Part shown: one piece after another, positions 1 to 64,000 of the stretch
Layout of the letters: every line of letters starts with the position of its first letter
Numbering within the stretch: the stretch's first letter is position 1
Position numbers and translations under genes: made by a program
Notes under the pieces: generated by a model
Database searches by the model: none
Told to the model about the DNA's origin: nothing
What the model saw: only the letters and a program-made list of their open reading frames with translations
Assembly (NCBI RefSeq): GCF_901875305.1
Contig: NZ_CABFLY010000002.1
Coordinates: forward strand, 372,001 to 436,000
Reading direction: 5' to 3'
DNA: 64,000 nucleotides
Source: Rothia mucilaginosa
GTDB lineage: Bacteria > Actinomycetota > Actinomycetes > Actinomycetales > Micrococcaceae

Positions 1-209
1 ACTCCGCCGCACTATCTGATGTGACGGTGTGTACATTCACAGGGTGGAACGCTGCCCGTCTAGGAGCGCTGTTGGAGCGGCCCCAAATCGGTGCGGTGTG
101 GGCTTTCTTCAGCTATGAGAGATTTTGAGGGGTGGTGAAGCTCATGTTAAGGTTGAGCAGGAAGGTTGCGGACTGAGACAGTGGTTGGGTCGGTCCGCTC
201 CTCGGTGAT
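1..209. other. Intergenic DNA, no gene recognised
   Basis: I see no convincing coding frame here. A small hairpin (arms GCGGAC at 168-173 and GTCCGC at 193-198) sits just before the terminator at 210-293. The stretch may be the 3' end of a transcript, possibly a structured RNA, that begins left of the window. I could not match it to RNase P, tmRNA or SRP RNA. Confidence 0.4.
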
Positions 210-293
210 TAAAGCCCCTCCTCCGAACGTGAACGTGATGGAGTCCAGCTGTGGTGGTTGGACTCGTGGTTCGGCAGGAGGGGGCTTTCTTTT
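210..293 (+). terminator. Branched rho-independent terminator
   Basis: The outer arms AAAGCCCCTCCTCC and AGGAGGGGGCTTT enclose a second hairpin (GAGTCCA / TGGACTC). A T-rich tail (CTTTCTTTTT) follows. It should end a plus-strand transcript coming from outside the window. Confidence 0.7.
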
Positions 294-399
294 TAACCCT
301 CGCGGGGTTGTTCCGTGTGGGTGCCTCGACTGGCGTACACGAATGCTTCTCCAAACGCCCCCGCCTCAAGCTCTCGTTCTCGGCCCCCCGGACACAGCA

Positions 400-440
400 A
401 TGCCCCGCGGCTGACGAACATGTCGAAAGCTGCGGGGCAT
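400..440 (-). terminator. Possible terminator of the ABC exporter genes
   Basis: A 9-bp stem (ATGCCCCGC / GCGGGGCAT) lies 49 bases after the stop of the permease gene on the minus strand. There is no clear T run, so the function is uncertain. Confidence 0.35.
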
Positions 441-488
441 CGGGTGAGGTACCAATCGTAAAGCACCGGCCGAAGGGGGTCGGTCAGG

Positions 489-1346
489 CTAATCAGACCA
501 CTTGAACTTGCGCGAGGCAACCAGGCCGAGAATGACGGTCCAAACCGTCAGAACCCAGTGCGGGTCCGCCATCCACTGGTGGTGAATGAAGTTGCCGCGC
601 AGAGCCTCGCCCAGAGCCGCCGAGGGGAACCATGACACGATCGCGCCGTACCAATCGGGGAAGGAGCTGAGCGGGAACAGCACGCCGCCGGCGCCTGCCA
701 GAACCACCCAGGCGATATTCACAATCGCGAGGGTCGCCTCCGCGCGCACCGTACCGGCAATCAGCAGGCCCAACGCCGTAAAGGCCGCCGCACCCAGCAG
801 CAGGGTGAGGAAGGCTCGGGAGAGGGCGATGGCGTCCGGGCGCCAACCCAAGCCGTACCCGACTACGCCCACGAGCACGAACTGAATGATCAGCACGACC
901 ACCACGGCGATGCACTTGCCCAGAATCAGACCGTTGCGGCCCAGAGGAGTGGTCGCCAGAAAACGGAGCACGCCGTAGCGGCGATCAAAGCCCGTCGCGA
1001 TGCCCTGACCCGACAGCGCCGTGGAGATAACGCAGAGGGCCAGCACGCCGGGGACCGCCGCATCCATGCGCGAAACCCCCACCGAGTGGGCGTAGTCGTC
1101 AATTAGGCCCGTAAAGCGCAGGCCCAGAAGCGCCATGACGGGGAAGATAATATTCAGCATCAGCTGCTCGCCGTTGCGGAGCATCGCCATCGTCTCGTAG
1201 CGGCCCTGCTCAATCACGCGCACGAGCGGGTAGTTCGCGCGGGGTGGGATGTATTCCTCGTCTTCATCGATGGCGACGCCCTGGGCTGAGGTATCCACCG
1301 CAGTGTTCGTGTTCTGCACGCGGTCGGTAGAAGCGGTGGGGCTCAT
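489..1346 (-). CDS. ABC-2 type transporter permease
   Basis: The 285-residue protein has an acidic N-terminal tail of about 45 residues, then about six hydrophobic segments, as in ABC-2 family export permeases. The first segment is near residues 64-82 and the last close to the C-terminus. The start ATG overlaps the TGA of the upstream ATPase gene (ATGA), which indicates translational coupling and a two-gene operon. Together the pair would export a lipid, peptide or drug-like substrate from the cytoplasm or membrane. The substrate cannot be told from the sequence. The family is clear; the specific role is unknown. Confidence 0.85.
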   Translation of the reverse strand: MSPTASTDRVQNTNTAVDTSAQGVAIDEDEEYIPPRANYPLVRVIEQGRYETMAMLRNGEQLMLNIIFPVMALLGLRFTGLIDDYAHSVGVSRMDAAVPGVLALCVISTALSGQGIATGFDRRYGVLRFLATTPLGRNGLILGKCIAVVVVLIIQFVLVGVVGYGLGWRPDAIALSRAFLTLLLGAAAFTALGLLIAGTVRAEATLAIVNIAWVVLAGAGGVLFPLSSFPDWYGAIVSWFPSAALGEALRGNFIHHQWMADPHWVLTVWTVILGLVASRKFKWSD

Positions 1347-2437
1347 CGAATATCACGTCCTGAAATATCGAGGAAGACATCCTCGAGGGTCTTCGGTTCC
1401 ATCTTGAGAGAAATAGGCATGAGGTAGCGTTCAGCCAGGGCCGCGGTGAAGGCCGCCAGATGCTCCGCGCGCAGGGGACCGACGAGCTCGTACTCGCCGG
1501 TCACAGCCGGGTGCTCCTCCGAGGCGGGAACGTAGGGGACCGTCTCGATGAGTTCCACTCCGGCCCGCAGGTGCGCCGGCAGCAGCTCCTCGCGGCTGGG
1601 GGTGGGGGCATCCAGAGTGTAGCGCAGGCGGTTCGTGCCGTCGTTAGCGATCAGTTCGGGGACGGTGCCTTCCTGCACGGTGGTGCCGTCCTCGATGATG
1701 TACACGTAATCGGCGAGCTTCTGCGCATCGTCAATCAGGTGCGTGGTGAGCACGATGGCCACGCCGCGCTCGCGCTGTTCGCGAATAATTTCGAACACGA
1801 CGTTACGCGATTGCGGGTCCAGTCCCGCGGAAGGTTCGTCGAGGAAGAGCACATCCGGCTTGCCGATAAGGGCCGCCGCGAGCGCCACGCGTTGCTTCTG
1901 ACCGCCCGAGAGGCGCCGAATCGTGGTGCCGTTGAACGCGTCGATACCCAGGCGGTGTGCGAGCTCTTCAATCGGGTAGGGGTCGGTGTACATGCTTGCG
2001 ATGTGCTCAAGTAGTGGGATGGGATGCATGGCGTTGGGCAGGCCGCCGTCCTGGAGCATGATGCCTACCTTGGCGCGCAGTTCGGGGTCTGCCAGGAGGG
2101 GGTTCTCACCGAGCAGGCGCACGGTGCCGCGGGTGGGTTTGAGCAGACCTTGGGCGCAGGCGAGGGTTGTGGTTTTACCTGCGCCGTTCGCGCCGAGAAG
2201 AACCACCACTTCGCCGGGGAAGACACGCAGATTTACCCGGTTGACGGCGCGGTAGTAGCCGCTTGCGGTGAGTCGTTCGGGGTGCTTATTGCGGAACGCT
2301 CGGGAGGGTTTGAATTCTTTAATAAGGTCTTTGACGCTCAGCGCCGGTTCTTCGGTGACGGTGAGCCTGCGCGCCGTGGGGGAGGAGCCTGTCTCCTCTG
2401 GATGGTCCGCGTGTGCGGTGGTGGTCTCCATGGGCAT
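1343..2437 (-). CDS. ABC transporter ATP-binding protein (ABC-2 exporter)
   Basis: This is the nucleotide-binding subunit of the exporter encoded with the following permease. The Walker A motif GANGAGKTT is at residues 82-90. The signature LSGGQKQR, the Walker B/D-loop FLDEPSAGLDP and the switch-region TTH follow in normal order. The N-terminal 35 residues and a C-terminal domain of about 90 residues extend beyond the core, as in DrrA/CcmA-type ATPases. The start is ATG at 2437; a second in-frame ATG lies two codons later and cannot be excluded. It is divergent from sufR, with about 160 bases of AT-rich DNA between them. Confidence 0.88.
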   Translation of the reverse strand: MPMETTTAHADHPEETGSSPTARRLTVTEEPALSVKDLIKEFKPSRAFRNKHPERLTASGYYRAVNRVNLRVFPGEVVVLLGANGAGKTTTLACAQGLLKPTRGTVRLLGENPLLADPELRAKVGIMLQDGGLPNAMHPIPLLEHIASMYTDPYPIEELAHRLGIDAFNGTTIRRLSGGQKQRVALAAALIGKPDVLFLDEPSAGLDPQSRNVVFEIIREQRERGVAIVLTTHLIDDAQKLADYVYIIEDGTTVQEGTVPELIANDGTNRLRYTLDAPTPSREELLPAHLRAGVELIETVPYVPASEEHPAVTGEYELVGPLRAEHLAAFTAALAERYLMPISLKMEPKTLEDVFLDISGRDIR

Positions 2438-2526
2438 AACTTTCGATTTATTCGCGTGATATACCCCTATATTTTATGCATTGCCTCACGTGCTCAGCAC
2501 ATTTTGAAGGTAAGTAACATTCAGCT

Positions 2527-2562
2527 TTAGGTAAAAAAGTTAGTAAGTAGGAAAACCTAACT
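2527..2562. promoter_or_regulatory. Candidate SufR or IdeR/DtxR operator region
   Basis: Upstream of sufR there are nested inverted repeats: AGTTAG (2538-2543) with CTAACT (2557-2562), and TTAGGT (2527-2532) with ACCTAA (2555-2560). TTAGGT/ACCTAA are the outer half-sites of the DtxR/IdeR iron box, but the spacing here is wider than the usual 19-bp box. Autorepression by SufR is the other possibility. A candidate -10 TACTTT lies at 2588-2593. Confidence 0.4.
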
Positions 2563-2597
2563 AGCCAAAGAAAAAACAATTAGGACATACTTTATTT

Positions 2598-3497
2598 GTG
2601 TATTCCGTGAACAAGACATCCCAGCGCTCCTCCGAGCGTGAGTCGCAGACCCGAAGTGGCACCCGCAGTGCCGCATCGGGCTCTCATGGTGCTTTCAGCA
2701 AAAAGTCCTCCGCGGCACGCACATCCAAACGTAAGGCCGAGGCTGAGGAACGTACCCGAGACCGCGTGCTCCGCGGCGTTCTTAACCACGGACCGGTGTC
2801 TGCCGCAAGCCTGGGGGAGCTGCTCAGCCTGACCCCCGCCGCGGTCCGCCGCCACCTGGACGCCCTCGAATCAAGCAATATGATTGAGGTCGCTCCCATC
2901 AAGAAGCACGGTGCGGGCGCCGGTCGGCCGGCTCGCCGCTACGTGATTGCTCCGCAGGGGCACGAGCGGCTCGGCAACGACTACCTGCTCATCGCGCGTA
3001 GTGCTCTGCAGATGCTGCGCGACACGGTCGGTGACGGGGCGCTGGAGGCCTTCGCTTCGGCCCGTGCGGCTGAGATGGAGGTGCGCTACCGCCCGGTGGT
3101 GGAAGCCGCCGGAGACAATGTGGCCGCCCGAGCTAAGGCGCTCGCCGAGGTCATGAGCAGGGACGGTTTCGTGGCCACCGCGCAGGTGACCGAACCTCCC
3201 GTGGGTCGTAGCGTGCCGGAGCACTTCCTCGCGAGTATCCAGCTGTGTCAGGGCCACTGTCCGGTTCGCGACCTGGCTGAAGACTTCCAGGTCTTCTGCG
3301 AGCAAGAGACCGGGATTATTTCTGATCTTCTGGGCGTTGATGTTCGCAGGCTCTCCACAATGGCCTCGGGTGCGCACGTGTGTACCACGCACGTGCCGCT
3401 GAACCGAGAGACCGTGGCGGAGAACGCGAAGTCGGCGAAACCAGCCACGCCGATCGAGCCCGAAGATGGCACGTCGGCTGAGAAGCCGAGCATCTAG
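2598..3497 (+). CDS. sufR: SufR-type Fe-S cluster sensing transcriptional regulator
   Basis: The 299-residue protein has a basic, low-complexity N-terminus of about 50 residues, then a winged helix-turn-helix near residues 55-100 (LGELLSLTPAAVRRHLDALE). The C-terminal sensor domain has four cysteines at 217, 221, 234 and 262, which fits the cluster-binding cysteines of SufR. In cyanobacteria and mycobacteria SufR represses the suf operon when it carries a cluster. Its place at the head of sufBDC-T supports this role. The start is GTG at 2598 with no clear ribosome-binding site; a second GTG lies at 2607. A -10-like TACTTT just upstream hints at a leaderless or very short-leader mRNA. Confidence 0.85.
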   Translation: MYSVNKTSQRSSERESQTRSGTRSAASGSHGAFSKKSSAARTSKRKAEAEERTRDRVLRGVLNHGPVSAASLGELLSLTPAAVRRHLDALESSNMIEVAPIKKHGAGAGRPARRYVIAPQGHERLGNDYLLIARSALQMLRDTVGDGALEAFASARAAEMEVRYRPVVEAAGDNVAARAKALAEVMSRDGFVATAQVTEPPVGRSVPEHFLASIQLCQGHCPVRDLAEDFQVFCEQETGIISDLLGVDVRRLSTMASGAHVCTTHVPLNRETVAENAKSAKPATPIEPEDGTSAEKPSI

Positions 3498-3581
3498 CCG
3501 GCGGCTCGAACCCCAAAGACTACCGCGCCTGCATCCGGCAGGTGGCGGAGAGAATGTAATAACCATCGAAGAAAGGCCGTA

Positions 3582-5039
3582 ATGACTGAGAAAGTTGGGC
3601 AGAACGCCAACGATACCGTCATTTCAGAGATCCTGGAGATGAACCCCGAACTCGAGGGCATTGGTAACTACGAGTACGGTTGGGCAGACTCCGACGAAGC
3701 AGGCCAGGCAGCTAAGCGCGGCCTGGACGAGGACGTCGTGCGTGACATCTCCGCGAAGAAGAACGAACCCCAGTGGATGCTGGATATGCGTCTGAAGGCG
3801 CTGAAGTTCTTCGAGCGTAAGCCCATGCCCACCTGGGGTGCGGATCTTTCCGAAATCGACTTCGACAACATTAAGTACTTCGTGCGTTCGACCGAGGGTC
3901 AGGCTGACTCCTGGGAGGAACTGCCCGAGGACATCCGCATCACCTACGAGCGCCTGGGTATTCCCGAGGCGGAGCGTAACTCGCTGGTTGCAGGTGTGGC
4001 CGCACAGTACGAGTCCGAGGTCGTGTACCACCAGATCCGTGAGGACCTGGAGAAGCAGGGCGTGATTTTCGTCGATACCGACACCGGTCTGCGTGAGTAC
4101 CCCGAACTGTTCAAGGAATACTTCGGCTCCATCATCCCGATTGGTGACAACAAGTTCTCCGCACTGAACACAGCAGTGTGGTCTGGCGGTTCCTTCGTGT
4201 ACGTTCCCCCGGGAGTTCACGTTGAGATTCCGCTGCAGGCCTACTTCCGTATTAACACTGAGAACATGGGCCAGTTCGAGCGCACCCTGATCATTGCTGA
4301 CGAGGACTCCTACGTTCACTACATTGAGGGTTGCACCGCCCCCGTGTACAAGTCCGACTCCCTGCACTCTGCAGTGGTTGAGATTGTGCTGAAGAAGAAC
4401 GCCCGCGTTCGCTACACCACGATTCAGAACTGGTCGAACAACGTCTACAACCTGGTGACCAAGCGTGCGGTTGCGCACGAGGGCGCCACCATGGAATGGG
4501 TGGACGGCAACATCGGTTCGAAGGTCACCCAGAAGTACCCGGCTGTTTACATGGTCGGTGAGCACGCCAAGGGTGAGACCCTGTCCATCGCGTTCGCTGG
4601 CGAGGGTCAGCACCAGGACACCGGTTCGAAGATGGTTCACATCGCCCCGAACACCTCCTCGACTATCGTGTCGAAGTCCGTGGCCCGTAACGGTGGCCGT
4701 AGCGCCTACCGCGGTTTGGTTCAGGTGCGTGAGGGTGCTAAGCACTCCAAGTCCTCCGTGGTGTGTGACGCCCTGCTGGTGGACACCATCTCCCGTTCCG
4801 ACACCTACCCCTACGTGGACGTGCGCGAGGACGATGTGACCATGGGTCACGAGGCGACGGTTTCCCGCGTCTCTGAAGACCAGCTGTTCTACCTGATGCA
4901 GCGTGGCCTGAGCGAAGAAGAAGCAATGGCGATGATTGTTCGCGGCTTCGTTGAGCCTATTGCCCGCGAGCTGCCGATGGAGTACGCACTCGAACTGAAC
5001 CGCCTGATCGAACTTCAGATGGAAGGATCTGTGGGCTAA
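3582..5039 (+). CDS. sufB: Fe-S cluster assembly protein SufB
   Basis: SufB is the core scaffold subunit of the cytoplasmic SufBC2D complex, on which Fe-S clusters are built. The 485-residue length is normal for the family. The conserved region ending in [22 protein letters not shown] and the beta-helix core with [19 protein letters not shown] are recognisable. A ribosome-binding site (AAAGG) precedes the ATG. The stop codon overlaps the sufD start (TAATG), so the two are translated together. Codons are strongly biased (CTG, CGT/CGC, AAG), as expected for a highly expressed gene. Confidence 0.96.
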
Positions 5040-6313
5040 TGCCGACCAACGAAGAAACTCTGGGTTACCACTCCCCGATCATCCCCGGTATGGACCAGGA
5101 GGGCGAGAAGCTCGCCACCGAGTTCGCCCACGATGACACCCTGTACCGTGCCACCGAGGCACACCACCAGGGCTCCAACCCGAACAATATCCAGAAGGTG
5201 CTGGAGGCATCCCGCGCCGAGCGTAAGACCTCATTCAACGTGGAGGACTTCGCACCCCTGACCGGTCGTGAAGAGGACTGGCGCTTCACCCCGTTGAAGC
5301 GTCTGGGCGGCCTGCACCTGGAGAAGCTGACCGGCACCGCACCGGCACCGCAGATTACTGCACCCGAGCAGGTTCAGGTTGAGACCGTCTCCCGCGATGA
5401 TGCACGCATCGGCTCCGCAGGTATCCCTGAGGACCGCGTGGCAGCGAACGCCTGGTCCAGCTTCTCCGAGGCAACCGTGGTGACCATCCCCGCTGAGGCT
5501 GAGCTGTCTGAGCACGTGGAAATCGACATCACCGGCACCGGTAACGAGGCTGCCGCACAGCACATCGTGATTGAGGCTAAGCCCTTCTCGAAGGCTGTTG
5601 TGGTTCTGCGTCACACCGGCTCTACCGTGCTCGCACAGAACATCGAGTTCGTGGTGGGTGACGAGGCTGAACTGAACGTCGTGTCCGTCCAGCAGTGGGC
5701 TGACGACGCGATTCACACCTCCGCACAGTACGCTAAGCTGGGCCGCAACTCCCGCTTCAAGCACGTGGTGGTTTCCCTCGGTGGCGACCTGGTGCGCGTG
5801 ACTCCCTCCACCAAGTTCACCGCTCCCGGCGCCGAGACTGAAATGTACGGCCTGTACTTCGTGGACGCCGGCCAGCACATTGAGTCCCGCCTGTTTGTGG
5901 ATCACTCCGTGCCTAACTGCAAGTCCCGCGTGACCTACAAGGGCGCGCTGCAGGGTAAGGGTGCGCACTCCGTGTGGGTTGGTGACGTTCTCATCGGTAA
6001 GGATGCAGAAGGTACCGACACCTACGAGCTGAACCGTAACCTGCTGCTGGAGATTGGCCCTCGCGCTGACTCTGTGCCGAACCTGGAGATTGAGACCGGC
6101 CTGATTGAGGGCGCCGGTCACGCATCCACCACCGGCCAGCTGGATGAACAGCACCTGTGGTACCTGCAGGCTCGCGGTATTCCGGAGGCTGAGGCCCGCC
6201 GTCTGGTGGTGCGCGGCTTCCTGAACGAGATTATTCAGCAGATTCGTGTTCCCGAACTTGAAGAGCAGCTCACCGAGGCCCTTGAGGCAGAGCTCGCACT
6301 CAGCAACAACTAA
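5039..6313 (+). CDS. sufD: Fe-S cluster assembly protein SufD
   Basis: SufD is the partner of SufB in the SufBC2D scaffold and is needed for iron acquisition and cluster assembly. It has 424 residues. The C-terminal half shares the SufB/SufD beta-helix family features (DTYELNRNLLL, GHASTTGQLDEQHLWYLQARGI, EARRLVVRGFLNEI). The ATG shares its A with the last base of the sufB stop codon. It is followed 18 bases later by sufC with a good ribosome-binding site. Confidence 0.95.
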   Translation: MPTNEETLGYHSPIIPGMDQEGEKLATEFAHDDTLYRATEAHHQGSNPNNIQKVLEASRAERKTSFNVEDFAPLTGREEDWRFTPLKRLGGLHLEKLTGTAPAPQITAPEQVQVETVSRDDARIGSAGIPEDRVAANAWSSFSEATVVTIPAEAELSEHVEIDITGTGNEAAAQHIVIEAKPFSKAVVVLRHTGSTVLAQNIEFVVGDEAELNVVSVQQWADDAIHTSAQYAKLGRNSRFKHVVVSLGGDLVRVTPSTKFTAPGAETEMYGLYFVDAGQHIESRLFVDHSVPNCKSRVTYKGALQGKGAHSVWVGDVLIGKDAEGTDTYELNRNLLLEIGPRADSVPNLEIETGLIEGAGHASTTGQLDEQHLWYLQARGIPEAEARRLVVRGFLNEIIQQIRVPELEEQLTEALEAELALSNN

Positions 6314-6331
6314 GCTTTACCAGGAGAAATA

Positions 6332-7090
6332 ATGTCTACTCTTGAAATCAAGGACCTTCACGTCTCGGTCATCCTCGATGACGAAACCACTAAGCCCATC
6401 CTCAAGGGCGTTAACCTGACCATCAACTCGGGCGAGATTCACGCCATCATGGGCCCCAACGGTTCCGGTAAGTCCACCCTGGCTTCTACCATTGCTGGCC
6501 ACCCCAAGTACCAGGTTGATTCCGGCCAGATTCTGCTGGACGGCCAGGACATCACCGAGATGAGCGTTGACGAGCGTGCCCGCGCAGGCCTCTTCCTCGC
6601 AATGCAGTACCCGGTTGAGATTCCCGGCGTGACCATGTCGAACTTCCTGCGTTCCGCAAAGACCGCAGTGGACGGCAAGGCTCCCTCCCTGCGTACCTGG
6701 ACCAAGGAAGTCAAGGAAGCCATGAACAACCTGGAGATTGACCCCGACTTCATCGCACGTAACGTGAATGAGGGCTTCTCCGGTGGTGAGAAGAAGCGCC
6801 ACGAGATTCTTCAGCTGGAGCTGCTCAAGCCCAAGTTCGGCATCCTGGATGAGACTGACTCCGGTCTGGACGTCGACGCACTGAAGATCGTGTCCGAGGG
6901 CGTGAACCGTGCGCACGAGGCGAACGACATGGGCGTCATGCTGATTACCCACTACACCCGCATCCTGCGTTACATCAAGCCGCAGTTCGTGCACGTGTTC
7001 GTGGACGGCAAGATGGTTGATCAGGGCGGCCCCGAGTTGGCTGACCGCCTGGAGGAAGAGGGCTACGTCTCTTACGTGGGTAAGAAGTAA
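6332..7090 (+). CDS. sufC: Fe-S cluster assembly ATPase SufC
   Basis: SufC is the ABC-type ATPase that drives conformational change in SufBC2D. Of its 252 residues, Walker A GPNGSGKST is at 41-49. The signature is FSGGEKKRHEILQL and the Walker B region ILDETDSGLDVDALK, the wording typical of SufC rather than of transport ATPases. It is in the suf operon between sufD and sufT. The ribosome-binding site AGGAGA lies upstream of the ATG. Confidence 0.96.
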   Translation: MSTLEIKDLHVSVILDDETTKPILKGVNLTINSGEIHAIMGPNGSGKSTLASTIAGHPKYQVDSGQILLDGQDITEMSVDERARAGLFLAMQYPVEIPGVTMSNFLRSAKTAVDGKAPSLRTWTKEVKEAMNNLEIDPDFIARNVNEGFSGGEKKRHEILQLELLKPKFGILDETDSGLDVDALKIVSEGVNRAHEANDMGVMLITHYTRILRYIKPQFVHVFVDGKMVDQGGPELADRLEEEGYVSYVGKK

Positions 7091-7130
7091 CCTGCTTTCC
7101 GTCACCGGATTCGACAAGAAAGACTGAACT

Positions 7131-7460
7131 ATGACTGAGACTGTTCAGGGTCGTGTTCCTCAGGAAGATATTGAGGAAGCCCTCAAGGAGGTTATCGACC
7201 CGGAGCTTGGCGTCAACATTGTTGACCTCGGCCTACTTTACGGTCTGCGCTGGGATGAGGACGGCACTCTCATCCTGGATTTGACCCTCACCACTGCGGC
7301 CTGCCCGTTGCAGGAAGTGATTGAGGAGCAGGTGCAGGCCAACCTGGAGAACGTGGTGGATTCCTGGCGCGTGAACTGGGTTTGGATGCCGCCGTGGGGT
7401 CCGGAGCGTATTACTGAGGACGGCCGCGACATGATGCGCGCGCTGGGCTTCAACATCTAG
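7131..7460 (+). CDS. sufT: MIP18/DUF59 Fe-S assembly factor SufT
   Basis: This 109-residue single-domain DUF59 protein has the motifs VIDPELGVNIVDLGL and the cysteine-containing TTAACPLQEVIEEQV. Members at the end of actinobacterial suf operons (SufT) help mature Fe-S proteins. Mycobacterial operons place sufS and sufU between sufC and this gene, but here it follows sufC after 40 bases. A strong terminator follows at 7481-7532, so this is the last gene of the operon. Confidence 0.9.
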   Translation: MTETVQGRVPQEDIEEALKEVIDPELGVNIVDLGLLYGLRWDEDGTLILDLTLTTAACPLQEVIEEQVQANLENVVDSWRVNWVWMPPWGPERITEDGRDMMRALGFNI

Positions 7461-7480
7461 GCTCCTGACTCGCAGATAGG

Positions 7481-7532
7481 TACCCGCCCGGTGCGGAAGG
7501 TGTATGCCTTCGGCACCGGGCGGGTATTTTTT
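7481..7532 (+). terminator. Terminator of the suf operon
   Basis: A perfect 14-bp stem (TACCCGCCCGGTGC / GCACCGGGCGGGTA) is followed by TTTTTT. Confidence 0.92.
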
Positions 7533-7597
7533 GTGAGGTACTGGGTATGTGGGCAGTTGATGTGTTTGTTTTGGGCGAAGCCAATTTTTTTGCTGCT

Positions 7598-7625
7598 TTG
7601 ACAATGGGGGGGGGTCCAGTATATT
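7598..7625 (+). promoter_or_regulatory. Promoter with a G9 tract in the spacer (ltp gene)
   Basis: A consensus -35 TTGACA (7598-7603) and a good -10 TATATT (7620-7625) are separated by 16 bases, of which nine are a G run. Each G gained or lost would change the spacer length; 10 G would give the optimal 17. This is the architecture of known phase-variable promoters such as porA and opc of Neisseria. The reading is from sequence only. Confidence 0.75.
7606..7614 (+). repeat. Homopolymer G9 in a promoter spacer
   Basis: Nine consecutive G lie between the -35 and -10 elements of the lipoprotein promoter. G runs of this length are prone to slipped-strand mispairing. Confidence 0.9.
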
Positions 7626-7701
7626 TCCTTGTGAATCATCCACTCACTTCATATTGGTTTTCTTTATGCAATGGCTGCTTGAGGAAAGCCGAAAGGAAAT
7701 T

Positions 7702-8283
7702 ATGGCACGAAAAATTATTGCCGCTGACGGTTCTGTCTACGTTAAGAAGAAGCCTTTCTACCTCCGCTGGTGGTTTATCGCTCTCGTCATCATTGTTCTT
7801 CTTGGCGGTTGCGCCTCGATGATTGGCGGCGGCTCGAAGAGCTCCACCACGGTAAGTGCTCCCTCATCTTCTGCGGTTGTTGATTCGTCGGCACCTAGCG
7901 CTTCTTCCGCTGCGGCAGATACCGGTACCTCTGTGGCTCCTACTACCGCTGCGGCGGAATCTAAGGCAAAGCAGAGCGATAACGTACCGAGCGAGTACAA
8001 GTCGGCGCTGAAGAAGGCAGAATCGTACTCGCGTACTATGCACATGTCGAAGCAGGGTATCTACAACCAGCTCACCAGCAATTTTGAGAAGTTCAGCCCC
8101 GAGGCGGCTCAGTACGCCGTGGATAACGTGAAGGCTGACTGGAACGCGAATGCACTGGAGAAGGCAAAGAGCTACCAGAAGACGGTTAACATGTCTCCCG
8201 AGGCAATCCGTTCCCAGCTGACTTCCTCTTTTGAAGGATTCACTGAGGAAGAGGCTGACTACGCAGTCTCCCACCTGAACTAA
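7702..8283 (+). CDS. Ltp-family surface lipoprotein
   Basis: The 193-residue protein starts at ATG 7702, which has a well-placed AAAGGAA. The longer TTG start at 7654 lacks one. A hydrophobic segment near residues 22-36 leads into the lipobox LLGGC, so it should be lipidated and anchored outside the membrane. A Ser/Ala/Thr-rich linker follows. Then come two tandem repeats of about 48 residues (YKSALKKAESYSRTMHMSKQ... and ALEKAKSYQKTVNMSPEA...) with the pattern of the Ltp domain (host cell surface-exposed lipoprotein, PF07553). Phage-encoded Ltp proteins block phage DNA entry; many chromosomal ones have unknown roles. Its promoter appears phase-variable. The function is inferred only from the family. 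Confidence 0.85.
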   Translation: MARKIIAADGSVYVKKKPFYLRWWFIALVIIVLLGGCASMIGGGSKSSTTVSAPSSSAVVDSSAPSASSAAADTGTSVAPTTAAAESKAKQSDNVPSEYKSALKKAESYSRTMHMSKQGIYNQLTSNFEKFSPEAAQYAVDNVKADWNANALEKAKSYQKTVNMSPEAIRSQLTSSFEGFTEEEADYAVSHLN

Positions 8284-8300
8284 TTCAACAGATAATTTAG

Positions 8301-8349
8301 AAGCCGCCCGGTGCATGGATACAGTATCCACACATCGGGCGGCTTTATT
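8301..8349. terminator. Terminator between convergent genes
   Basis: The stem AAGCCGCCCG(GTG) / (CAT)CGGGCGGCTT encloses a smaller hairpin (GGATAC / GTATCC). A run of T follows on the plus strand, and AA precedes the left arm. Confidence 0.8.
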
Positions 8350-8384
8350 ACACTCCGTGACTCTGTTTGCTACGGCTCGAAAGG

Positions 8385-8885
8385 CTACTCGCCCAGGCCC
8401 AGCAACTCCAGTGAGTGCTCGTACTTGATGTGCAGGCAGGAACGGGTCGGCTCTTCCAACTTCGCCAGACGGTGCGGATCCAGGTTGTCCATGATATCGG
8501 CACGCTTCACCAGACGAGCCAAATCATTGGCGCGCACGCGTCCCAGATACGAAACACGGGACTCACCGGGGCGGCGGGTGAGCGCCTCGATGGCATCCAC
8601 AATCTGTGGGGAAAAGTAGCGAGCCAGGTAGGACAGAGACACGCCGGTATCCTCCACAGTATTGTGGAGTAGAGCAACAATCTGCGCTTCTGCCTTCAAC
8701 TCCTCCAGGGAAGTGTCGGGAGAGGTCGAAGCCGCCATATCAGAGACGAGCTTGCGTGCCTCCAATGCAACACGACGCGGGTGGGAGATATAAGGCCAGC
8801 CGTTGCGGTCCGTCTGCCCCTCATGCGCCTTATCAGCGATGCTGTCTGCCAGGCGAATCATCTCTTTGTAGTAGCTATTCGTCAC
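8385..8885 (-). CDS. HD-domain protein related to RelA/SpoT-type hydrolases, altered HD motif
   Basis: The 166-residue protein resembles a stand-alone (p)ppGpp hydrolase domain. It has YISHPRRVALEA (first metal His), then LLHNTVEDTG where the family has HDxVEDT, and KRADIMDN (the late Asp). So Asp of the HD pair is Asn here. That residue binds Mn in SpoT-type enzymes, so hydrolase activity may be reduced or lost. I chose GTG at 8885 because GGAGG lies five bases upstream; the ATG four codons earlier would place that site inside the gene. It stands alone on the minus strand. Confidence 0.7.
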   Translation of the reverse strand: MTNSYYKEMIRLADSIADKAHEGQTDRNGWPYISHPRRVALEARKLVSDMAASTSPDTSLEELKAEAQIVALLHNTVEDTGVSLSYLARYFSPQIVDAIEALTRRPGESRVSYLGRVRANDLARLVKRADIMDNLDPHRLAKLEEPTRSCLHIKYEHSLELLGLGE

Positions 8886-9443
8886 GAGAACCTCCATTGG
8901 TTACGACTCGAGCAATTGACGCTACCGGCTATACAATCCGAGGTATAGATAGCTGGTACCCCTACTGTACGGCACCCTGTCAAATACCACCAGAGGAACA
9001 CCGGAAGAATGCGTAAATATGTAGATGTGACCGGACGATTAGGAGGAGCTGGAGGGGGAGGAAGCTTATTCTCCGCACCTGATGGTGTGCATCCTCCCGT
9101 AGGGGAGAAGTTTTGGGAGCCAAAGGAACAGTAGGTGCGGTATGCATGGTCCGCGAGCGCTCGGGCTACGTTGGCATAACCCCGTTCGGCGGGCCTTCGC
9201 AACCGACGCGACCCGCCCTATATCTCAGTAATTGACTCATTAAAATTCAATCTTTTTCGGAAGATCCGTTCACCAAAACCGCCCAATATAACGAACGTTT
9301 AGACCCGTTTAGGCCCCACCGATAGCAGCTCATCAAATGAAAAAAATGCGCAATTCAAAGGGGCGCCCCCGGGGCGCTGAAAACCCTCTTTCTTCCCCGG
9401 AAATAAGCGCTAAACTGTGGGTAACCAAACATCGGAGAACACC
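8886..9443. other. Intergenic region with one candidate small ORF
   Basis: This 558-base gap is less biased in composition than its neighbours. It holds the 41-codon frame at 9009-9134. The direct repeat GTTTAG-ACCC-GTTTAG (about 9298-9313) lies further right, with a possible -10 TAAACT at 9411-9416 for the next gene. An open frame on the minus strand (8882-9202) needs a TTG start and has no family signature, so I do not call it. Confidence 0.5.
9009..9134 (+). CDS. Candidate small glycine-rich peptide (41 residues)
   Basis: ATG at 9009 opens a 41-codon frame that begins MRKYVDVTGRLGG, continues with a Gly-rich stretch (GGAGGGGS) and ends GEKFWEPKEQ. An AGAGGA about 11 bases upstream could serve as a ribosome-binding site, and GGAAG lies directly before the start. 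Codons such as TTA and GGA are unusual next to neighbouring genes, which could mean foreign origin or that it is not a gene. No modifying enzyme or exporter is adjacent. Confidence 0.25.
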   Translation: MRKYVDVTGRLGGAGGGGSLFSAPDGVHPPVGEKFWEPKEQ

Positions 9444-10298
9444 ATGGCAGAGCTCTACGAGCACTTCGTCGCCCTGTATCCCTACCCTCACGAGCGAGTC
9501 CGCCACGGCGCCCCACGAGCCGAACTGAACCGGCGATACCTCGAACACCTCTACGAGGGCAAGAATAAGGGGGTAACCCCTATCGTGGTTGCCCTTGACT
9601 CTACCCTGCTCGGGACCATTGAGAACAACGTATCAGTACGCACCTCAACTCCCGTCGGCGAGATTACTGCTGAAATTATTCAGCAGTACGCGGTTGAGCT
9701 CCTCACGGCCCAGCACGAACACCTACGAGAAGTTGGCGTGGAACGGGCCGCGCATGAGGCCTTTCGAAGCCTCAACGAGACCACCTATCTGAACGCCTAC
9801 CGGCACCTCATGGATGACGGAGATCTCAGCGAGGAAGACCTCAAAGCACCGCTAGGCACGGAATATCCCTTTGAGCTGACCGCAGGAATCATCAACGAGA
9901 AGGTTAAGACCACCGATATTGAAGGGGCCTCCGAACTCCTCATCGTGGACATGCCGGTTCAAGCTGCATCCGACGTTTTCGCGTACTTCCCTTTCGGCGG
10001 ATGGGACCTCAGCCCCGCCCCCGAAACCATGCTGGCCATCGCCCGCTACTGGCTGGAGCGTGACGACGCCTATCCGGCGGTCATCGCGGCCGACTTCATC
10101 GAATTCTACACGCCGGTGCCGGTCACGACCCGCCGCGACGCCGAAATCCTGGCGGTCGAGCACACAATGGTTTCCTCGGCGATGCCGGTGCGCGTCTACC
10201 GCGGCTTCGACAAGCTCGTGGAGGCGCTCTACGGCCAGCATGACTGGTACCTGTGGTGGGAGCAACTCCCCGCCGCCCTGGTGGTTGAAACTCCCTAA
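9444..10298 (+). CDS. DUF4253-like domain protein
   Basis: The 284-residue protein starts at ATG 9444 behind GGAGA. The C-terminal third (FGGWDLSPAPETMLAIARYW ... AAYPAVIAADFIEFYTP region ... HDWYLWWEQLP) matches the general pattern of DUF4253, whose function is unknown. The N-terminal two thirds are acidic and soluble, with no motif I recognise. It is a single-gene unit: an HD-domain gene lies divergently upstream and a terminator follows at 10334-10369. Confidence 0.6.
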   Translation: MAELYEHFVALYPYPHERVRHGAPRAELNRRYLEHLYEGKNKGVTPIVVALDSTLLGTIENNVSVRTSTPVGEITAEIIQQYAVELLTAQHEHLREVGVERAAHEAFRSLNETTYLNAYRHLMDDGDLSEEDLKAPLGTEYPFELTAGIINEKVKTTDIEGASELLIVDMPVQAASDVFAYFPFGGWDLSPAPETMLAIARYWLERDDAYPAVIAADFIEFYTPVPVTTRRDAEILAVEHTMVSSAMPVRVYRGFDKLVEALYGQHDWYLWWEQLPAALVVETP

Positions 10299-10333
10299 AA
10301 GCATCTGAAAATAGACCTGAGTTAAATGCGAGA

Positions 10334-10369
10334 GGGTGGGGTGAACCGTATAGTTCATCCCACCCTTTT
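10334..10369 (+). terminator. Terminator after the DUF4253-like gene
   Basis: The 13-bp stem (GGGTGGGGTGAAC / GTTCATCCCACCC) is followed by TTTT. Confidence 0.88.
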
Positions 10370-10417
10370 CGGATGTCTGCGCGGGTTTGTTCCTGGTTGT
10401 CGTGTTATGTCACTGCA

Positions 10418-11104
10418 CTATTTCAGCTCATCCACGTGCCGCGCTCGCAAAGCCCGAGCGGTCGCCGTCGCATAATCCACCGCCTGCACTACCCACGGAA
10501 TTAGCAGCCGCCAATACATGCGCTTCGGAAGGTTGCGCGCCACCGCCGCCCGCTGCAGGGCACCCCAACGGTCCACAAGCGCCGGGATGGAACGAATCAT
10601 GAGGGCAATCAGCAACCCCAGACGCTCAGGCGAAAGACCCGCGAAACGCAGAGGCCAGCACAGCCGCACAAAACCGTCGATGAGGACCGGCAGGGGAGTA
10701 CTCACCAGCAGGGTGCGGGAAGCGTAGAAAGCAGTCAGCATGGTTGCGATGGCATCCATACCGGAGGTGTACTGGCCCGTCAGCACGTAGTAAACACCCA
10801 TAATCAGTAGCAGTAGCGCCAATGTACGAATCACCAACCACAGCTGGGAGACAGCCACCCCAGCCCACAATGCACACAGTGCGGACGCCACTAAAGCCGC
10901 CAGCGCCACCTGCCAGTCGGTCACCGCCAGCACAATGAACAACCCAAAGAAAAGGCCACCCTTGAGCCACAGCGGCGCCCGATGCACCGGCGTATTCAAT
11001 GGCTGGTAGAAACCCACTAGTAACGTGCCGGGGTTGAAATCAGACCCATGAGAGACAGGACGAGGATTCATGCGAGGATTCGCGCGCGGCGTGTTAGCGT
11101 TCAT
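10418..11104 (-). CDS. bioN: Biotin ECF transporter T component BioN
   Basis: BioN is the membrane coupling subunit of the biotin energy-coupling-factor importer BioMNY. Of its 228 residues, the first 35 are polar. Four to five hydrophobic segments follow (LFFGLFIVLAVTDWQVAL, LVIRTLALLLLIMGVYYVL and others). The C-terminal region with RNLPKRMYWRLLIPWVV and ALRARHVDE fits the CbiQ/EcfT family's Ala-Arg coupling motifs. I place the start at ATG 11104, overlapping the end of bioM by 11 bases. An upstream extension of the frame to 11245 only runs antisense to the coupling and is not needed. Confidence 0.82.
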   Translation of the reverse strand: MNANTPRANPRMNPRPVSHGSDFNPGTLLVGFYQPLNTPVHRAPLWLKGGLFFGLFIVLAVTDWQVALAALVASALCALWAGVAVSQLWLVIRTLALLLLIMGVYYVLTGQYTSGMDAIATMLTAFYASRTLLVSTPLPVLIDGFVRLCWPLRFAGLSPERLGLLIALMIRSIPALVDRWGALQRAAVARNLPKRMYWRLLIPWVVQAVDYATATARALRARHVDELK

Positions 11105-11981
11105 GCGTGCCTCCGGCTGTATTCGTACCTTTGGCGATGCCTTCATCCGGGAACCCCTCAGCGCACCACAGACGGTACTGGCGCACCATCTGAGTCGCGT
11201 CCCCCTGAGCGAGCAGACGTCCGTCGTGAATGATGACGGCTTCATCGCAGGAAGCCGCTAAATCCAAGTCGTGCGTGCTGAGCACCAGCATCTGATCCAG
11301 GGACTCCAAGTACTTCAGTAGCCGCGCGCGATTGCGCAGATCCAGTAGCGTGGTCGGCTCATCCAACAGAAGAATCTGCGGGCGAGCCGCAAGAACACTG
11401 GTGAGGGCGACCAACTGCTTTTCGCCTCCCGAGAGGGTGAAAACGCTCTGGTTCTCCAGGCGTTCGAGGTTGCGTTCACGGAGGAGCTCGTGAACCCGCT
11501 CACGACGCTGTTCGCCGTCGAGCGTGGTTCCCTCAATGGCCGCGGCACGTCGCAGACTCAGGTCAATATCTTCAGCGACGGTGGGCATAATCAGCTGCGC
11601 CTCCGGCTGGGCGAAGAGCATACCCACGCCTTCGAAAGCGCCCTGCGAGCCCGCACCCTTCGAGCCGGGGGCCGGCACCTGCAAGGTGTCTACACTATTC
11701 ACGCGCACAATACCCTCATCCGGATGGGTAAGACCGTTAAAAAGCCCCAGCAGGGTTGATTTACCACTACCGTTGAGGCCCAGCACCGCAGTGCGTTTTG
11801 CGGTGAAGCGCAGGCTCACGTTCTTGAGGATACGGCGATGCCCGCCTTCGGGTAGCTCGGTAAAAACACTCACCGATTCAAGCTCGAGGGCGGGCATGCT
11901 AGAAGAGGCGCTCGCTGCCTGCTCGGAAACACCCTGCACGATCTGCGGTGCATTCTGGCGCGGAGAGCGGCGAAAAAACAT
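11094..11981 (-). CDS. bioM: Biotin ECF transporter ATPase BioM
   Basis: This is the ATP-binding subunit that powers the BioN/BioY pair. It has 295 residues with an N-terminal extension of about 30. Walker A is GLNGSGKST, the signature FTLSGGEKQLVALTSVLA, Walker B LLLDEPTTLLD and the switch His STHDLDLA. GAGAGGA lies ahead of the ATG. The gene starts 33 bases after bioY and overlaps bioN, so the three form an operon. Confidence 0.88.
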   Translation of the reverse strand: MFFRRSPRQNAPQIVQGVSEQAASASSSMPALELESVSVFTELPEGGHRRILKNVSLRFTAKRTAVLGLNGSGKSTLLGLFNGLTHPDEGIVRVNSVDTLQVPAPGSKGAGSQGAFEGVGMLFAQPEAQLIMPTVAEDIDLSLRRAAAIEGTTLDGEQRRERVHELLRERNLERLENQSVFTLSGGEKQLVALTSVLAARPQILLLDEPTTLLDLRNRARLLKYLESLDQMLVLSTHDLDLAASCDEAVIIHDGRLLAQGDATQMVRQYRLWCAEGFPDEGIAKGTNTAGGTHER

Positions 11982-12014
11982 AGCTATCCTCTCAGATGGC
12001 TTCTAAAGGTGTCT

Positions 12015-12632
12015 CTAATGCTGGGTGGGAGCCAAGGACGGGAAGGCGCGGCGTACCGACAAGCCAACCAGAACCGCAATAGCGGACTTTACCAGGTCCC
12101 AGGGAACGAATACCATGGCCGCGTTGAACGCAGCAGCGAAACTCATGTGGGCGTTCATCATCATACCGGCGATACCGCAGGCAGTCAGCACCACAAAACC
12201 GCAGAAATTCGCCAGCAGGGCCATGAGGAAAGTGACGCCGACCGAACGGGTATTACGCGTAAACAGGTAGGCGAGGGTACCAGCGATTGCGGCAAAGGGC
12301 AGGAAGCCCAGCAGATAACCGGCGCTCGGGGATGCGAGCGAACCCAGGCCTGCACCGCCCCTTGCAAAGATCGGTAGACCGGCGAAACCAACCAGTAGGT
12401 ACAGTGCTACGGCTGCGGTGGCGCGCTTACCGCCGAGCACCTGGGCGGTGATGTAGATGCCGAGGGTCTGGAAGGTGAAGGGGACCGCGATGCCGCCGAG
12501 GCTCATGGCGGGCATGATGGCCAGGGCTGCGATGAGGGCTGCGAAGACAGCGATGAGGGAGAGATCGGTGGCGACCGAGGTGCGGGCAGCGTCGTTGCGT
12601 CGGGGTGCGGAATTGTGTACGGGTTCGGACAT
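12015..12632 (-). CDS. bioY: Biotin transporter substrate-binding subunit BioY
   Basis: BioY is the S component that captures biotin in the membrane. The 205-residue protein has about six hydrophobic segments and the BioY hallmarks GIAVPFTFQTLGIY and LYLLVGFAGLPIFARGGAGLGSLASPSAGYLLGF. I place the start at ATG 12632, which has AAGGAG at the right distance; the frame upstream is leader. First gene of bioYMN. No biotin synthesis genes are in the window, so the strain may rely on uptake, though that cannot be settled here. Confidence 0.94.
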   Translation of the reverse strand: MSEPVHNSAPRRNDAARTSVATDLSLIAVFAALIAALAIMPAMSLGGIAVPFTFQTLGIYITAQVLGGKRATAAVALYLLVGFAGLPIFARGGAGLGSLASPSAGYLLGFLPFAAIAGTLAYLFTRNTRSVGVTFLMALLANFCGFVVLTACGIAGMMMNAHMSFAAAFNAAMVFVPWDLVKSAIAVLVGLSVRRAFPSLAPTQH

Positions 12633-12746
12633 CGGTGTGTACTCCTTCGGGTACGGGTTCGGTGGGTCGGCTCGGGAAAGAGCTAGGGAAGGGAAGTTTG
12701 TAGTGTGTCGTTGCGTGGCGTGGAACGCCTTGCTAAACACGGTCAT

Positions 12747-12759
12747 TGAACGGTGTTCG
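12747..12759. promoter_or_regulatory. Candidate BioQ operator upstream of bioY
   Basis: TGAAC-GGT-GTTCG is a 13-bp near-palindrome with one mismatch. It resembles the TGAAC-N3-GTT-type motif bound by BioQ, the TetR-family biotin repressor of actinobacteria. It lies about 115 bases before the bioY start, close to possible -10 elements (TACGAT/TACATA on the minus strand). Confidence 0.5.
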
Positions 12760-12928
12760 ATATGTATCGTACACCCGTCACCACAGAAATAAAAGTAACT
12801 CACATGCACGTACCGCATCCCTGCACTAAAATTGATGGGGTGTTCGTTCGCCCGACCCGACGATTCGCCTCACCGGAACCGGCGCAGAGCATGAACACCA
12901 CGCAGACCGTCCCACCCGAAAGATATCT

Positions 12929-14527
12929 ATGATTGCCGTACAGAACCTTGAACTGCGCGCCGGCGCGCGCCTGCTCATGGAAGAGGTCACCTTCCGCATC
13001 GATAAGGGCGACAAGATCGGTTTGGTGGGCCGTAACGGTGCAGGCAAAACCACCATGACCAAGGTTCTAGCCGGGCTCACTCTGCCCGCGGACGGCACCG
13101 TCACCCGCAGCGGCGAGATTGGCTACCTGCCGCAGGACCCCAAGGTGGACGACATGAGCCAGCTGGCCCGCGACCGCATCCTCTCTGCCCGAGGCCTGGA
13201 CGGCGTGGCCCGCAAGATGCGTCAGGCCCAGGAAGACATGGCCAGCGAGGACGATGCGGTGCGTGCCAAGGGCCTGCGCCGCTACGACCGCTTGGAGGCT
13301 GAGTTCATCGCTGGAGGTGGGTACGCCGCCGAGTCGGAGGCCGCGGTTATCACCTCCAACCTGGATCTGCCCGAGCGTGTGCTCTCCCAGCCGCTTTCGA
13401 CCCTTTCGGGTGGCCAGCGTCGCCGCGTGGAGCTGGCGCGCATCCTCTTCTCGAATGCTGACACCATGCTGCTGGACGAGCCGACCAACCACCTGGACGC
13501 CGACTCAATCATGTGGCTGCGGGACTTCCTCAAGAACTTCTCGGGCGGCCTGCTGGTCATCAGCCACGACGTGAACCTCATGGAGCTCGTCGTCAACCGC
13601 GTCTTCTACCTGGACGCCAACCGCTGCGTGATTGACCAGTACAACATGGGCTGGAAGAACTACCTGGCCCAGCGCGAGCAGGACGAGCACCGCCGCAAGC
13701 GTGAGCGCGCCAATGCCCAGAAGAAGGCGAGTGCCCTCATGGAGCAGGCGAACAAGATGCGAGCCAAGGCTACGAAGGCCGCGGCTGCTCAGCAGATGAT
13801 TAAGCGCGCCGAGAAGCTTCTGCGCGGCCTGGAGGAGGAGCGCCAGGTGGATAAGGTGGCGGCCATCCGCTTCCCGGATCCGGCCCCCTGCGGCAAGACT
13901 CCGCTCTCGGCGGAGGGTCTGTCGAAGTCTTATGGCTCGCTCGAGATTTTTACGGGCGTTGACCTGGCCATCGACCGCGGCTCCCGCGTGGTGGTGCTGG
14001 GCCTGAATGGTGCGGGTAAGACCACGTTGTTGCGCATGCTGGCCGGCACGACGAAGCCCGATACCGGCGAAGTTATCTACGGCCACGGCGTTAAGCTGGG
14101 GTACTTTGCGCAGGAGCACGAGATTCTGGACGGCGGCCGCACCGTATTTGAGAACATGAAGTCGGCGGCGCCCGACCTGGACGACACGCGAGTGCGGACG
14201 ATTCTGGGTTCCTTCCTCTTCTCGGGGGATGACGTGGACAAGCCGGCCGGCGTGCTTTCCGGTGGCGAGAAGACCCGTCTCGCCCTGGCGACGCTCGTGG
14301 CTTCGAGCGCGAACGTGTTGCTGCTGGACGAGCCGACCAACAACCTCGACCCGGCCTCTCGCGAGGAGATTTTGCACGCCCTGAAGGCGTATCAGGGCGC
14401 AATTGTTATGGTTTCGCACGATGAGGGCGCCGTTGAGGCGCTCAACCCCGAGCGCGTGCTGCTTCTGCCGGATGCGGTGGAGGACCTCTGGTCGAAGGAA
14501 TACCAGGACCTCATCTCGCTGGCCTAA
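12929..14527 (+). CDS. ABC-F family ATPase (ribosome-associated type)
   Basis: The 532-residue soluble protein has two ABC domains and no membrane segment. First domain: Walker A GRNGAGKTT, signature LSGGQRRRVELARIL, LLDEPTNHLD. Second domain: GLNGAGKTT, LSGGEKTRLALATL, LLDEPTNNLDP. A charged linker (RRKRERANAQKKASALMEQ) joins them. ABC-F proteins act on the ribosome; some resolve stalled translation and others protect against antibiotics. Length and linker suit the general actinobacterial housekeeping type, and I see nothing to mark it as a resistance factor. Confidence 0.87.
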   Translation: MIAVQNLELRAGARLLMEEVTFRIDKGDKIGLVGRNGAGKTTMTKVLAGLTLPADGTVTRSGEIGYLPQDPKVDDMSQLARDRILSARGLDGVARKMRQAQEDMASEDDAVRAKGLRRYDRLEAEFIAGGGYAAESEAAVITSNLDLPERVLSQPLSTLSGGQRRRVELARILFSNADTMLLDEPTNHLDADSIMWLRDFLKNFSGGLLVISHDVNLMELVVNRVFYLDANRCVIDQYNMGWKNYLAQREQDEHRRKRERANAQKKASALMEQANKMRAKATKAAAAQQMIKRAEKLLRGLEEERQVDKVAAIRFPDPAPCGKTPLSAEGLSKSYGSLEIFTGVDLAIDRGSRVVVLGLNGAGKTTLLRMLAGTTKPDTGEVIYGHGVKLGYFAQEHEILDGGRTVFENMKSAAPDLDDTRVRTILGSFLFSGDDVDKPAGVLSGGEKTRLALATLVASSANVLLLDEPTNNLDPASREEILHALKAYQGAIVMVSHDEGAVEALNPERVLLLPDAVEDLWSKEYQDLISLA

Positions 14528-14536
14528 AACGTAGGA

Positions 14537-14573
14537 GGAGGCTCCGGCGCCGTATGGTGTCGGGGCCTCTTTT
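14537..14573 (+). terminator. Terminator after the ABC-F gene
   Basis: A GC-rich stem (GGAGGCTCCGGC with a GTCGGGGCCTC arm) is followed by TTTT. Confidence 0.75.
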
Positions 14574-14937
14574 GTGTCTCTTCTGGAGTTACCTTCTCGA
14601 GTATCGCGAAATAATGTGACCTGACCCGTGGGTTTGTATTGTTTTCTGACCATATGTGGTGTATTTGCGTTCCTGTGCATGGGTTCTGTTGAATTATGAG
14701 CATAAAGCACAGGGTGTTTTCGATGAGAAATCATGTTGCCTTGTGGGTTTCTATGGCTGAAAGAAAAGCTATTATGCGATATTTCGGGGGGTACCTGTGG
14801 GTTTTTTAAATTTTTTATGTGTGCCTAATGACATTGTGGGATTTTTGGTAGAAACACAACATTCTCCGGGTATAGACTGGAGTTGTTCCCGCTGATGCGA
14901 GGACGCACAAGCGAATCAAAAGCCCGTCACCATCGAC

Positions 14938-14974
14938 GAGCTGATGCGGGGGAGAGGAAACTCCCACCCGCTCA
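14938..14974 (+). promoter_or_regulatory. Hairpin in the leader of the small-peptide gene
   Basis: GAG...GCGG-GGGAG pairs with CTCCC-AC-CCGC-TC around an AGGAAA loop. The hairpin ends just before the ribosome-binding site AAGGAG. The 9-base GCTGATGCG occurs twice in the leader (14891-14899 and 14940-14948). It may control translation. No known riboswitch class was recognised. Confidence 0.45.
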
Positions 14975-14989
14975 TGAAGGAGAACACCA

Positions 14990-15076
14990 ATGCACAACAC
15001 TGAATTCGAGAAGTACCCCACCTCCGGCGAAGAGAACGTTGAGGTTGACGTCTTCTGGCCCATCCAGGACGCTTAA
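14990..15076 (+). CDS. Small acidic peptide, 28 residues, unknown function
   Basis: ATG at 14990 is preceded by a strong AAGGAG at ideal spacing. The frame ends at a TAA 29 codons later and is followed by a terminator, so this reads as a complete small transcription unit. The peptide begins MHNTEFEKYPTSG and ends VDVFWPIQDA. It is strongly acidic, with one His, one Lys and one Trp, and has no signal or membrane segment. The codons used (GAG, AAG, GTT, CTTC) match highly expressed neighbours, unlike random sequence. I know no family for it. A signalling or modified peptide precursor is possible, but there is no modifying enzyme or exporter beside it. Confidence 0.6.
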   Translation: MHNTEFEKYPTSGEENVEVDVFWPIQDA

Positions 15077-15113
15077 GTCTCTTAGCCCGATAGGTTCGGG
15101 ATGATTATTGCGA

Positions 15114-15152
15114 GGCACCCCGCCGCTTCCTAGCGAAGTGGCGGGGTGCCTT
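15114..15152 (+). terminator. Terminator of the small-peptide gene
   Basis: The stem GGCACCCCGCC / GGCGGGGTGCC is followed by TT. A shorter hairpin (CCCGA / TCGGG) lies directly after the stop codon. Confidence 0.8.
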
Positions 15153-15260
15153 CGTGTCTTGGGATGACTATACATTCTGCCGCCGGGATGACGGCGGGGT
15201 CACTATGTCTTTGGGGTTTGGGGTTTGCGAGAGTGAAAAACCATCGGCGAGGCTGCGGCG

Positions 15261-15992
15261 TTACTTTACGGCGTGGACGCCCAGTCCAAGCGTCTGGAGC
15301 GGGTACTCCACGAATCCCATCATGGCGGCGGCGTACCATCCGATATAGACGCTCAACGCGAGGGTTAGTGCCTTTTCGCGTACGCTGCCGGCGTCTCCTA
15401 GGATTGGCAGTGCCATGTAGCCGCTCTTCTTCCACAGGGGTGAGCTCACCAGTGGTTTGATGACGATGGGATAGAGAGGCAACAGACCGCGGGTGGTGAG
15501 CAGATCACCGATAAGGTGAATCGTGGCGCCCACCGAGAAAGCCCAGGGGAGGAGTGTAAGCGAGCCTGTCGTGTAGGCGGCATAACCCAGCGCAATGGCA
15601 CCAATCCATCCACCGGGGGCTCCCAGAACTCGCAGGGCCAGACCTCCCGAGAAAGCGGCCAGGAGGAGTGAGGCCCACGGGATGCCGTTGTAGCTAATGC
15701 TTGCGCTAAAGTATGCGATGGCCCAGAAGGCCACTAGGCCCAGGATGGAATGGGTACCCTTGCGGTGGCCGCCGCTTACGGCTCCCACGATGCGCGCCAC
15801 CCACCGCGAGACGGGTGGAATGGAATTTGCGATGCTGCCGTTGTGGTGGTCAATGTCCGGTAGCATGCCGGCCCCGGCACACGCCAGGGTTGTGACAATG
15901 AGGGTGGGGGTATCTGGAACCTGCACAACCCCTGTCTCGACCAAGGCCAGCCAGCCGGCGGCGGCGCTGACGGTGTGTGAGTATCCCATCAT
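15261..15992 (-). CDS. YdjM-like membrane-bound metal-dependent hydrolase (DUF457)
   Basis: The 243-residue membrane protein has the family pattern: N-terminal GYSHTVSAAAGW, then GAGMLPDIDHHNGSIAN, RKGTHSILG and GATIHLIGDLLTTRG. The His/Asp residues within or near membrane segments are thought to bind a metal. The E. coli member YdjM is LexA-regulated; its biochemical role is unknown. The start is ATG 15992, six bases after AGGAGG. A palindrome resembling a LexA site lies about 95 bases upstream. Confidence 0.85.
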   Translation of the reverse strand: MMGYSHTVSAAAGWLALVETGVVQVPDTPTLIVTTLACAGAGMLPDIDHHNGSIANSIPPVSRWVARIVGAVSGGHRKGTHSILGLVAFWAIAYFSASISYNGIPWASLLLAAFSGGLALRVLGAPGGWIGAIALGYAAYTTGSLTLLPWAFSVGATIHLIGDLLTTRGLLPLYPIVIKPLVSSPLWKKSGYMALPILGDAGSVREKALTLALSVYIGWYAAAMMGFVEYPLQTLGLGVHAVK

Positions 15993-16084
15993 GGAGGGCC
16001 TCCTGAGGTGCTGGCGAGTGTGGGTATTGGTGGGGTATGTGGAGCGTTCCCTCACCTAAGTTCATTAGAACAAATATAGTATAT

Positions 16085-16102
16085 ATCGAAAGTAGTTTCG
16101 AT
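16085..16102. promoter_or_regulatory. LexA-like palindrome upstream of the YdjM-like gene
   Basis: ATCGAAA-GTAG-TTTCGAT is a perfect 18-bp palindrome next to a TATACT-like -10 on the minus strand. It has the N4 spacing of the actinobacterial SOS box (TCGAAC-N4-GTTCGA) but with A/T in place of the inner C/G. Confidence 0.5.
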
Positions 16103-16137
16103 TGAGGGTTGTCTACTCGCCGCACACTTTCAGCAGG

Positions 16138-16386
16138 CTACTCGCTGGTGTTCGCTCCAGAGTCGTCGAAGGGTAACGTCTGCTTCCAGAACTCGCGCTC
16201 GCGCAGGTAGTTCTCCAGCCAGCCAACATGTTCCGAGCAGGCCAGCCAAATCTTTCGGCGCTCGGGGGCGTGCACCTTGGGGTTGTTCCACAGCAGCTGG
16301 AACTCCGCTACCTGCTGGCACCCCTTACGCGAGCACTTTGCGTACTCGGGCTGCGCATCCTGCGAGAGCGAACCCAGAAGATCCAT
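16138..16386 (-). CDS. Conserved small actinobacterial protein with Cys residues
   Basis: The 82-residue soluble protein contains AKCSRKGCQQVAEFQLLWNN, then PERRKIWLACSEHVGWLENYL. The pair CxxxxC and the later CxxH could form a small metal site. I recognise the pattern as a widespread actinobacterial hypothetical protein, but not its function. The start is ATG 16386, with AAAGGA ten bases upstream; TTG three codons earlier would sit too close to that site. Confidence 0.6.
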   Translation of the reverse strand: MDLLGSLSQDAQPEYAKCSRKGCQQVAEFQLLWNNPKVHAPERRKIWLACSEHVGWLENYLREREFWKQTLPFDDSGANTSE

Positions 16387-16670
16387 GATTCCCAAATCCT
16401 TTCACGAACGGTACGTGCGCCGCGCGGCGGCGATTCGGGCACCTCCGTGAAGGAGGAACCATGAGCTAGTCTACGCGTGAGTGTGGCGCACACAAAGGGC
16501 GTTTCCGAGGCGTGATAGAGTAACGACGAGGGAGCGAGCGCGGTGTAGCCTGCGGCACCTTGGGTATAAAACGCGGTAAAATGAGGTTTGACTGTCCATC
16601 CGTCCACACCCCGGCCGCGGAGCCGCTGCATCGGCGCTGACCGCGAGGGGTCGACTCATCAAGGAAGCTC

Positions 16671-17387
16671 ATGAGCGAAAACACTCCCAAGACCGTCCTG
16701 GTCACCGGCGGCAACCGAGGCATCGGCTACGAAATCGCCAAGGAATTCCAGGCATCGGGCCACAACGTCTGCATCACCTACCGCAGTGGCGAGGCCCCCG
16801 AAGAATTTTTCGCCGTCAAGGCGGATGTGCGCGACGCCGACAGCATCAACGAAGCCTTCAAGGCCATCGAGGCGGAATACGGCCCCGTTGAGGTGCTGGT
16901 TGCCAACGCCGGCATCACCCGCGACATGCTCCTGATGCGCATGAAGGAAGCCGACTTCACCGACGTTATCGACACCAACCTGACCGGTTCCTTCCGCGTG
17001 GTGCAGCGCGCCATCAAGGGCATGCTCAAGCTCAAGCGCGGTCGCATCATCCTCATCTCCTCCGTGGTGGGTCTGTACGGTTCGCCCGGCCAGGTCAACT
17101 ACTCCGCTTCCAAGGCGGCACTGGTCGGCATGGCCCGCTCCATCACCCGCGAGCTGGGCGGCCGCAACATCACCGCAAACGTGGTGGCACCGGGCTTCAT
17201 CAACACCGCCATGACCGATGTTCTGCCCGAGGAAACCAAGAAGAACTACCTCGCCTCTATCCCGGCCGGCCGCTTCGCAGAGGCCGAGGAGGTCGCACGT
17301 GTGGTCCGTTGGCTCGCCTCCGATGAGGCAAACTACATCTCCGGCGCTGTCATCCCCGTGGACGGTGGCCTGGGCATGGGCCACTAA
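16671..17387 (+). CDS. fabG: 3-oxoacyl-ACP reductase FabG
   Basis: The 238-residue short-chain dehydrogenase has all the hallmarks: TGGNRGIGYEIA for NADPH binding, NAGITRD, the catalytic Ser in ILISSVVGLYG, YSASK, and the FabG-type ending AVIPVDGGLGMGH. It would reduce 3-ketoacyl-ACP in fatty-acid elongation in the cytoplasm. A second SDR gene follows at 17552. AAGGAAGCTC precedes the ATG. Confidence 0.9.
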   Translation: MSENTPKTVLVTGGNRGIGYEIAKEFQASGHNVCITYRSGEAPEEFFAVKADVRDADSINEAFKAIEAEYGPVEVLVANAGITRDMLLMRMKEADFTDVIDTNLTGSFRVVQRAIKGMLKLKRGRIILISSVVGLYGSPGQVNYSASKAALVGMARSITRELGGRNITANVVAPGFINTAMTDVLPEETKKNYLASIPAGRFAEAEEVARVVRWLASDEANYISGAVIPVDGGLGMGH

Positions 17388-17551
17388 AGCCCGCAAAGAT
17401 TGCATCTCGGCGGGTGCGACGGTACGACTGCCGTCCGCCCGCTGCGCGGCTCGCCGTACCGCCGCCTGCGTGCGCGGGCCGCGCCACAAGACATCGACGT
17501 TGCACGCAACGTTAGACACCATCGTTGAACAACACAAAGGACGTACACCGA

Positions 17552-18295
17552 ATGGCACAGCTGACCGGCAAGACCATCATCATCACCGGCTCCTCCCGAG
17601 GCGTTGGCGCAGACACCGCGCAGATTCTCGCCGCCGAAGGCGCCAACATCGTTGTGAACTACCGTTCCAAGGCACCGCGCGCCAACAAGATTGTCAAGGC
17701 CATCGAAGAGGCCGGTGGTAAGGCCGTCGCCGTGCAGGCTGACGTGACCAAGGCTGAGGATCTGCAGACCCTCGTTAACACCGCCATCGACACCTTCGGC
17801 TCCCTGGACTACCTGATCCTGAACGCTTCGGGCGGTATGGAGACCGGCATGGGTGAGGACTACGCAATGCGCCTGAATCGCGACGCCCAGCTGAACCTGG
17901 CTCGCCTGGCCGCAGAGAAGATGCCCGAAGGCGGACGCATCGTCTTCGTGACCAGCCACCAGGCGCACTTCATCCGCGAGGTTGAGACCATGGACGAGTA
18001 CCAGCCCGTCGCAGAGTCCAAGCGCGCCGGCGAAGACGCCCTGATTGCCGAGATTCCTGCACTCTCCGAGAAGGGCATCTCCCTGGTCGTGGTCTCCGCC
18101 GATATGATTGAAGGCACCGTCACCGCAACCTTGCTCAACCGCCTGCACCCGGGCGCCATCGAGCAGCGCCGCGAGACCGCAGGCAAGCTCTACACCGTCA
18201 ACGAGTTCGCCCACGAAATCGCGAAGATGGTTACCGCAGACGTCGAAACCGGCCACGTTGAGCTGGTTGGCGGCGCGCGCGGCTTCATCGACTAA
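17552..18295 (+). CDS. Atypical SDR family oxidoreductase
   Basis: The 247-residue protein has an SDR nucleotide fold (TGSSRGVGADTA, NYRS, LILNASGG) but a changed active site. The usual YxxxK is read as VAESK; the nearest Tyr is three residues further upstream (YQPVAESK). The Ser before it is in VFVTSHQAH. It lies behind fabG and may have arisen from an SDR duplication. I chose ATG 17552 (MAQLTGK) rather than the upstream TTG. Substrate and activity are unknown. Confidence 0.75.
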   Translation: MAQLTGKTIIITGSSRGVGADTAQILAAEGANIVVNYRSKAPRANKIVKAIEEAGGKAVAVQADVTKAEDLQTLVNTAIDTFGSLDYLILNASGGMETGMGEDYAMRLNRDAQLNLARLAAEKMPEGGRIVFVTSHQAHFIREVETMDEYQPVAESKRAGEDALIAEIPALSEKGISLVVVSADMIEGTVTATLLNRLHPGAIEQRRETAGKLYTVNEFAHEIAKMVTADVETGHVELVGGARGFID

Positions 18296-18421
18296 AGACT
18301 CCCGCGGCGGCGGCACCCAACGCGGAGTGCCGCCGCGCACCTCCTCACCCGCACCGCCCACCACCGGATGGTGCGGGGGAGTGAGGCATCACCCACCCGT
18401 CAATTCACTGGAAGAAGAACC

Positions 18422-19210
18422 ATGAGCACCGTACTCAACCTGCAGAACGTTTCCGTCATCCGCGGCGGCCGCAAGATCCTCAACGACGTTTCCTGGACCG
18501 TGAACGAAGGTGAACGCTGGGTCGTGCTGGGCCCCAACGGCGCCGGTAAGTCCACCCTGCTTTCCGTCGCGGCGGCTCGCCTGCACCCCACCAGCGGCGA
18601 GGTTGAGATTCTTGACGAGACCCTTGGCGCGGTTGACGTTTTCGAGTTGCGCCCGCGTATCGGCCTGTCTTCCGGAGCCTCCGCAACCCAGATTCCCGCC
18701 ACCGAAAAGGTTTCCGACGTGGTCGTCACCGCAGCGTACGCCGTTTCCGGCCGCTGGAACGAGGAATATGACGTCATGGACGACGAGCGTGCCACCGAAC
18801 TGCTGGCCGAGTGGGGTGTCGACACCCTCGCCGACCGCGCCTTCGGGTCCCTCTCCGACGGCGAGCGCAAGCGCGCCCTCATTGCCCGCGCCCTCATGAC
18901 CGACCCCGAACTGTTGCTGCTGGACGAGCCCGGCTCGGGTATGGATATCTCTGGACGTGAGGACCTCGTGGAGCGACTGACCGCCCTGGCAGCCGACCCC
19001 TACGCACCGGCCACCGTGCTCATCACTCACCACCTCGAGGAGATTCCCTCCGGCTTCACCCACGCCTTGATGATTCGCGACGGCGGTGTGGTCGCTGCAG
19101 GCCCGATGCAATCCACCATCACCGAGGCCAATCTCGCCGCAACCTACGACATGGATCTGGCCCTGACCGTGACCTCTTCGGGTCGATTCTCGGCCTTCAA
19201 GCGCGCATGA
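18422..19210 (+). CDS. Orphan ABC transporter ATP-binding protein
   Basis: The 262-residue protein is a single ABC domain: Walker A GPNGAGKST, signature SLSDGERKRALIARAL, Walker B LLLDEPGSGMD and ITHHLEEIP. It has no membrane segment and no permease gene beside it. The signature SDGE and the GSGMD D-loop resemble the ModF/YlmA group of stand-alone ATPases. It overlaps the next gene (ATGA). The start is ATG 18422 behind GGAAGAAG. Confidence 0.8.
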   Translation: MSTVLNLQNVSVIRGGRKILNDVSWTVNEGERWVVLGPNGAGKSTLLSVAAARLHPTSGEVEILDETLGAVDVFELRPRIGLSSGASATQIPATEKVSDVVVTAAYAVSGRWNEEYDVMDDERATELLAEWGVDTLADRAFGSLSDGERKRALIARALMTDPELLLLDEPGSGMDISGREDLVERLTALAADPYAPATVLITHHLEEIPSGFTHALMIRDGGVVAAGPMQSTITEANLAATYDMDLALTVTSSGRFSAFKRA

Positions 19211-20082
19211 GTCGAGGCCCCAAGCAGCTGACCGCCGAGCAGATTGCCGAGCGCGCCGAACGCGTCTACGCAATTGAGTCGGTCACGCCCCTGGCCCAGG
19301 CCCCCGAGCAGCAGCTGCGGTACTACACGCAGCTGACCGATGTGAAGCTGCGTAGCGCCTTGGAGCCGCAGTGGGGCATCTACATTGCTGAATCCTCGAA
19401 GGTGATTCGTCGGGCGCTCGCTGCCGGTCATCAGCCCGTTTCCTTCCTTATGAGTGAGAAGTGGGCTGACGACCTGGCGGACGTTCTACGGGAGCACCCG
19501 GAAACCCCCGCCTACGTGGGTAGTGAGGAGCAGCTGGAACAGGTGACCGGCTTTCACCTGCACCGCGGCGCCCTGGCGGCAATGGCTCGCCCGGCACCTC
19601 AGCCTCTGCAGGAGCTGCTGAGCGGGGCGCGTCGCGTGGCCATCCTGGAGGACATCGTGGACCATACGAACGTGGGCGCGATTTTCCGTTCGGCGGCAGC
19701 CCTGGACGTAGACGCCGTGCTGGTCACCCCTCGATGCGCCGACCCGCTGTACCGCAGGTCGATTCGCGTGTCGATGGGTACCGTATTCCAGGTTCCGTGG
19801 GCTCGCCTGCGCTCTTGGCCTGCCGACCTGCAGACCCTGCACGAGTTGGGTTTCAGGAGCGCCGCTATGGCCCTGGAAGAAGACTCCCTGAGCCTGGACG
19901 AGCTGGCTGCCCGCGGTGACGAAAAGCTGGCGCTCATCCTGGGCACCGAAGGGCACGGTCTTTCGCCGCGTACCCTGGCGGCCTGCAACGATACGGTGAT
20001 GATTCCCATGTCTCACGGCGTGGATTCGCTGAACGTGGCCGCAGCGAGCGCCGTCGCCTTCTGGGAGACGCGCCCGCGCTAG
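19207..20082 (+). CDS. TrmH/SpoU family RNA 2'-O-methyltransferase
   Basis: The 291-residue protein has an N-terminal substrate-binding domain and a C-terminal SPOUT domain. The SPOUT motifs are LEDIVDHTNVGAIFRSAAAL (motif 1), ILGTEGHGLSP (motif 2) and MIPMSHGVDSLNVAAASAVA (motif 3). It should methylate a ribose in rRNA or tRNA with S-adenosylmethionine; the exact site is not evident. It overlaps the preceding ABC ATPase by four bases. Confidence 0.9.
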   Translation: MSRGPKQLTAEQIAERAERVYAIESVTPLAQAPEQQLRYYTQLTDVKLRSALEPQWGIYIAESSKVIRRALAAGHQPVSFLMSEKWADDLADVLREHPETPAYVGSEEQLEQVTGFHLHRGALAAMARPAPQPLQELLSGARRVAILEDIVDHTNVGAIFRSAAALDVDAVLVTPRCADPLYRRSIRVSMGTVFQVPWARLRSWPADLQTLHELGFRSAAMALEEDSLSLDELAARGDEKLALILGTEGHGLSPRTLAACNDTVMIPMSHGVDSLNVAAASAVAFWETRPR

Positions 20083-20253
20083 GGACCCCGAGCGCGCCGG
20101 GGAATCGCTATGTGATTGGCCGCGGCGCTGGGATTTAAACCGTAAAGGTGGTACCCTTAACGGGTTGTGCTCGCCCATGCGGGCGCAATGGTGATGCGCT
20201 CTCAAGTTTTCTCGACAGCCGCACATCGAAAAACCTACTCCATCTATATAAGG

Positions 20254-20275
20254 GCTACTGGCAAAATCCAGTAGC
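20254..20275 (+). promoter_or_regulatory. Hairpin leader of the L31 gene
   Basis: A perfect 8-bp stem (GCTACTGG / CCAGTAGC) with a CAAAAT loop ends 16 bases before the rpmE2 start. Ribosomal-protein leader motifs for L31 are known in actinobacteria, so autoregulation by L31 is plausible. A second GC hairpin (CGCCC-ATG-GGGCG type) lies near 20170-20187. Confidence 0.5.
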
Positions 20276-20291
20276 AGAAGAAGGTAAATCA

Positions 20292-20549
20292 ATGAAGGCA
20301 GATATCCACCCGGAATACAAGCCGGTTCTGTTCCGCGACCTCGCATCCGGCAAGGTCTTCCTGACCCGTTCCACCCGCACCTCTGACAAGGTTGAGAAGT
20401 GGGAAGACGGCAACGAGTACCCGATCATCGAGGTTGAAATCTCGTCTGAGTCGCACCCGTTCTACACCGGTAAGCAGCGCATCATGGACTCCGCAGGTCG
20501 CGTCGAGCGCTTCAACGCACGTTTCGCAAACTTCGGCAAGAAGGCTTAA
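20292..20549 (+). CDS. rpmE2: 50S ribosomal protein L31, type B
   Basis: The 85-residue L31 begins [16 protein letters not shown], contains [13 protein letters not shown] and ends RFARFGKKA-like ([12 protein letters not shown]). It lacks the Cys pairs of zinc-binding L31, so it is the zinc-free type B. In many bacteria type B L31 is induced by zinc shortage via Zur; I did not find a clear Zur box here. It is a single-gene unit with a hairpin leader and its own terminator. Confidence 0.95.
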
Positions 20550-20584
20550 TTCTTTCCAGAAGATTGCGCTGTATAGCGTTTTTA

Positions 20585-20625
20585 AAGCCCCGTTTCCCTT
20601 GGTTTCAAGGGAGACGGGGTTTTTC
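20585..20625 (+). terminator. Terminator of rpmE2
   Basis: The long stem CCCCGTTTCCCTT / AAGGGAGACGGGG is followed by TTTTTC. Confidence 0.9.
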
Positions 20626-20834
20626 GTCAGAACGTGAGGAACGTTGTACTGCTATGGGCGGGGTTGGACCCACGCTACACAGCTGAGAGCGTTACAATGA
20701 GAAAGTATTTTGCGAGGTGTGCACACACCGCCCTCCACTAGCACCGATGATGCTCCGGCTACCGCGTCACCGGGGAATTACGGCGAAATGGGCGTTGCCT
20801 TCTCGCCCATCACCACTTCAAACAAAGGACAATC

Positions 20835-21977
20835 ATGAGCGACGAACATTCTGAACCGTCGCAGAAGAAGAAATGGATCAAGCGTACCCTGCTGATTCTG
20901 CTGATTCTTCTGCTTGTCATTACCCTCGGTATCGGTTTCTTCATTTGGCGTGCCGGTTACACCTGGGATAGTAAGACTAAGAAATTCGACTCCATCACCA
21001 AGGTGGACGAAGACCTCAGCAAAATTAAAGAAAAGCTTGGTGAGGCTAAGCCGCTGAATATCTCGGAGCTACGGGCGCCGAAGGTCACTACCGATGCCGG
21101 GCTGGCCGCTAACGCGAGTGAGCACGACAAGAACGGCGACGGTATTCTCGATGACGGTTACAGCTACGGTGTTATCAAGGGACCTGGTACGAACATCCTG
21201 TTGCTTGGTAGCGATACCCGTACTGGTGCTGATGCAGCTTTGGTGAGTGGTTCCCGTGCAGATACCATTATGCTGATGCACATCCCGGCTGACGGCAAGG
21301 GCGTGTACATTATCTCGATTATGCGAGATACCTGGGTGAATATTCCCGGCTATGGTCCCGCAAAGATTAACGCCGCACTGAACTACGGTGGTATTTCCTT
21401 GCAGGTGGCCACGGTTGAGAACCTTGTGGGTGTGAAGATCGACCACGTAGCTGAGATTGAGTTTGAAGGCTTCAAATCTCTCGTGAACGCTATTGGCGGT
21501 GTGGATGTTCAGGTTCCCTTTGCATTTACCAGTAACGTTTGGACCTTTACTCCGGGCCTGATGCACCTTAACGGTAGTGGCGCCCTGAGCTTTGTTCGTG
21601 AACGTTACTCTTTCGCTGATGGTGACTACCAGCGTGTTCGTAACCAGCGTGCGTTCCTGCGCGGCCTGTACAGCACGATGAAGGCTAAGGGCGCGTTGAG
21701 CAACGTGGCGTCTTTCCAGTCTTCTATTGAGTCTCTGACCGACTATATGCGCGTGGACCAGGGCCTAAACGCAGCGCAGATTGCTCAGATTGCGGCTCCG
21801 GTGCTGACCAGTGGTGACACCACGATGCGTATGACCACCCTGCCGAACGCTGGCCCGGGTTGGTCTTACGACGGTCAGTCAATCATTTTTGTAGACCAGG
21901 CTGCAAATGCGCAATTGGCACATGCTTTGCAGCACGATACGATGGATCAGTTCATGGCTACCTACGGCCAGGACTAG
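20835..21977 (+). CDS. LytR-CpsA-Psr (LCP) family cell-wall ligase
   Basis: The 380-residue protein has a short charged cytoplasmic N-terminus and one membrane helix (residues 17-37). The extracellular LCP domain follows, with NILLLGSDTRTG, ADTIMLMHIPADGKG, SIMRDTWVNIPG and KINAALNYGG. LCP proteins transfer polymers such as teichoic acids or arabinogalactan-like glycans from undecaprenyl phosphate to peptidoglycan. AAAGGA precedes the ATG. It has a separate promoter region and terminator. Confidence 0.9.
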   Translation: MSDEHSEPSQKKKWIKRTLLILLILLLVITLGIGFFIWRAGYTWDSKTKKFDSITKVDEDLSKIKEKLGEAKPLNISELRAPKVTTDAGLAANASEHDKNGDGILDDGYSYGVIKGPGTNILLLGSDTRTGADAALVSGSRADTIMLMHIPADGKGVYIISIMRDTWVNIPGYGPAKINAALNYGGISLQVATVENLVGVKIDHVAEIEFEGFKSLVNAIGGVDVQVPFAFTSNVWTFTPGLMHLNGSGALSFVRERYSFADGDYQRVRNQRAFLRGLYSTMKAKGALSNVASFQSSIESLTDYMRVDQGLNAAQIAQIAAPVLTSGDTTMRMTTLPNAGPGWSYDGQSIIFVDQAANAQLAHALQHDTMDQFMATYGQD

Positions 21978-22010
21978 CATTCCTTTTCACCCGATGCGGG
22001 TGATGGAACG

Positions 22011-22046
22011 AGGGCGGCCCCTAACCTTTCGGTGAGGGGCCGCCCT
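22011..22046 (+). terminator. Terminator of the LCP gene
   Basis: A perfect 12-bp stem (AGGGCGGCCCCT / AGGGGCCGCCCT) lies 33 bases after the stop. The T run is weak. Confidence 0.75.
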
Positions 22047-22152
22047 CTGCTATACCCAACCTGATATCATACGATACCGCTTCGGGGGTTCCTCAATGGT
22101 GCCCACATCGCGTGATAGTTCTGTTGGAAGGTTTCTTCGGAAGGTTGCACAC

Positions 22153-22202
22153 AAAAAAGAGAGCGTCAGAACCCGGCACGTTGCCGACATCTGACGCTCT
22201 CT
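22153..22202 (-). terminator. Terminator of the HIRAN-like membrane protein gene
   Basis: On the minus strand a 13-bp stem (AGAGAGCGTCAGA / TCTGACGCTCTCT) is followed by TTTTT. Confidence 0.88.
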
Positions 22203-22222
22203 CGAAGCGCAAGGGAAATGAA

Positions 22223-23488
22223 CTACACCGAGGTGGCGGAAGATCCGTGCACAGGCTCGTGCTCCTCTCCGTGTGCTTCCTCCTCGATGTACTCTTCGTT
22301 CTCGTAAGCGTCGTACCCGTTAGCCTGGCGGCCGAAGTAGAAAGCTACCGCAGCCACGGCGCCACCCATAATTGCAATCAGGACGCCGAGAACCGGGGTC
22401 CAGAGTATCGAAATCAGACCGGCTAGCAGTACGGCCAGGCCCGCACCCTTAACCAGGTTCAACAGTCGCTCACGCTCGGAAGGCTCGTAGTATTCCTCTT
22501 CTTCCAGGGTGTACTCAATCATCGGTTTCTCGGCGGCAGGCTCATCGGAAGCCGATTCGGGAGCGGAAGAACTGCCGGTCAGGGAGCTGATGAACCCGCG
22601 GCGCTTCTTCGGTGCCTGAACTGCAGCTTCAGCGCGGTGTCGTTCGCCCTCGCTCGGTACGTAGGCAGCGGGCACCTCATATTCCTCGCCAACCGGTAGT
22701 AGAGCCGGGACGTTATTGGGCAGAGTCTCGTACCATTCCTGCGGAATATCGGTGGGGCGTGCAGCCTGAACAGTCAGAGATAGCTCCAGGGTGTTGCCGC
22801 GAATCGTGCCCCAGGCGCTCGTGAGACGGTCATGCTCAAAGGCGTAGCGAATCACGGGAGCCAGCTGTTCAGACATCTGGGTGCTCAGACGGCCTACCAG
22901 CTTGCGGTCGTGACGCACCTCCACGGTATCAACCACACGGCCGTCGGAGGTCTTCAGCTGGTTAGCTTCCAAGGTCAGAATGACGCGACCCTCACCGCTG
23001 GGCGGCAGGATGCTGTGCAGGTATTCGGAGTGTTCCTTCTCGTCCAGCACCTTCATGGACGGTCCCTGGGGGAGCAGGGTCGCACGGGTGGGCGCATTGT
23101 TGAGGGGGAACAGCGAACCGGGCGCGGACAGGGAGAGCACACCGGTGCTCTTCACTCGCATGTCACCGCTCTCGGTACGAACCGCCACGGCGGAAAGCTG
23201 CAGGTGCGCAATCGGCTCGTAGCCGGAGGCAACCACGCGAGTAATGGGCTCCCAATAAGCCGCCGAATCGGCAACGCTCATGCGCCCAATCTTGAATTCA
23301 TCAATATAGATGGCGATGCTATTCGGTTCGTAGGGGTTATCAGGCTCGGGAACGAGTCGCGCCTCACCGTACCAGATGCGTTCACGGTCGATGTGCAGTT
23401 CCTCAAAAACTTGGAGGGTTTCCGCTTCATAGTAATCGTCGGTGACAATTTCGACGCTACCGCGATCACCGAGTGCGTAGTCGACCAC
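22223..23488 (-). CDS. Membrane protein with a HIRAN-like domain
   Basis: The 421-residue protein starts at GTG 23488 behind AAGGAG. Residues about 38-75 (GEARLVPEPDNPYEPNSIA, then IYIDEFKIGRMS) follow the HIRAN pattern, a small domain that binds DNA ends in helicases and nucleases. A second, looser copy may lie near residues 175-235 (VEVRHDRKLVGRLSTQM). A charged low-complexity region and two hydrophobic segments (about residues 345-390) follow, then a very acidic tail. A HIRAN domain on a membrane protein is unusual. The function is unknown. Confidence 0.55.
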   Translation of the reverse strand: MVDYALGDRGSVEIVTDDYYEAETLQVFEELHIDRERIWYGEARLVPEPDNPYEPNSIAIYIDEFKIGRMSVADSAAYWEPITRVVASGYEPIAHLQLSAVAVRTESGDMRVKSTGVLSLSAPGSLFPLNNAPTRATLLPQGPSMKVLDEKEHSEYLHSILPPSGEGRVILTLEANQLKTSDGRVVDTVEVRHDRKLVGRLSTQMSEQLAPVIRYAFEHDRLTSAWGTIRGNTLELSLTVQAARPTDIPQEWYETLPNNVPALLPVGEEYEVPAAYVPSEGERHRAEAAVQAPKKRRGFISSLTGSSSAPESASDEPAAEKPMIEYTLEEEEYYEPSERERLLNLVKGAGLAVLLAGLISILWTPVLGVLIAIMGGAVAAVAFYFGRQANGYDAYENEEYIEEEAHGEEHEPVHGSSATSV

Positions 23489-23762
23489 TGAAAACTCCTT
23501 CTGATCCGTGTCTAAATGAGCTGATACCTAGTCCATTCTCTCATGGTTTACGGGCGCACAGCTCACATATGCGGGTGACGTTTATCTGTCTTTTCTACCG
23601 GATTTCTTCCGGCCGGCGCGGTGCGGTAGCCCTTCCGGGTTGCCCTCCGCGTATTGCTCCAAACCGGAACATGCAAGCCGCCGCTCGACACATCCCCGGG
23701 AATATACCGGGAACACGCCGAACGGCGGCTCATTCCTAAGCCTGAATGCTTAACCTCGCGAC

Positions 23763-26438
23763 TTACTGAGCCTGCAGGGAGGCGTTGAACTTCTGAGCCA
23801 CAATCGAACGGTGGCCATGATCCTGGGCCTCAAGCACCAGGCGGCGCAGAGCCGACGGTGCCTCGGGGTTCGCCTCCAGCCACTGCTGAGCCAGCTTGAC
23901 CGACGGGTTATCGTCTACACCCAGGCCCTCGGTGGATCCGGTGTTGTACGGAGCCTTCGGGTACAGACCGCGCACAATGCGGGTTGCCATACCAATCGAA
24001 CGAGACTCCCACACGCCCAGCAGGGCGTCAAAGTACGGGCCGTAGTACTGCTCGCGCAGCTCCACCGGGCCACGCACGTAACCGTTAATGGTCGAAGCCA
24101 GAGTATCGTTCGACAGCGACTTATCGTCCATGATGGTCTTGTACGCGGCAGCCTTGCGCTCGGCGTTCGGCAGAGCGGCCATCGCATACGCGTAACCATT
24201 CGAGGAAATCGATGAGGGGCTGTACTTGGATGCACGCTCCAAATCATCCACGGTGACCAGGTTACGGCTTGCGAGCGCACCCAGAGCGCTCCAACCCAGG
24301 TTCTGGTCGTAGGGGATGCCGGTCGCATCGGCGATATCGCCGGTGGTGTCTTCGAAGGCACCGCGGGCAATATCGCGGCAGAGCTCCTCGCCCTTGGTGG
24401 CGTTGGTCGAGACCGAGATTAGGCCGCGCAGCAGAATCAGCTGCTCATCCGAACCGGGCTTAGCCTGAGCCAGAGCAGCGGAGAAGGCGTCGTACAGGGC
24501 GTCGTAGAGGCGCTCGCGGCCGGTCGGTGCCGAGAAGGTGGCGATGGCGACCTGCGAGTTGTTGACCATGGTGCCCAGCAGAGATGCGCTCGGCTCCTTG
24601 GAGACGTTGCGCACGACCGCATCCACGTAGGTGGTGACGGGCAGGCGGGCGTCGCGGACGTTCTCCCAGAGGGAGCCCCAGATGAGGCCGCGGGAGAGCG
24701 CGGATTCGAGGGTGGAGACGCCTTCGATGGCGGCCTGCAGGCCGTCCTCGTCGGTCAGGGCGACCTTGGCGTAGGTGTGGTCCTCGGCGTTGAGCATGAG
24801 TAGGTCGGCTTCACCCACGAACTTCTTCTGCTCGTCGGTCAGTTCGACGTGGTGCTCGGCGACGCGCTCGGCCGGGTACTCGAGGGAGAGCACGCCGGTG
24901 GAGACGAGCTTGCCGTCGACCAAGCGGAAGGTCTCAAGCTTTGCCACGTGGGGGCGGCCCAGCTCGGCGGGCTGCTGTGCGGGCAGTTCCTGGGTGAGGA
25001 TCAGGTCGGTGAGCTGGCCGTCCTCGCCGTAGACGCGCTTGGTGCCCAGTGCGGACACGCCGGAGGTCTGCAGCCATGCGTTAGCCCATGCCTGCATGTC
25101 GCGGCCGGACACCTCGTTGAGTACCTGCAGGAAGTCGTTCAGGGAGGTGTTGCCCCACTCGAAGCGCTTGAAGTACACGCGTGCTGCTTCGATGAAGGTG
25201 TCGAAGCCAACGTAGGCGACCAGCTGCTTGAGGACGGAGGCGCCCTTAGCGTAGGTGATGCCGTCGAAGTTCTGTGCTGCGGCTTCCAGATGGGGGATGT
25301 CAGCCACGATGGGGTGGGTGGTGGGTAGCTGGTCCTGCATGTAGGCCCAGGCCTTGCGGTTGTTGGCGAAGGTGACCCATGCATCCTCGAAGTGGTTGGC
25401 TTCCTTGGCGCCGAGGGTACCCATGAAGTCTGCGAAGGATTCCTTGAGCCACAGGTCGTCCCACCATTTCATGGTGACGAGGTCGCCGAACCACATGTGT
25501 GCCATTTCGTGGCAGATGGTGTTGGTGCGGCCTTCGAGGTCGTCCTCGGTTGCGCCGGAGACGAAGATGTAGTCTTCGGTGAAGGTGACCAGGCCGGGGT
25601 TCTCCATGGCGCCGATGTTGTATTCGGGAACGAAGGCCTGCTCGTACTTGGGGTACGGGTAGGGGTAGTCGAAGAGGTCCTGGAAGAAGTCCAGGCCGTT
25701 CTCGGTGACCTTGAAGATGTGGTCGTAGTCGAAGTGCGGCTTCAGGGATTGGCGGCAGTAGGCGACCAGGGGAATGTCACCGCTGTTGACCTTGCTCTTG
25801 GGCTTGTAGGTGGTGGTTGCGGTGAAGTACTCGCCGGCCAGGATTGCGGTGATGTAGGTGGAAATCTTGGCGGTGGGGGCGAAGACGCGCTTGGAGATGG
25901 AGTCGTCGGAGGGGTCGGTCACCTGCGACTCGAGCACGGCGTTGGAGCTAACGACCCAGTCCTTGGGTGCGGTGATGCGGAAGTTGAAGACGGCCTTCAG
26001 GTCGGGCTGTTCGAAGTTGGGGAAGACGCGGCGGCAGTCGGAGGGCTCGTACTGGGTGTACAGGTACACGCGACCGTCGGAGGGGTCGAAGTAGCGGTGT
26101 AGGCCCTCGCCGGAGCGGGAGTAGTAGGAGCGGCCGTGGATGGTCAGCACGTTCTCGGCCTTCAGGTTGGCCAGGTGGATGCGTGCGCCGTCGACGACTT
26201 CGTCCAGCTTCAGTTCGACACCGTTGAGCTTGACGGAGTCAATGCTGTGGTGGATGTAGTCGATGAAGGTTTCTGCGCCGGGGGTGTTGCAGGAGAAACG
26301 GACGGTGGTGGCGGTGGGGTAGGACTCGAACTCGGGGTCCTTGGCGTTCGTTAGGTCGACGTGTACGTCGTAGGTATCAACGCTGATGAGAGCCGAACGT
26401 TCTGCGGCTTCTTCGCGGGAGAGGTTCTCGTTGTTCAT
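23763..26438 (-). CDS. pepN: Aminopeptidase N (M1 family)
   Basis: The 891-residue cytoplasmic metallopeptidase removes N-terminal residues from peptides. The zinc site is HEMAH at residues 310-314 with the third ligand Glu333 in LKESF. The exopeptidase motif GAMEN is at 276-280. The N-terminal beta domain and the long C-terminal helical domain give the normal family length. AAGGA precedes the ATG. It is monocistronic and divergent from tRNA-Leu. Confidence 0.96.
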   Translation of the reverse strand: MNNENLSREEAAERSALISVDTYDVHVDLTNAKDPEFESYPTATTVRFSCNTPGAETFIDYIHHSIDSVKLNGVELKLDEVVDGARIHLANLKAENVLTIHGRSYYSRSGEGLHRYFDPSDGRVYLYTQYEPSDCRRVFPNFEQPDLKAVFNFRITAPKDWVVSSNAVLESQVTDPSDDSISKRVFAPTAKISTYITAILAGEYFTATTTYKPKSKVNSGDIPLVAYCRQSLKPHFDYDHIFKVTENGLDFFQDLFDYPYPYPKYEQAFVPEYNIGAMENPGLVTFTEDYIFVSGATEDDLEGRTNTICHEMAHMWFGDLVTMKWWDDLWLKESFADFMGTLGAKEANHFEDAWVTFANNRKAWAYMQDQLPTTHPIVADIPHLEAAAQNFDGITYAKGASVLKQLVAYVGFDTFIEAARVYFKRFEWGNTSLNDFLQVLNEVSGRDMQAWANAWLQTSGVSALGTKRVYGEDGQLTDLILTQELPAQQPAELGRPHVAKLETFRLVDGKLVSTGVLSLEYPAERVAEHHVELTDEQKKFVGEADLLMLNAEDHTYAKVALTDEDGLQAAIEGVSTLESALSRGLIWGSLWENVRDARLPVTTYVDAVVRNVSKEPSASLLGTMVNNSQVAIATFSAPTGRERLYDALYDAFSAALAQAKPGSDEQLILLRGLISVSTNATKGEELCRDIARGAFEDTTGDIADATGIPYDQNLGWSALGALASRNLVTVDDLERASKYSPSSISSNGYAYAMAALPNAERKAAAYKTIMDDKSLSNDTLASTINGYVRGPVELREQYYGPYFDALLGVWESRSIGMATRIVRGLYPKAPYNTGSTEGLGVDDNPSVKLAQQWLEANPEAPSALRRLVLEAQDHGHRSIVAQKFNASLQAQ

Positions 26439-26635
26439 AGTTCCTTATTCTAGTCGTTCCTGAGAGAAATCTGGGAGTTTGTGAGGGCCGCCAGTCATAT
26501 AGCATCTGTAGCCTGTAGACCGCTTTGGGGTCTGCTGGAGGCGGTGCGTGCCGCGGCGTCTTCCGATGGGGTGTCTGGTTCGTGCCGTCCGTAACCCCCC
26601 ACGCATTAATGTGATGCATAACATACTTTTTTGAT

Positions 26636-26664
26636 TTGCGGAGTTTCCCGAAAGTCCGTATAGT
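26636..26664 (+). promoter_or_regulatory. Promoter of tRNA-Leu
   Basis: -35 TTGCGG (26636-26641), a 17-base spacer and -10 TATAGT (26659-26664) put the transcription start about 45 bases before the tRNA. An 8-bp inverted repeat (TTCGAACG / CGTTCGAA) lies between them. Confidence 0.75.
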
Positions 26665-26715
26665 ATTACGTGTTGCTTCGAACGGCACCGCAAGGAAAAC
26701 GTTCGAATGTCACCT

Positions 26716-26802
26716 GCGCGGGTGGCGGAATAGGCAGACGCGCTAGCTTGAGGTGCTAGTCCTCGCATTTAGAGGGTGGGGGTTCAAGTCCCCCCTCGCG
26801 CA
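26716..26802 (+). tRNA. tRNA-Leu (anticodon GAG)
   Basis: The 87-base class II tRNA has acceptor arms GCGCGGG / CTCGCGC and the anticodon stem CTAGC / GCTAG. The loop TTGAGGT gives anticodon GAG. A long variable arm is present, and the T arm GGGGG-TTCAAGT-CCCCC. Discriminator A is at 26802, and CCA is not encoded. Confidence 0.97.
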
Positions 26803-26807
26803 CAGAT

Positions 26808-26838
26808 AATCCCCGGTTCTTCGGAGCCGGGGATTTTT
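26808..26838 (+). terminator. Terminator of tRNA-Leu
   Basis: AATCCCCGGTTC-TTCG-GAGCCGGGGATT is a long stem with a UUCG tetraloop, followed by a T run. Confidence 0.9.
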
Positions 26839-26862
26839 GTATGCTCGGTAAGAAGCACACAG

Positions 26863-26903
26863 AAAAGTAGTGGGGTGAGGCTCCTTGAAGGAACCTCACC
26901 CCA
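26863..26903 (-). terminator. Terminator of the butanediol dehydrogenase gene
   Basis: On the minus strand the stem TGGGGTGAGG / CCTCACCCCA is followed shortly by TTTT. Confidence 0.8.
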
Positions 26904-26965
26904 CACTAGCTACATTAAGGAAGCTAGAAGAACAGCTGTATCAGCTGTAACTGATTGAATCAGTA

Positions 26966-28051
26966 TTACTTAGCCAGACGCTTCGGGTCGGTGGTGACCA
27001 GAATCTTCACAGCGGTCTCATTGTGGTGGATCAGGGTGTCGAAGCCCTTGTCAATCAGATCCTCCACAGCAATCTTGCCGGTGATGAAGGGCTTGAGGTT
27101 AATCTTGCCGGACTCAACAAGCTTAATGGTCTCCGGGTGAGAGTTCACGTATGCGATGGTGCCGCGAACCTCAATTTCCTTCAGCACGACCTTCTGAACA
27201 TCCAGGGAAGCGGGCTTGCCCCAAATGGAGACGATGACGACCTTACCGGTCGGCTTGAGGGCATCCAGAATCAGGTCCAGTGCAGGCTGAACAGAGGTGC
27301 ACTCGAAGGCGATGTCAGCACCACGGCCGTCAGTCAGCTTCAGAATCTCAGCCAGAACATCGGTCTCTGCGGGGGAGAAAGCGTAATCAGCAACACCGGA
27401 GTCCAGAGCCTTCTGGCGACGCAGCGGGGACAGCTCGGAGATGATGACCTTAGCGCCCTTAGCCTTCAGAACTGCGGAGGTCAGCAGACCGATGGGGCCA
27501 GCACCGGTGACCAGTGCGTATGCGCCCTCCTCGAACTCGCCTGCACGCTCAACAGCGTGGTAGCCAACGCTCAGGGGCTCAATCAGTGCAGCCTCGTCCA
27601 GGGGAATGTTGTTAGGAATCTTGTGAACCCAGCGACGCTTGACGGCAACCTTCTCAGACAGACCGCCACCGCGACCTGCCAGACCAATGAAGTTCATGTC
27701 CTTGGACAGGTGGTAGTCCTTGGACTCGGGGCCGGTGTAAACATCATCAGCAATGATGTAGGGCTCAACGACAACGTGGTCGCCGACCTTCAGGTCGTCA
27801 ACGCCCTCGCCCAGTGCCTCAACGACACCGGAGAACTCGTGGCCGAGGGTCACGGGGGAGTCCTCACCGGAAATCGGGTGGGGGTGGCCATGCTTGGGGC
27901 AGAAGATAGGACCGTCGAGGTATTCGTGCAGGTCGGTACCGCAAATACCGCACCAAGCGACCTTAATCAGAACCTCGCCCGCAGCGGCTTCGGGTGCGGG
28001 GATGTCTTCAATGCGGATGTCGTGGCGGTCGTAGAAGCGTGCTGCCTTCAT
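26966..28051 (-). CDS. butB: 2,3-butanediol dehydrogenase (zinc-type MDR family)
   Basis: The 361-residue medium-chain dehydrogenase would interconvert acetoin and 2,3-butanediol with NAD(H). Catalytic zinc residues appear in WCGICGTDLHEYLDGP and TLGHEFSGVVEALG. The NAD fold is ALVTGAGPIGLL. The stretch MNFIGLAGRGGGLSEKVAV is typical of butanediol dehydrogenases. The four-Cys structural zinc loop of many relatives is absent. Single gene with a roughly 400-base upstream region that holds two hairpins. Confidence 0.85.
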   Translation of the reverse strand: MKAARFYDRHDIRIEDIPAPEAAAGEVLIKVAWCGICGTDLHEYLDGPIFCPKHGHPHPISGEDSPVTLGHEFSGVVEALGEGVDDLKVGDHVVVEPYIIADDVYTGPESKDYHLSKDMNFIGLAGRGGGLSEKVAVKRRWVHKIPNNIPLDEAALIEPLSVGYHAVERAGEFEEGAYALVTGAGPIGLLTSAVLKAKGAKVIISELSPLRRQKALDSGVADYAFSPAETDVLAEILKLTDGRGADIAFECTSVQPALDLILDALKPTGKVVIVSIWGKPASLDVQKVVLKEIEVRGTIAYVNSHPETIKLVESGKINLKPFITGKIAVEDLIDKGFDTLIHHNETAVKILVTTDPKRLAK

Positions 28052-28449
28052 GGGATGGAGCTCCTTATTAAACGTGGTTGTGGCGCCTCACTGCGGTGTG
28101 CAGTCGTCAGGCGGTTACTATCGGGTTCTACCATGATGAGCGGTAGAACCGCGGGATACGCACGCAAGGTTGAAAAGGGAGGAAACCTTGCAGACACGCT
28201 CACCGAGATAGCGAACCTTCCTGCCGTTACGCTCATCGCAACGCCGGTTGTAGGAGGGCGGTAGGATTACCGCTCCCATTACTTAACGCTACTCCTGTGA
28301 AGCGCAGAAACCTAGGCGACATACAAAAAATCTTTTATGTGACGCACATTTCTTCATAAGGTTATTTTGACCTATCGGATAGAGTCATTTCGACCCAACA
28401 CATGCGAGTTGGCTAGCATCAATGATGCGCACACGGTAGCGTAGATTCC
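28052..28449. other. Divergent intergenic region with two hairpins
   Basis: Two inverted repeats lie near the butB side: GGTTCTACC (28124-28132) with GGTAGAACC (28142-28150), and GCAAGGTT with AACCTTGC (about 28163-28190). They could be leader structures or operators for butB. TTGACC near 28367 may be a -35 for the peptidase on the plus strand. No gene seen. Confidence 0.5.
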
Positions 28450-30033
28450 ATGAGCACAATCCCCGCAAACACTCCCGAACCCCCTATCATCTCCGAAGCT
28501 GAAACCACACTCGGAGCACAACCCTCTCGCCCCAAACAACCAACCCCCACCGTGCACCACTACGCCGCCCCGGACGCCGACCGACAGCGCGGCAGCGAGT
28601 ACGCCGAGGTACTTGCCTACGAGACACAACAGCGCAAGAACGCCGCCGACCGCATCGGCAGAGGCAAACACTCCAGCGGCCACCACGAAGACCCCAACCG
28701 CGGAGACTCTTTCCACAAACCCCACCCCGAGAAGCACCCGGGTAACGGTCAGCCTCTCAATCGCCGCCTCGATCACGACTGCGGGCTAGAGGACACCCGC
28801 CGAGCCCTTGCGGAATCCATCACCAACCGCGCCAGCGACCTCACCGAAATCCTTCGAGCAATCCACGCCCATCCCGAAACCGCCTACCGCGAGCACTTCG
28901 CCTCATCCACGCTCGTCGAGGCCGTGCACACCGCGTACCCAAACCTCACCGTCACCTACCCCGCCTTCGGAATCGATACCGCCTTTGCAGTCGAGCTAAC
29001 CAGCGCCGACTATGACCCCGCCAAACACCGCACTATCGCGATTCTCTCCGAATATGACGCACTACCGGGCATCGGGCACGGTTGCGGTCACAACGTGATC
29101 GCCACAGCCGGCCTCGGAGCGTTCCTCGCCCTGACGGATGCGCTCGCGGCGACCCCGAACGCTTTCAGTGGGCGGGTTCTCTACTATGGCACGCCCGCCG
29201 AAGAGTCTGATGCCGGCAAGGAGCTCATGGCCCGCGCAGGTGCGTTTGACACCGTGGATGCCGCAATCATGGTGCACCCCTACTTCATGGATGTGGCGGA
29301 TCAGGCGTGGCTGGGCCGCCGCGAATGTCGCGTCACCTACACCGGTGTGAGTGCGCACGCCTCCTCGCATCCCTTTATGGGACGCAATGCGTTGGATGCG
29401 GCTAGCCTCGCATACCAGGGGCTCGGGCTGCTGCGACAGCAGATTCCCGGGTCGGACCGCATCCACGCGATTATTGATCGCGGGGGAGAGGCGCCGAATA
29501 TGATTCCTGCTGTTGCGAGCTTGCACATTAATATCCGTTCCAAGCATGCATCCACCCTGCGGGCGCTCTCGCGCCGTGTGGAGGAGGTGTTGCGCGGTGC
29601 CGCACTCATGGCTGGGGTGTCTGCCGAGGTGACGTGGGATAGCGCGCCTATGACTATGCCTGTGCGCGCCAACGGGCCGCTGTTGAAGCGGTGGGTGGCC
29701 TCCCAGCATGTTGTGGGTCGTCACCCGTATCCGCCCGGAACTGCTAGTGATACTCTTGCAGCCTCTACGGACTTCGGTAATGTGAGCCTGCGTGTGCCCG
29801 GTATTCACCCGCTCATTGGTATCGCTCCCGAAGATACCGGCATGCACACCGAGCAGTTCGCGGTTGCGGCCAATTCTCCCGAGGCGGTGGCTGGCGCCCT
29901 GGATGCCGCCTTTGGCTTAGCTTTTGTAGCGGTGGATTACCTGATTGATGACGAGCTAGCCCGCGACGTGCGTACCCATTTTGAGGAGGCTGGCGGCGCT
30001 GTGGATGTGGAGGGTTACTTCGAGGGGCAGTAG
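28450..30033 (+). CDS. M20 family metallopeptidase / amidohydrolase
   Basis: The 527-residue protein has an unusual Pro/His/Arg-rich N-terminus of about 115 residues, then a complete M20 aminoacylase-type domain (IHAHPETAYREHFAS, EYDALPGIGHGCGHN, GTPAEE, MVHPYFMD). The family includes AbgB-like p-aminobenzoyl-glutamate hydrolases and N-acyl amino acid hydrolases. The substrate is not evident. No clear ribosome-binding site precedes ATG 28450, so a downstream start that removes part of the low-complexity N-terminus is possible. Confidence 0.78.
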   Translation: MSTIPANTPEPPIISEAETTLGAQPSRPKQPTPTVHHYAAPDADRQRGSEYAEVLAYETQQRKNAADRIGRGKHSSGHHEDPNRGDSFHKPHPEKHPGNGQPLNRRLDHDCGLEDTRRALAESITNRASDLTEILRAIHAHPETAYREHFASSTLVEAVHTAYPNLTVTYPAFGIDTAFAVELTSADYDPAKHRTIAILSEYDALPGIGHGCGHNVIATAGLGAFLALTDALAATPNAFSGRVLYYGTPAEESDAGKELMARAGAFDTVDAAIMVHPYFMDVADQAWLGRRECRVTYTGVSAHASSHPFMGRNALDAASLAYQGLGLLRQQIPGSDRIHAIIDRGGEAPNMIPAVASLHINIRSKHASTLRALSRRVEEVLRGAALMAGVSAEVTWDSAPMTMPVRANGPLLKRWVASQHVVGRHPYPPGTASDTLAASTDFGNVSLRVPGIHPLIGIAPEDTGMHTEQFAVAANSPEAVAGALDAAFGLAFVAVDYLIDDELARDVRTHFEEAGGAVDVEGYFEGQ

Positions 30034-30458
30034 TGTCTTCGGCGTGGTGATGGCCTGAATCTGTGGTGGGCCCTCCATCGGGCGCTCCGGCGCCCCGTGA
30101 GTTTGTACTCGCGTTAGGGGGGGGTGAGGTAGCCCAAGCTGTTCAATTGGCAGGTGTGAGATTGCTCAAAAGGTCAGAACCGCATTATTTGGTTTTATGA
30201 GTGAAAAATATCCTTGCATCCTCATAAAGTCACTGCGACCCTTCAAAAAAGACAAATTAACCCAACACAAAACGCAAGTTCTTCGGCATAATAGAACATA
30301 ACGGAGCGAGGCACCGGGCAACACCCCACCTCGGCCACACGTGCACCTCGCACGGTGCGCGGTGCGACAGAAACCCGAGGCACACACCCCGCTTCGTCAC
30401 CCCGCGAGAAAACCCTCGCACAGCACAGATAACTCTCACGAAAAGAGGGCACACAGCA
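30034..30458. other. Intergenic region upstream of ldh with a G8 run
   Basis: There is a G8 run at 30117-30124, a likely ldh -10 CATAAT at about 30288-30293, and then a roughly 160-base GC-rich leader. I found no clear Rex operator. No gene seen. Confidence 0.5.
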
Positions 30459-31418
30459 ATGAACGGTGTCAACAACCCCACCAAGCTCGGCGTCATCGGT
30501 GCAGGTGGCGTCGGTAGCGCAACCGCCTACGCAGCTATGGTCCGCGGTTCCGCAGACGAAATCGTCCTGTACGACATCGACGGCAAGCGCGCACACGCAG
30601 AAGCACTGGACATCGCACACGGCGCAATGTTCGCTCACGAAGCAACCGTCACCGGTGGCGACGATATCGAACTGCTGCGCGACTGCGACATGGTCATCAT
30701 CACCGCAGGTGCTCGCCAGAAGCCGGGCCAGCCCCGCCTCGAACTGGCAGGCGCTAACGTTGCAATCCTCGAGAAGCTGCTGCCGAACGTTCTGTCCGTA
30801 GCCCCCAACGCAATCATCATGCTCGTCACCAACCCCTGTGACGTTCTGACCGTTGTGGCTCAGAAGATTAGCGGCCTGCCTGCAGACCGCGTGCTCTCCT
30901 CCGGCACCGTTCTGGACTCCTCCCGCCTGCGTTGGCTGATTGCTAACAAGGCTGGTGTCTCCATCAAGAGCGTTCACGCAAACGTTGTTGGCGAGCACGG
31001 CGACTCCGAGTTCCCCGTCTGGTCCGCAGCAAACATCGGCATGGTTCCCCTGACCGAGTGGAAGCAGGACGGCAAGCTGCTGTTCACCGAAGAGGTCCGT
31101 GCAGAGCTGGCAACCGAAGCTATGCGCGCAGCCTACAAGGTGATTGAGGGCAAGGGCTCCACCAACTACGCAATCGGTATCTCCGGTGCACGTATCGCTG
31201 AGGCATTCCTCGGCGGCCAGAACGCAGTGCTGCCCGTCTCCACCACCATCGCAGGCGAGCTGTACGGTTTCAAGGACGTTGCACTGTCCCTGCCCACCAT
31301 CGTGAACCGCGAGGGCATCCAGCGCGTGCTCGAGGTCCCCATGAACGAGGCTGAGCTGGCACAGCTGAAGGCATCCGCTGAGGCAATCCGCGCTTCGGCT
31401 GCATCGCTGGGCTTCTAA
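30459..31418 (+). CDS. ldh: L-lactate dehydrogenase
   Basis: The 319-residue NAD-dependent enzyme reduces pyruvate to L-lactate in fermentation. The Rossmann motif is GVIGAGGVGSA. Gln87 in ARQKPG marks lactate rather than malate dehydrogenase. The catalytic His is His180 in VGEHGDSEF. Codon bias is strong, in line with high expression. It is transcribed alone from a long leader. Confidence 0.95.
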   Translation: MNGVNNPTKLGVIGAGGVGSATAYAAMVRGSADEIVLYDIDGKRAHAEALDIAHGAMFAHEATVTGGDDIELLRDCDMVIITAGARQKPGQPRLELAGANVAILEKLLPNVLSVAPNAIIMLVTNPCDVLTVVAQKISGLPADRVLSSGTVLDSSRLRWLIANKAGVSIKSVHANVVGEHGDSEFPVWSAANIGMVPLTEWKQDGKLLFTEEVRAELATEAMRAAYKVIEGKGSTNYAIGISGARIAEAFLGGQNAVLPVSTTIAGELYGFKDVALSLPTIVNREGIQRVLEVPMNEAELAQLKASAEAIRASAASLGF

Positions 31419-31445
31419 AAAACTAGACCCCGGCCATTGGCCCCC

Positions 31446-31491
31446 GAGCCCGCCGTATCCGTCACAGTACGTGACCGGATGCGGCGGGCTC
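31446..31491 (+). terminator. Hairpin after ldh
   Basis: The stem GAGCCCGCCG / CGGCGGGCTC contains a further inner stem (TCCGTCAC / GTGACCGGA). It lacks a T run, so termination is likely but not certain. Confidence 0.6.
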
Positions 31492-31562
31492 AGTCTATAG
31501 AGGCCGGTAACGCATGACGGGTAGAAACACACCACCCCCTCGTAGGTAGTAGAATAAAGAGC

Positions 31563-31841
31563 ATGAGCACTGATCCTCGCACTGAACTCACCCGCCTCCT
31601 CAACGCGCTGGAGGCCCACCTGTCCGCCGTGATTGAACGTAACGGCGAGCACGACCCTGCCGTCGATGAGGCCTACGTAGAAATCGCCAACGCCTTCGAA
31701 GCCTACGAAGACGCCCTCTTCGAAGCCTACGAAGAGGTCACCCCCCTGAGCGTGTACGGTGACGACGAGGAAGACGATCTCGAAGAAATCCTTGACGATG
31801 AAGACGACATCGAAGACGACGATATCGAGTACGAGGACTAG
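31563..31841 (+). CDS. Small acidic protein of Micrococcales
   Basis: The 92-residue protein has a helical N-terminal half (LTRLLNALEAHLSAVIERNG). The C-terminus is extremely acidic, ending in runs of Asp and Glu. It precedes recO. Similar proteins in related genera are often labelled primosomal protein, but the sequence shows no domain that supports this. The function is unknown. Confidence 0.65.
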   Translation: MSTDPRTELTRLLNALEAHLSAVIERNGEHDPAVDEAYVEIANAFEAYEDALFEAYEEVTPLSVYGDDEEDDLEEILDDEDDIEDDDIEYED

Positions 31842-31867
31842 CACACCTCACCCATACGTTTAACGAT

Positions 31868-31913
31868 TCGACCCCTGACCGCACCCCCGCGAGGTGATGC
31901 GGCAGGGGTCGAA
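31868..31913 (+). terminator. Hairpin after the acidic protein gene
   Basis: The 11-bp stem TTCGACCCCTG / CAGGGGTCGAA lies 26 bases after the stop, with no T run. Confidence 0.5.
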
Positions 31914-32077
31914 CCGTACCCGATGCACCCGCATACGGTGCGACGGACACTGTAGCCCGGACACCGCAGATACTGTACCCGCAGACGCCGCACGCACCCG
32001 TGGGGAACCACCACCGGGCATCCGCCAGAACCCGCAGAACAACAACCAACGAACAACTATCGAGAACGGAGACACCC

Positions 32078-32905
32078 GTGAGCGAACCCCGCACCTGGCG
32101 CGATGCCGCCCTCATCCTCCGCACTCAAAAACTCGGCGAGACCGACCGCATCATCATCATGCTCACCCGCGAGGGCGGCATAACCCACGCCGTCGCCAAG
32201 GCCGTACGCAAACCCACCTCCAAGTTCGGCGGACGACTCGAACCGTTCATGCACACCGACCTGTCCTTTAGCCGCGGCCGCACCAACCTGCACACCATCA
32301 CCCAAGCCGCAACCCTGCACGCCTACACCGGCCCCATCATGGCCGACTACGCCGCGTACACCTGCGCCTCCACCATCGCCGAACTCGCCGAAGACCTCAC
32401 CCAAAACAGCGCCGGAACCACCGAACTATACACGCTCACTCACGGGGCGTTCGCAACCCTAGCCCACGCGCAACACACCCCCCAGCGCGTGCTCACCCGC
32501 TACCTGGCCCGCGCCATGGACCGCTCCGGCTGGCCCCTCATCGGTGAACGATGCACCCGATGCGGCACCCCGCTCACACCCGAAGCCACAGCCCGGGAGG
32601 GTGCCGCGGAAGCCCTGGGCCGGTACCTTGCCTTCCACACCGCCCACACCTACGGCCAGTACACTATCCTATGCCCGAAGTGTGCCCCCGCCACCGATGC
32701 GCCCCTCGCCGCCCTCACGGCCGAGGACCTGGCCTACGCGCTCGCCACCACCAACCCCGACCCGAGCGCCTGGGAAACCATCGACGCTGCACCCGCCGGC
32801 ACCGCCGATAAAATCCTTAAGCTCTACCTCGCCACCACCCAAAATCTACTGGAGCACCCTCTCAAAACCCTCGGGGCACTTGAGGCGGAGACCCCCGCAA
32901 AATAA
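32078..32905 (+). CDS. recO: DNA repair protein RecO
   Basis: RecO helps load RecA on single-stranded DNA in the RecFOR pathway. The 275-residue protein has an N-terminal OB fold ([18 protein letters not shown]) and a C-terminal helical domain with a four-Cys zinc site (CTRCGTP ... CPKC). I chose GTG 32078 behind GGAG; the longer frame upstream is not needed. It is followed by uppS, the common order in actinobacteria. Confidence 0.93.
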
Positions 32906-33011
32906 ACCCCGAGGCGCCCACCCATGCGCGCCGTGCCACGGTAAAATAGCTAACAGCATAACTCGGCAGACAACCCCGGGGGAGAACCCCCGCCTGGGAA
33001 GAAAGGCACAC

Positions 33012-33803
33012 ATGGCACGCACCCAGCCCGTACCCCCGCCCCCGCATCCCACCGGGGCGACCCCGCCTCCCATCCCGAAGAAGTTCATCCCTCAGCACGT
33101 CGCCGTCGTCATGGACGGCAACGGACGCTGGGCCAACGAACGCGGCCTGCCCCGCACCGAGGGCCACCGCGCCGGTGAAGCGGCCCTGCTGGATGTTGTT
33201 GCGGGCGCTATCGAAATGGGCATCCCGTACGTGACCGCCTACGCGTTCTCAACCGAAAACTGGAAGCGCTCACCCAGTGAGGTCGCGTTCATCATGCGTT
33301 TCTCCACAGAGGTGTTGCAGCGTCAGCTTGCAACCCTCAAGACCTGGGGTGTGCGCATCCGCTGGGCTGGCCGCCGACCCAAGCTGTGGAAGAGCGTCAT
33401 CGAGGAGCTCGAGCTCTGCGAGCGCGAAACCATCGATAACACCGTCTGCACCCTCACCATGTGCGTGAACTACGGCGGCCGCGCCGAGATCGCCGATGCG
33501 GCGGCAGCCATCGCGGCGGATGCGGCAGCCGGCAAGCTCAAGCCCGGCAGTATCACCGAAAAGACCATCCAGAAGTACCTGGACGAGCCAGACCTGCCCG
33601 ACGTTGACCTGTTCCTGCGTTCCTCCGGTGAACAGCGCATCTCGAACTTCCTGCTGTGGCAGAGCGCCTACGCCGAGTTCGTCTTCATGGATGTGCTCTG
33701 GCCCGACGTCGACCGCCGCACCCTCTGGGAGGCCGTCGAAGAGTACGCGCGCCGCGACCGCCGCTACGGGGGCGCAGTTGATGCCGTCACCACCGACGAG
33801 TAG
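33012..33803 (+). CDS. uppS: Isoprenyl (polyprenyl) diphosphate synthase
   Basis: The 263-residue cis-prenyltransferase makes undecaprenyl or decaprenyl diphosphate, the lipid carrier for wall synthesis. The conserved motif is [17 protein letters not shown] with catalytic Asp35. Others are [39 protein letters not shown] and [10 protein letters not shown]. The proline-rich first 20 residues are normal for actinobacteria. I place the start at ATG 33012 behind AAAGG. The open frame running further upstream overlaps recO and is not coding. Confidence 0.95.
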
Positions 33804-33897
33804 GCCGAATACTCAGCCCCGGCGTTAGCGTCCCAACGCGGCGACCCGGTTCGCCGCCCCACAAACCACCCACACCCTCCAACACTAGGGAGAACAA

Positions 33898-34986
33898 ATG
33901 CGCATCTACCCGACCTTCTTCAACATCTTCTTCAAGGGCATGGACCCCGAGAAGGCACACCACGTCGGCTTCTGGGGCGTTCAGACCCTGCGCAACGTCG
34001 GCATCACCCGCGCGCTGCGCAAGTACTTCCAGCCCGCACCCGAGCTGGCAACCACCGTTATGGGTATTACTTTCCCCTCGCCGTTCGGCCTGGCCGCAGG
34101 CTTCGACAAGGGCGGTAAGGGCATCGCCGCGCTGGCTGGTATCGGCTTCGGCCACGTCGAGATCGGTACTATTACCGGTCAGGCGCAGCCCGGCAACCCG
34201 CAGCCGCGCCTCTTCCGCCTCGTCGAAGATAAGGCGGTCATCAACCGCATGGGCTTCAACAACGACGGTGCCGCAGCGGCAGGCCCGCGCGTGGCCGCCG
34301 CCCGCGCAGACCTCGAAACCGAATACCGCGGCGCTGTACGCCCGGTCATCGGCGTGAACATCGGCAAGACCAAGGTCGTTGAGCTTGAGAACGCCATCGA
34401 CGACTACCTGATCTCTACCCGCACCCTGGCACCGCAGGCGGACTACCTGGTCGTCAATGTCTCCTCCCCGAACACCCCCGGCCTGCGCACCCTGCAGGCC
34501 ATCGAGTCGCTACGCCCGCTACTCACCGCCGTGCGCGAGGAAGCAGACCGAGTCAGCCCCAACCGCCACGTACCGCTGACCGTCAAGATCGCACCGGACC
34601 TGGTCGACGAGGACATCATCGAGGTGGCAGCCCTGGCTAAGGAGCTGAAGCTGGATGGCATCATCGCCACCAACACCACCATCACCCGTGAAGGCCTGGG
34701 CCTGACCAGCGACATGACCAAGGTCAAGGAAATCGGTGCCGGTGGCCTCTCCGGCGCACCACTGAAGCCCCGCTCCCTCGAGGTGCTGCGCCTGCTCAAG
34801 CGTGAAATTGGCGACGACCTCGCCATCATCTCCGTTGGCGGCGTAACCACCGCTGAAGATGTGCAGGAGCGCCTGGACGCTGGCGCTGACCTGGTGCAGG
34901 GCTACACCGCGTTCCTGTATGAGGGTCCGCTCTGGGCGGCACACATTAACCGTGGCCTGGTGAAGTTGCGCCGCGCTCGCCGCTAA
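33898..34986 (+). CDS. pyrD: Dihydroorotate dehydrogenase (quinone), class 2
   Basis: The 362-residue membrane-associated flavoenzyme oxidises dihydroorotate to orotate in pyrimidine synthesis, passing electrons to quinone. The N-terminal helix (FFNIFFKGMDPEKAHH) is the class 2 membrane anchor. FMN and substrate residues are in FGLAAGFDKGG, INRMGFNNDG, NVSSPNTPGLR (187-197) and IISVGGVTTAEDV. No other pyr genes are adjacent. Confidence 0.96.
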   Translation: MRIYPTFFNIFFKGMDPEKAHHVGFWGVQTLRNVGITRALRKYFQPAPELATTVMGITFPSPFGLAAGFDKGGKGIAALAGIGFGHVEIGTITGQAQPGNPQPRLFRLVEDKAVINRMGFNNDGAAAAGPRVAAARADLETEYRGAVRPVIGVNIGKTKVVELENAIDDYLISTRTLAPQADYLVVNVSSPNTPGLRTLQAIESLRPLLTAVREEADRVSPNRHVPLTVKIAPDLVDEDIIEVAALAKELKLDGIIATNTTITREGLGLTSDMTKVKEIGAGGLSGAPLKPRSLEVLRLLKREIGDDLAIISVGGVTTAEDVQERLDAGADLVQGYTAFLYEGPLWAAHINRGLVKLRRARR

Positions 34987-35024
34987 AAGGTTCACGCCCC
35001 GCCGGGTAACCGGTATAGATGTTC

Positions 35025-35087
35025 AGAAGCCACATGTGTTTCGAAAAGCCACCAAAAACGTGGCTTTTCGAAACACATGTGGCTTCT
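35025..35087. repeat. Perfect 28-bp inverted repeat
   Basis: Arms 35025-35052 and 35060-35087 are exact reverse complements around the 7-base loop CAAAAAC. There is no T run on either side, so it does not look like an ordinary terminator. It lies between the convergent genes pyrD and the DUF3043 gene, the latter with its own terminator. Confidence 0.85.
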
Positions 35088-35116
35088 CGCGCAAGAGGGT
35101 AAGAATTAGCGGGCAT

Positions 35117-35156
35117 AAAAATAGGGGAGAGGCCCGAACCCTCAGGACCTCTCCCC
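35117..35156 (-). terminator. Terminator of the DUF3043 gene
   Basis: On the minus strand the stem GGGGAGAGG / CCTCTCCCC is followed by TATTTTTA. Confidence 0.85.
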
Positions 35157-35181
35157 AAGCACCTATACGGCACTTAACGAC

Positions 35182-35841
35182 TTAGTGCGGGTACTCGCCG
35201 TACTTCACCATCGGAACCGGACGGCGCCAACGACGAACCATCATCACACGGTTAAAGGTGTACATACCACCACCGCGCTGAACCTCGCCAAACTTAGCAA
35301 TCAGCTTCTTCTTCAGGCCACGCCACAGAATGAAGTAATCAATCACCCACAGCAACATCGCGGCGTACATCGCATACACAGAACCGTAATAAATCGAAAC
35401 GCCAACCTCAGACGAACCCGAAATGCCCTGACCAATCCAGCCGCCAACCAGCAGAACCAGCAGAACAATCAGCATAAAATCACCCAGGTTACGGCGCGCA
35501 TCCACATAATCGCGGATATAACGACGCTGCGGACCCTGATCCACAAGAGGCAAGAAACGCTGATCGCCGCCACGCAAAGCCTCATTCTGACGAATACGAA
35601 GCTTAGCGTTATCCTCACGCTCACGACGACGCAACTCAGCACGCGCCTCACGATCATTCGCAAACGCATGATCGTTACCGCCCACCAGCGGCTTACGACG
35701 AGCCGCCTCCCGCACCTTACGCGAAGGAGTCGGACGGCCCTTCTTCGGGGTGAACTTCGGATCAACCGGAGCCTGCGGCTCCTCTACAACCTGCGGCTGA
35801 GCAGCTTCAGTCTCAGCCTTCTCTTTCTTACGACCAAACAC
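35182..35841 (-). CDS. DUF3043 membrane protein
   Basis: The 219-residue actinobacterial membrane protein begins VFGRKKEKAE and has a long charged cytoplasmic region (GRPTPSRKVREAARRKPLVG). Two hydrophobic segments follow (FMLIVLLVLLVGGWIGQG and a second near YAAMLLWVIDYFILW), then a basic tail. DUF3043 proteins have no known function. The start is taken as GTG 35841 by analogy with relatives; GGAGG directly abuts it, so the start is uncertain. Confidence 0.75.
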   Translation of the reverse strand: MFGRKKEKAETEAAQPQVVEEPQAPVDPKFTPKKGRPTPSRKVREAARRKPLVGGNDHAFANDREARAELRRREREDNAKLRIRQNEALRGGDQRFLPLVDQGPQRRYIRDYVDARRNLGDFMLIVLLVLLVGGWIGQGISGSSEVGVSIYYGSVYAMYAAMLLWVIDYFILWRGLKKKLIAKFGEVQRGGGMYTFNRVMMVRRWRRPVPMVKYGEYPH

Positions 35842-35957
35842 CCTCCCATCATACCCGAACGGCACACACCAAACCCGCCCCCCACAAGCGCACACCAGCA
35901 ACTGAAACAACCCCAACCACCCGGCGGCGGCAGGTAAGGTGGGGGTAAGGTAGAAAC

Positions 35958-37352
35958 ATGACTACTGAATTCACCCACCACAGCGCCCTCCGCGACGCCG
36001 TCACCAAAAACTTCGAAGCAACCCTGCAGACCCTCACCGACCTCGTCGCCATTCCCTCCATCGCCTGGGAATCCCACGACCTCACCCAGGTCGACCGCAG
36101 CGCAGAAGCAGTCGCCGAACTCGCCCGCAAGGCCGGCTTCGACAACGCACGCATCGAACGCGCCACCTACACCACCGCCAACGGCGCCCAAAAGCAAGGC
36201 ATGCCCGCCGTCATCGCCTCCCGCCCCGCCGCCGAAGGCTACCCCACCATCCTGCTCTACGCCCACCACGACGTACAGCCCGCCGGCAACCTCGACCTCT
36301 GGGACACCGAACCCTTCGTCGCCACCCGCAAGGGTGACCGCCTCTACGGCCGCGGCGCAGCAGACGACAAAGCAGGTATCCTCGTACACCTCGCCGCGCT
36401 CGCAGCCCTCAACGAAACCCTCGGCGACGACTTCAAACTCGGCGTGAAACTCTTCATCGAAGGCGAAGAAGAAGCAGGCTCGCCCTCCTTCACCTCCTTC
36501 CTCAACACCTACCGCGACGAACTATCCGCCGACTACATCGTCGTCGCAGACTCCGGCAACTGGCGCGCCGGCGTACCCGCACTCACCACCAGCCTGCGCG
36601 GCGTCGCATCCGGAGACATCGAAGTACGCGTCGGCAGCCACGCCATCCACTCCGGCATGTTCGGCGGCCCCATGCTCGACGCCCACACCCTCATGGCACA
36701 GCTACTGGCCACCCTGCACGACGCCACCGGCGCCGTAGCCGTCGAAGGCCTGCACCGCGCCCCCCAACCCGAACTCGAATACGCAGAAGCAGACTTCCGC
36801 AGTGACTCCGGCATCCTCGACTCCGTACCCCTGGCAGGTACCGGTAGCATTGCATCCCGCCTGTGGACCCAGCCGGCCATCTCCGTCATCGGCATGGACA
36901 TCCCCTCCATCGCAACCTCCTCCAACACCCTCGCCGTCGTATCCCGCGCACGCATCAGCACCCGCCTCGCCCCCGGCGACACCCCCAAAAACGCACACCG
37001 CGCGCTCACCGAGCACGTCAAGGCCCACGCACCCCACGGCGCAGAGGTCAGCTACACCGCCGTCGACTCCGGTATGCCCTTCTCGACCGAAGTCGATGCA
37101 GACGGCGCACAGACCGCCCTCGACGCCATGCGCGCCGCCTGGGATCTGGAACCCGTACAGACCGGCATGGGCGGCTCCATCCCGTTCATCTCCGACCTGA
37201 AGGAGGTCTTCCCGCAAGCACAGATCCTCGTCACCGGTGTGGAAGACCCCGATACCCGCGCCCACAGTGCCAACGAGTCCCTCTACATCCCGGACTTCAA
37301 GAACGCAATCCTGGCGGAGGCACTGCTGCTCAGTGGCCTCGGCACCCGCTAG
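35958..37352 (+). CDS. M20 family dipeptidase
   Basis: The 464-residue cytoplasmic metallopeptidase has metal ligands in YAHHDVQPAG, RGAADDKAG and EGEEEAGSPSF, with a later GMGGSIPFI typical of the CNDP/PepV-like group. It would cleave dipeptides. Codons here favour CTC and GAA, unlike the CTG/GAG preference of pyrD. GGTAAGGTAG lies upstream of the ATG. Confidence 0.9.
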   Translation: MTTEFTHHSALRDAVTKNFEATLQTLTDLVAIPSIAWESHDLTQVDRSAEAVAELARKAGFDNARIERATYTTANGAQKQGMPAVIASRPAAEGYPTILLYAHHDVQPAGNLDLWDTEPFVATRKGDRLYGRGAADDKAGILVHLAALAALNETLGDDFKLGVKLFIEGEEEAGSPSFTSFLNTYRDELSADYIVVADSGNWRAGVPALTTSLRGVASGDIEVRVGSHAIHSGMFGGPMLDAHTLMAQLLATLHDATGAVAVEGLHRAPQPELEYAEADFRSDSGILDSVPLAGTGSIASRLWTQPAISVIGMDIPSIATSSNTLAVVSRARISTRLAPGDTPKNAHRALTEHVKAHAPHGAEVSYTAVDSGMPFSTEVDADGAQTALDAMRAAWDLEPVQTGMGGSIPFISDLKEVFPQAQILVTGVEDPDTRAHSANESLYIPDFKNAILAEALLLSGLGTR

Positions 37353-37727
37353 GCGCCGAAGAATCACCCCAACGCACCGCGGTGTGCCGGACACGCAACT
37401 AGCCCACCGGCGCACCGCAACGCGGTAGCACAGAATACGAGGCAGGGGAGTAGTCCCCCCCCCAACGGCTGGGTAACAAGGGCCGGGGACCTGTCCGCGG
37501 ACCAACCAATGAGTCCCCGGACACCCTCCCCACCACCCCCGCCATAAATTCGGTATCCTAGAAGCAGAATTACCGTGAAAGCCCATACGCAAACGCTCAC
37601 GCCCCCGGCGAACTACACACAACCCAGGTTGTCAAGAACTCACCCCGGCGCGTATCGTGAAGGCTAAAACGCCCGAAACACCGCACACGGCCAACACGGG
37701 CAATCAACACAACAAAGGACAACACCA
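37353..37727. other. Intergenic region with a C9 run
   Basis: There is a C9 run at 37455-37463 and an inverted repeat CCGGGGAC (37483-37490) / GTCCCCGG (37513-37520) that encloses the palindrome GTCCGCGGAC. I could not link the C run to a promoter. No gene seen. Confidence 0.5.
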
Positions 37728-38081
37728 ATGAGTGAAACCACCACCGAACTGCCCACCCACGGCGTCACCCTCACCGAGGTCGCACAGGCCAAGGTCCGCG
37801 CACTCCTCGAACAGGAAGGCCGCAACGACCTGCGCCTGCGCATCGCCGTCCAGCCCGGCGGCTGCTCCGGCCTCATCTACCAGCTCTACTTCGACGAGCG
37901 CGTCCTCGACGGCGACGCAGTCCGCGACTTCGACGGCGTAGAGGTCATCGTCGACAAGATGAGCGCACCCTACCTCGACGGCTCCACCATCGACTTCGAA
38001 GACACCATCGAAAAGCAGGGCTTCTCCATCGACAACCCCAACGCAGCAGGCTCCTGCGCATGCGGTGACTCCTTCCACTAA
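37728..38081 (+). CDS. erpA: A-type Fe-S cluster carrier (HesB/IscA/ErpA family)
   Basis: The 117-residue protein carries the three conserved cysteines: Cys46 in GGCSG, and Cys110 and Cys112 in SCACGDSF. A-type carriers hand Fe-S clusters from scaffolds such as SufBCD to target enzymes. AAAGGA precedes the ATG. It is monocistronic, with a strong terminator before trpD. Confidence 0.92.
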   Translation: MSETTTELPTHGVTLTEVAQAKVRALLEQEGRNDLRLRIAVQPGGCSGLIYQLYFDERVLDGDAVRDFDGVEVIVDKMSAPYLDGSTIDFEDTIEKQGFSIDNPNAAGSCACGDSFH

Positions 38082-38130
38082 ACCGAAGACACCCCAGCGC
38101 TAAGCACCACCACAGTGCATCACGCCTAGT

Positions 38131-38184
38131 AAACCCCCGTCTCGCATACTGCACCCAACCGTGCAGATACGAGGCGGGGGTTTT
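38131..38184 (+). terminator. Terminator of erpA
   Basis: AAACCCCCG-CTCG...CGAG-CGGGGGTTTT forms a long stem with a T run, 11 bases before trpD. Confidence 0.88.
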
Positions 38185-38195
38185 ACACTTAAAAC

Positions 38196-39269
38196 ATGAC
38201 TACGCACGAAATCACCTGGAAATACATCCTCAACCAGCTCGTCAAGCACCAGAACCTCACCGACACCGAAGTCGCCTGGGCAATGGACCAAATCATGACC
38301 GGCCAAACCGAACAGCCGATCCTCGCATCCTTCCTCACCGCGCTGCACTCCAAGGGCGAAACCCCCGAAGAACTCGGCGCACTCGCAGCCGGCATGATCG
38401 CCAAAGCCGAAACCGTCGACATCGACCCCAACGCCGTAGACATCGTCGGCACCGGCGGAGACCAACAAAACACCGTCAACATCTCCACCATGGCCGCCCT
38501 CGTCATCGCAGGCACCGGCGCAACCGTCGTCAAGCACGGCAACCGCGCCTCCACCTCCAAATCAGGCTCCGCAGACGTCCTCGAAGCCCTCGGAATCCGC
38601 CTGGACATGCCCATTCCCGCCGTCGCCGAGTGCGCTCGCGAGACCGGCATCACCTTTCTATTTGCCATGACTTTCCACCCGGCCATGCGTCACGTGGGCC
38701 CGACCCGTCGCATGCTGGGTATTCCGACCGCGTTCAACTACCTGGGTCCCATGACCAACCCGGCTCGCGTGAAGTCCTCGGCTATCGGCGTGGCCAACCC
38801 GGTCATGGCTGAGAAGATGGCTTATGTCTTCGCCGAGCGCGGCGATCACGCCCTGATTTTCCGCGGCGATGACGGCCTGGACGAGCTGACCATCGCCACC
38901 ACGAGCCGACTCTGGGAAGCCGCGGACGGCAAGTTGACCGAGTACCGTTTTGACCCGACCGAGTACGGCCTGCAGAACGCGCCGCTGGAGCAGCTGCGTG
39001 GTGGCGATGCCGAGTATAACGCGGGTGTGTTCCGCGCCATTTTGGCGGGGGAGGGGGAGTCCCCGAAGAGCCCGCTGCGCGCCGTTCACGATGCCGTGCT
39101 CATCAATGCGGCCGCCGGTCTGGTGGCCTACCGCCCGACCAACGGCGAGAGCTTTGAGGCACGCTTCACTAAAGCCCTGGCCGATGCGCGCGAATCCATT
39201 GCATCCGGTGCAGCGGAACACGTGCTCAACGCCTGGATTGAGTTCAGCGAGAAGCGCGCGGAGGGCTAG
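38196..39269 (+). CDS. trpD: Anthranilate phosphoribosyltransferase
   Basis: The 357-residue enzyme joins anthranilate and PRPP in tryptophan synthesis. PRPP and metal sites are GTGGD (85-89), NISTMAALV and KHGNRASTSKSGSAD. No other trp gene is adjacent. The gene has a visible change in codon habit near codon 148: almost all Leu are CTC and Glu GAA before it, and mostly CTG and GAG after it. Its start sits immediately after the erpA terminator, so the leader must be very short. Confidence 0.95.
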   Translation: MTTHEITWKYILNQLVKHQNLTDTEVAWAMDQIMTGQTEQPILASFLTALHSKGETPEELGALAAGMIAKAETVDIDPNAVDIVGTGGDQQNTVNISTMAALVIAGTGATVVKHGNRASTSKSGSADVLEALGIRLDMPIPAVAECARETGITFLFAMTFHPAMRHVGPTRRMLGIPTAFNYLGPMTNPARVKSSAIGVANPVMAEKMAYVFAERGDHALIFRGDDGLDELTIATTSRLWEAADGKLTEYRFDPTEYGLQNAPLEQLRGGDAEYNAGVFRAILAGEGESPKSPLRAVHDAVLINAAAGLVAYRPTNGESFEARFTKALADARESIASGAAEHVLNAWIEFSEKRAEG

Positions 39270-39834
39270 GGAACCAGCGACTAGAGGTGAGAGCCTCAGA
39301 CGCTGATTTCAGAAGCTGAGCCGAGAAGGGCTAGGAGCTCTAAAGTCTGAAAGCACTAGACAAGGGCTCCAGACAAAAGCTCTAGAAATTGACGGCAGGC
39401 ACCCGAGACGAACAGCGCACACCGAAAGGTGTGGGGGTCTCGGGTGCCTGCCGTTTAACGGAACGCACCGAAAGGCGTGAGCGGCGTAGAGTTCGAGTGC
39501 GTAGCTGAACGTCGAGAAAGCTGGGGCGCGCGGAGCGCTAACCCAAGGCGTAGAAAGCACCGGTGAGCAGCCGGTGGGGTAGTGAAAAATAGGTCTACTT
39601 TACATAATGTATATTATCGGCTTTTCTGAGGGGTCTAGAATGAACCCAAGATTCCCCATATCTAAATAAATTCTTAACAGTTCATGTATTAACCTCAGTC
39701 AGCCACCAGAACTGTCACCAACACACAATCCACCTGAAATAATGGATATACCCCGCATCACGATGGTGTCGCCGCCTCGTATGTAAACTCAACATCAACC
39801 ATGCTGGTTTGATGTACACCAAAGGAGAAAACTC
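39270..39834. other. Intergenic region, terminator then AT-rich DNA
   Basis: The first 190 bases hold the trpD terminator (39392-39458) and a related smaller hairpin (CGCACC-GAAA-GGCGTG, near 39465). From about 39585 the DNA is AT-rich and likely carries the promoter of the NfeD gene. No gene seen. Confidence 0.55.
39392..39458 (+). terminator. Terminator of trpD
   Basis: A perfect 18-bp stem (39392-39409 / 39437-39454) encloses a second hairpin with a GAAA loop (CACACC / GGTGTG). TTTAA follows. Confidence 0.8.
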
Positions 39835-40287
39835 GTGGACTGGCTCTTTGAGACACCCTGGACACTCTGGGTTGCTCTCGCCCTCGTTTTTGCCGTCATA
39901 GAAATGCTCAGCCTTGACCTGTTCTTTCTCATGCTGGCGATCAGCGCAGGCATCACCGCAGCAATATCTCCCTTCGTGGATAATATGCTGATTCGAACCG
40001 TTATTTTCGTGGTAATCTGTCTGATTCTGGTTCTTGGTCTGCGCCCGCCACTGCTCAAGAAGCTCAATAAATCCGCCACCGGAGCTGTCACTAACGCCGA
40101 AGCACTCATTGGCTCTGAGGTGCGCATCACTCAAGATGTAACTAGTGAAACCGGTTTAGTGATACTAGCTGGCGACACCTGGACGGCGCGCACCGCCTCC
40201 GGAACGCTCACTGCAGGATCACACGCGAGGGTGCGAGCTATCGAGGGCGCTACCGCAATCGTAGAGCCTCTCCCCCACAACGCCTAA
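39835..40287 (+). CDS. NfeD family membrane protein
   Basis: The 150-residue protein has two to three membrane segments (LWVALALVFAVIEML, LMLAISAGITAAI, TVIFVVICLILVLGL). A C-terminal OB-fold domain follows (GSEVRITQDVTSE ... GDTWTAR). NfeD short forms work with SPFH/stomatin proteins in membrane microdomains, and the next gene encodes one. The start is GTG behind AAAGGAGA. Confidence 0.88.
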   Translation: MDWLFETPWTLWVALALVFAVIEMLSLDLFFLMLAISAGITAAISPFVDNMLIRTVIFVVICLILVLGLRPPLLKKLNKSATGAVTNAEALIGSEVRITQDVTSETGLVILAGDTWTARTASGTLTAGSHARVRAIEGATAIVEPLPHNA

Positions 40288-40366
40288 GGCCCATCTGAAT
40301 ACCGGCCCCAAAAGCAGGTTCAGATACCAAAAAACACACCATATAACTCACCGATAAGGAGAAACA

Positions 40367-41362
40367 ATGCCTATCAGCCTCATTCTGACGGTCCTACTCA
40401 TCCTCTTCGTGCTGACGATGCTCGCAAAGACCGTGCGAGTCATCCCGCAGGGACGAGCCGGCATCGTCGAACGACTGGGTAAGTTCCACGCCGTTCTCAA
40501 CCCCGGCCTGCACATCGTCATCCCCGTGATTGACCGCGTGCTGCCCCTCATCGACCTGCGCGAACAGGTCGTTTCCTTCCCCTCGCAGTCCGTGATTACC
40601 GAAGATAACCTCGTGGTCGGCATCGACACCGTCGTGTACTTCCAGGTCACCGACCCTAAGGCTGCAACCTACGAAATCACCAACTACATTCGCGCCGTGG
40701 ACGAGCTGACCAGCGCAACCCTGCGTAACGTCGTCGGTGGCCTGAACCTGGAGCAGACTCTCACATCCCGCGACCAGATCAACGCGGAGCTGCGAGGCGT
40801 GCTCGACTCCACCACCGGCCGCTGGGGCCTGCGCGTCTCCCGCGTGGACATCAAGGAAATCCAGCCCCCGGCATCCATTCAGGACTCCATGGAGAAGCAG
40901 ATGCGCGCAGAGCGTGACCGCCGCGCCGCAATCTTGACCGCAGAAGGCCAGAAGCAGTCCGACATTCTGACCGCAGAAGGTGAATCCCGTGCAGCCATCC
41001 TGCGTGCAGAGGGTGAAAAGCAGGCGCAGATCCTTCGTGCAGAAGGTGACGCACAGTCCGCAATCCTGCGCGCAAACGGTGAAGCCGAAGCCGTGCAGAA
41101 GGTCTTCGCTGCCATCCATGAATCCAACCCCAGCCAGCAGCTGCTCACCTACCAGTACCTGCAGACCCTGCCCAAGCTCGCCGAAGGCGACGCCAACAAG
41201 CTCTGGTTCATCCCGACTGAACTCGGCGATGCACTGCGCGGCCTGGGCAACGCATTCGGCACCCTGCCCGCATCCGACCTGGCGGATGCACCTGCAAAGT
41301 CCTCCGCATCGGCCCCCAAGAGCGCAGCGCAGGCACCCGGAAGCTACGGCATCAACGGCTAA
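40367..41362 (+). CDS. SPFH/band 7 (stomatin-like) protein
   Basis: The 331-residue protein has an N-terminal membrane helix and a band 7 domain (VIPQGRAGIVERLGKF, LREQVVSFPSQSVIT). Residues about 185-245 form a coiled coil built from five 11-residue repeats of the type ILRAEGEKQAQ. The C-terminus is Ala/Ser-rich. It resembles QmcA and stomatin; such proteins oligomerise and organise membrane proteases or domains. It is probably co-transcribed with the NfeD gene 79 bases upstream. Confidence 0.92.
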   Translation: MPISLILTVLLILFVLTMLAKTVRVIPQGRAGIVERLGKFHAVLNPGLHIVIPVIDRVLPLIDLREQVVSFPSQSVITEDNLVVGIDTVVYFQVTDPKAATYEITNYIRAVDELTSATLRNVVGGLNLEQTLTSRDQINAELRGVLDSTTGRWGLRVSRVDIKEIQPPASIQDSMEKQMRAERDRRAAILTAEGQKQSDILTAEGESRAAILRAEGEKQAQILRAEGDAQSAILRANGEAEAVQKVFAAIHESNPSQQLLTYQYLQTLPKLAEGDANKLWFIPTELGDALRGLGNAFGTLPASDLADAPAKSSASAPKSAAQAPGSYGING

Positions 41363-41450
41363 ACGTGAAAACTAACGCGTAAAAGGCGTGAATCACCAAA
41401 AATCACGCAGAATAACACCACCACGCTGGGCGGGTGGAGGCTATTACCGA

Positions 41451-41456
41451 TATAAT
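41451..41456 (+). promoter_or_regulatory. -10 element TATAAT upstream of rbpA
   Basis: A consensus -10 lies about 95 bases before rbpA, but with no good -35. It may be a housekeeping promoter alongside the SigR-type one. Confidence 0.45.
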
Positions 41457-41477
41457 GGATGTTTTGTAAACGTTCGA

Positions 41478-41504
41478 GGGAATAGCTCTCCCCCGCCCAA
41501 CGTT
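41478..41504 (+). promoter_or_regulatory. Candidate SigR/SigH promoter of rbpA
   Basis: GGGAAT, exactly 18 bases, then GTT: this is the promoter pattern of the oxidative-stress sigma factor SigR (Streptomyces) / SigH (mycobacteria). In Streptomyces coelicolor rbpA is a SigR target, which supports the assignment. Confidence 0.7.
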
Positions 41505-41550
41505 ATACCTGAAGCGCCGCCCGGCGCACACGACGGACACTGGAGGAAAA

Positions 41551-41889
41551 ATGAGCGATCGTAGCCTGCGCGGTATGCGCCTGGGTTCCCAGTCGATGGA
41601 AACCGAATCGAACGTGCAGCCGGCACCCCGCCAGCGCGTCGAGTACCGCACCGCAGACGGTGACCGTGTTTTCGTGACCTTCGCAGCCGAGGCAGAAATT
41701 CCCCCGGTCTGGACCGCAAAGTCCGGCAAGGAGGCCTTCCTAGTCAACGGTGATTCCACCGCCAACGCCGAGGATGAGAAGCCCGCACGTACCCACTGGG
41801 ACATGCTCATGGAGCGTCGCAGCATTGAGGAGCTGGAGAAGACTCTGGAGGAGCGCCTGGAGTACTACCGCAACCACTTCGCGGTCTAA
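41551..41889 (+). CDS. rbpA: RNA polymerase-binding protein RbpA
   Basis: The 112-residue actinobacterial transcription factor binds the beta subunit and the housekeeping sigma to stabilise open promoter complexes. The N-terminal SLRGMRLGSQSMETE, central VTFAAEAEIPPVW and C-terminal RTHWDMLMERRSIEELE sigma-interaction helix are all present. The core domain has no Cys, as in the mycobacterial form. TGGAGGAAAA precedes the ATG. Confidence 0.96.
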   Translation: MSDRSLRGMRLGSQSMETESNVQPAPRQRVEYRTADGDRVFVTFAAEAEIPPVWTAKSGKEAFLVNGDSTANAEDEKPARTHWDMLMERRSIEELEKTLEERLEYYRNHFAV

Positions 41890-41907
41890 GGAACGTCTAG
41901 ACACGTC

Positions 41908-41951
41908 AAGGGGGTCTTTCAGCGGCATTGAGCCGTTGAAAGACCCCCTTT
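41908..41951 (+). terminator. Terminator of rbpA
   Basis: The 14-bp stem AAGGGGGTCTTTCA / TGAAAGACCCCCTT is followed by T. Confidence 0.88.
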
Positions 41952-42020
41952 GCGTAACCCGGGGTAGCTCCGGTCTGCCGGATGTGTGAGAGGCGTTGGG
42001 ATACTCAGCGGATTCCGGCA

Positions 42021-42067
42021 GAAAGGGGCCGGGGCAGATGCTTGCAATACGCATCCGCCCCGGCCCC
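42021..42067 (-). terminator. Terminator of ppm1
   Basis: On the minus strand GGGGCCGGGGC-GGATGC pairs with GCATC-GCCCCGGCCCC, and TTTC follows. Confidence 0.85.
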
Positions 42068-42095
42068 TCACGTGAGGTTGGGTCATGACCCGGGA

Positions 42096-42833
42096 CTACT
42101 TCTTGCCCAGGGCCTTCTTCAGCTTCTCCGCGTGGCTCTTCAGGCCCCAGCGGGTCACCTTCGACATCGAGTCAAAGATGATGTTGCCGTCCATCTTCGA
42201 CGCACCCACCTCGCGCTCAACGAAGGTGATGGGCACCTCGACAATCTTCAAGCCAGCCTGTTCAGAACGCCACGCCAAATCTACCTGGAACACGTAGCCC
42301 TTCGAATCAATGCCGTCCAAGTTCAGGCGCTGCAGAGCCTCGCGGCGGTACGCGCGGAAACCGGCGGTAATGTCCTTGATGGAGGTGCCCAGCACCATGC
42401 GGGTGTACAGGTTAGCGCCGCGCGAGAGAATCTGACGGTGGACCGGCCAATTCTTCGTCTTGCCGCCCGGCACGTAACGCGAGCCGATGGCCAGGTCAGC
42501 GCCCGCCTCAACGGCGCGCACCAGGGAGGGCAACTGCTCGGGCTGGTGGGAACAATCAGCGTCCATCTCAATCAGGACCTCGTAGCCTGCCTCGAGGCCC
42601 CAATCAAAGCCCGCAAGGTATGCACCGCCCAGACCGTCCTTAACGGTGCGGTGTAGAACGTGAATCTGAGGGTCCTTTGCGGAGAGGTCATCAGCAATCT
42701 GGCCGGTGCCGTCGGGGCTGTTATCATCCACCACGAGAATATCTACCTCAGGAGCTGCCTTGCGGAGACGCTCCACCACAACCGGTAGGTTCTCCTTTTC
42801 GTTATACGTCGGGATGACAGTCAGAACGCGCAT
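42096..42833 (-). CDS. ppm1: Polyprenol monophosphomannose synthase (GT2)
   Basis: The 245-residue glycosyltransferase would transfer mannose from GDP-mannose to polyprenyl phosphate, giving the donor for extracellular mannosylation of lipoglycans and proteins. Family 2 motifs are [41 protein letters not shown] and [10 protein letters not shown]. It is only the catalytic domain; the acyltransferase part fused to it in M. tuberculosis Ppm1 is absent. The product would be used by membrane mannosyltransferases and by Tat/Sec-exported proteins. Confidence 0.93.
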
Positions 42834-42958
42834 AATACTCTCTCACATATGTGCATATAAAACGGGTAGGGTAGATGTCCAGTATACCGGGTAAATATCT
42901 GGGTGGATGAACTATCTATAGCCTTTTATCCTGAAAAAAGCCGCTGACAAGCTAAAAA

Positions 42959-44167
42959 TTATTTACTTTCAGTGTAAATAGACTCGAGGATAGGTAGAGG
43001 CGAGTCGTCATCCAGGACCGGAAGCAACGGAATCCGGGCGCGCGGGTCAGTACTCCACGAAGCAACGCGCGAATCCGGAGCCTGCACCATTAGCGCCTCC
43101 ACACGCCAACGCGTCACGAAAGCCGGGGTATCCGGCGCCAACTGGCCCATAAACGGGTTCTCCTCATGCGCCAGACGGTACACGCCGCGAGTCAACGCCG
43201 CGAACGCGCTACGCGCAGACACGCCGTGCTCATCATTCACCAGCGCGCGCACCAGGGCCCACGCGCCCGGCGCAAACAGCTGAGTATCGGAACCCAACGC
43301 AATCGAGGTGCCCGCAGCATTCGCACGGCGCGCAACCGAAGCCACTGACTCGCGGCCCTCTCCCCCGGCGGCCAGCGTAGCCAGCGCCTGCACGGCCTCA
43401 TCGGCCTTGTCAGACTCCGGCTCGCACACGCTCAAACCCAGATGCACGCGGCCCTCGGCAAGCTTCTGCAACCACTCATCGCTGATGGGATCCTGGGCCG
43501 TGCTGTATGCCGCATCCAGGCGAATCGGAAGCCACGGGCGCTCCCCGCGAATCGACAGGGCGACCTCAGCGGCGGCGGCAAAACCTTCGGAAGCATCAAT
43601 CGACAGGACCAGCGCGGCGTCCTCAGCCACCTGGGCGTATCGCTCGGCCAGCCCCGCGGGAACGTGGATGCCCGTCAGCGACAGACCCGGCAACGCGCGC
43701 GGGCCCTCGGTCAGCGGACGCAACGCCTTAATCGCGCTCACCAGCTCCTCAAGGTCGACGCCCGTCCGCCCACGGCCCTCAACCCGCGGGCCCGAAGCAT
43801 CAAGAATCAGGCGGATATCCGCCGGACCGTGCTCCTCAATGTTGTGACGCAGGGCCGACACCAGATCCGCAGCATCATCCATAGAAGCCAGCAGAGTGTG
43901 AGTGTGATAACCCACGGCACGGTAGATATCCAAGTACTCGAGAATCTCGACAGGCTCCTTACCGCCCACCGGCGCTAGGGCGCGAGCAAAAGCGGGCGTC
44001 AGCAGGGCACCCTCGAGCTCCACCACCTCGGTGGACTCATCGGCAATCGAATGAGCACCCGCATCAGAACCAACCCAGCGAACGACACCGTCCTCCGTCA
44101 AAAGGGCTGTGGCATAGGGGTCGACAGGGCTGTACACGCTACCGTCCACAAAAATACGGGTGGCCAT
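42959..44167 (-). CDS. Degenerate amidohydrolase-family protein
   Basis: The 402-residue protein has the general layout of amidohydrolases: N-terminal beta sandwich (RIFVDGSVYSPVDPYATALLTEDG), TIM-barrel region, late SIALGSDTQLFAPG and C-terminal LTRGVYRLAHEE. However, the metal-binding HxH after the PAF motif is missing (TPAFARALAPVGG, where relatives have PAFVDxHxH). It is probably not a metal-dependent hydrolase any more. The start is ATG 44167 behind AAAGGA. It stands between helY and ppm1. Confidence 0.65.
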   Translation of the reverse strand: MATRIFVDGSVYSPVDPYATALLTEDGVVRWVGSDAGAHSIADESTEVVELEGALLTPAFARALAPVGGKEPVEILEYLDIYRAVGYHTHTLLASMDDAADLVSALRHNIEEHGPADIRLILDASGPRVEGRGRTGVDLEELVSAIKALRPLTEGPRALPGLSLTGIHVPAGLAERYAQVAEDAALVLSIDASEGFAAAAEVALSIRGERPWLPIRLDAAYSTAQDPISDEWLQKLAEGRVHLGLSVCEPESDKADEAVQALATLAAGGEGRESVASVARRANAAGTSIALGSDTQLFAPGAWALVRALVNDEHGVSARSAFAALTRGVYRLAHEENPFMGQLAPDTPAFVTRWRVEALMVQAPDSRVASWSTDPRARIPLLPVLDDDSPLPILESIYTESK

Positions 44168-44270
44168 CGTTAATCCTTTCGCCATTGTGGTGCACCGAAA
44201 GTGCACACTACAGCGGACGCCTCAATTGTGCCCGCACAGCTCACCTGAGCATCTTCTTTGAGTATAGAAG

Positions 44271-44340
44271 TACCCCCGCAACTGCGGTAGTTCGTGCGCC
44301 CTTAGATGATGCAGAAAGAGACGCAGTAGCGGGGGTAAAC
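44271..44340 (-). terminator. Possible terminator of helY
   Basis: TACCCCCGC-CTGCG pairs with CGCAG-GCGGGGGTA around a 37-base loop, about 50 bases after the helicase stop. It lacks a T run. Confidence 0.4.
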
Positions 44341-44386
44341 TCCACGCTGGAAGGCCACAAGATAGAGCGCCGACAGGTAAGGTAGG

Positions 44387-47300
44387 CTAGACGTCCAGAG
44401 CCACAACGCCGCGGCGCACCGCCTCGATGGCCTCCTCACAGCGAGCGCGGATGACCGGGTCCAGTGAGCGGATGTGCGCGATTTGGTCTAGGGCGTCCAG
44501 TACCTGCTTGGCCCAGCGTACGAAGTCGCCGGCGGCGAGGCCGGTGTCTTCGATTGCTTTTGCGAGGTGGGCGCCGTTTGCCCAGGCGTACATGGGTTCG
44601 ACCAGGCCGAAGTCACAGGCGGGGGTCAGGTCAACCTTGAATTGCTCTTCTAAAGCGTTGAGGTCGGCGAGGCGCTGCGTGATGGTGGCGATGGGTGCAC
44701 GCAGGGACGGGTGCGGGTAGTGTGCCAGGTATTCTACCGCGTCGCGTTTGCCCTGGTAGGTTAGCGCGGCGACGGTTGCCGCAATGGCGGCGGGCTCCAG
44801 TCCGTCGAGGAAGTGCGCGTCCAGGCACAGGGCGGTCAGTAGGTCGCGTTCGCCGTAGATGCGGCGTAGGGCCTGGCCGTCGGTGGTTAGCGATAGTTCG
44901 TTGTCTTCGGTGCGTTCGACGTAGCCGTAGCTTTCCAGCAGGCGTGCGATGCGGTTGAAGACCTGCGCGATTGTGTTGGTGCGGCGGGCAATCTGACGGC
45001 GCAACCCTTCGGTCTCAGAGTTGAGCTTCTGCCAGCGCTCGGCCCAACGCATGTGGTTCGCGCGGTCCGAGCAACCGTGGCACGGGTGGTTACGTAGCTG
45101 AGCTTGCAGAGCCTCCAGCTGCGCGTCAATGCTGTTCTGGCGTGCCGGGATGTTCTGCTGTGCGAGCGCGCGGGGGGCGCGGCCGTCGTAGAGTGCCTGG
45201 CGCATGCGGCTTGCGGTGTCGCGGCGTTCCTTGGGGGTTTTGAGGCTCAGTCGCTTGGGGATTTTGATGCGGGAGACCGGTTCGATGGCGCCTTCGAAAT
45301 CGCGGGTTGAGGCGGTGCGCTGGTGCGCGTCCTCGGTGACGATGCCGATGCGCGGGTCGGCGTGCGAATCGGAGCGGGTGATGACGACTGCGTAGCCGCG
45401 GGAGCGGCCGTGCGGAATGTAGATGATGTCGCCGGGCAACAGCTGTTGGATGCTGTGGTGTGCCTGCGCGCGGGCGTGGCGTTCGTTGCTCTTGGACGCC
45501 TCCTTTTCTAGTTCGGCGATGTGGCGGCTGAGCTGTACGTATTCGGTGAAGTCGCCCAGGTGGCAGGCCATTGCTTCGCGGTAGCCTTCTAGGGCGTTCT
45601 CGTTTTTGCGTACGCGGGAGGCGACGCCCACGACCGACTTGTCGGCCTGGAACTGTGCGAAAGAGGATTCCAGGATTTTGCGGGTGCGTTCGGCGCCGTA
45701 GGAGGCAATCAGGTTTGCCGCCATGTTGTAGGTGGGGCGGAATGAGGAGTTCAGCGGGTAGGTGCGGGTGGAGGCGAGGGTTGCCACGTGTTCTGGGGAG
45801 AGCCCGGGGCGCCACATGACGACCGTGTGGCCTTCGATGTCGATGCCTCGGCGGCCGGCGCGTCCGGTCAGCTGGGTGTATTCGCCGGGGGTGATGTCTA
45901 CGTGGGATTCGCCGTTGTATTTGGTGAGCTTTTCCAGGATGACGGTGCGTGCGGGCATGTTGATGCCCAGCGCGAGGGTTTCGGTGGCGAAGACGAGCTT
46001 GATCAGGCCCTGCGCGAAGAGGGTTTCCACAACCTCCTTGAACAGGGGCAGTAGGCCGGCGTGGTGTGCTGCGATGCCGCGTACCAGGCCGTCGCGCCAT
46101 TCGTAGTAGCCGAGGGTGTTTAGGTCGCGGGTGTCCAGGTGAGCGGTTGCTTCCGCGATGTAGGCGCGGATGGTTTGCTGCTGTTCGGGGGTGGTCAGTG
46201 TGATGTCGGCGGATACGCAGTGGCTGACCGCGCCGTCGCAACCGGCGCGGGAGAAGATAAAGCAAATAGCGGGCAGTAGGCCCTGCTTGTCGAGGGCGCG
46301 CACCATTTCGGGGCGGGTGATGCGCTGGGGGCGTAGCGAGGCCTGCTCGCCGCGCTCGCCGTCTGAATAGCGGCGGGAATGATTCGAACGGCCGCGCTCG
46401 CCGCTGCTGAACGTCTCATTCAGCCAGCCTTCACGGCGGTGACGGAAACGTTCACGCTTGCCGCCGTAGCGTCCACGGCTCGGTGCGGAACGGAAGCCGG
46501 GGCGTAGTGCCTTCAGCTGCGGGTTCAGGCGCAGACCGGCAAGCAGAGGGTTAGTATCTGCCTCTACGGTTGCGCCGCGCTGCTTAGCTTTCTGTGCTTT
46601 CTTTGCTTGCTTGCGGGAGAGTTTCTCCTCCGGCTCCTGGGCGTGGTTCTTGCCGTTTGCGGAGTTGTCCTCGGGTACGAACAGGTCTACCACGCGGTGG
46701 CCGACCATCATGTGCTGCCACAGGGGCACCGGACGGTGCTCGGAGACAATAACGTCCGTGCCGCCGCGCACCGTATCCAGCCACGCGCCGAACTCCTCAA
46801 CGTTCGACACCGTTGCCGACAGGGAGATGACGTTCACGTGCTCGGGAAGGTGAATAATCGCCTCTTCCCACACCGCGCCACGGAAACGGTCTGCGAGGTA
46901 GTGTACCTCATCCATGACCACGTAGCCCAGACCGGTCAGCGTGGTCGAGTTGGCGTAGAGCATGTTGCGTAGCACCTCGGTGGTCATCACGACCACGGGT
47001 GCTTCCGTGTTGATGCTCGTATCGCCGGTCAGCAGACCCACGTAATCCTCGCCGTACGCGCGTACAAAGTCGTGGTACTTCTGGTTGCTCAGGGCCTTAA
47101 TGGGGGTCGTGTAGAACGCCTTCATGCCGCGGCGTAGCGCCAGGTAGATGCCGAACTCGCCCACGATGGTTTTGCCCGCGCCCGTGGGGGCCGCCACGAG
47201 CACGGAGCGGTCCGCCTCCACCGCAGCACACGCCTGACGCTGGAAATCATCCAGCGGAAAGTCTAGGGATGCTTCAAAAGTTCCGAGCGCGGTCTTTGCG

Positions 47301-47407
47301 TAGGCGGTGCGCTCTCGGGACGCGGCATACGCGGCGGCGTAGTCGGTGCCGGTCTGCTCATCGGAGGGGTTTGCGTCAGATGCGTGCTGTGCGTGGTGCT
47401 TAGTCAT
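44387..47407 (-). CDS. helY: Ski2/Mtr4-like RNA helicase HelY
   Basis: The 1006-residue DExH-box helicase has Walker A APTGAGKT (73-80) and the DEVH box (166-169). SLSATVSN (motif III) and the C-terminal RecA domain motif TGRAGRRGID also fit. A basic, disordered insert (about residues 255-360, with RRRYGGK-like runs) separates the helicase domains. The long C-terminal part matches DSHCT-type helical domains. Homologues next to tatC are standard in actinobacteria, probably for RNA processing. Codon habit differs between the N-terminal and C-terminal halves. Confidence 0.92.
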   Translation of the reverse strand: MTKHHAQHASDANPSDEQTGTDYAAAYAASRERTAYAKTALGTFEASLDFPLDDFQRQACAAVEADRSVLVAAPTGAGKTIVGEFGIYLALRRGMKAFYTTPIKALSNQKYHDFVRAYGEDYVGLLTGDTSINTEAPVVVMTTEVLRNMLYANSTTLTGLGYVVMDEVHYLADRFRGAVWEEAIIHLPEHVNVISLSATVSNVEEFGAWLDTVRGGTDVIVSEHRPVPLWQHMMVGHRVVDLFVPEDNSANGKNHAQEPEEKLSRKQAKKAQKAKQRGATVEADTNPLLAGLRLNPQLKALRPGFRSAPSRGRYGGKRERFRHRREGWLNETFSSGERGRSNHSRRYSDGERGEQASLRPQRITRPEMVRALDKQGLLPAICFIFSRAGCDGAVSHCVSADITLTTPEQQQTIRAYIAEATAHLDTRDLNTLGYYEWRDGLVRGIAAHHAGLLPLFKEVVETLFAQGLIKLVFATETLALGINMPARTVILEKLTKYNGESHVDITPGEYTQLTGRAGRRGIDIEGHTVVMWRPGLSPEHVATLASTRTYPLNSSFRPTYNMAANLIASYGAERTRKILESSFAQFQADKSVVGVASRVRKNENALEGYREAMACHLGDFTEYVQLSRHIAELEKEASKSNERHARAQAHHSIQQLLPGDIIYIPHGRSRGYAVVITRSDSHADPRIGIVTEDAHQRTASTRDFEGAIEPVSRIKIPKRLSLKTPKERRDTASRMRQALYDGRAPRALAQQNIPARQNSIDAQLEALQAQLRNHPCHGCSDRANHMRWAERWQKLNSETEGLRRQIARRTNTIAQVFNRIARLLESYGYVERTEDNELSLTTDGQALRRIYGERDLLTALCLDAHFLDGLEPAAIAATVAALTYQGKRDAVEYLAHYPHPSLRAPIATITQRLADLNALEEQFKVDLTPACDFGLVEPMYAWANGAHLAKAIEDTGLAAGDFVRWAKQVLDALDQIAHIRSLDPVIRARCEEAIEAVRRGVVALDV

Positions 47408-47612
47408 GGTACATCCAGTGTAGCGGCTGGCCTGCCGGCACTCGGCCCGAAGCGGCGGCTACCGGCCGATATCAGGTACGGGCGAACACATAGGTGAAAA
47501 CACGGGTTGCACGCGGCGGCTCGAGCCCGGCCGCGAGCGCATCCGGCGCGTCTTCTGGGCTTTGGGGTCTCGGGCTTTGGGATCTTCCGGCCGGTGCGTG
47601 CTGGCGGGTATG

Positions 47613-47656
47613 CGAAAGGGCGGGGCGCAGAAATGAATCTGTGCCCCGCCCTTTCG
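47613..47656 (-). terminator. Terminator of tatC
   Basis: The 18-bp stem CGAAAGGGCGGGGC(G/A)CAG with its complement encloses an 8-base loop, 37 bases after the tatC stop. Confidence 0.75.
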
Positions 47657-47692
47657 GTGAGTACCCGTGAGGTGGTGTTCCGTCAGGAACGT

Positions 47693-48574
47693 TTAGGAGG
47701 TTTTTTCTTCGTCGAAGTAGCCCATCTTGGCAAGGTCTTCGGCGCTGGTTGCGGTGTTCAGGGTTGCTTCGTCTGCGCCCTGCGCCAGCTTGGCGAGCTT
47801 GCGGTCGCGGCGCTTGTCGTTGAACATGCAGATGAGAATTGCCGCGAAGAAGAAGATGAGTAGCGGCGCCATGAGCACGAACATCATCATGATGTCGCTA
47901 CCGGGTGCGGTCAGTGCCGCGATGACTGCGACGAGGACGACGACCCAGCGCCAGGACTTCAGGATGGTCTTGCCTCGAATCAGGCCGAGCATGTTGATGC
48001 CGACGAGAATCACGGGGATGATGAAGGCGCAGGAGAAGGTGACAACGAACTTCAGGATGAAGGAGATGTACACGCCGGCGTCAATGTAGTTACTTTCGTG
48101 GACGGGGGTGAACTTCAGCAGTGCGTAGACGACGCCGGGGAGGGTGAAGTAGGAGATTGCGACACCGCAGGCGAATGCGAAGATGGCTGCGGTGAGGAAG
48201 CCTGCGAGGTACTTCTTCTCTTTGGTGTGCAGTGCCGGTAGCAGGAATCGTAGCGCCTGGTACAGCCAGACGGGCGATGCGATGACCAGGCCGATGTACA
48301 TGCCGACCTTGAGTAGCTGGTCAAAAGGAGACGCAACGGAACCGTAGTTCAGGTTGGCGTTGCGGCCGGTTTCTGCATTGATATGCTGCAAGGGCGCGGA
48401 GATCATTTCGATGAAGGGCTGGTAGAGGAAGACCGTGCCGATAATGGCTGCGATGATGGTCGCGATGGCTGCTTTGATGAAGCGGTCGCGAAATTCGCGT
48501 AGGTGTTCCTTGAGCTCCATGCGCGCTTCAGGGTTGAGTTTGCGGTTGCGCACGTCCTGGTCGGGTGTTGCCAC
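47693..48574 (-). CDS. tatC: Sec-independent translocase subunit TatC
   Basis: The 293-residue integral membrane protein recognises twin-arginine signal peptides. Six hydrophobic segments follow the N-terminal ELKEHLREFRDRFIKA, a TatC hallmark. The fifth and sixth segments end in a charged cytoplasmic tail. The start is GTG behind AGAGGA. It lies downstream of tatA, with a terminator-like hairpin between them. Confidence 0.95.
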   Translation of the reverse strand: MATPDQDVRNRKLNPEARMELKEHLREFRDRFIKAAIATIIAAIIGTVFLYQPFIEMISAPLQHINAETGRNANLNYGSVASPFDQLLKVGMYIGLVIASPVWLYQALRFLLPALHTKEKKYLAGFLTAAIFAFACGVAISYFTLPGVVYALLKFTPVHESNYIDAGVYISFILKFVVTFSCAFIIPVILVGINMLGLIRGKTILKSWRWVVVLVAVIAALTAPGSDIMMMFVLMAPLLIFFFAAILICMFNDKRRDRKLAKLAQGADEATLNTATSAEDLAKMGYFDEEKTS

Positions 48575-48634
48575 GGGGTGTCCTCTGGGTGTCTGTGCCT
48601 ACGGTGGGCTGAGGGGGTTTGGGGGTGGTGCCGC

Positions 48635-48668
48635 AAAACCCGTGCCGGCCGGTGGGCGGGCACGGGTT
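48635..48668 (-). terminator. Terminator or attenuator between tatA and tatC
   Basis: On the minus strand the 10-bp stem AACCCGTGCC / GGCACGGGTT is followed by TTTTG. It could lower tatC relative to tatA, which is needed in larger amounts. Confidence 0.75.
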
Positions 48669-48695
48669 CGGGGCGTGGTGTGTTGAGACCGTTGG

Positions 48696-48947
48696 TTACT
48701 TGGTTTCGGTCTTGCCGTTGTCTACGACCTCGCCGGTAACGACCTCTTCACCGTTCTCTGCCTTGGTGGCGTCCTTCTTGGGGTCGCTCTTAGCGTCGTT
48801 CTTGAGGCCTTCGACCTCGGTCTTGAAGATGCGCATGGACTGGCCGAGGCTACGTGCCATGCCGGGGAGCTTGGGGGCGCCGAAGAGCAGGACGACGAGG
48901 AGGATGACGACGATGATGGTTGCCGGGTGGCTGAAAATCTGGCCCAT
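48696..48947 (-). CDS. tatA: Sec-independent translocase subunit TatA
   Basis: The 83-residue pore-forming subunit has a short N-terminal membrane helix (HPATIIVVILLVVLLFG) and a hinge (APKLPGMARSLGQS). An amphipathic helix and a charged tail follow. The ribosome-binding site AGAAAGG precedes ATG. It follows the small membrane protein by 15 bases. Confidence 0.95.
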   Translation of the reverse strand: MGQIFSHPATIIVVILLVVLLFGAPKLPGMARSLGQSMRIFKTEVEGLKNDAKSDPKKDATKAENGEEVVTGEVVDNGKTETK

Positions 48948-48962
48948 GATGTGCCTTTCTGG

Positions 48963-49301
48963 TTAGAGCAGGTCTCCGATGTTTTGAGGTTGGCCGAGTC
49001 GATCTCGTCGGGAGACCCGTCGCTTGATCCGCTCAGACCTGCGTTCCTGTTTGCCTTGTTCGTAGTTATTGTATGCCTCAGTGATGGGTGTGAATACCCC
49101 GAGGGTGGTGTCTCGCGGGAGTTTTCGAGTGGCGTTTGCTTGCGCGGTGTCGAATTGTCCCTCGATTGACTCGACCCAGGTGACGGTTTCGTCGAGTAGC
49201 GTGAAACCGCGAGTGAGTGCTTTGTAGGTGAACCATGCCAAGTAGAGGAGCGAGCAGATGATGAGCGCGCCCCATAGCAAAATCCAGAACCACCAAGACA
49301 T
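48963..49301 (-). CDS. Small single-span membrane protein upstream of tatA
   Basis: The 112-residue protein has one N-terminal membrane helix (WWFWILLWGALIICSLLYLAW) and a charged cytoplasmic domain rich in Arg/Glu. It lacks the Glu-Gly hinge of TatB/TatA, so I do not call it TatB, though its location next to tatA is suggestive. A consensus -10 TATAAT (49309-49314) ends seven bases before ATG 49301, so the mRNA is probably leaderless. Confidence 0.7.
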   Translation of the reverse strand: MSWWFWILLWGALIICSLLYLAWFTYKALTRGFTLLDETVTWVESIEGQFDTAQANATRKLPRDTTLGVFTPITEAYNNYEQGKQERRSERIKRRVSRRDRLGQPQNIGDLL

Positions 49302-49308
49302 GGGCACC

Positions 49309-49314
49309 ATTATA
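49309..49314 (-). promoter_or_regulatory. -10 TATAAT of a leaderless transcript
   Basis: The consensus hexamer TATAAT, read on the minus strand, is seven bases from ATG 49301. The transcription start would fall at the start codon. The -35 region is weak. Confidence 0.6.
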
Positions 49315-49394
49315 CAAGTTTTGAGATGCTGTTTTGGTGGGGTGCTGGTGTGTTCTGGGGGTTTTGACGGTGTTTTTGCGGATGGGTGTAGGGT

Positions 49395-51716
49395 CTAGTT
49401 TTCTCTGGGCGAAGTGGGGTTGGCGTTGGCGAGGGCGGTGAGGTGGTTGAGGAGGGTGGCGCGAAGGTGCGCGGGTCCGGTGATTTCGAGGGATCCGCGG
49501 TGCGCGATGACGGTGTCGATGATGTTCTTATCGCCAGCCCCAGCGATATTGCGGTAGTGCAGGCGGACGTGGGTGGTTTTACTACCTTCTCGGGCGTGGT
49601 CTACGCTACGGCGCTTGTAGGTTGCGGTGAGGGTTTCGAGGGGTTCCCCATTGGGGGTGTGGTCGGTGGGGTGGATGCGCAGCTCAACGGAGGGGTTGGT
49701 GGTGGTTTTGTGCTGCTTGGCATGCCAGTCGTTGACGGTGGCGTTGTGGTCGGGACCGATGTAGTGGGGCTGCGCGGAATCTGCGGGTGCATAGTTGCTG
49801 ATGCGGGTGAGACGGAAGTTGCGCCAGAAGACGGGGTCGGCGGGCAGGGGGCATTCCGCGAGGGTGCTCTCCCCCGCCGCACGGGTTGATTCAGGCGCAG
49901 TGATGTCTGCGGTGTTGCTCGTCCCTTCGGCTACAGCCTCTGCGGCGAGGTGGCGTGCCTCGCTGGTGCGACACCACGCGTGCAGGTAGAGGCGGTCGCG
50001 GTGCAGGATGAGGGCCACGGGGTCGATGAGCCGCTCCGCCGGGTGGGTGCTATTGCCGTAGTTGATGGTGAGGGCGCATCCGCTGGCGAGGGCGGCGCGC
50101 GCCTCCGCCAGCTGCGGGTCTTCGGGGGCGAAGAGCAGGTGCTGCGTGTACTCGGCGGTGCGGGGGTAGGCCTCGGCGAGCGCGGCGAGAATCGCGGCCG
50201 GCCGCGGGTCTGCGGGGTACATGAGGTCGGCGGCGGAGAGAGTGAAAACGAGGATGGCCAGCTCAGTGTCGGTGAGGCGGGCGTAGTTGAGCAGGGTGAG
50301 GGGCGTGCCGCCCTCACCAATGGTGGGGAGCAGGTTGGTACGGACTGGGGTGGACGCGTCGGGGTTTTTGGCGTCGGAGTGGAAGGGAACGTCGTCGAAT
50401 TCTTCGTAGATGGCGTTAATAATTTTGTCGATTTTGGTGGGGTTGCCGTTGTCGACGCGGTAGAGGGGGTTGAGCTTGTTGAGGGGCATGGGCTCTTCGC
50501 CGTGTGCGGCGGCCCAGCGGTCGGCGCGGTGTATCGCGAGGATGAGGTCGTCGAGCGCGTCGAGGGCATCGTTGCGGGAGCGTCCGGCGGTGGTGACCCA
50601 GCGGGTGGGGTTGTGGGGCTCTCCGGAGTGGAGGGTGATGAGGGTGCGCAGGAGCTCCTGCTGGGCGGCGTGGCTATCTTGCTGACGGCCGGTGACGGAC
50701 TTGCCGGTTTCAGGGTGAGCAGTGGTGGGGCGATGCGGCTGAATAAGCCAGCCGGCGCAGGTGGCGTCGATGGCGCTGTCGACGGTGCCGTAGGAGAGCA
50801 CGGCGAAGGGTTCGGCGGATTCGCCGGTGGCGGGGTTGGGGTCGGTGACGTAGAGGGTTTCCTCGTAGCCTTGGATGTCCGCGAGACGGGTGCGGGCGTT
50901 GTAGGTCGGGTTGATGGGTGCGGGGTCGGTGCTTGAGAGCACGTCGAGGCTTCGAATACGGTCAGTGCGGTAGGTGTAGGTCTTGCGCTCCTCGGGGGTT
51001 TTGTCGCCGAGGGGGAAGTGCGCGACGAGGTACCAGGAGCCGTAGCTGTAGATGAGGCCGGCGACGCTGACCTTCTCGTAGGTTCTGATGTCTCCACCGC
51101 CGCCCTGATAGGTGAAGTTGAGGGTCTTGCGCTGGGCGTAGGCGGTGAAGAGTTCGTAGAGGTGCGGGTCGTCGCTGAAGTGCAGGCGCTGGATGTGCTC
51201 ACGGTAGGCGTGCAGGTCGCGGGCGCGCTGCTTGACGGTTTTGATGAGGGGCGGCTGGTTGTCTCGTTTGGTCTCTTCGATTCGGGTGACCTTAGCTGCG
51301 GTGAGTGCCTCGTCGGTGAGGTGCTCGCTGGTGAGCGCAATCTTGCGCAGGATGCGGCAGGCCTCGTCCTGCAGTTCGGTGCCCTCCCAGCCACGCAACT
51401 CGGTGTTGAGGAGACGGAACTCTTCGGCGGTGGGATTCCAGGTCGCGGGCGCGCTCAGGGGTTCGAGGCGGTAGCGTCCGGAGTTGTCGGTAGTGAAGTG
51501 GGTGATGCGCGCGCCAGCATCGCGCAGGGTCTGCTTGGCGCGCTCGAAGGCGCGTTCCTGGGAGTCGTTGAGAGAGCCGTTAGCGTGGGGGGTGATGCCG
51601 AGCAGGGTGAGTAGTTCGGTTCGGCTGATGCCCTGTTCGCGGGTTGCGGCGTCGGGTGCCGCGGCGACGGTGGCGAGGCGGTTCAGGGTCATGAAAAGCT
51701 GAGCTGCGGTGGACAT
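49395..51716 (-). CDS. pafBC: Fused PafBC transcriptional activator of DNA damage response
   Basis: The 773-residue protein contains two similar halves, each with an N-terminal winged-helix part and a WYL domain. The first half has QLFMTLNRLATVAAAP, and ...FTYQGGGGDIRTYEKVSVAGLIY is its WYL core. The second half resembles PafC, with LNKLNPLYRVDNGNP and DPVALILHRDRLYLHAW. In mycobacteria PafB and PafC are separate; a fused form is known in Arthrobacter. It activates LexA-independent DNA damage genes. I chose ATG 51716: a -10 TATGAT lies six bases upstream, so the mRNA is probably leaderless. Confidence 0.88.
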   Translation of the reverse strand: MSTAAQLFMTLNRLATVAAAPDAATREQGISRTELLTLLGITPHANGSLNDSQERAFERAKQTLRDAGARITHFTTDNSGRYRLEPLSAPATWNPTAEEFRLLNTELRGWEGTELQDEACRILRKIALTSEHLTDEALTAAKVTRIEETKRDNQPPLIKTVKQRARDLHAYREHIQRLHFSDDPHLYELFTAYAQRKTLNFTYQGGGGDIRTYEKVSVAGLIYSYGSWYLVAHFPLGDKTPEERKTYTYRTDRIRSLDVLSSTDPAPINPTYNARTRLADIQGYEETLYVTDPNPATGESAEPFAVLSYGTVDSAIDATCAGWLIQPHRPTTAHPETGKSVTGRQQDSHAAQQELLRTLITLHSGEPHNPTRWVTTAGRSRNDALDALDDLILAIHRADRWAAAHGEEPMPLNKLNPLYRVDNGNPTKIDKIINAIYEEFDDVPFHSDAKNPDASTPVRTNLLPTIGEGGTPLTLLNYARLTDTELAILVFTLSAADLMYPADPRPAAILAALAEAYPRTAEYTQHLLFAPEDPQLAEARAALASGCALTINYGNSTHPAERLIDPVALILHRDRLYLHAWCRTSEARHLAAEAVAEGTSNTADITAPESTRAAGESTLAECPLPADPVFWRNFRLTRISNYAPADSAQPHYIGPDHNATVNDWHAKQHKTTTNPSVELRIHPTDHTPNGEPLETLTATYKRRSVDHAREGSKTTHVRLHYRNIAGAGDKNIIDTVIAHRGSLEITGPAHLRATLLNHLTALANANPTSPREN

Positions 51717-51722
51717 GGTTCC

Positions 51723-51728
51723 ATCATA
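51723..51728 (-). promoter_or_regulatory. -10 TATGAT of pafBC
   Basis: On the minus strand TATGAT-GGAACC-ATG places the likely transcription start at the start codon. Confidence 0.5.
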
Positions 51729-51835
51729 CCGTGTGTGTTCCGCGGCACTTACTGAGCGTGCGGGAGGGATACGGGAAGGTTGCGCCGACATCGAAAGCTC
51801 ACCCGGTACGCGCCATCAACACGCATCCCCGGTGC

Positions 51836-51880
51836 GCAAAAGCCCGGCGCCTCTCCCCCATCGGAGGAAAGGCGCCGGGC
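51836..51880 (-). terminator. Terminator of the small FKBP gene
   Basis: On the minus strand GCCCGGCGCCT / AGGCGCCGGGC is followed by TTTT. Confidence 0.88.
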
Positions 51881-51924
51881 CGGGCCGGACGGGTTCGGGC
51901 GAACCCGATGCCCGCATCCGGTGC

Positions 51925-52320
51925 TTAGCGAACGTCGAGCAGGTCCACCACGAAAATCAGGGACTCGCCGGGCTTAATAACCGAGCCCGCACCGCGGTCA
52001 CCGTAGGCCATGTCGGCGGGAATCTCCAGGCGACGACGGCCGCCAACCTTCATGCCGAGCAGACCCTCATCCCAGCCGCGGATAACCTGGCCAACGCCAA
52101 CCTGGAACGGCAGCGGCTCGCCGCGGTTCCAGGATGCGTCGAACTCCTCGCCGGTGGAGAAGGCCACGCCGACGTAGTGGGTGAGAACGCGGGAGCCGGG
52201 AACAACCTCAGCGCCGGTACCCTCAATCAGGTCGGTGATGACCAGCTCGGTGGGGGCGTCGCCCTCGGGGAAATCGATTTCGGGCTTTTCGCGGTCGAGC
52301 TTACGCTGGCCGAAAGACAT
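51925..52320 (-). CDS. FKBP-type peptidyl-prolyl isomerase
   Basis: The 131-residue cytoplasmic protein is a single FKBP domain: TELVITDLIEGTGAEV, THYVGVAFSTGEEFDASWNRGEP, GWDEGLLGMKVGGRRRLEIP, YGDRGAGSVIKPGESLIFVVDLL. It catalyses cis-trans proline isomerisation and may act as a chaperone. AAAGGAG precedes the ATG. It is next to a lipoprotein FKBP gene with which it may have arisen by duplication. Confidence 0.93.
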   Translation of the reverse strand: MSFGQRKLDREKPEIDFPEGDAPTELVITDLIEGTGAEVVPGSRVLTHYVGVAFSTGEEFDASWNRGEPLPFQVGVGQVIRGWDEGLLGMKVGGRRRLEIPADMAYGDRGAGSVIKPGESLIFVVDLLDVR

Positions 52321-52428
52321 GGTGGTCTCCTTTGATTGATTCGAGATGATTCGAAATAGTGGGTGCGCGCGCCGCCTAAACCGTATAAGCGGTGAGCGCG
52401 GTTAAAAACGTGGACGACGTCCTCGGGT

Positions 52429-53487
52429 TTACTGCGCGGTAGCCGAGGGTGCCGGGGTTGCGGTAGCCGCGTCCGAGGAGGCACCCGAAGCCGATGCGGA
52501 GGCCGCCGCAGCGGAAGCGGCCTGGGCCTGCTGCAGGGTCTGCGGGTTCTCCTCGGCGCCCAGGATATCCACGACGAACACGAGGGTGCCGGTCGGAGTG
52601 GAGCCGTTGGTATACTCGTTACCGTACGCCTGGTCTGCCGGGATGACCAGCTCAACGCGGGAGCCGACCTTCTTGCCGGTCAGGCCGGCGGTCCAGCCCT
52701 TAATGACGCCCTGCAGGGACAGGCCCGCGGGGATCTTGTCGTAGTTGCCGTCGAAGACCTTGCCGTCAGAGTACTGGGCACCAATGTAACGCACGTAGAT
52801 GGTGTCGGTTGCCTTCACCTCGGGGCCGGTACCTTCGATGAGGTTCTTCGAGACGAGCTCGGTGACGTCCTGCTTGGTGTCAGGCATTTTCAGTTCAGCC
52901 TTGCCGGTGGACTCGTCCAAGGTGAAGGCGGGCAGGGCCGGGTCGGCGGTCTGGGCGGTGCCGGTGGCGTACTTGGGCAGCTTGGCCTTGACGGTGTACA
53001 CCTCAACATTCGTGGGGGTGCCCGGGGATGCGGTCGAAGCGGAAGGCGTACCGGAGGCGGTGCGCTGCTGCAGGATGTTGGTGCTGTAGGAGAAGGAACC
53101 GCCAACCTTGATTTCCTTCAGCTTCTCGTACACCTCGGGGGCTGCTTGCTTGAGCTGGTCGTTGATGGGCAGCAGAATCGGTTCACTGGAGTAGGTGGAG
53201 CCGGCCACCTTTCCGTCAGCACCGTTGAACACGGCCGCCTCGACGAGCACGAAGTCGCCGTCGGTGAGGGAGTCACCGTTGCCGGTCTCAATCACGTGTG
53301 CGGTGGGGGTGGATGCGGCGAAGGGGGTTGCGAAGGACACCTCGGGTTCCGCGGTAGCGCTCTTGAGGGTGTACTTCACACCGGAGAGATCGTCGTTGGG
53401 GCCGGCCTTGGGGGCGCAGGCGCTGAGAGTAAGCGCGAGCGCGGCGGCACCGACACCAATATAGGTCAGGGGTGAGCGTTTGGTCAT
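52429..53487 (-). CDS. FKBP-type peptidyl-prolyl isomerase lipoprotein
   Basis: The 352-residue protein has a signal peptide (LTYIGVGAAALALTLSAC) with lipobox LSAC, so it is anchored outside the membrane. The N-terminal half contains a degenerate FKBP-like unit (TGNGDSLTDGDFVLVEAAV). A true FKBP domain spans about residues 205-310 (YVRYIGAQYSDGKVFDGNY, AYGNEYTNGSTPTGTLVFVVDIL). An Ala/Ser-rich tail follows. It probably folds exported proteins. Confidence 0.9.
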   Translation of the reverse strand: MTKRSPLTYIGVGAAALALTLSACAPKAGPNDDLSGVKYTLKSATAEPEVSFATPFAASTPTAHVIETGNGDSLTDGDFVLVEAAVFNGADGKVAGSTYSSEPILLPINDQLKQAAPEVYEKLKEIKVGGSFSYSTNILQQRTASGTPSASTASPGTPTNVEVYTVKAKLPKYATGTAQTADPALPAFTLDESTGKAELKMPDTKQDVTELVSKNLIEGTGPEVKATDTIYVRYIGAQYSDGKVFDGNYDKIPAGLSLQGVIKGWTAGLTGKKVGSRVELVIPADQAYGNEYTNGSTPTGTLVFVVDILGAEENPQTLQQAQAASAAAASASASGASSDAATATPAPSATAQ

Positions 53488-53633
53488 GATATATCCTCTG
53501 GTTGTGTGCGCGCCGGATAATGCGCGCGCCTTCAGAATAGTTTACAGGTACGGGGTTGGGCGGTCTCATGCTACCGCCTGTGGCTGTGGGCCGGCTGTGC
53601 GCGGGCGGAGTATCTGCAGGGGCGGGCGCGTCC

Positions 53634-53665
53634 GTGGGGTCGGGGGCGTACGCCCCCGACCCCAC
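53634..53665 (-). terminator. Terminator of pafA
   Basis: This is a perfect 15-bp stem in a GC-rich palindrome (GTGGGGTCGGGGGCG and its complement around TA), 25 bases after the pafA stop. Confidence 0.75.
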
Positions 53666-53689
53666 ACGTATTTCCCTGGCAGAGTTTCC

Positions 53690-55162
53690 CTAGCAGGGCG
53701 GCGGAAAGGATGCCTCGCGGTTCTGGCGAGCCTTACCCTCTAGCAGGCTCAGCACCTCTTCCAGGCCCTCGCTGTCGGTAGCGAACGGGTCCTTGCACAC
53801 CAGCGTGTGCTGCGGGTATGCGTTGAGCTTCAGGTGCACCCAATCCACGGTGAACTGCTCCCCCGCCGCAACCGCCGCGTTAATGAAGCGCGAGCGCTGC
53901 AGGGCGCGAGTGGCGGGCGGTTCGGTCTTCGCGGCCTCCGCAGCCCCCTCAGGCAGGATGCGCTTGACGGCCCCGCGGCGGACCAGAGCGTGGAAGACGC
54001 TGCGGTCCGGGTCGATGTCGTGGTACGCCAAATCCAGCTGGCGGATGCGGGCGCTCGCATAATCGGCGGGCTGACCAGCCGCGCGGGCGCGGGCGATGTA
54101 CGCATCCAGAAGCTTCTTCTTGATGGCCCAGTCGATTTCGGTGTCGATGCCGCTGTAGTCGCCGGACTCGATAGCGTCCAGGGTGCGTTGCCACAGGTCC
54201 AGGGCGTAGCCCACGTGGCGGTGGTGCGCGCCGTACTGCTGCACGTACTGGCGGGCCGCATCCAGGTAGTGGCGCTGCACGCTCAGGGCCGTGTAGTACT
54301 TACCGTCGGTGGTCTGGAAGGTCGCGGTGCCGGTCAGGTCGTGGCTGATAGCGCGCAGGGCCGCCGGGACGGACACAATATCCAGGCTCGTGACCGGGAA
54401 GCGGTCCTCGAGCATGCGCAGCACCAGGTCGGTGCTGGCAATCTTCAGCAGCACGGTCGGCTCCGCCATGTTTGAATCACCATTAATGACGTGCATGCGA
54501 CGGAACTTCGAAGCATCCGCGTGCGGCTCATCGCGGGTGTTAATGAGCGGGCGAGCGCGCGAGGTCGAGGTGGAAGCTGCCTCCCAGATGTGGTCGGCAC
54601 GCTGCGAGAAGGAGTACGACGGCACACCCGTGCTGGATGCCGGGTCGGTCGAACCTGGCACCGGGCCGCCCTGCGGGTGGGTCTTGCCGGCGCCCACCAG
54701 GATCTGGCGGGTCACCAGGAACGGCACGAGCTGGGCAATCAGGTCGTTGAACTGTAGCTTGCGGCTAATCAGGTAGTTCTCGTGGCTACCGTACGAGTTG
54801 CCCGCCGAATCCACGTTGTTCTTGAACAGGTACAGTTCGCCGTCAAGGGGGCGGCCCTCGGAACCGGCGAGCAGGCGCTTGCGGGCGGTGCGCGCCAGGT
54901 CGGCGAAGAGCAGCTCACCGGCGCGTTCCTGCGCGAGCAGCTCGTCGATGCTACTACATTCGGCGGAGGCGTATTCGGGGTGCGAGCCGACGTCCAGGTA
55001 GAGGCGGCCGCCGTTGGGCAGGAAGACGTTCGTCGAACGCCACTGGTCCAGTACGGGCTTGAAGAGGGCGGCGGCGGATTCTTCGATGCTCAGCCGGCCC
55101 ATGCCGTGCGGGACGTAGCTGAGCCCGAATTCGCTTTCAATGCCGAAGATGCGGTGTTCCAT
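53690..55162 (-). CDS. pafA: Pup-protein ligase PafA
   Basis: The 490-residue carboxylate-amine ligase uses ATP to link the C-terminal Glu of Pup to lysines of target proteins. The start MEHRIFGIESEFGLSYV, the catalytic Asp region LYLDVGSHPEYASAEC, and YKNNVDSAGNSYGSHENYL-like (LFKNNVDSAGNSYGSHEN) are the hallmarks. It directly follows pup (29-base gap), where most actinobacteria carry prcB and prcA. Confidence 0.96.
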   Translation of the reverse strand: MEHRIFGIESEFGLSYVPHGMGRLSIEESAAALFKPVLDQWRSTNVFLPNGGRLYLDVGSHPEYASAECSSIDELLAQERAGELLFADLARTARKRLLAGSEGRPLDGELYLFKNNVDSAGNSYGSHENYLISRKLQFNDLIAQLVPFLVTRQILVGAGKTHPQGGPVPGSTDPASSTGVPSYSFSQRADHIWEAASTSTSRARPLINTRDEPHADASKFRRMHVINGDSNMAEPTVLLKIASTDLVLRMLEDRFPVTSLDIVSVPAALRAISHDLTGTATFQTTDGKYYTALSVQRHYLDAARQYVQQYGAHHRHVGYALDLWQRTLDAIESGDYSGIDTEIDWAIKKKLLDAYIARARAAGQPADYASARIRQLDLAYHDIDPDRSVFHALVRRGAVKRILPEGAAEAAKTEPPATRALQRSRFINAAVAAGEQFTVDWVHLKLNAYPQHTLVCKDPFATDSEGLEEVLSLLEGKARQNREASFPPPC

Positions 55163-55191
55163 GATGATGACCCGGCGCGCAGGTGCGTCGG

Positions 55192-55386
55192 TTACTCGCC
55201 GCCCTTCTGGACGAAGCCGGTCACGAAGTCCTCAGCGTTCTCGGCCAGCAGGCCATCGATTTCGTCGAGCAGGTCGTCGACCTCGCTCACGTCGGAGACG
55301 ACGTGGGAGGCGGCCAGGGTCAGTTCCTGCTCCTGCTCGGCGGCGGTGGTTTCGGTCTGCTGCGCGTTAATGCGTTCGCGGCTCAT
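55192..55386 (-). CDS. pup: Prokaryotic ubiquitin-like protein Pup
   Basis: The 64-residue intrinsically disordered modifier has the Asp/Glu-rich central helix region (EVDDLLDEIDGLLAENAEDF) that binds the ARC coiled coil. The C-terminus is FVQKGGE. Ending in Glu, it can be ligated by PafA without prior deamidation by Dop, which the Gln-ending mycobacterial Pup needs. The start is ATG 55386 behind GGAGAG. Confidence 0.96.
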   Translation of the reverse strand: MSRERINAQQTETTAAEQEQELTLAASHVVSDVSEVDDLLDEIDGLLAENAEDFVTGFVQKGGE

Positions 55387-55390
55387 GGTT

Positions 55391-55440
55391 CTCTCCTTGA
55401 GGTTGGTTAGGTTAGTTGGTTTGGTTAGTTCCGGTTGGTC
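55391..55440 (-). repeat. Low-complexity CTAACC-type leader of pup
   Basis: On the minus strand the pup leader is a run of imperfect AACC/AACTAACC units ending at the ribosome-binding site. Confidence 0.55.
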
Positions 55441-55638
55441 TGTGATGGAGGCGACGGGGCCGGTCGGCGCGGGTTGCGCCGCCGGTTTGGGGGTGCACCG
55501 GATGCACCGCCTCCGTGGGTTTTGTGGTTTTGGCTCTTCCAAATGGGGGTATCGGCCCCGGGGCGGAATGTGAGTTCATGTGGGTTTGGGGACTGAGACG
55601 CCCCGCGGCTGCCCCAAACCCTAACAGTACCCCGCACC

Positions 55639-57462
55639 CTAGCGCAGGCCGTTCAGTAGCGCATCCGAGTGGTTTGCCTCCGCCAGCAGCGGCTCCACCT
55701 CGGCGGCACCGTAGCGGGTCGGCTCCATCATTGTAAAGCGAGTCAGTTCCTTCGAGTACCGGCCACGGCACGAGACCGTATCCCAGTTAATACCCAGAAT
55801 CTCCTCGGGCCAGCGGGACATGAGCGTGCCACGCAAAAACGCGCGCGTCTCACGCGGCGGCTCAGTCGTCGCACGCTCCACCTGCTCGGCAGAGAACAGC
55901 GTGCGCATGCGCCCGCGCGCCACCAGACGGTGGTACAGGCTCTTCGACGGGTCAATATCAGCGTACTGCAAATCCAGCGCCTTCAGCTTCGGGTTCGCGT
56001 AATCCACGCCCTTCTCAACGTAGCCGCGCACCAGCGCATACTTGGCCACCCAATCCAGACGGTCCGCCAGCGAGAGCGGGTTAGTCTCTAGGGCATCCAG
56101 AACCTCGCCCCACAGATCAAGAATCTGCGCGGTCGCAGCATCCACACCCGCCGGGTTCGACTCCTCATGCGTACGGGAGGCCTCGTAGTAGGCGCGCTGA
56201 ATCTGCAGGGCGCTCGCCGAACCACTCGTGGACACCGGGTTCGGCAGGGTCGCCGACGAAGGAGCCAACGGCAGCTGCGCCGACAGCGACAAATCGTGGC
56301 TGACCGCGTGCATCGCCGCCACCGGATCGGACAGACGCACACCCGGTAGCGCGGGGTGCTGCTCGCTGTGCGATTCAATCAGGTTCATCACCAGCGCCGC
56401 CGTACCAAACTTCAACAGGTTCGAATAGTGCGACAGGTTCGCGTCCGCCGGAATTACGTGCAGACGACGGTACTTCGACTCATCCGCGTGCGGCTCGTCG
56501 CGCGTGTTCACAATCGGGCGGCGAATCGTGGTCTCCAGACCAATCGTGCGCTCAAAGAAATCAGCACGCGAACTAATCTGAAAACCCGGCACCTCACCGT
56601 GCGTGCCGATACCCACACGGCCCGCACCCGTGAAAATCGCGCGGGTGGCGAAGAACGGCAGGAGCGCATCCGCCACCTGCTCGAACGGAACATCACGGCT
56701 AATCAGGTAGTTTTCGTGGGCGCCGTACGACTGGCCCTTCGAGTCGGTGTTGTTCTTGTACAGCTTCACCTGCGGCAAATCCTGCCCGTGGTTGCCCAGC
56801 TCCACCAGCGACTCGTACGCCAGTGCGTCACCGGCAGCGTCATAGAGCACCGCGTCGGCGGGGGTCAGCACCTCGGGCGAGGAATACTCCGGATGCGCAT
56901 GGTCCACGTACAGGCGCGCACCGTTGGGCAGAATCGCGTTCATCGTCACCCGATCCCAGTCCAGACGCTCCGGGAAGCCGCCGCGGCCGTGCACGCCGGC
57001 GAGCGCATCCAGGGCGCTACGCGGCTCGGTGGGCTCACCCGGTGCCTGAACTCCCGCCTCGCGCATAATCTCCAAGGCGATGTCCTGGCTGGTCAGCTCG
57101 GTGCGGGTGTGCGTCATCTGGCTCGAGTGCGCGGTGGAGGCGTCCTGCACCCGGCCGAAGGCGTCGCGCAGGGGCGACTCGGACTCCCCCAGCCACTGGC
57201 CCTCGGGGGCGGCGGGTGCGGGTTCGGTCGAGTAGTTCTCGGCCTGGCGGGCCTCCTCGGCAACGAGCTCGGCGGCCAGGGCGCGGCGCTGCAGCTGCTC
57301 ACGGAAGGCCTCGCCGCGGCGGAACGCAAGCTTGGCGTAGGTGTTGACCACCAGTGCCGACAGCACGGTCGGGTTGGTGCCCGGCGCGGAGGGTGCGATG
57401 ACGCCGTATTCGGTTTCGGCGCCCATGACGCGGTGCACGCCGTAGCTGGGGGTGGAGTTCAT
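55639..57462 (-). CDS. dop: Depupylase/Pup deamidase Dop with expanded loop
   Basis: The 607-residue protein is about 100 residues longer than typical Dop. The ATP-binding Glu16 is in MGAETEYGV and the catalytic Asp187 in LYVDHAHPEYSSPE. The distance between them is about 170 residues instead of about 85, so the Dop loop region is greatly enlarged (residues about 50-165, Ala/Glu-rich). Later motifs YKNNTDSKGQSYGAHENYL-type and RPIVNTRDEPHADE are intact. It removes Pup from conjugates. I place the start at ATG 57462 behind AGGAGA. Confidence 0.93.
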   Translation of the reverse strand: MNSTPSYGVHRVMGAETEYGVIAPSAPGTNPTVLSALVVNTYAKLAFRRGEAFREQLQRRALAAELVAEEARQAENYSTEPAPAAPEGQWLGESESPLRDAFGRVQDASTAHSSQMTHTRTELTSQDIALEIMREAGVQAPGEPTEPRSALDALAGVHGRGGFPERLDWDRVTMNAILPNGARLYVDHAHPEYSSPEVLTPADAVLYDAAGDALAYESLVELGNHGQDLPQVKLYKNNTDSKGQSYGAHENYLISRDVPFEQVADALLPFFATRAIFTGAGRVGIGTHGEVPGFQISSRADFFERTIGLETTIRRPIVNTRDEPHADESKYRRLHVIPADANLSHYSNLLKFGTAALVMNLIESHSEQHPALPGVRLSDPVAAMHAVSHDLSLSAQLPLAPSSATLPNPVSTSGSASALQIQRAYYEASRTHEESNPAGVDAATAQILDLWGEVLDALETNPLSLADRLDWVAKYALVRGYVEKGVDYANPKLKALDLQYADIDPSKSLYHRLVARGRMRTLFSAEQVERATTEPPRETRAFLRGTLMSRWPEEILGINWDTVSCRGRYSKELTRFTMMEPTRYGAAEVEPLLAEANHSDALLNGLR

Positions 57463-57584
57463 GGGGTTCTCCTGAAAGGTTCTGTTAAGGGTCTGGACCT
57501 GCGGTAATACCGCTTGTGTCGCGGGATAAGTGCTCGGTGAGCGCCGGATGATTGCCGCCCGGCTCATGCTTGTAAGCGCGCGGT

Positions 57585-59447
57585 TTAGCGGGCCGGCTCC
57601 ACCGACACCAGGCGGCCACGTACACCGGCGACGGTGAGCGCATCCTCAATATCGGGCAGAGGCGGCAAATCCACCTGATCCTCAAACTCGGCGCGCACAG
57701 CCTCCAGCAGGTGGCGGGTACCGATACCCACACCGGCCGCGCCCTCGACGCCGTTTACCTCGGCCGCACCGGAAGCACCGGCAGTCAGTGTCTGCAACTG
57801 CTCCTTAATCGCAGCCTTCTTCGCGCGGTCCACAATATTGCGAATCACCGCACCCGAGGCGAAGTCGCCGCGGTAGAGCGTGTGCGTGGAGAGGTGGCCG
57901 GTCGCGGCGTTCGAAGAGCCCACAATCATGGAGGAATCCACGGTCGCCACGGCGTACGCGGTGGAGGGGGTACGCGCGTACAGCTGGCCGGTCGCGGCAG
58001 CAATCATCGAGGTCAGGGCGGCGCGGGCGGATCCGGCGGCGGCAACCTCCGCAGCGTCCAGCGGCAGATCCTCGGTCAGGTACAGACCGAAGATTTCGGC
58101 GGCACCGGGGGCATCCGGGCGGTTGATGCGAATCTTCAGGTCGAGTCGGCCCGGGCGCATCACCGCGGCATCGATGAGGTCTTCACGGTTGGTCGCGCCA
58201 ATCACGATGACGTTCTGCAGCGACTCCACGCCGTCGATTTCGGCCAGCAGCTGCGGCACGATGGTCGTCTCAATATCTGAGGAACGGCCCGAACCACGCA
58301 TGCGGAACAGCGACTCCATCTCGTCGAAGAACACGACGACCGGGTGACCGGCCTCAGCCTTCTCGCGGGCGGCCACGAAAATATCGCGAATCTGACGCTC
58401 GGTCTCACCCACGAACTTATCGAGCAGCTCGGGGCCCTTAATGTTCAGGAAGTAGCCACGGGTATTCGAACCCGGGTTCAGCGCGGCGGCGCGGGCGGCC
58501 AGGGAGTTCGCCACGGCCTTAGCAATCATGGTCTTACCGTTACCGGGAGGGCCGTAGAGCAGAATACCCTTGGGCGGTGCCAGGTGGTAGCGCTCGAAAA
58601 TCTCGGGGTGCAGGTAGGGCAGCTCCACCGCGTCGCGAATCTGCTCAATTTGTGCGCCCAGGCCACCGATCTGGCTGTAGGTGACGTCCGGAATCTCCTC
58701 GAGCACGAGCTCCTGCGAACGGGAGGCGGGCACCTGCGAGGTAATCATGCGGGTGCGCGTATCGAGGGTCACCGCGTCACCGGTGCGCAGCTGCTCAATG
58801 TCCAGGGAACCGGCCACGCGCGCCACCTGCTGAGCACCCGAGGAGGTATCGACCAGCACGCGCTCGCCGTCAAGCACCTCGCGCACGGTCACCACGTCGC
58901 CAAAGGGCTCGGTGTCCAGGGCGACCACGGCCTCGGACTTGTCGTTGAGGAGCACCGTCATGCCGGGGGTCAGCGTGGACAGGTCAATCAGCGGGGATAC
59001 CGGAATACGCATAAGTCGGCCGCCAACCTGCACGTCCAGGTAGGTGTCAATCTCGGCGGGGGTCTTATCGTCCGCAACCTGCTCGTAGGTCATGGTCTGG
59101 CCCTCGTGCACGGCCAGCACAATCGCCGAGTTCAGCGGCGGCATGACGTTCTGCGAGAGGGAGGCGCGCAGGCGCTCCACCTGGTAGCGCATGCTGGTAA
59201 TAGCCTCGACGAGCTTGCGGTTCTTCTCCCCCGCGCCGCGAATCTGTCGGCTCATGTTATCGCGGGTTGCCTCCGCGGCAGTGAGGCGGCGCAACACGGC
59301 GTCATACTCCTGGGCGCTGACGGGCTGACTGCCGGGCAGGGAGGTCGAACCGAACGCGGCGGAGTAGTGCGGTGCGGCGGATGCGGCACTGTGCGCGGTG
59401 CCGTGCTGCGGGGTTCCGGTGTGGTCTGCGGATTCGTGGGGGGTCAC
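57585..59447 (-). CDS. arc: Proteasome-activating-type AAA ATPase ARC (Mpa)
   Basis: The 620-residue ring ATPase unfolds pupylated proteins. The N-terminal coiled coil (about 45-98) binds Pup; two OB folds follow. The AAA domain has Walker A GPPGNGKT (299-306) and Walker B VVFFDEMESLF. The C-terminus reads VSVEPAR and lacks the GQYL-type ending that docks into the 20S proteasome. This fits the absence of prcB/prcA next to pup. The start is GTG behind AGGAGAGA. Confidence 0.94.
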   Translation of the reverse strand: MTPHESADHTGTPQHGTAHSAASAAPHYSAAFGSTSLPGSQPVSAQEYDAVLRRLTAAEATRDNMSRQIRGAGEKNRKLVEAITSMRYQVERLRASLSQNVMPPLNSAIVLAVHEGQTMTYEQVADDKTPAEIDTYLDVQVGGRLMRIPVSPLIDLSTLTPGMTVLLNDKSEAVVALDTEPFGDVVTVREVLDGERVLVDTSSGAQQVARVAGSLDIEQLRTGDAVTLDTRTRMITSQVPASRSQELVLEEIPDVTYSQIGGLGAQIEQIRDAVELPYLHPEIFERYHLAPPKGILLYGPPGNGKTMIAKAVANSLAARAAALNPGSNTRGYFLNIKGPELLDKFVGETERQIRDIFVAAREKAEAGHPVVVFFDEMESLFRMRGSGRSSDIETTIVPQLLAEIDGVESLQNVIVIGATNREDLIDAAVMRPGRLDLKIRINRPDAPGAAEIFGLYLTEDLPLDAAEVAAAGSARAALTSMIAAATGQLYARTPSTAYAVATVDSSMIVGSSNAATGHLSTHTLYRGDFASGAVIRNIVDRAKKAAIKEQLQTLTAGASGAAEVNGVEGAAGVGIGTRHLLEAVRAEFEDQVDLPPLPDIEDALTVAGVRGRLVSVEPAR

Positions 59448-59657
59448 GGTCTCTCCTAAGCGTGTCCGGGCGGGTCGGGCTGGTGCGTGCGGGCCCTTCG
59501 AATTGCCTCGATGCGTGGGCTCCGCCAGGGCCGCACCGAGGATGGGGTTGGTACTTTCAGTCTATCGAGAACGTGCGGCTCGGCCGGGGTTCGGGACGCC
59601 AAATTCTCTGCGGGCTCACATGCTGACCCGGTAGTTCTCGGCTATTCCCCGCTCATC

Positions 59658-59695
59658 CCGGCGGTTTTAGATTTTTCCGGCGGTTCTAGACTCTT
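59658..59695. repeat. Tandem 19-bp imperfect repeat
   Basis: The two units follow the pattern CCGGCGGTTYTAGAYTYTT and are directly adjacent. A degenerate third copy begins near 59697. It may be a regulator binding site for the pupylation genes. Confidence 0.5.
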
Positions 59696-59774
59696 GCCCC
59701 GGCGTTTCGGGTCTCAAAGGGCAGGGCGGGATTGAGGGCGTGGCGGAATCTGAGCATAAAGCCTGCGGGCGCGC

Positions 59775-59808
59775 CGCGGGGGCACCGGCTGATACCCGTG
59801 CCCCCGCG
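59775..59808 (-). terminator. Hairpin after trmI
   Basis: The 11-bp stem CGCGGGGGCAC / GTGCCCCCGCG lies 13 bases after the trmI stop. There is no T run. Confidence 0.6.
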
Positions 59809-59820
59809 TGCCCGTATGAA

Positions 59821-60900
59821 TTATTCAGCTGCCTCGGCATCCTGCGCGCCCTCGGCGGTCTGATCAGACTCCACGCCGTTCTGCTCAAGCGCAATCTCGT
59901 TCGCGCGTGCGGCGTGAGCGGCAAGGTTCTTCGCATCGCGTGCGGCGCGGCGAATCTTCTTGTCGGTCACCTCACGCTCACCCACGTTCATGGGAATCCA
60001 CGCGTTCATATCCTCTTCAGAGAAGTCAGTCTTGGAGGCGCGACGCTTCGGCGCCAGGCGTACCGCACCGTCAGCCAGGCGACGAGCCACCACCAGGAAC
60101 GCGGTGTGCGCCACCATGCGGTGGTCGGGGCGGACCGCCAGGCCCTCCACGTGCCAGCCACGCACAATGGTCTCGTCGCATTCGGGCTCGGTGAAGCGAC
60201 CGTCCAGGCGCATGCCCTCAACCAGGCGGGACATCTGGGTCACGGTCGCAACGTAGCAGATGAGCACGCCGCCGGGCGCGAGCGCCTCCGCCACAGCGTC
60301 CAGGCACTCCCAGGGTGCGAGCATGTCGAGTACGACGCGGTCGACGCTGCCGGGCTCTTCAACCTGCGGCAGGGTGTCCTGCAGGTCGCCGATGCTCAGC
60401 TTCCACGCCGGGTGGGGGCCACCGAACATGGTTTCAATGTTGCCGCGGGCGACGTCTGCGAACTCTTCACGGCGTTCGAAGGAGTGCACGCAACCGTAGT
60501 CGCCGACTGCACGCAGCAGGGCGATAGACAGTGCGCCGGAGCCGACGCCGGCCTCAACGACGCGTGCGCCGGGGAAGATGTCTGCCTTGACGATAATCTG
60601 GGCGGCGTCCTTGGGGTAGACGACGGCCGCGCCGCGCGGCATGGAGAGAACAAAGTCCTTGTAGAGGGGGCGCAGCGCCTGGTAGAGGATGCCGTGAGTG
60701 TTGGCGATGACGGTGCCTTCGGGTGCGCCGATGAGGTCGTCGTGCTTGAGGAAGCCCTTGTGGGAGTGGTATTCGCCGCCTTCGGCGAGGGTGATGGTGG
60801 TGATGCGGCCGCGTTCGTCAGTGATTTGGACGCGTTCGCCGGGGCGGAAGGGGCCGCGGCGGTTGATTGCGCCGGTGGGGGTGTGGGTGCCGCTGCTCAC
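59821..60900 (-). CDS. trmI: tRNA (adenine-58-N1)-methyltransferase TrmI
   Basis: The 359-residue protein methylates A58 in the T loop of tRNAs. The N-terminal beta domain is followed by an AdoMet fold with VVEAGVGSGALSIALL, then VVLDMLAPWE and the LICYVATVTQMSRLVE region. An Ala/Glu-rich C-terminal tail of about 60 residues is additional. It lies directly upstream of the pupylation genes, as in mycobacteria. The start is GTG behind GAGGAGAA. Confidence 0.93.
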   Translation of the reverse strand: MSSGTHTPTGAINRRGPFRPGERVQITDERGRITTITLAEGGEYHSHKGFLKHDDLIGAPEGTVIANTHGILYQALRPLYKDFVLSMPRGAAVVYPKDAAQIIVKADIFPGARVVEAGVGSGALSIALLRAVGDYGCVHSFERREEFADVARGNIETMFGGPHPAWKLSIGDLQDTLPQVEEPGSVDRVVLDMLAPWECLDAVAEALAPGGVLICYVATVTQMSRLVEGMRLDGRFTEPECDETIVRGWHVEGLAVRPDHRMVAHTAFLVVARRLADGAVRLAPKRRASKTDFSEEDMNAWIPMNVGEREVTDKKIRRAARDAKNLAAHAARANEIALEQNGVESDQTAEGAQDAEAAE

Positions 60901-61017
60901 GGGGTGGTTCTCCTCGGGTTTGGGTCAGTCTGTGCTGTTCGCGCTTTGCGGCGAACTCTGGACGGAAAAAGTCCTTTTCTATTTTAGCGGAGTCTGCAAA
61001 TCGACTGTGGCGCGTTA

Positions 61018-61041
61018 CCCCGCAAGCGTGATAATGCGGGG
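61018..61041. promoter_or_regulatory. Inverted repeat upstream of the restriction-modification gene
   Basis: CCCCGCA (61018-61024) and TGCGGGG (61035-61041) flank a GATAAT-like hexamer. It could be an operator. A further -10-like TAGACT lies at 61091-61096. Confidence 0.4.
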
Positions 61042-61174
61042 CATGGATGGAGCAATGACCACTGAGCAATTGGGGCTACTCATTTTTGGTTAGACTTGAG
61101 GGGAGTCCGTGGAAATCCTCTGCGGGCAGAAACACCTTAGTGCCCAAGAATTATGGGGCAAAGGAAAGAGTATT

Positions 61175-64000
61175 GTGACTGATTTCAACTCACTGATTGC
61201 CGAGTTCGGCAGGCAGGTGCGGGAGAACCTGCGTTTTGGGGAAGGTGAACCGGAGGCTCAGCTGACGAACCCGGTAGCCACCCTTCTGAAGGGTTTTGGC
61301 GCTCTGCATTCAATGGAAGTTCAGACCGTCCGTGAGTCCTCGCTGAAAACAGCGGGGGGGGGGGTCTAGTTTCTGAGGGTCTGGTTCGCCCTGATTACGC
61401 CATCATGGTCGATGGTGTTTTAACCGGTTATGTGGAGCTGAAGGCTCCGGGTAAGAACATTGACCCCGCTTCTTTTGGTAAGAAGAGCCACGAATATAGG
61501 CAGTGGCAGCGTCTGCGGAACCTTCCCAACCTTTTGTACACCAACGGCACCGAGTGGCGTCTTTATCGTTATGGTAAGCCTATACCGACAGGCTCTGAGA
61601 AAAACGATAACGCAGTAAACGTAAGTGCTGGTTCATTCATCATCAGGAATAAGCGTGTTCTATTTCCTGAAAAAATTACATGGAGTGCTCCGGCCGATCT
61701 GGCTACCCTTTTCCTGAATTTCTTGCGCTGGGTACCGGCTCCTATTACAAGCGCTGACCGATTGGTGGAAACCTTAGCGCCCCTGGCAGCACTGCTACGT
61801 GAGGAAATGCTGGTGAGTCTCACGGCGCAGGAGAAAACGGATGCGTCGAAACGCACCAAGGCGGAGAAAAAGGGCGAGGAAGATGAAGTTACTCTTCCCA
61901 AGCTGGTGGGTCTGCGTAAGGATTGGCGCGATACTCTCGCTCCCAATACGAGCAATGAAGAGTTCGCCGATAGCTTTGCCCAGACTGTGGTGTTCTCGCT
62001 GGTGGTCGCTCTCTCAGAGAATCTCGACCTCAACCTCGATACCTTCTCATCGATGATTCGTCGTCTGCGCTCTCAGCATGGCCTGCTGGGCAATGCGTTG
62101 AGTCTTCTCACTGAGCATCTGGATGAGGATAGTTCCTTGTATAGCACTTTGGCTGTTATTGTGCGTGTGATGAACGCTGCGTCATGGCCAGATATTTCCA
62201 GCGGTAAGTCAGACGTATACCTGCACCTCTACGAGCACTTCCTGAAGGTCTATAACCCCGAGCAGCGTAAGAAGACCGGTAGCTACTACACCCCCGTTGA
62301 GGTGGTGGACCAGATGGTGCGCCTGGTAGATGACGCTCTGCGTGCCTACCTGGGCAAGGAACACGGTCTGGCGAGTGAGGGTGTGTCCGTGATTGACCCG
62401 GCGATGGGTACCGGCACCTATCCTCTGTCGGTGATGCATAGGGTGGCGAAGACGGAGAGCCTCGCTCCCGCTGCACGTACTCGTGCCCTGAATCGTCTGG
62501 CAAAGAACCTGTACGGCTTTGAGTTACAGTCGGGTCCTTTCTCCGTGGCTGAGCTCCGTCTGAACGAGACGCTTAAAGAGATGGGTGCTGATATTCCTGA
62601 GGACGGTCTAAATCTCTATGTAGCGGATACTCTGAGCGACCCCTACGCTAAGCAGAAGCCGGTGAACAGTCAGACCCTGCGCCTGCTCTCTCAGCTGTCG
62701 AATAAGGCAACTAGGGTGAAGCGTGAGGTGCCTATTCAGGTGTGCATTGGTAATCCGCCGTATAAGGATAAGGCGGAGGGTATGGGCGGCTGGGTGGAGT
62801 CGGGCTTCCGCTCTGCCGATGTCGCCTCCCCCATTCTGGATGACTTCCGTGCACCGGGTATGGGTAGGTACGAGTATGTGCTGAAGAACCTGTACGTCTA
62901 TTTCTGGCGCTGGGCGTTCTGGAAGGTCTTTGAGGATTCTTTCCGTGCTCTGGAAGGTCAGCCCGATAGTGCTCAACGTGCGGGTGTGGTCTGTTTTATT
63001 ACTGCATCTGGCTATCTGAATGGGCCCGGTTTCGCGGGAATGCGCGAGTATATTCGCCGTTCGTCTAGCCGCGGCTGGATTATTAACGTGACTCCTGAGG
63101 GCAAGCGCCCGCCGGCGAAGAACGCTGTCTTTGCTATTGAGACTCCGGTGTCTATTGCCCTGTTTTTGCGTGAAGAGGACACTAATGAGCAGGTTTCTGC
63201 GGATATTCGTTATGTGGCTCTGCACGGAACATATCCAGAGAAAATGCAGGCTCTTGCAGCCCTCGAACTGGATAGCGCAGAGTTTGAACCGGCGCGTTCC
63301 GGCTGGGGTGATAAGTTCGCTCCCGAAGCGGGTGGTGACTGGGATAGCTACCCTGAATTGCCTGATTTCTACCTAGACCATTTTCCTGGGATTAATCCCT
63401 CTAGGTCGTGGGTATATGATCCTTCCCCATCCATTTTGGAAGAACGCTGGGCTGAACTGATTGAGGGCACCGATTTGCAGGTACGTGCTGAGCGTTTCAA
63501 GAAAACTGATAGCACCAGTATCTTCGCAGGTAAAAAACCGCTTCCCGGAGAAGATACTTTCCAAGGAAGTCATGAAAGCCTTAACGACCAGATTGCTCGC
63601 GAGGTTATTCCGGATGCGCCGAATATTGTACCGGTAGGATATCGTTCCTTTGACCGTCAGTATATTTTGGCTGATGCTCGTCTAATTCACAGGCCCTCAC
63701 CCAAATTATGGGAATATCGCATTCCTGACCAGATTTTTATTGTGGAACAGCACGCACACTACCCCAAAGCAGGTCCAGGGTTGTTCTTTAATACCCTCAT
63801 TCCCGATAAACACTCATTTAAGGGAAGTGAGGGTGGACGAGCTCACCCGACGCTGAATACTGGTGGTACGCCAAACCTCACCGAGTCTGCCGAGCAGATG
63901 CTCCGCGAGCGCTTCGGCAACAATGCTCCCGGCGACCTCGTTTACTACCTGGCGGCACTCACCGGTCACCCCGGATACGTGCGCACCTTTGACGAGCCGC
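61175..64000 (+). CDS. Single-chain restriction-modification enzyme (type ISP/IIG-like), frame broken at G11, partial
   Basis: Translation from GTG 61175 gives VTDFNSLIAEFGRQ and continues to a TAG right after the G11 run (61354-61364). In the +1 frame the sequence is then open from the tract to the window end (checked codon by codon), more than 870 codons. Joined, the protein has an N-terminal PD-(D/E)xK nuclease (GEPEAQL, RPDYAIMVDG, YVELKAPGK). Next comes an N6-adenine methylase (KTGSYYTPVEVV, VIDPAMGTGTYPL, NPPY). A C-terminal specificity region follows, resembling Type ISP (SFDRQYILADARLIHRP, YYLAALTGHPGYVRTF). No helicase domain lies between nuclease and methylase. Twelve G would fuse the frames, so this copy is in the OFF phase or has a sequencing error in the run. 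The 3' end is outside the window. Confidence 0.85.
61354..61364 (+). repeat. Homopolymer G11 within the restriction-modification gene
   Basis: Eleven G lie after codon 59. As sequenced, the frame stops three bases after the run. With 12 (or 9) G the reading frame would be intact, which is the classic layout of a contingency locus. Confidence 0.9.

Follow-up and report, generated by a model that had tools for sequence, protein, structure and literature searches.

Putative phase variation of a Type IIG-like restriction-modification gene by poly-G slippage in a Rothia mucilaginosa-type commensal

We consider it highly likely that a Rothia mucilaginosa-type commensal carries a phase-variable restriction-modification (R-M) gene, encoding a single-chain, Type IIG-like enzyme, whose reading frame is set by slippage within a poly-G tract. 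The gene of this mouth-dwelling bacterium very probably flips on and off at random. The tract's variation in length, the existence of two states and selection on the frame hidden behind the tract were read from sequence; enzyme activity and the rate of slippage in culture are what we infer.

In the proposed switch, replication slippage would alter the G count of the tract, which lies within a loop of the N-terminal nuclease-like domain. One length class modulo 3 (6 and 9 G were seen) would be read through, yielding a full enzyme of about 1122 to 1148 aa. The remaining lengths would lead the ribosome into a TAG or TGA at most 12 bases past the tract, leaving a peptide of about 65 aa. Because the nuclease motif, the methylase and the specificity domain all lie behind the tract, cutting and protection would be lost and regained together. 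By analogy with the Campylobacter gene cj0031, the benefit would be phage defence in the on state, and DNA uptake or altered methylation and expression in the off state.

Results

The tract and its reading frames

The window, by which we mean the whole 64-kb stretch of DNA analysed, contains on its forward strand a homopolymer of exactly 11 G (Table 1); direct reading bears out the count given in an earlier note on this DNA, and the count is as assembled, from the assembly alone. No other homopolymer in the window reaches this length; a first-order Markov model of the window expects 0.05 runs of G and 0.03 of C with at least 11 bases. For GGGGGGGG, 9 were found where 5.0 were expected, a count reached by 11 of 100 shuffles, so the shorter runs show no significant excess. 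The codon GGG is rare, making up 19 of 347 glycine codons in the window genes counted.

The frame in front of the tract opens at a GTG codon behind a likely ribosome-binding site. The start codon and the GGAAAG part of the site are conserved in three orthologous loci (L001, L009 and L010, described below). As the earlier note had said, this frame ends in a TAG just behind the tract. A TGA closes the third phase, and the two stop codons, one for each off phase, lie at most 12 bases behind the tract in a stretch that is identical in all four orthologous loci, the window's included. The long open frame that the note had described after the tract was also found; it runs to the end of the window, and its listed ORF has 865 codons from the first ATG. 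Natural fragments resembling the off-phase upstream piece are present in the protein database.

Table 1. Features of the tract region, in window coordinates
Feature	Positions	Strand	Basis or remark
Likely ribosome-binding site AGGAAAG	61162..61168	+	before GTG 61175; sequence read
Off-phase upstream piece, 64 codons, GTG 61175 to TAG 61367-61369	61175..61369	+	sequence read
G11 slippage tract (putative)	61354..61364	+	sequence read; other lengths in orthologues
Gene continuation in the other frame, open past the window end	61365..64000	+	first ATG 61405
TGA closing the third phase (phase of G7 and G10 alleles)	61374..61376	+	sequence read; N-terminal fragments ending SSF
Nuclease-type motif: RPD 61387-61395, ELK 61435-61443	61387..61443	+	invariant residues in relatives
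N6-adenine methylase domain PF02384 (N6_Mtase)	62209..62772	+	profile match, E 7.1e-13
Methylase motifs DPAMGTGT and NPPY	62395-62418 and 62752-62763	+	sequence read
Type_ISP_C specificity (target recognition) domain PF18135, cut by the window end	63379..63996	+	profile match, E 9.1e-32

Domains and class of the enzyme

The earlier note had placed nuclease, methylase and specificity regions in the frame behind the tract. Profile matches identify the methylase and the specificity domain (Table 1). In P0140, a natural full-length relative, the nuclease shows up solely through conserved residues, an HSDR_N match below threshold and the topology of a structural model. The conserved residues P72, D73, E87 and K89 of the P0140 N-terminal region are invariant across nine aligned relatives. 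They belong to the RPD and ELK elements, which we take to be a PD-(D/E)XK-like nuclease motif. In P0140, PF02384 and PF18135 both score above their cut-offs (PF18135 at E 1.6e-62), the HSDR_N match falls below its curated cut-off, and the PADLOC model REase_MTase_IIG covers residues 4 to 1137 with 812.8 bits. The two pieces in the window align one after the other to a single PADLOC Type IIG model, PDLC03631; the 86-aa upstream ORF matches model positions 4 to 51, weakly (E 0.00094), and the downstream piece matches positions 69 to 881 (E 6.5e-199).

The AlphaFold model of P0140 is weak overall (mean pLDDT 60), and we therefore used only its N-terminal domain topology and its top fold matches. 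The helix-strand topology of the N-terminal domain would fit a PD-(D/E)XK nuclease, with the glycine run in a low-confidence loop (residues 55 to 70) between strands at 49 to 53 and 74 to 78. The best fold match for this model is DrdV (PDB 7LO5/7LVV; Foldseek E 2.4e-23), which we take to be a Type IIG restriction-methylase and which, at 1029 aa, is near the Rothia protein in size; the pair share only about 15% identity and TM-scores of 0.30 to 0.34 on a model of pLDDT 60. LlaBIII and LlaGI follow in the order of fold matches, all with TM-scores near 0.3. By sequence, DrdV is the second-best match (E 4.7e-20), with LlaBIII just ahead of it.

Databases label the Rothia protein 'type ISP', and its specificity domain PF18135 is named after that class. 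Type ISP enzymes carry a helicase-like ATPase motor in the same chain. The Type ISP enzymes LlaBIII (4XQK) and LlaGI (5FFJ) have the methylase in common with the Rothia protein by sequence, but they are longer (1578 and 1406 residues in their entries), LlaBIII is titled ATP-dependent, and a search for helicase and ATPase families, carried to E up to 1, gave none in P0140 or in the proteins of L002 and L006. We rejected the Type ISP filing because this motor domain was not found. Judged by domains only, endonuclease, methylase and specificity functions reside in one polypeptide, as in Type IIG, and on its sequence the gene product is a single-chain Type IIG-like restriction-methylase. Across 180 distinct relatives, the most variable part of the protein falls in the stretch matching the specificity domain. 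The methylation motifs that are switched may consequently differ between strains.

Alleles in related genomes

We searched 35 Rothia genomes with the locus of Rothia sp. RSM386 (locus L001, genome G001) as the query. Twelve of them match, three at 88% identity or more, G001 itself being one of the three. The gene that lies next to the R-M gene on its upstream side in the window is its neighbour in loci L001, L009 and L010 too, with 95-96% DNA identity. The tract is G8 in L001 and the gene is off; it is G9 in L009 and the gene is intact, with 1124 aa; it is G10 in L010 and the gene is off in the other phase than with G8. With the window's G11, four orthologous loci thus have four tract lengths and only G9 is intact. 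In the DNA of these four loci, the repeat lies in the reading frame and its length sets the gene on or off.

In a comparison of window 61100-63998 with L001, L009 and L010, the R-M gene is 80.6-86% identical in DNA over its main part, compared with 95-96% for the upstream flank. It looks as if the gene is diversifying or recombining faster than this flank.

Outside the group, relatives keep the ORF intact and lack a glycine run. These are R. nasimurium (L002), Arthrobacter (L003), R. amarae (L004) and two distant loci (L005 and L006), and they fill eight fewer alignment columns at the tract position. The run scan covered bases 5501 to 9500 of each locus; the genes of L005 and L006 start outside that range, and for these two the absence of the glycine run is taken from the alignment. 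Because the outside relatives have an intact ORF without the run, the tract seems to have been gained within the R. mucilaginosa group, at a site that tolerates changes in length. The group is labelled from the source names of the close matches P0109 and P0175, together with L001. Among plasmid records, no megablast match to 61100-63998 was found, and among viral contigs no exact match to the tract-plus-flank pattern.

Alleles among database proteins

Two protein searches, taking the best 120 of 3742 and the best 120 of 4982 matches, provided 210 distinct proteins longer than 900 aa, all of which we classified. Among these listed homologues, the reading frame crosses the tract in 71 and the protein starts behind it in 139, a ratio that is not a frequency because the database is non-redundant. 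The read-through proteins have three glycines (9 G) in 70 of 71 cases and two glycines (6 G) in P0040; none of the 71 listed has the four glycines of a 12-G tract. A search with the N-terminal piece found 14 short proteins, nine of which could be decoded (seven to G10, one to G8 and one to G7; three of the G10 fragments, P0122, P0129 and P0132, have a changed residue behind the tract). Of the other five, P0125 is off but does not reveal its length, and four (P0121, P0130, P0133 and P0134) are uninformative. These lengths are decoded from residues rather than DNA, under the assumption that the proteins use the GCG-GGG codons of the four DNA loci. All lengths from 6 to 11 are represented, G11 only by the window and lengths 6 and 7 once each.

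Switching, decay and other explanations

To compare the on and off states with ancestry, we used FastTree on the sequence behind the tract alone, with 214 rows of which 142 are off and 72 on. The resulting tree requires at least 56 changes of state, and shuffled labels give a mean of 59.4; counts as low as the observed one occurred in 75 of 500 (off) or 86 of 500 (on) shuffles. Ancestry is almost no predictor of the on/off state, and in the four-row set around the window three rows are off and one is on. Among 24 sets of proteins that are identical over the 1037-1039 residues behind the tract, 21 contain both states, which is not a rate because the database is non-redundant and one-state sets are under-listed. 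The length varies among close relatives in a manner that would be reversible in evolution, the changes on the tree being counted whatever their direction.

A decaying pseudogene, its frameshift a fixed loss in the lineage, would also produce off alleles; the window is off, and so are two of the three orthologous genome loci and 139 of the 210 listed database proteins. However, dN/dS behind the tract is 0.119-0.128 between off alleles (0.118-0.190 for all six pairs), and the off alleles have no stop in 869, 1051 and 1052 codons. From these comparisons, purifying selection acts on the hidden frame, also where both of the alleles compared are off; such a low dN/dS would not persist in a dead gene. 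Both states are also held by the window's own small clade and by the 21 identical-sequence sets, and we regard decay as very improbable. The off alleles could instead be homopolymer errors of sequencing or assembly, since long G runs are hard to read and the window's count rests on an assembly. Excerpts of a Bifidobacterium breve study describe a pilus-gene tract, annotated as G11, in which about 37% G11 and about 60% G12 coexist in single-colony cultures, and report problems with reads (PMC9187656). Against such errors, the off types are the majority of the listed proteins and occur in both off phases; the tract of L001 is short, at 8 G, and the assembly it comes from bears the title NODE ... 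cov_73 (in SPAdes style, from which the read type is inferred); and the relatives outside the group keep the frame intact without a tract. There is little chance that misreading accounts for the off alleles.

A leaky off state is another possibility, in which reinitiation or transcriptional slippage would supply an N-truncated protein that still methylates, so that restriction but not methylation is toggled. L001 has a GTG 14 bases past the off-phase TAG, with GAGGG between them (L001:5977-5982), as a possible reinitiation site, and the annotated start is at the corresponding residue in 101 of the 139 listed off-type database proteins. Those starts were picked by gene-calling programs, not by experiments, and the window, L009 and L010 all have GTT in place of this GTG. 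The use of GTG at the L001 site is also not clearly selected, because this codon stands for valine in 150 of 311 instances among the window genes counted. The ATG at 61405 has no ribosome-binding site in reach, and a start there omits the RPD motif. We judge a leaky off state improbable. Programmed translational frameshifting could instead supply a constant low amount of the full enzyme, the long G run and the stop just behind it being a possible slippery site. Yet the tract's length varies over three phases, and natural in-frame alleles exist that a frameshift signal would not need. The variable length does not favour such a signal, and we consider it extremely improbable.

Phase variation by poly-G slippage, which the earlier note had proposed, is supported by tract lengths from 6 to 11, by identical sequences in two states, by the near-random spread over the tree and by purifying selection. 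The note had also named two observations that would speak against it. A fixed length, in the form in which it was put, is not what we found, as the tract varies among relatives; and instead of other disabling mutations, the off alleles of L001 and L010 keep 1051-1052 open codons.

Other G and C runs

The window contains four G or C runs of at least 8 bases. The three besides the tract are outside likely genes, and two of them are overlapped by small or antisense open frames. A G9 run (7606-7614) precedes a 209-codon ORF (7654-8283), with 39 bases between the run and the ORF's first possible start. By eye the ORF resembles a membrane-anchored surface protein, and the run could act on transcription. 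The gap between the ORFs 28450-30033 and 30459-31418 contains a G8 run (30117-30124). A C9 run (37455-37463) is located between the ORFs 35958-37352 and 37728-38081, where an antisense open frame overlaps it.

Runs of at least 9 G or C, counted from the listed places, number 16 in G015 and 15 in G016, two genomes that look complete. We took 28 stretches (L051 to L078) around their runs outside the R-M gene; on visual inspection, many of the runs fell between long ORFs and several inside an open frame on one strand or the other. Other switches, of a promoter type, are possible in these genomes. In L066 (G016:C1:288400-291400), a G9 run lies among open frames with SPLARGA-like repeats, which resemble a CRISPR repeat array read as protein. 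In L069 (G016:C1:982400-985400), a C9 run is directly followed by a G9 run (1465-1482), forming a perfect 9-base hairpin without a loop.

Discussion

The closest known system by description is cj0031 of Campylobacter jejuni NCTC11168, as presented in the accessible portions of its report (PMC4889913). Like the Rothia gene, this Type IIG gene encodes a single-chain endonuclease-methylase, carries an in-frame poly-G tract able to split the gene in two, has a target recognition domain that varies by strain, and has homologues without a tract. It differs in its length of 1243 aa and in having conserved domains on both sides of the tract (PMC4889913). In Rothia, a member of a different phylum, the nuclease motif, methylase and specificity domain are all behind the tract. 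The behaviour of cj0031 is known from laboratory work, including its methylome, phage plating and RNA-Seq, whereas the Rothia gene is known from sequence; in its on state, cj0031 reduces the plating of 12 phages by 5- to 1000-fold, according to the same portions (PMC4889913).

Another similar system is found in the sortase pilus genes of B. breve. These also belong to an actinobacterium and have a G11/G12 tract within a coding sequence, where slippage joins or separates two ORFs (PMC9187656, in excerpt). In B. breve, the slippage was measured and a surface pilus is switched, not a DNA methylase (PMC9187656, in excerpt). The Rothia switch would be a new example of the known poly-G Type IIG kind, with no earlier case found in the phylum. 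In the literature searched, mostly outside subscription journals and in part as excerpts, we found no report of a phase-variable R-M switch in Rothia, Micrococcaceae or actinobacteria. In the accessible part of one paper that combines Rothia and phase variation (PMC13004514), the sole mention sits in the reference list.

The repair background of the genus is consistent with a tolerance for such tracts. MutS (PF00488, MutS_V) was found in none of three Rothia genomes other than the window's own, with 11 of 14 known genomes positive as a control, and NucS (PF01939) was found in all three, with 7 of 14 in the control. Indels of 1-2 bases are not repaired by NucS in M. smegmatis, which the authors, in excerpts of their report, link to homopolymer phase variation (PMC11551767). 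The Rothia case fits the idea that NucS-reliant actinobacteria tolerate homopolymer switches.

A bolder reading, which we offer tentatively and think somewhat unlikely, is that of a true phasevarion in a commensal actinobacterium for which no MutS was found. Slippage in the Type IIG poly-G tract would then flip genome-wide adenine methylation together with phage restriction, strain-specific specificity domains would give the species a wide range of switchable epigenotypes, and where a strain has the internal GTG, its off phase may amount to a third state with the methylase only.

As far as the excerpts consulted indicate, phase-variable R-M systems have been described mainly from pathogens, with Campylobacter providing the best-studied poly-G Type IIG case. 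Because natural on and off alleles of the commensal's gene are present in public data, the purpose of such switches, whether phage defence, gene exchange or regulation, can be tested in existing isolates. The methylomes and phage sensitivity of Rothia may vary inside one strain.
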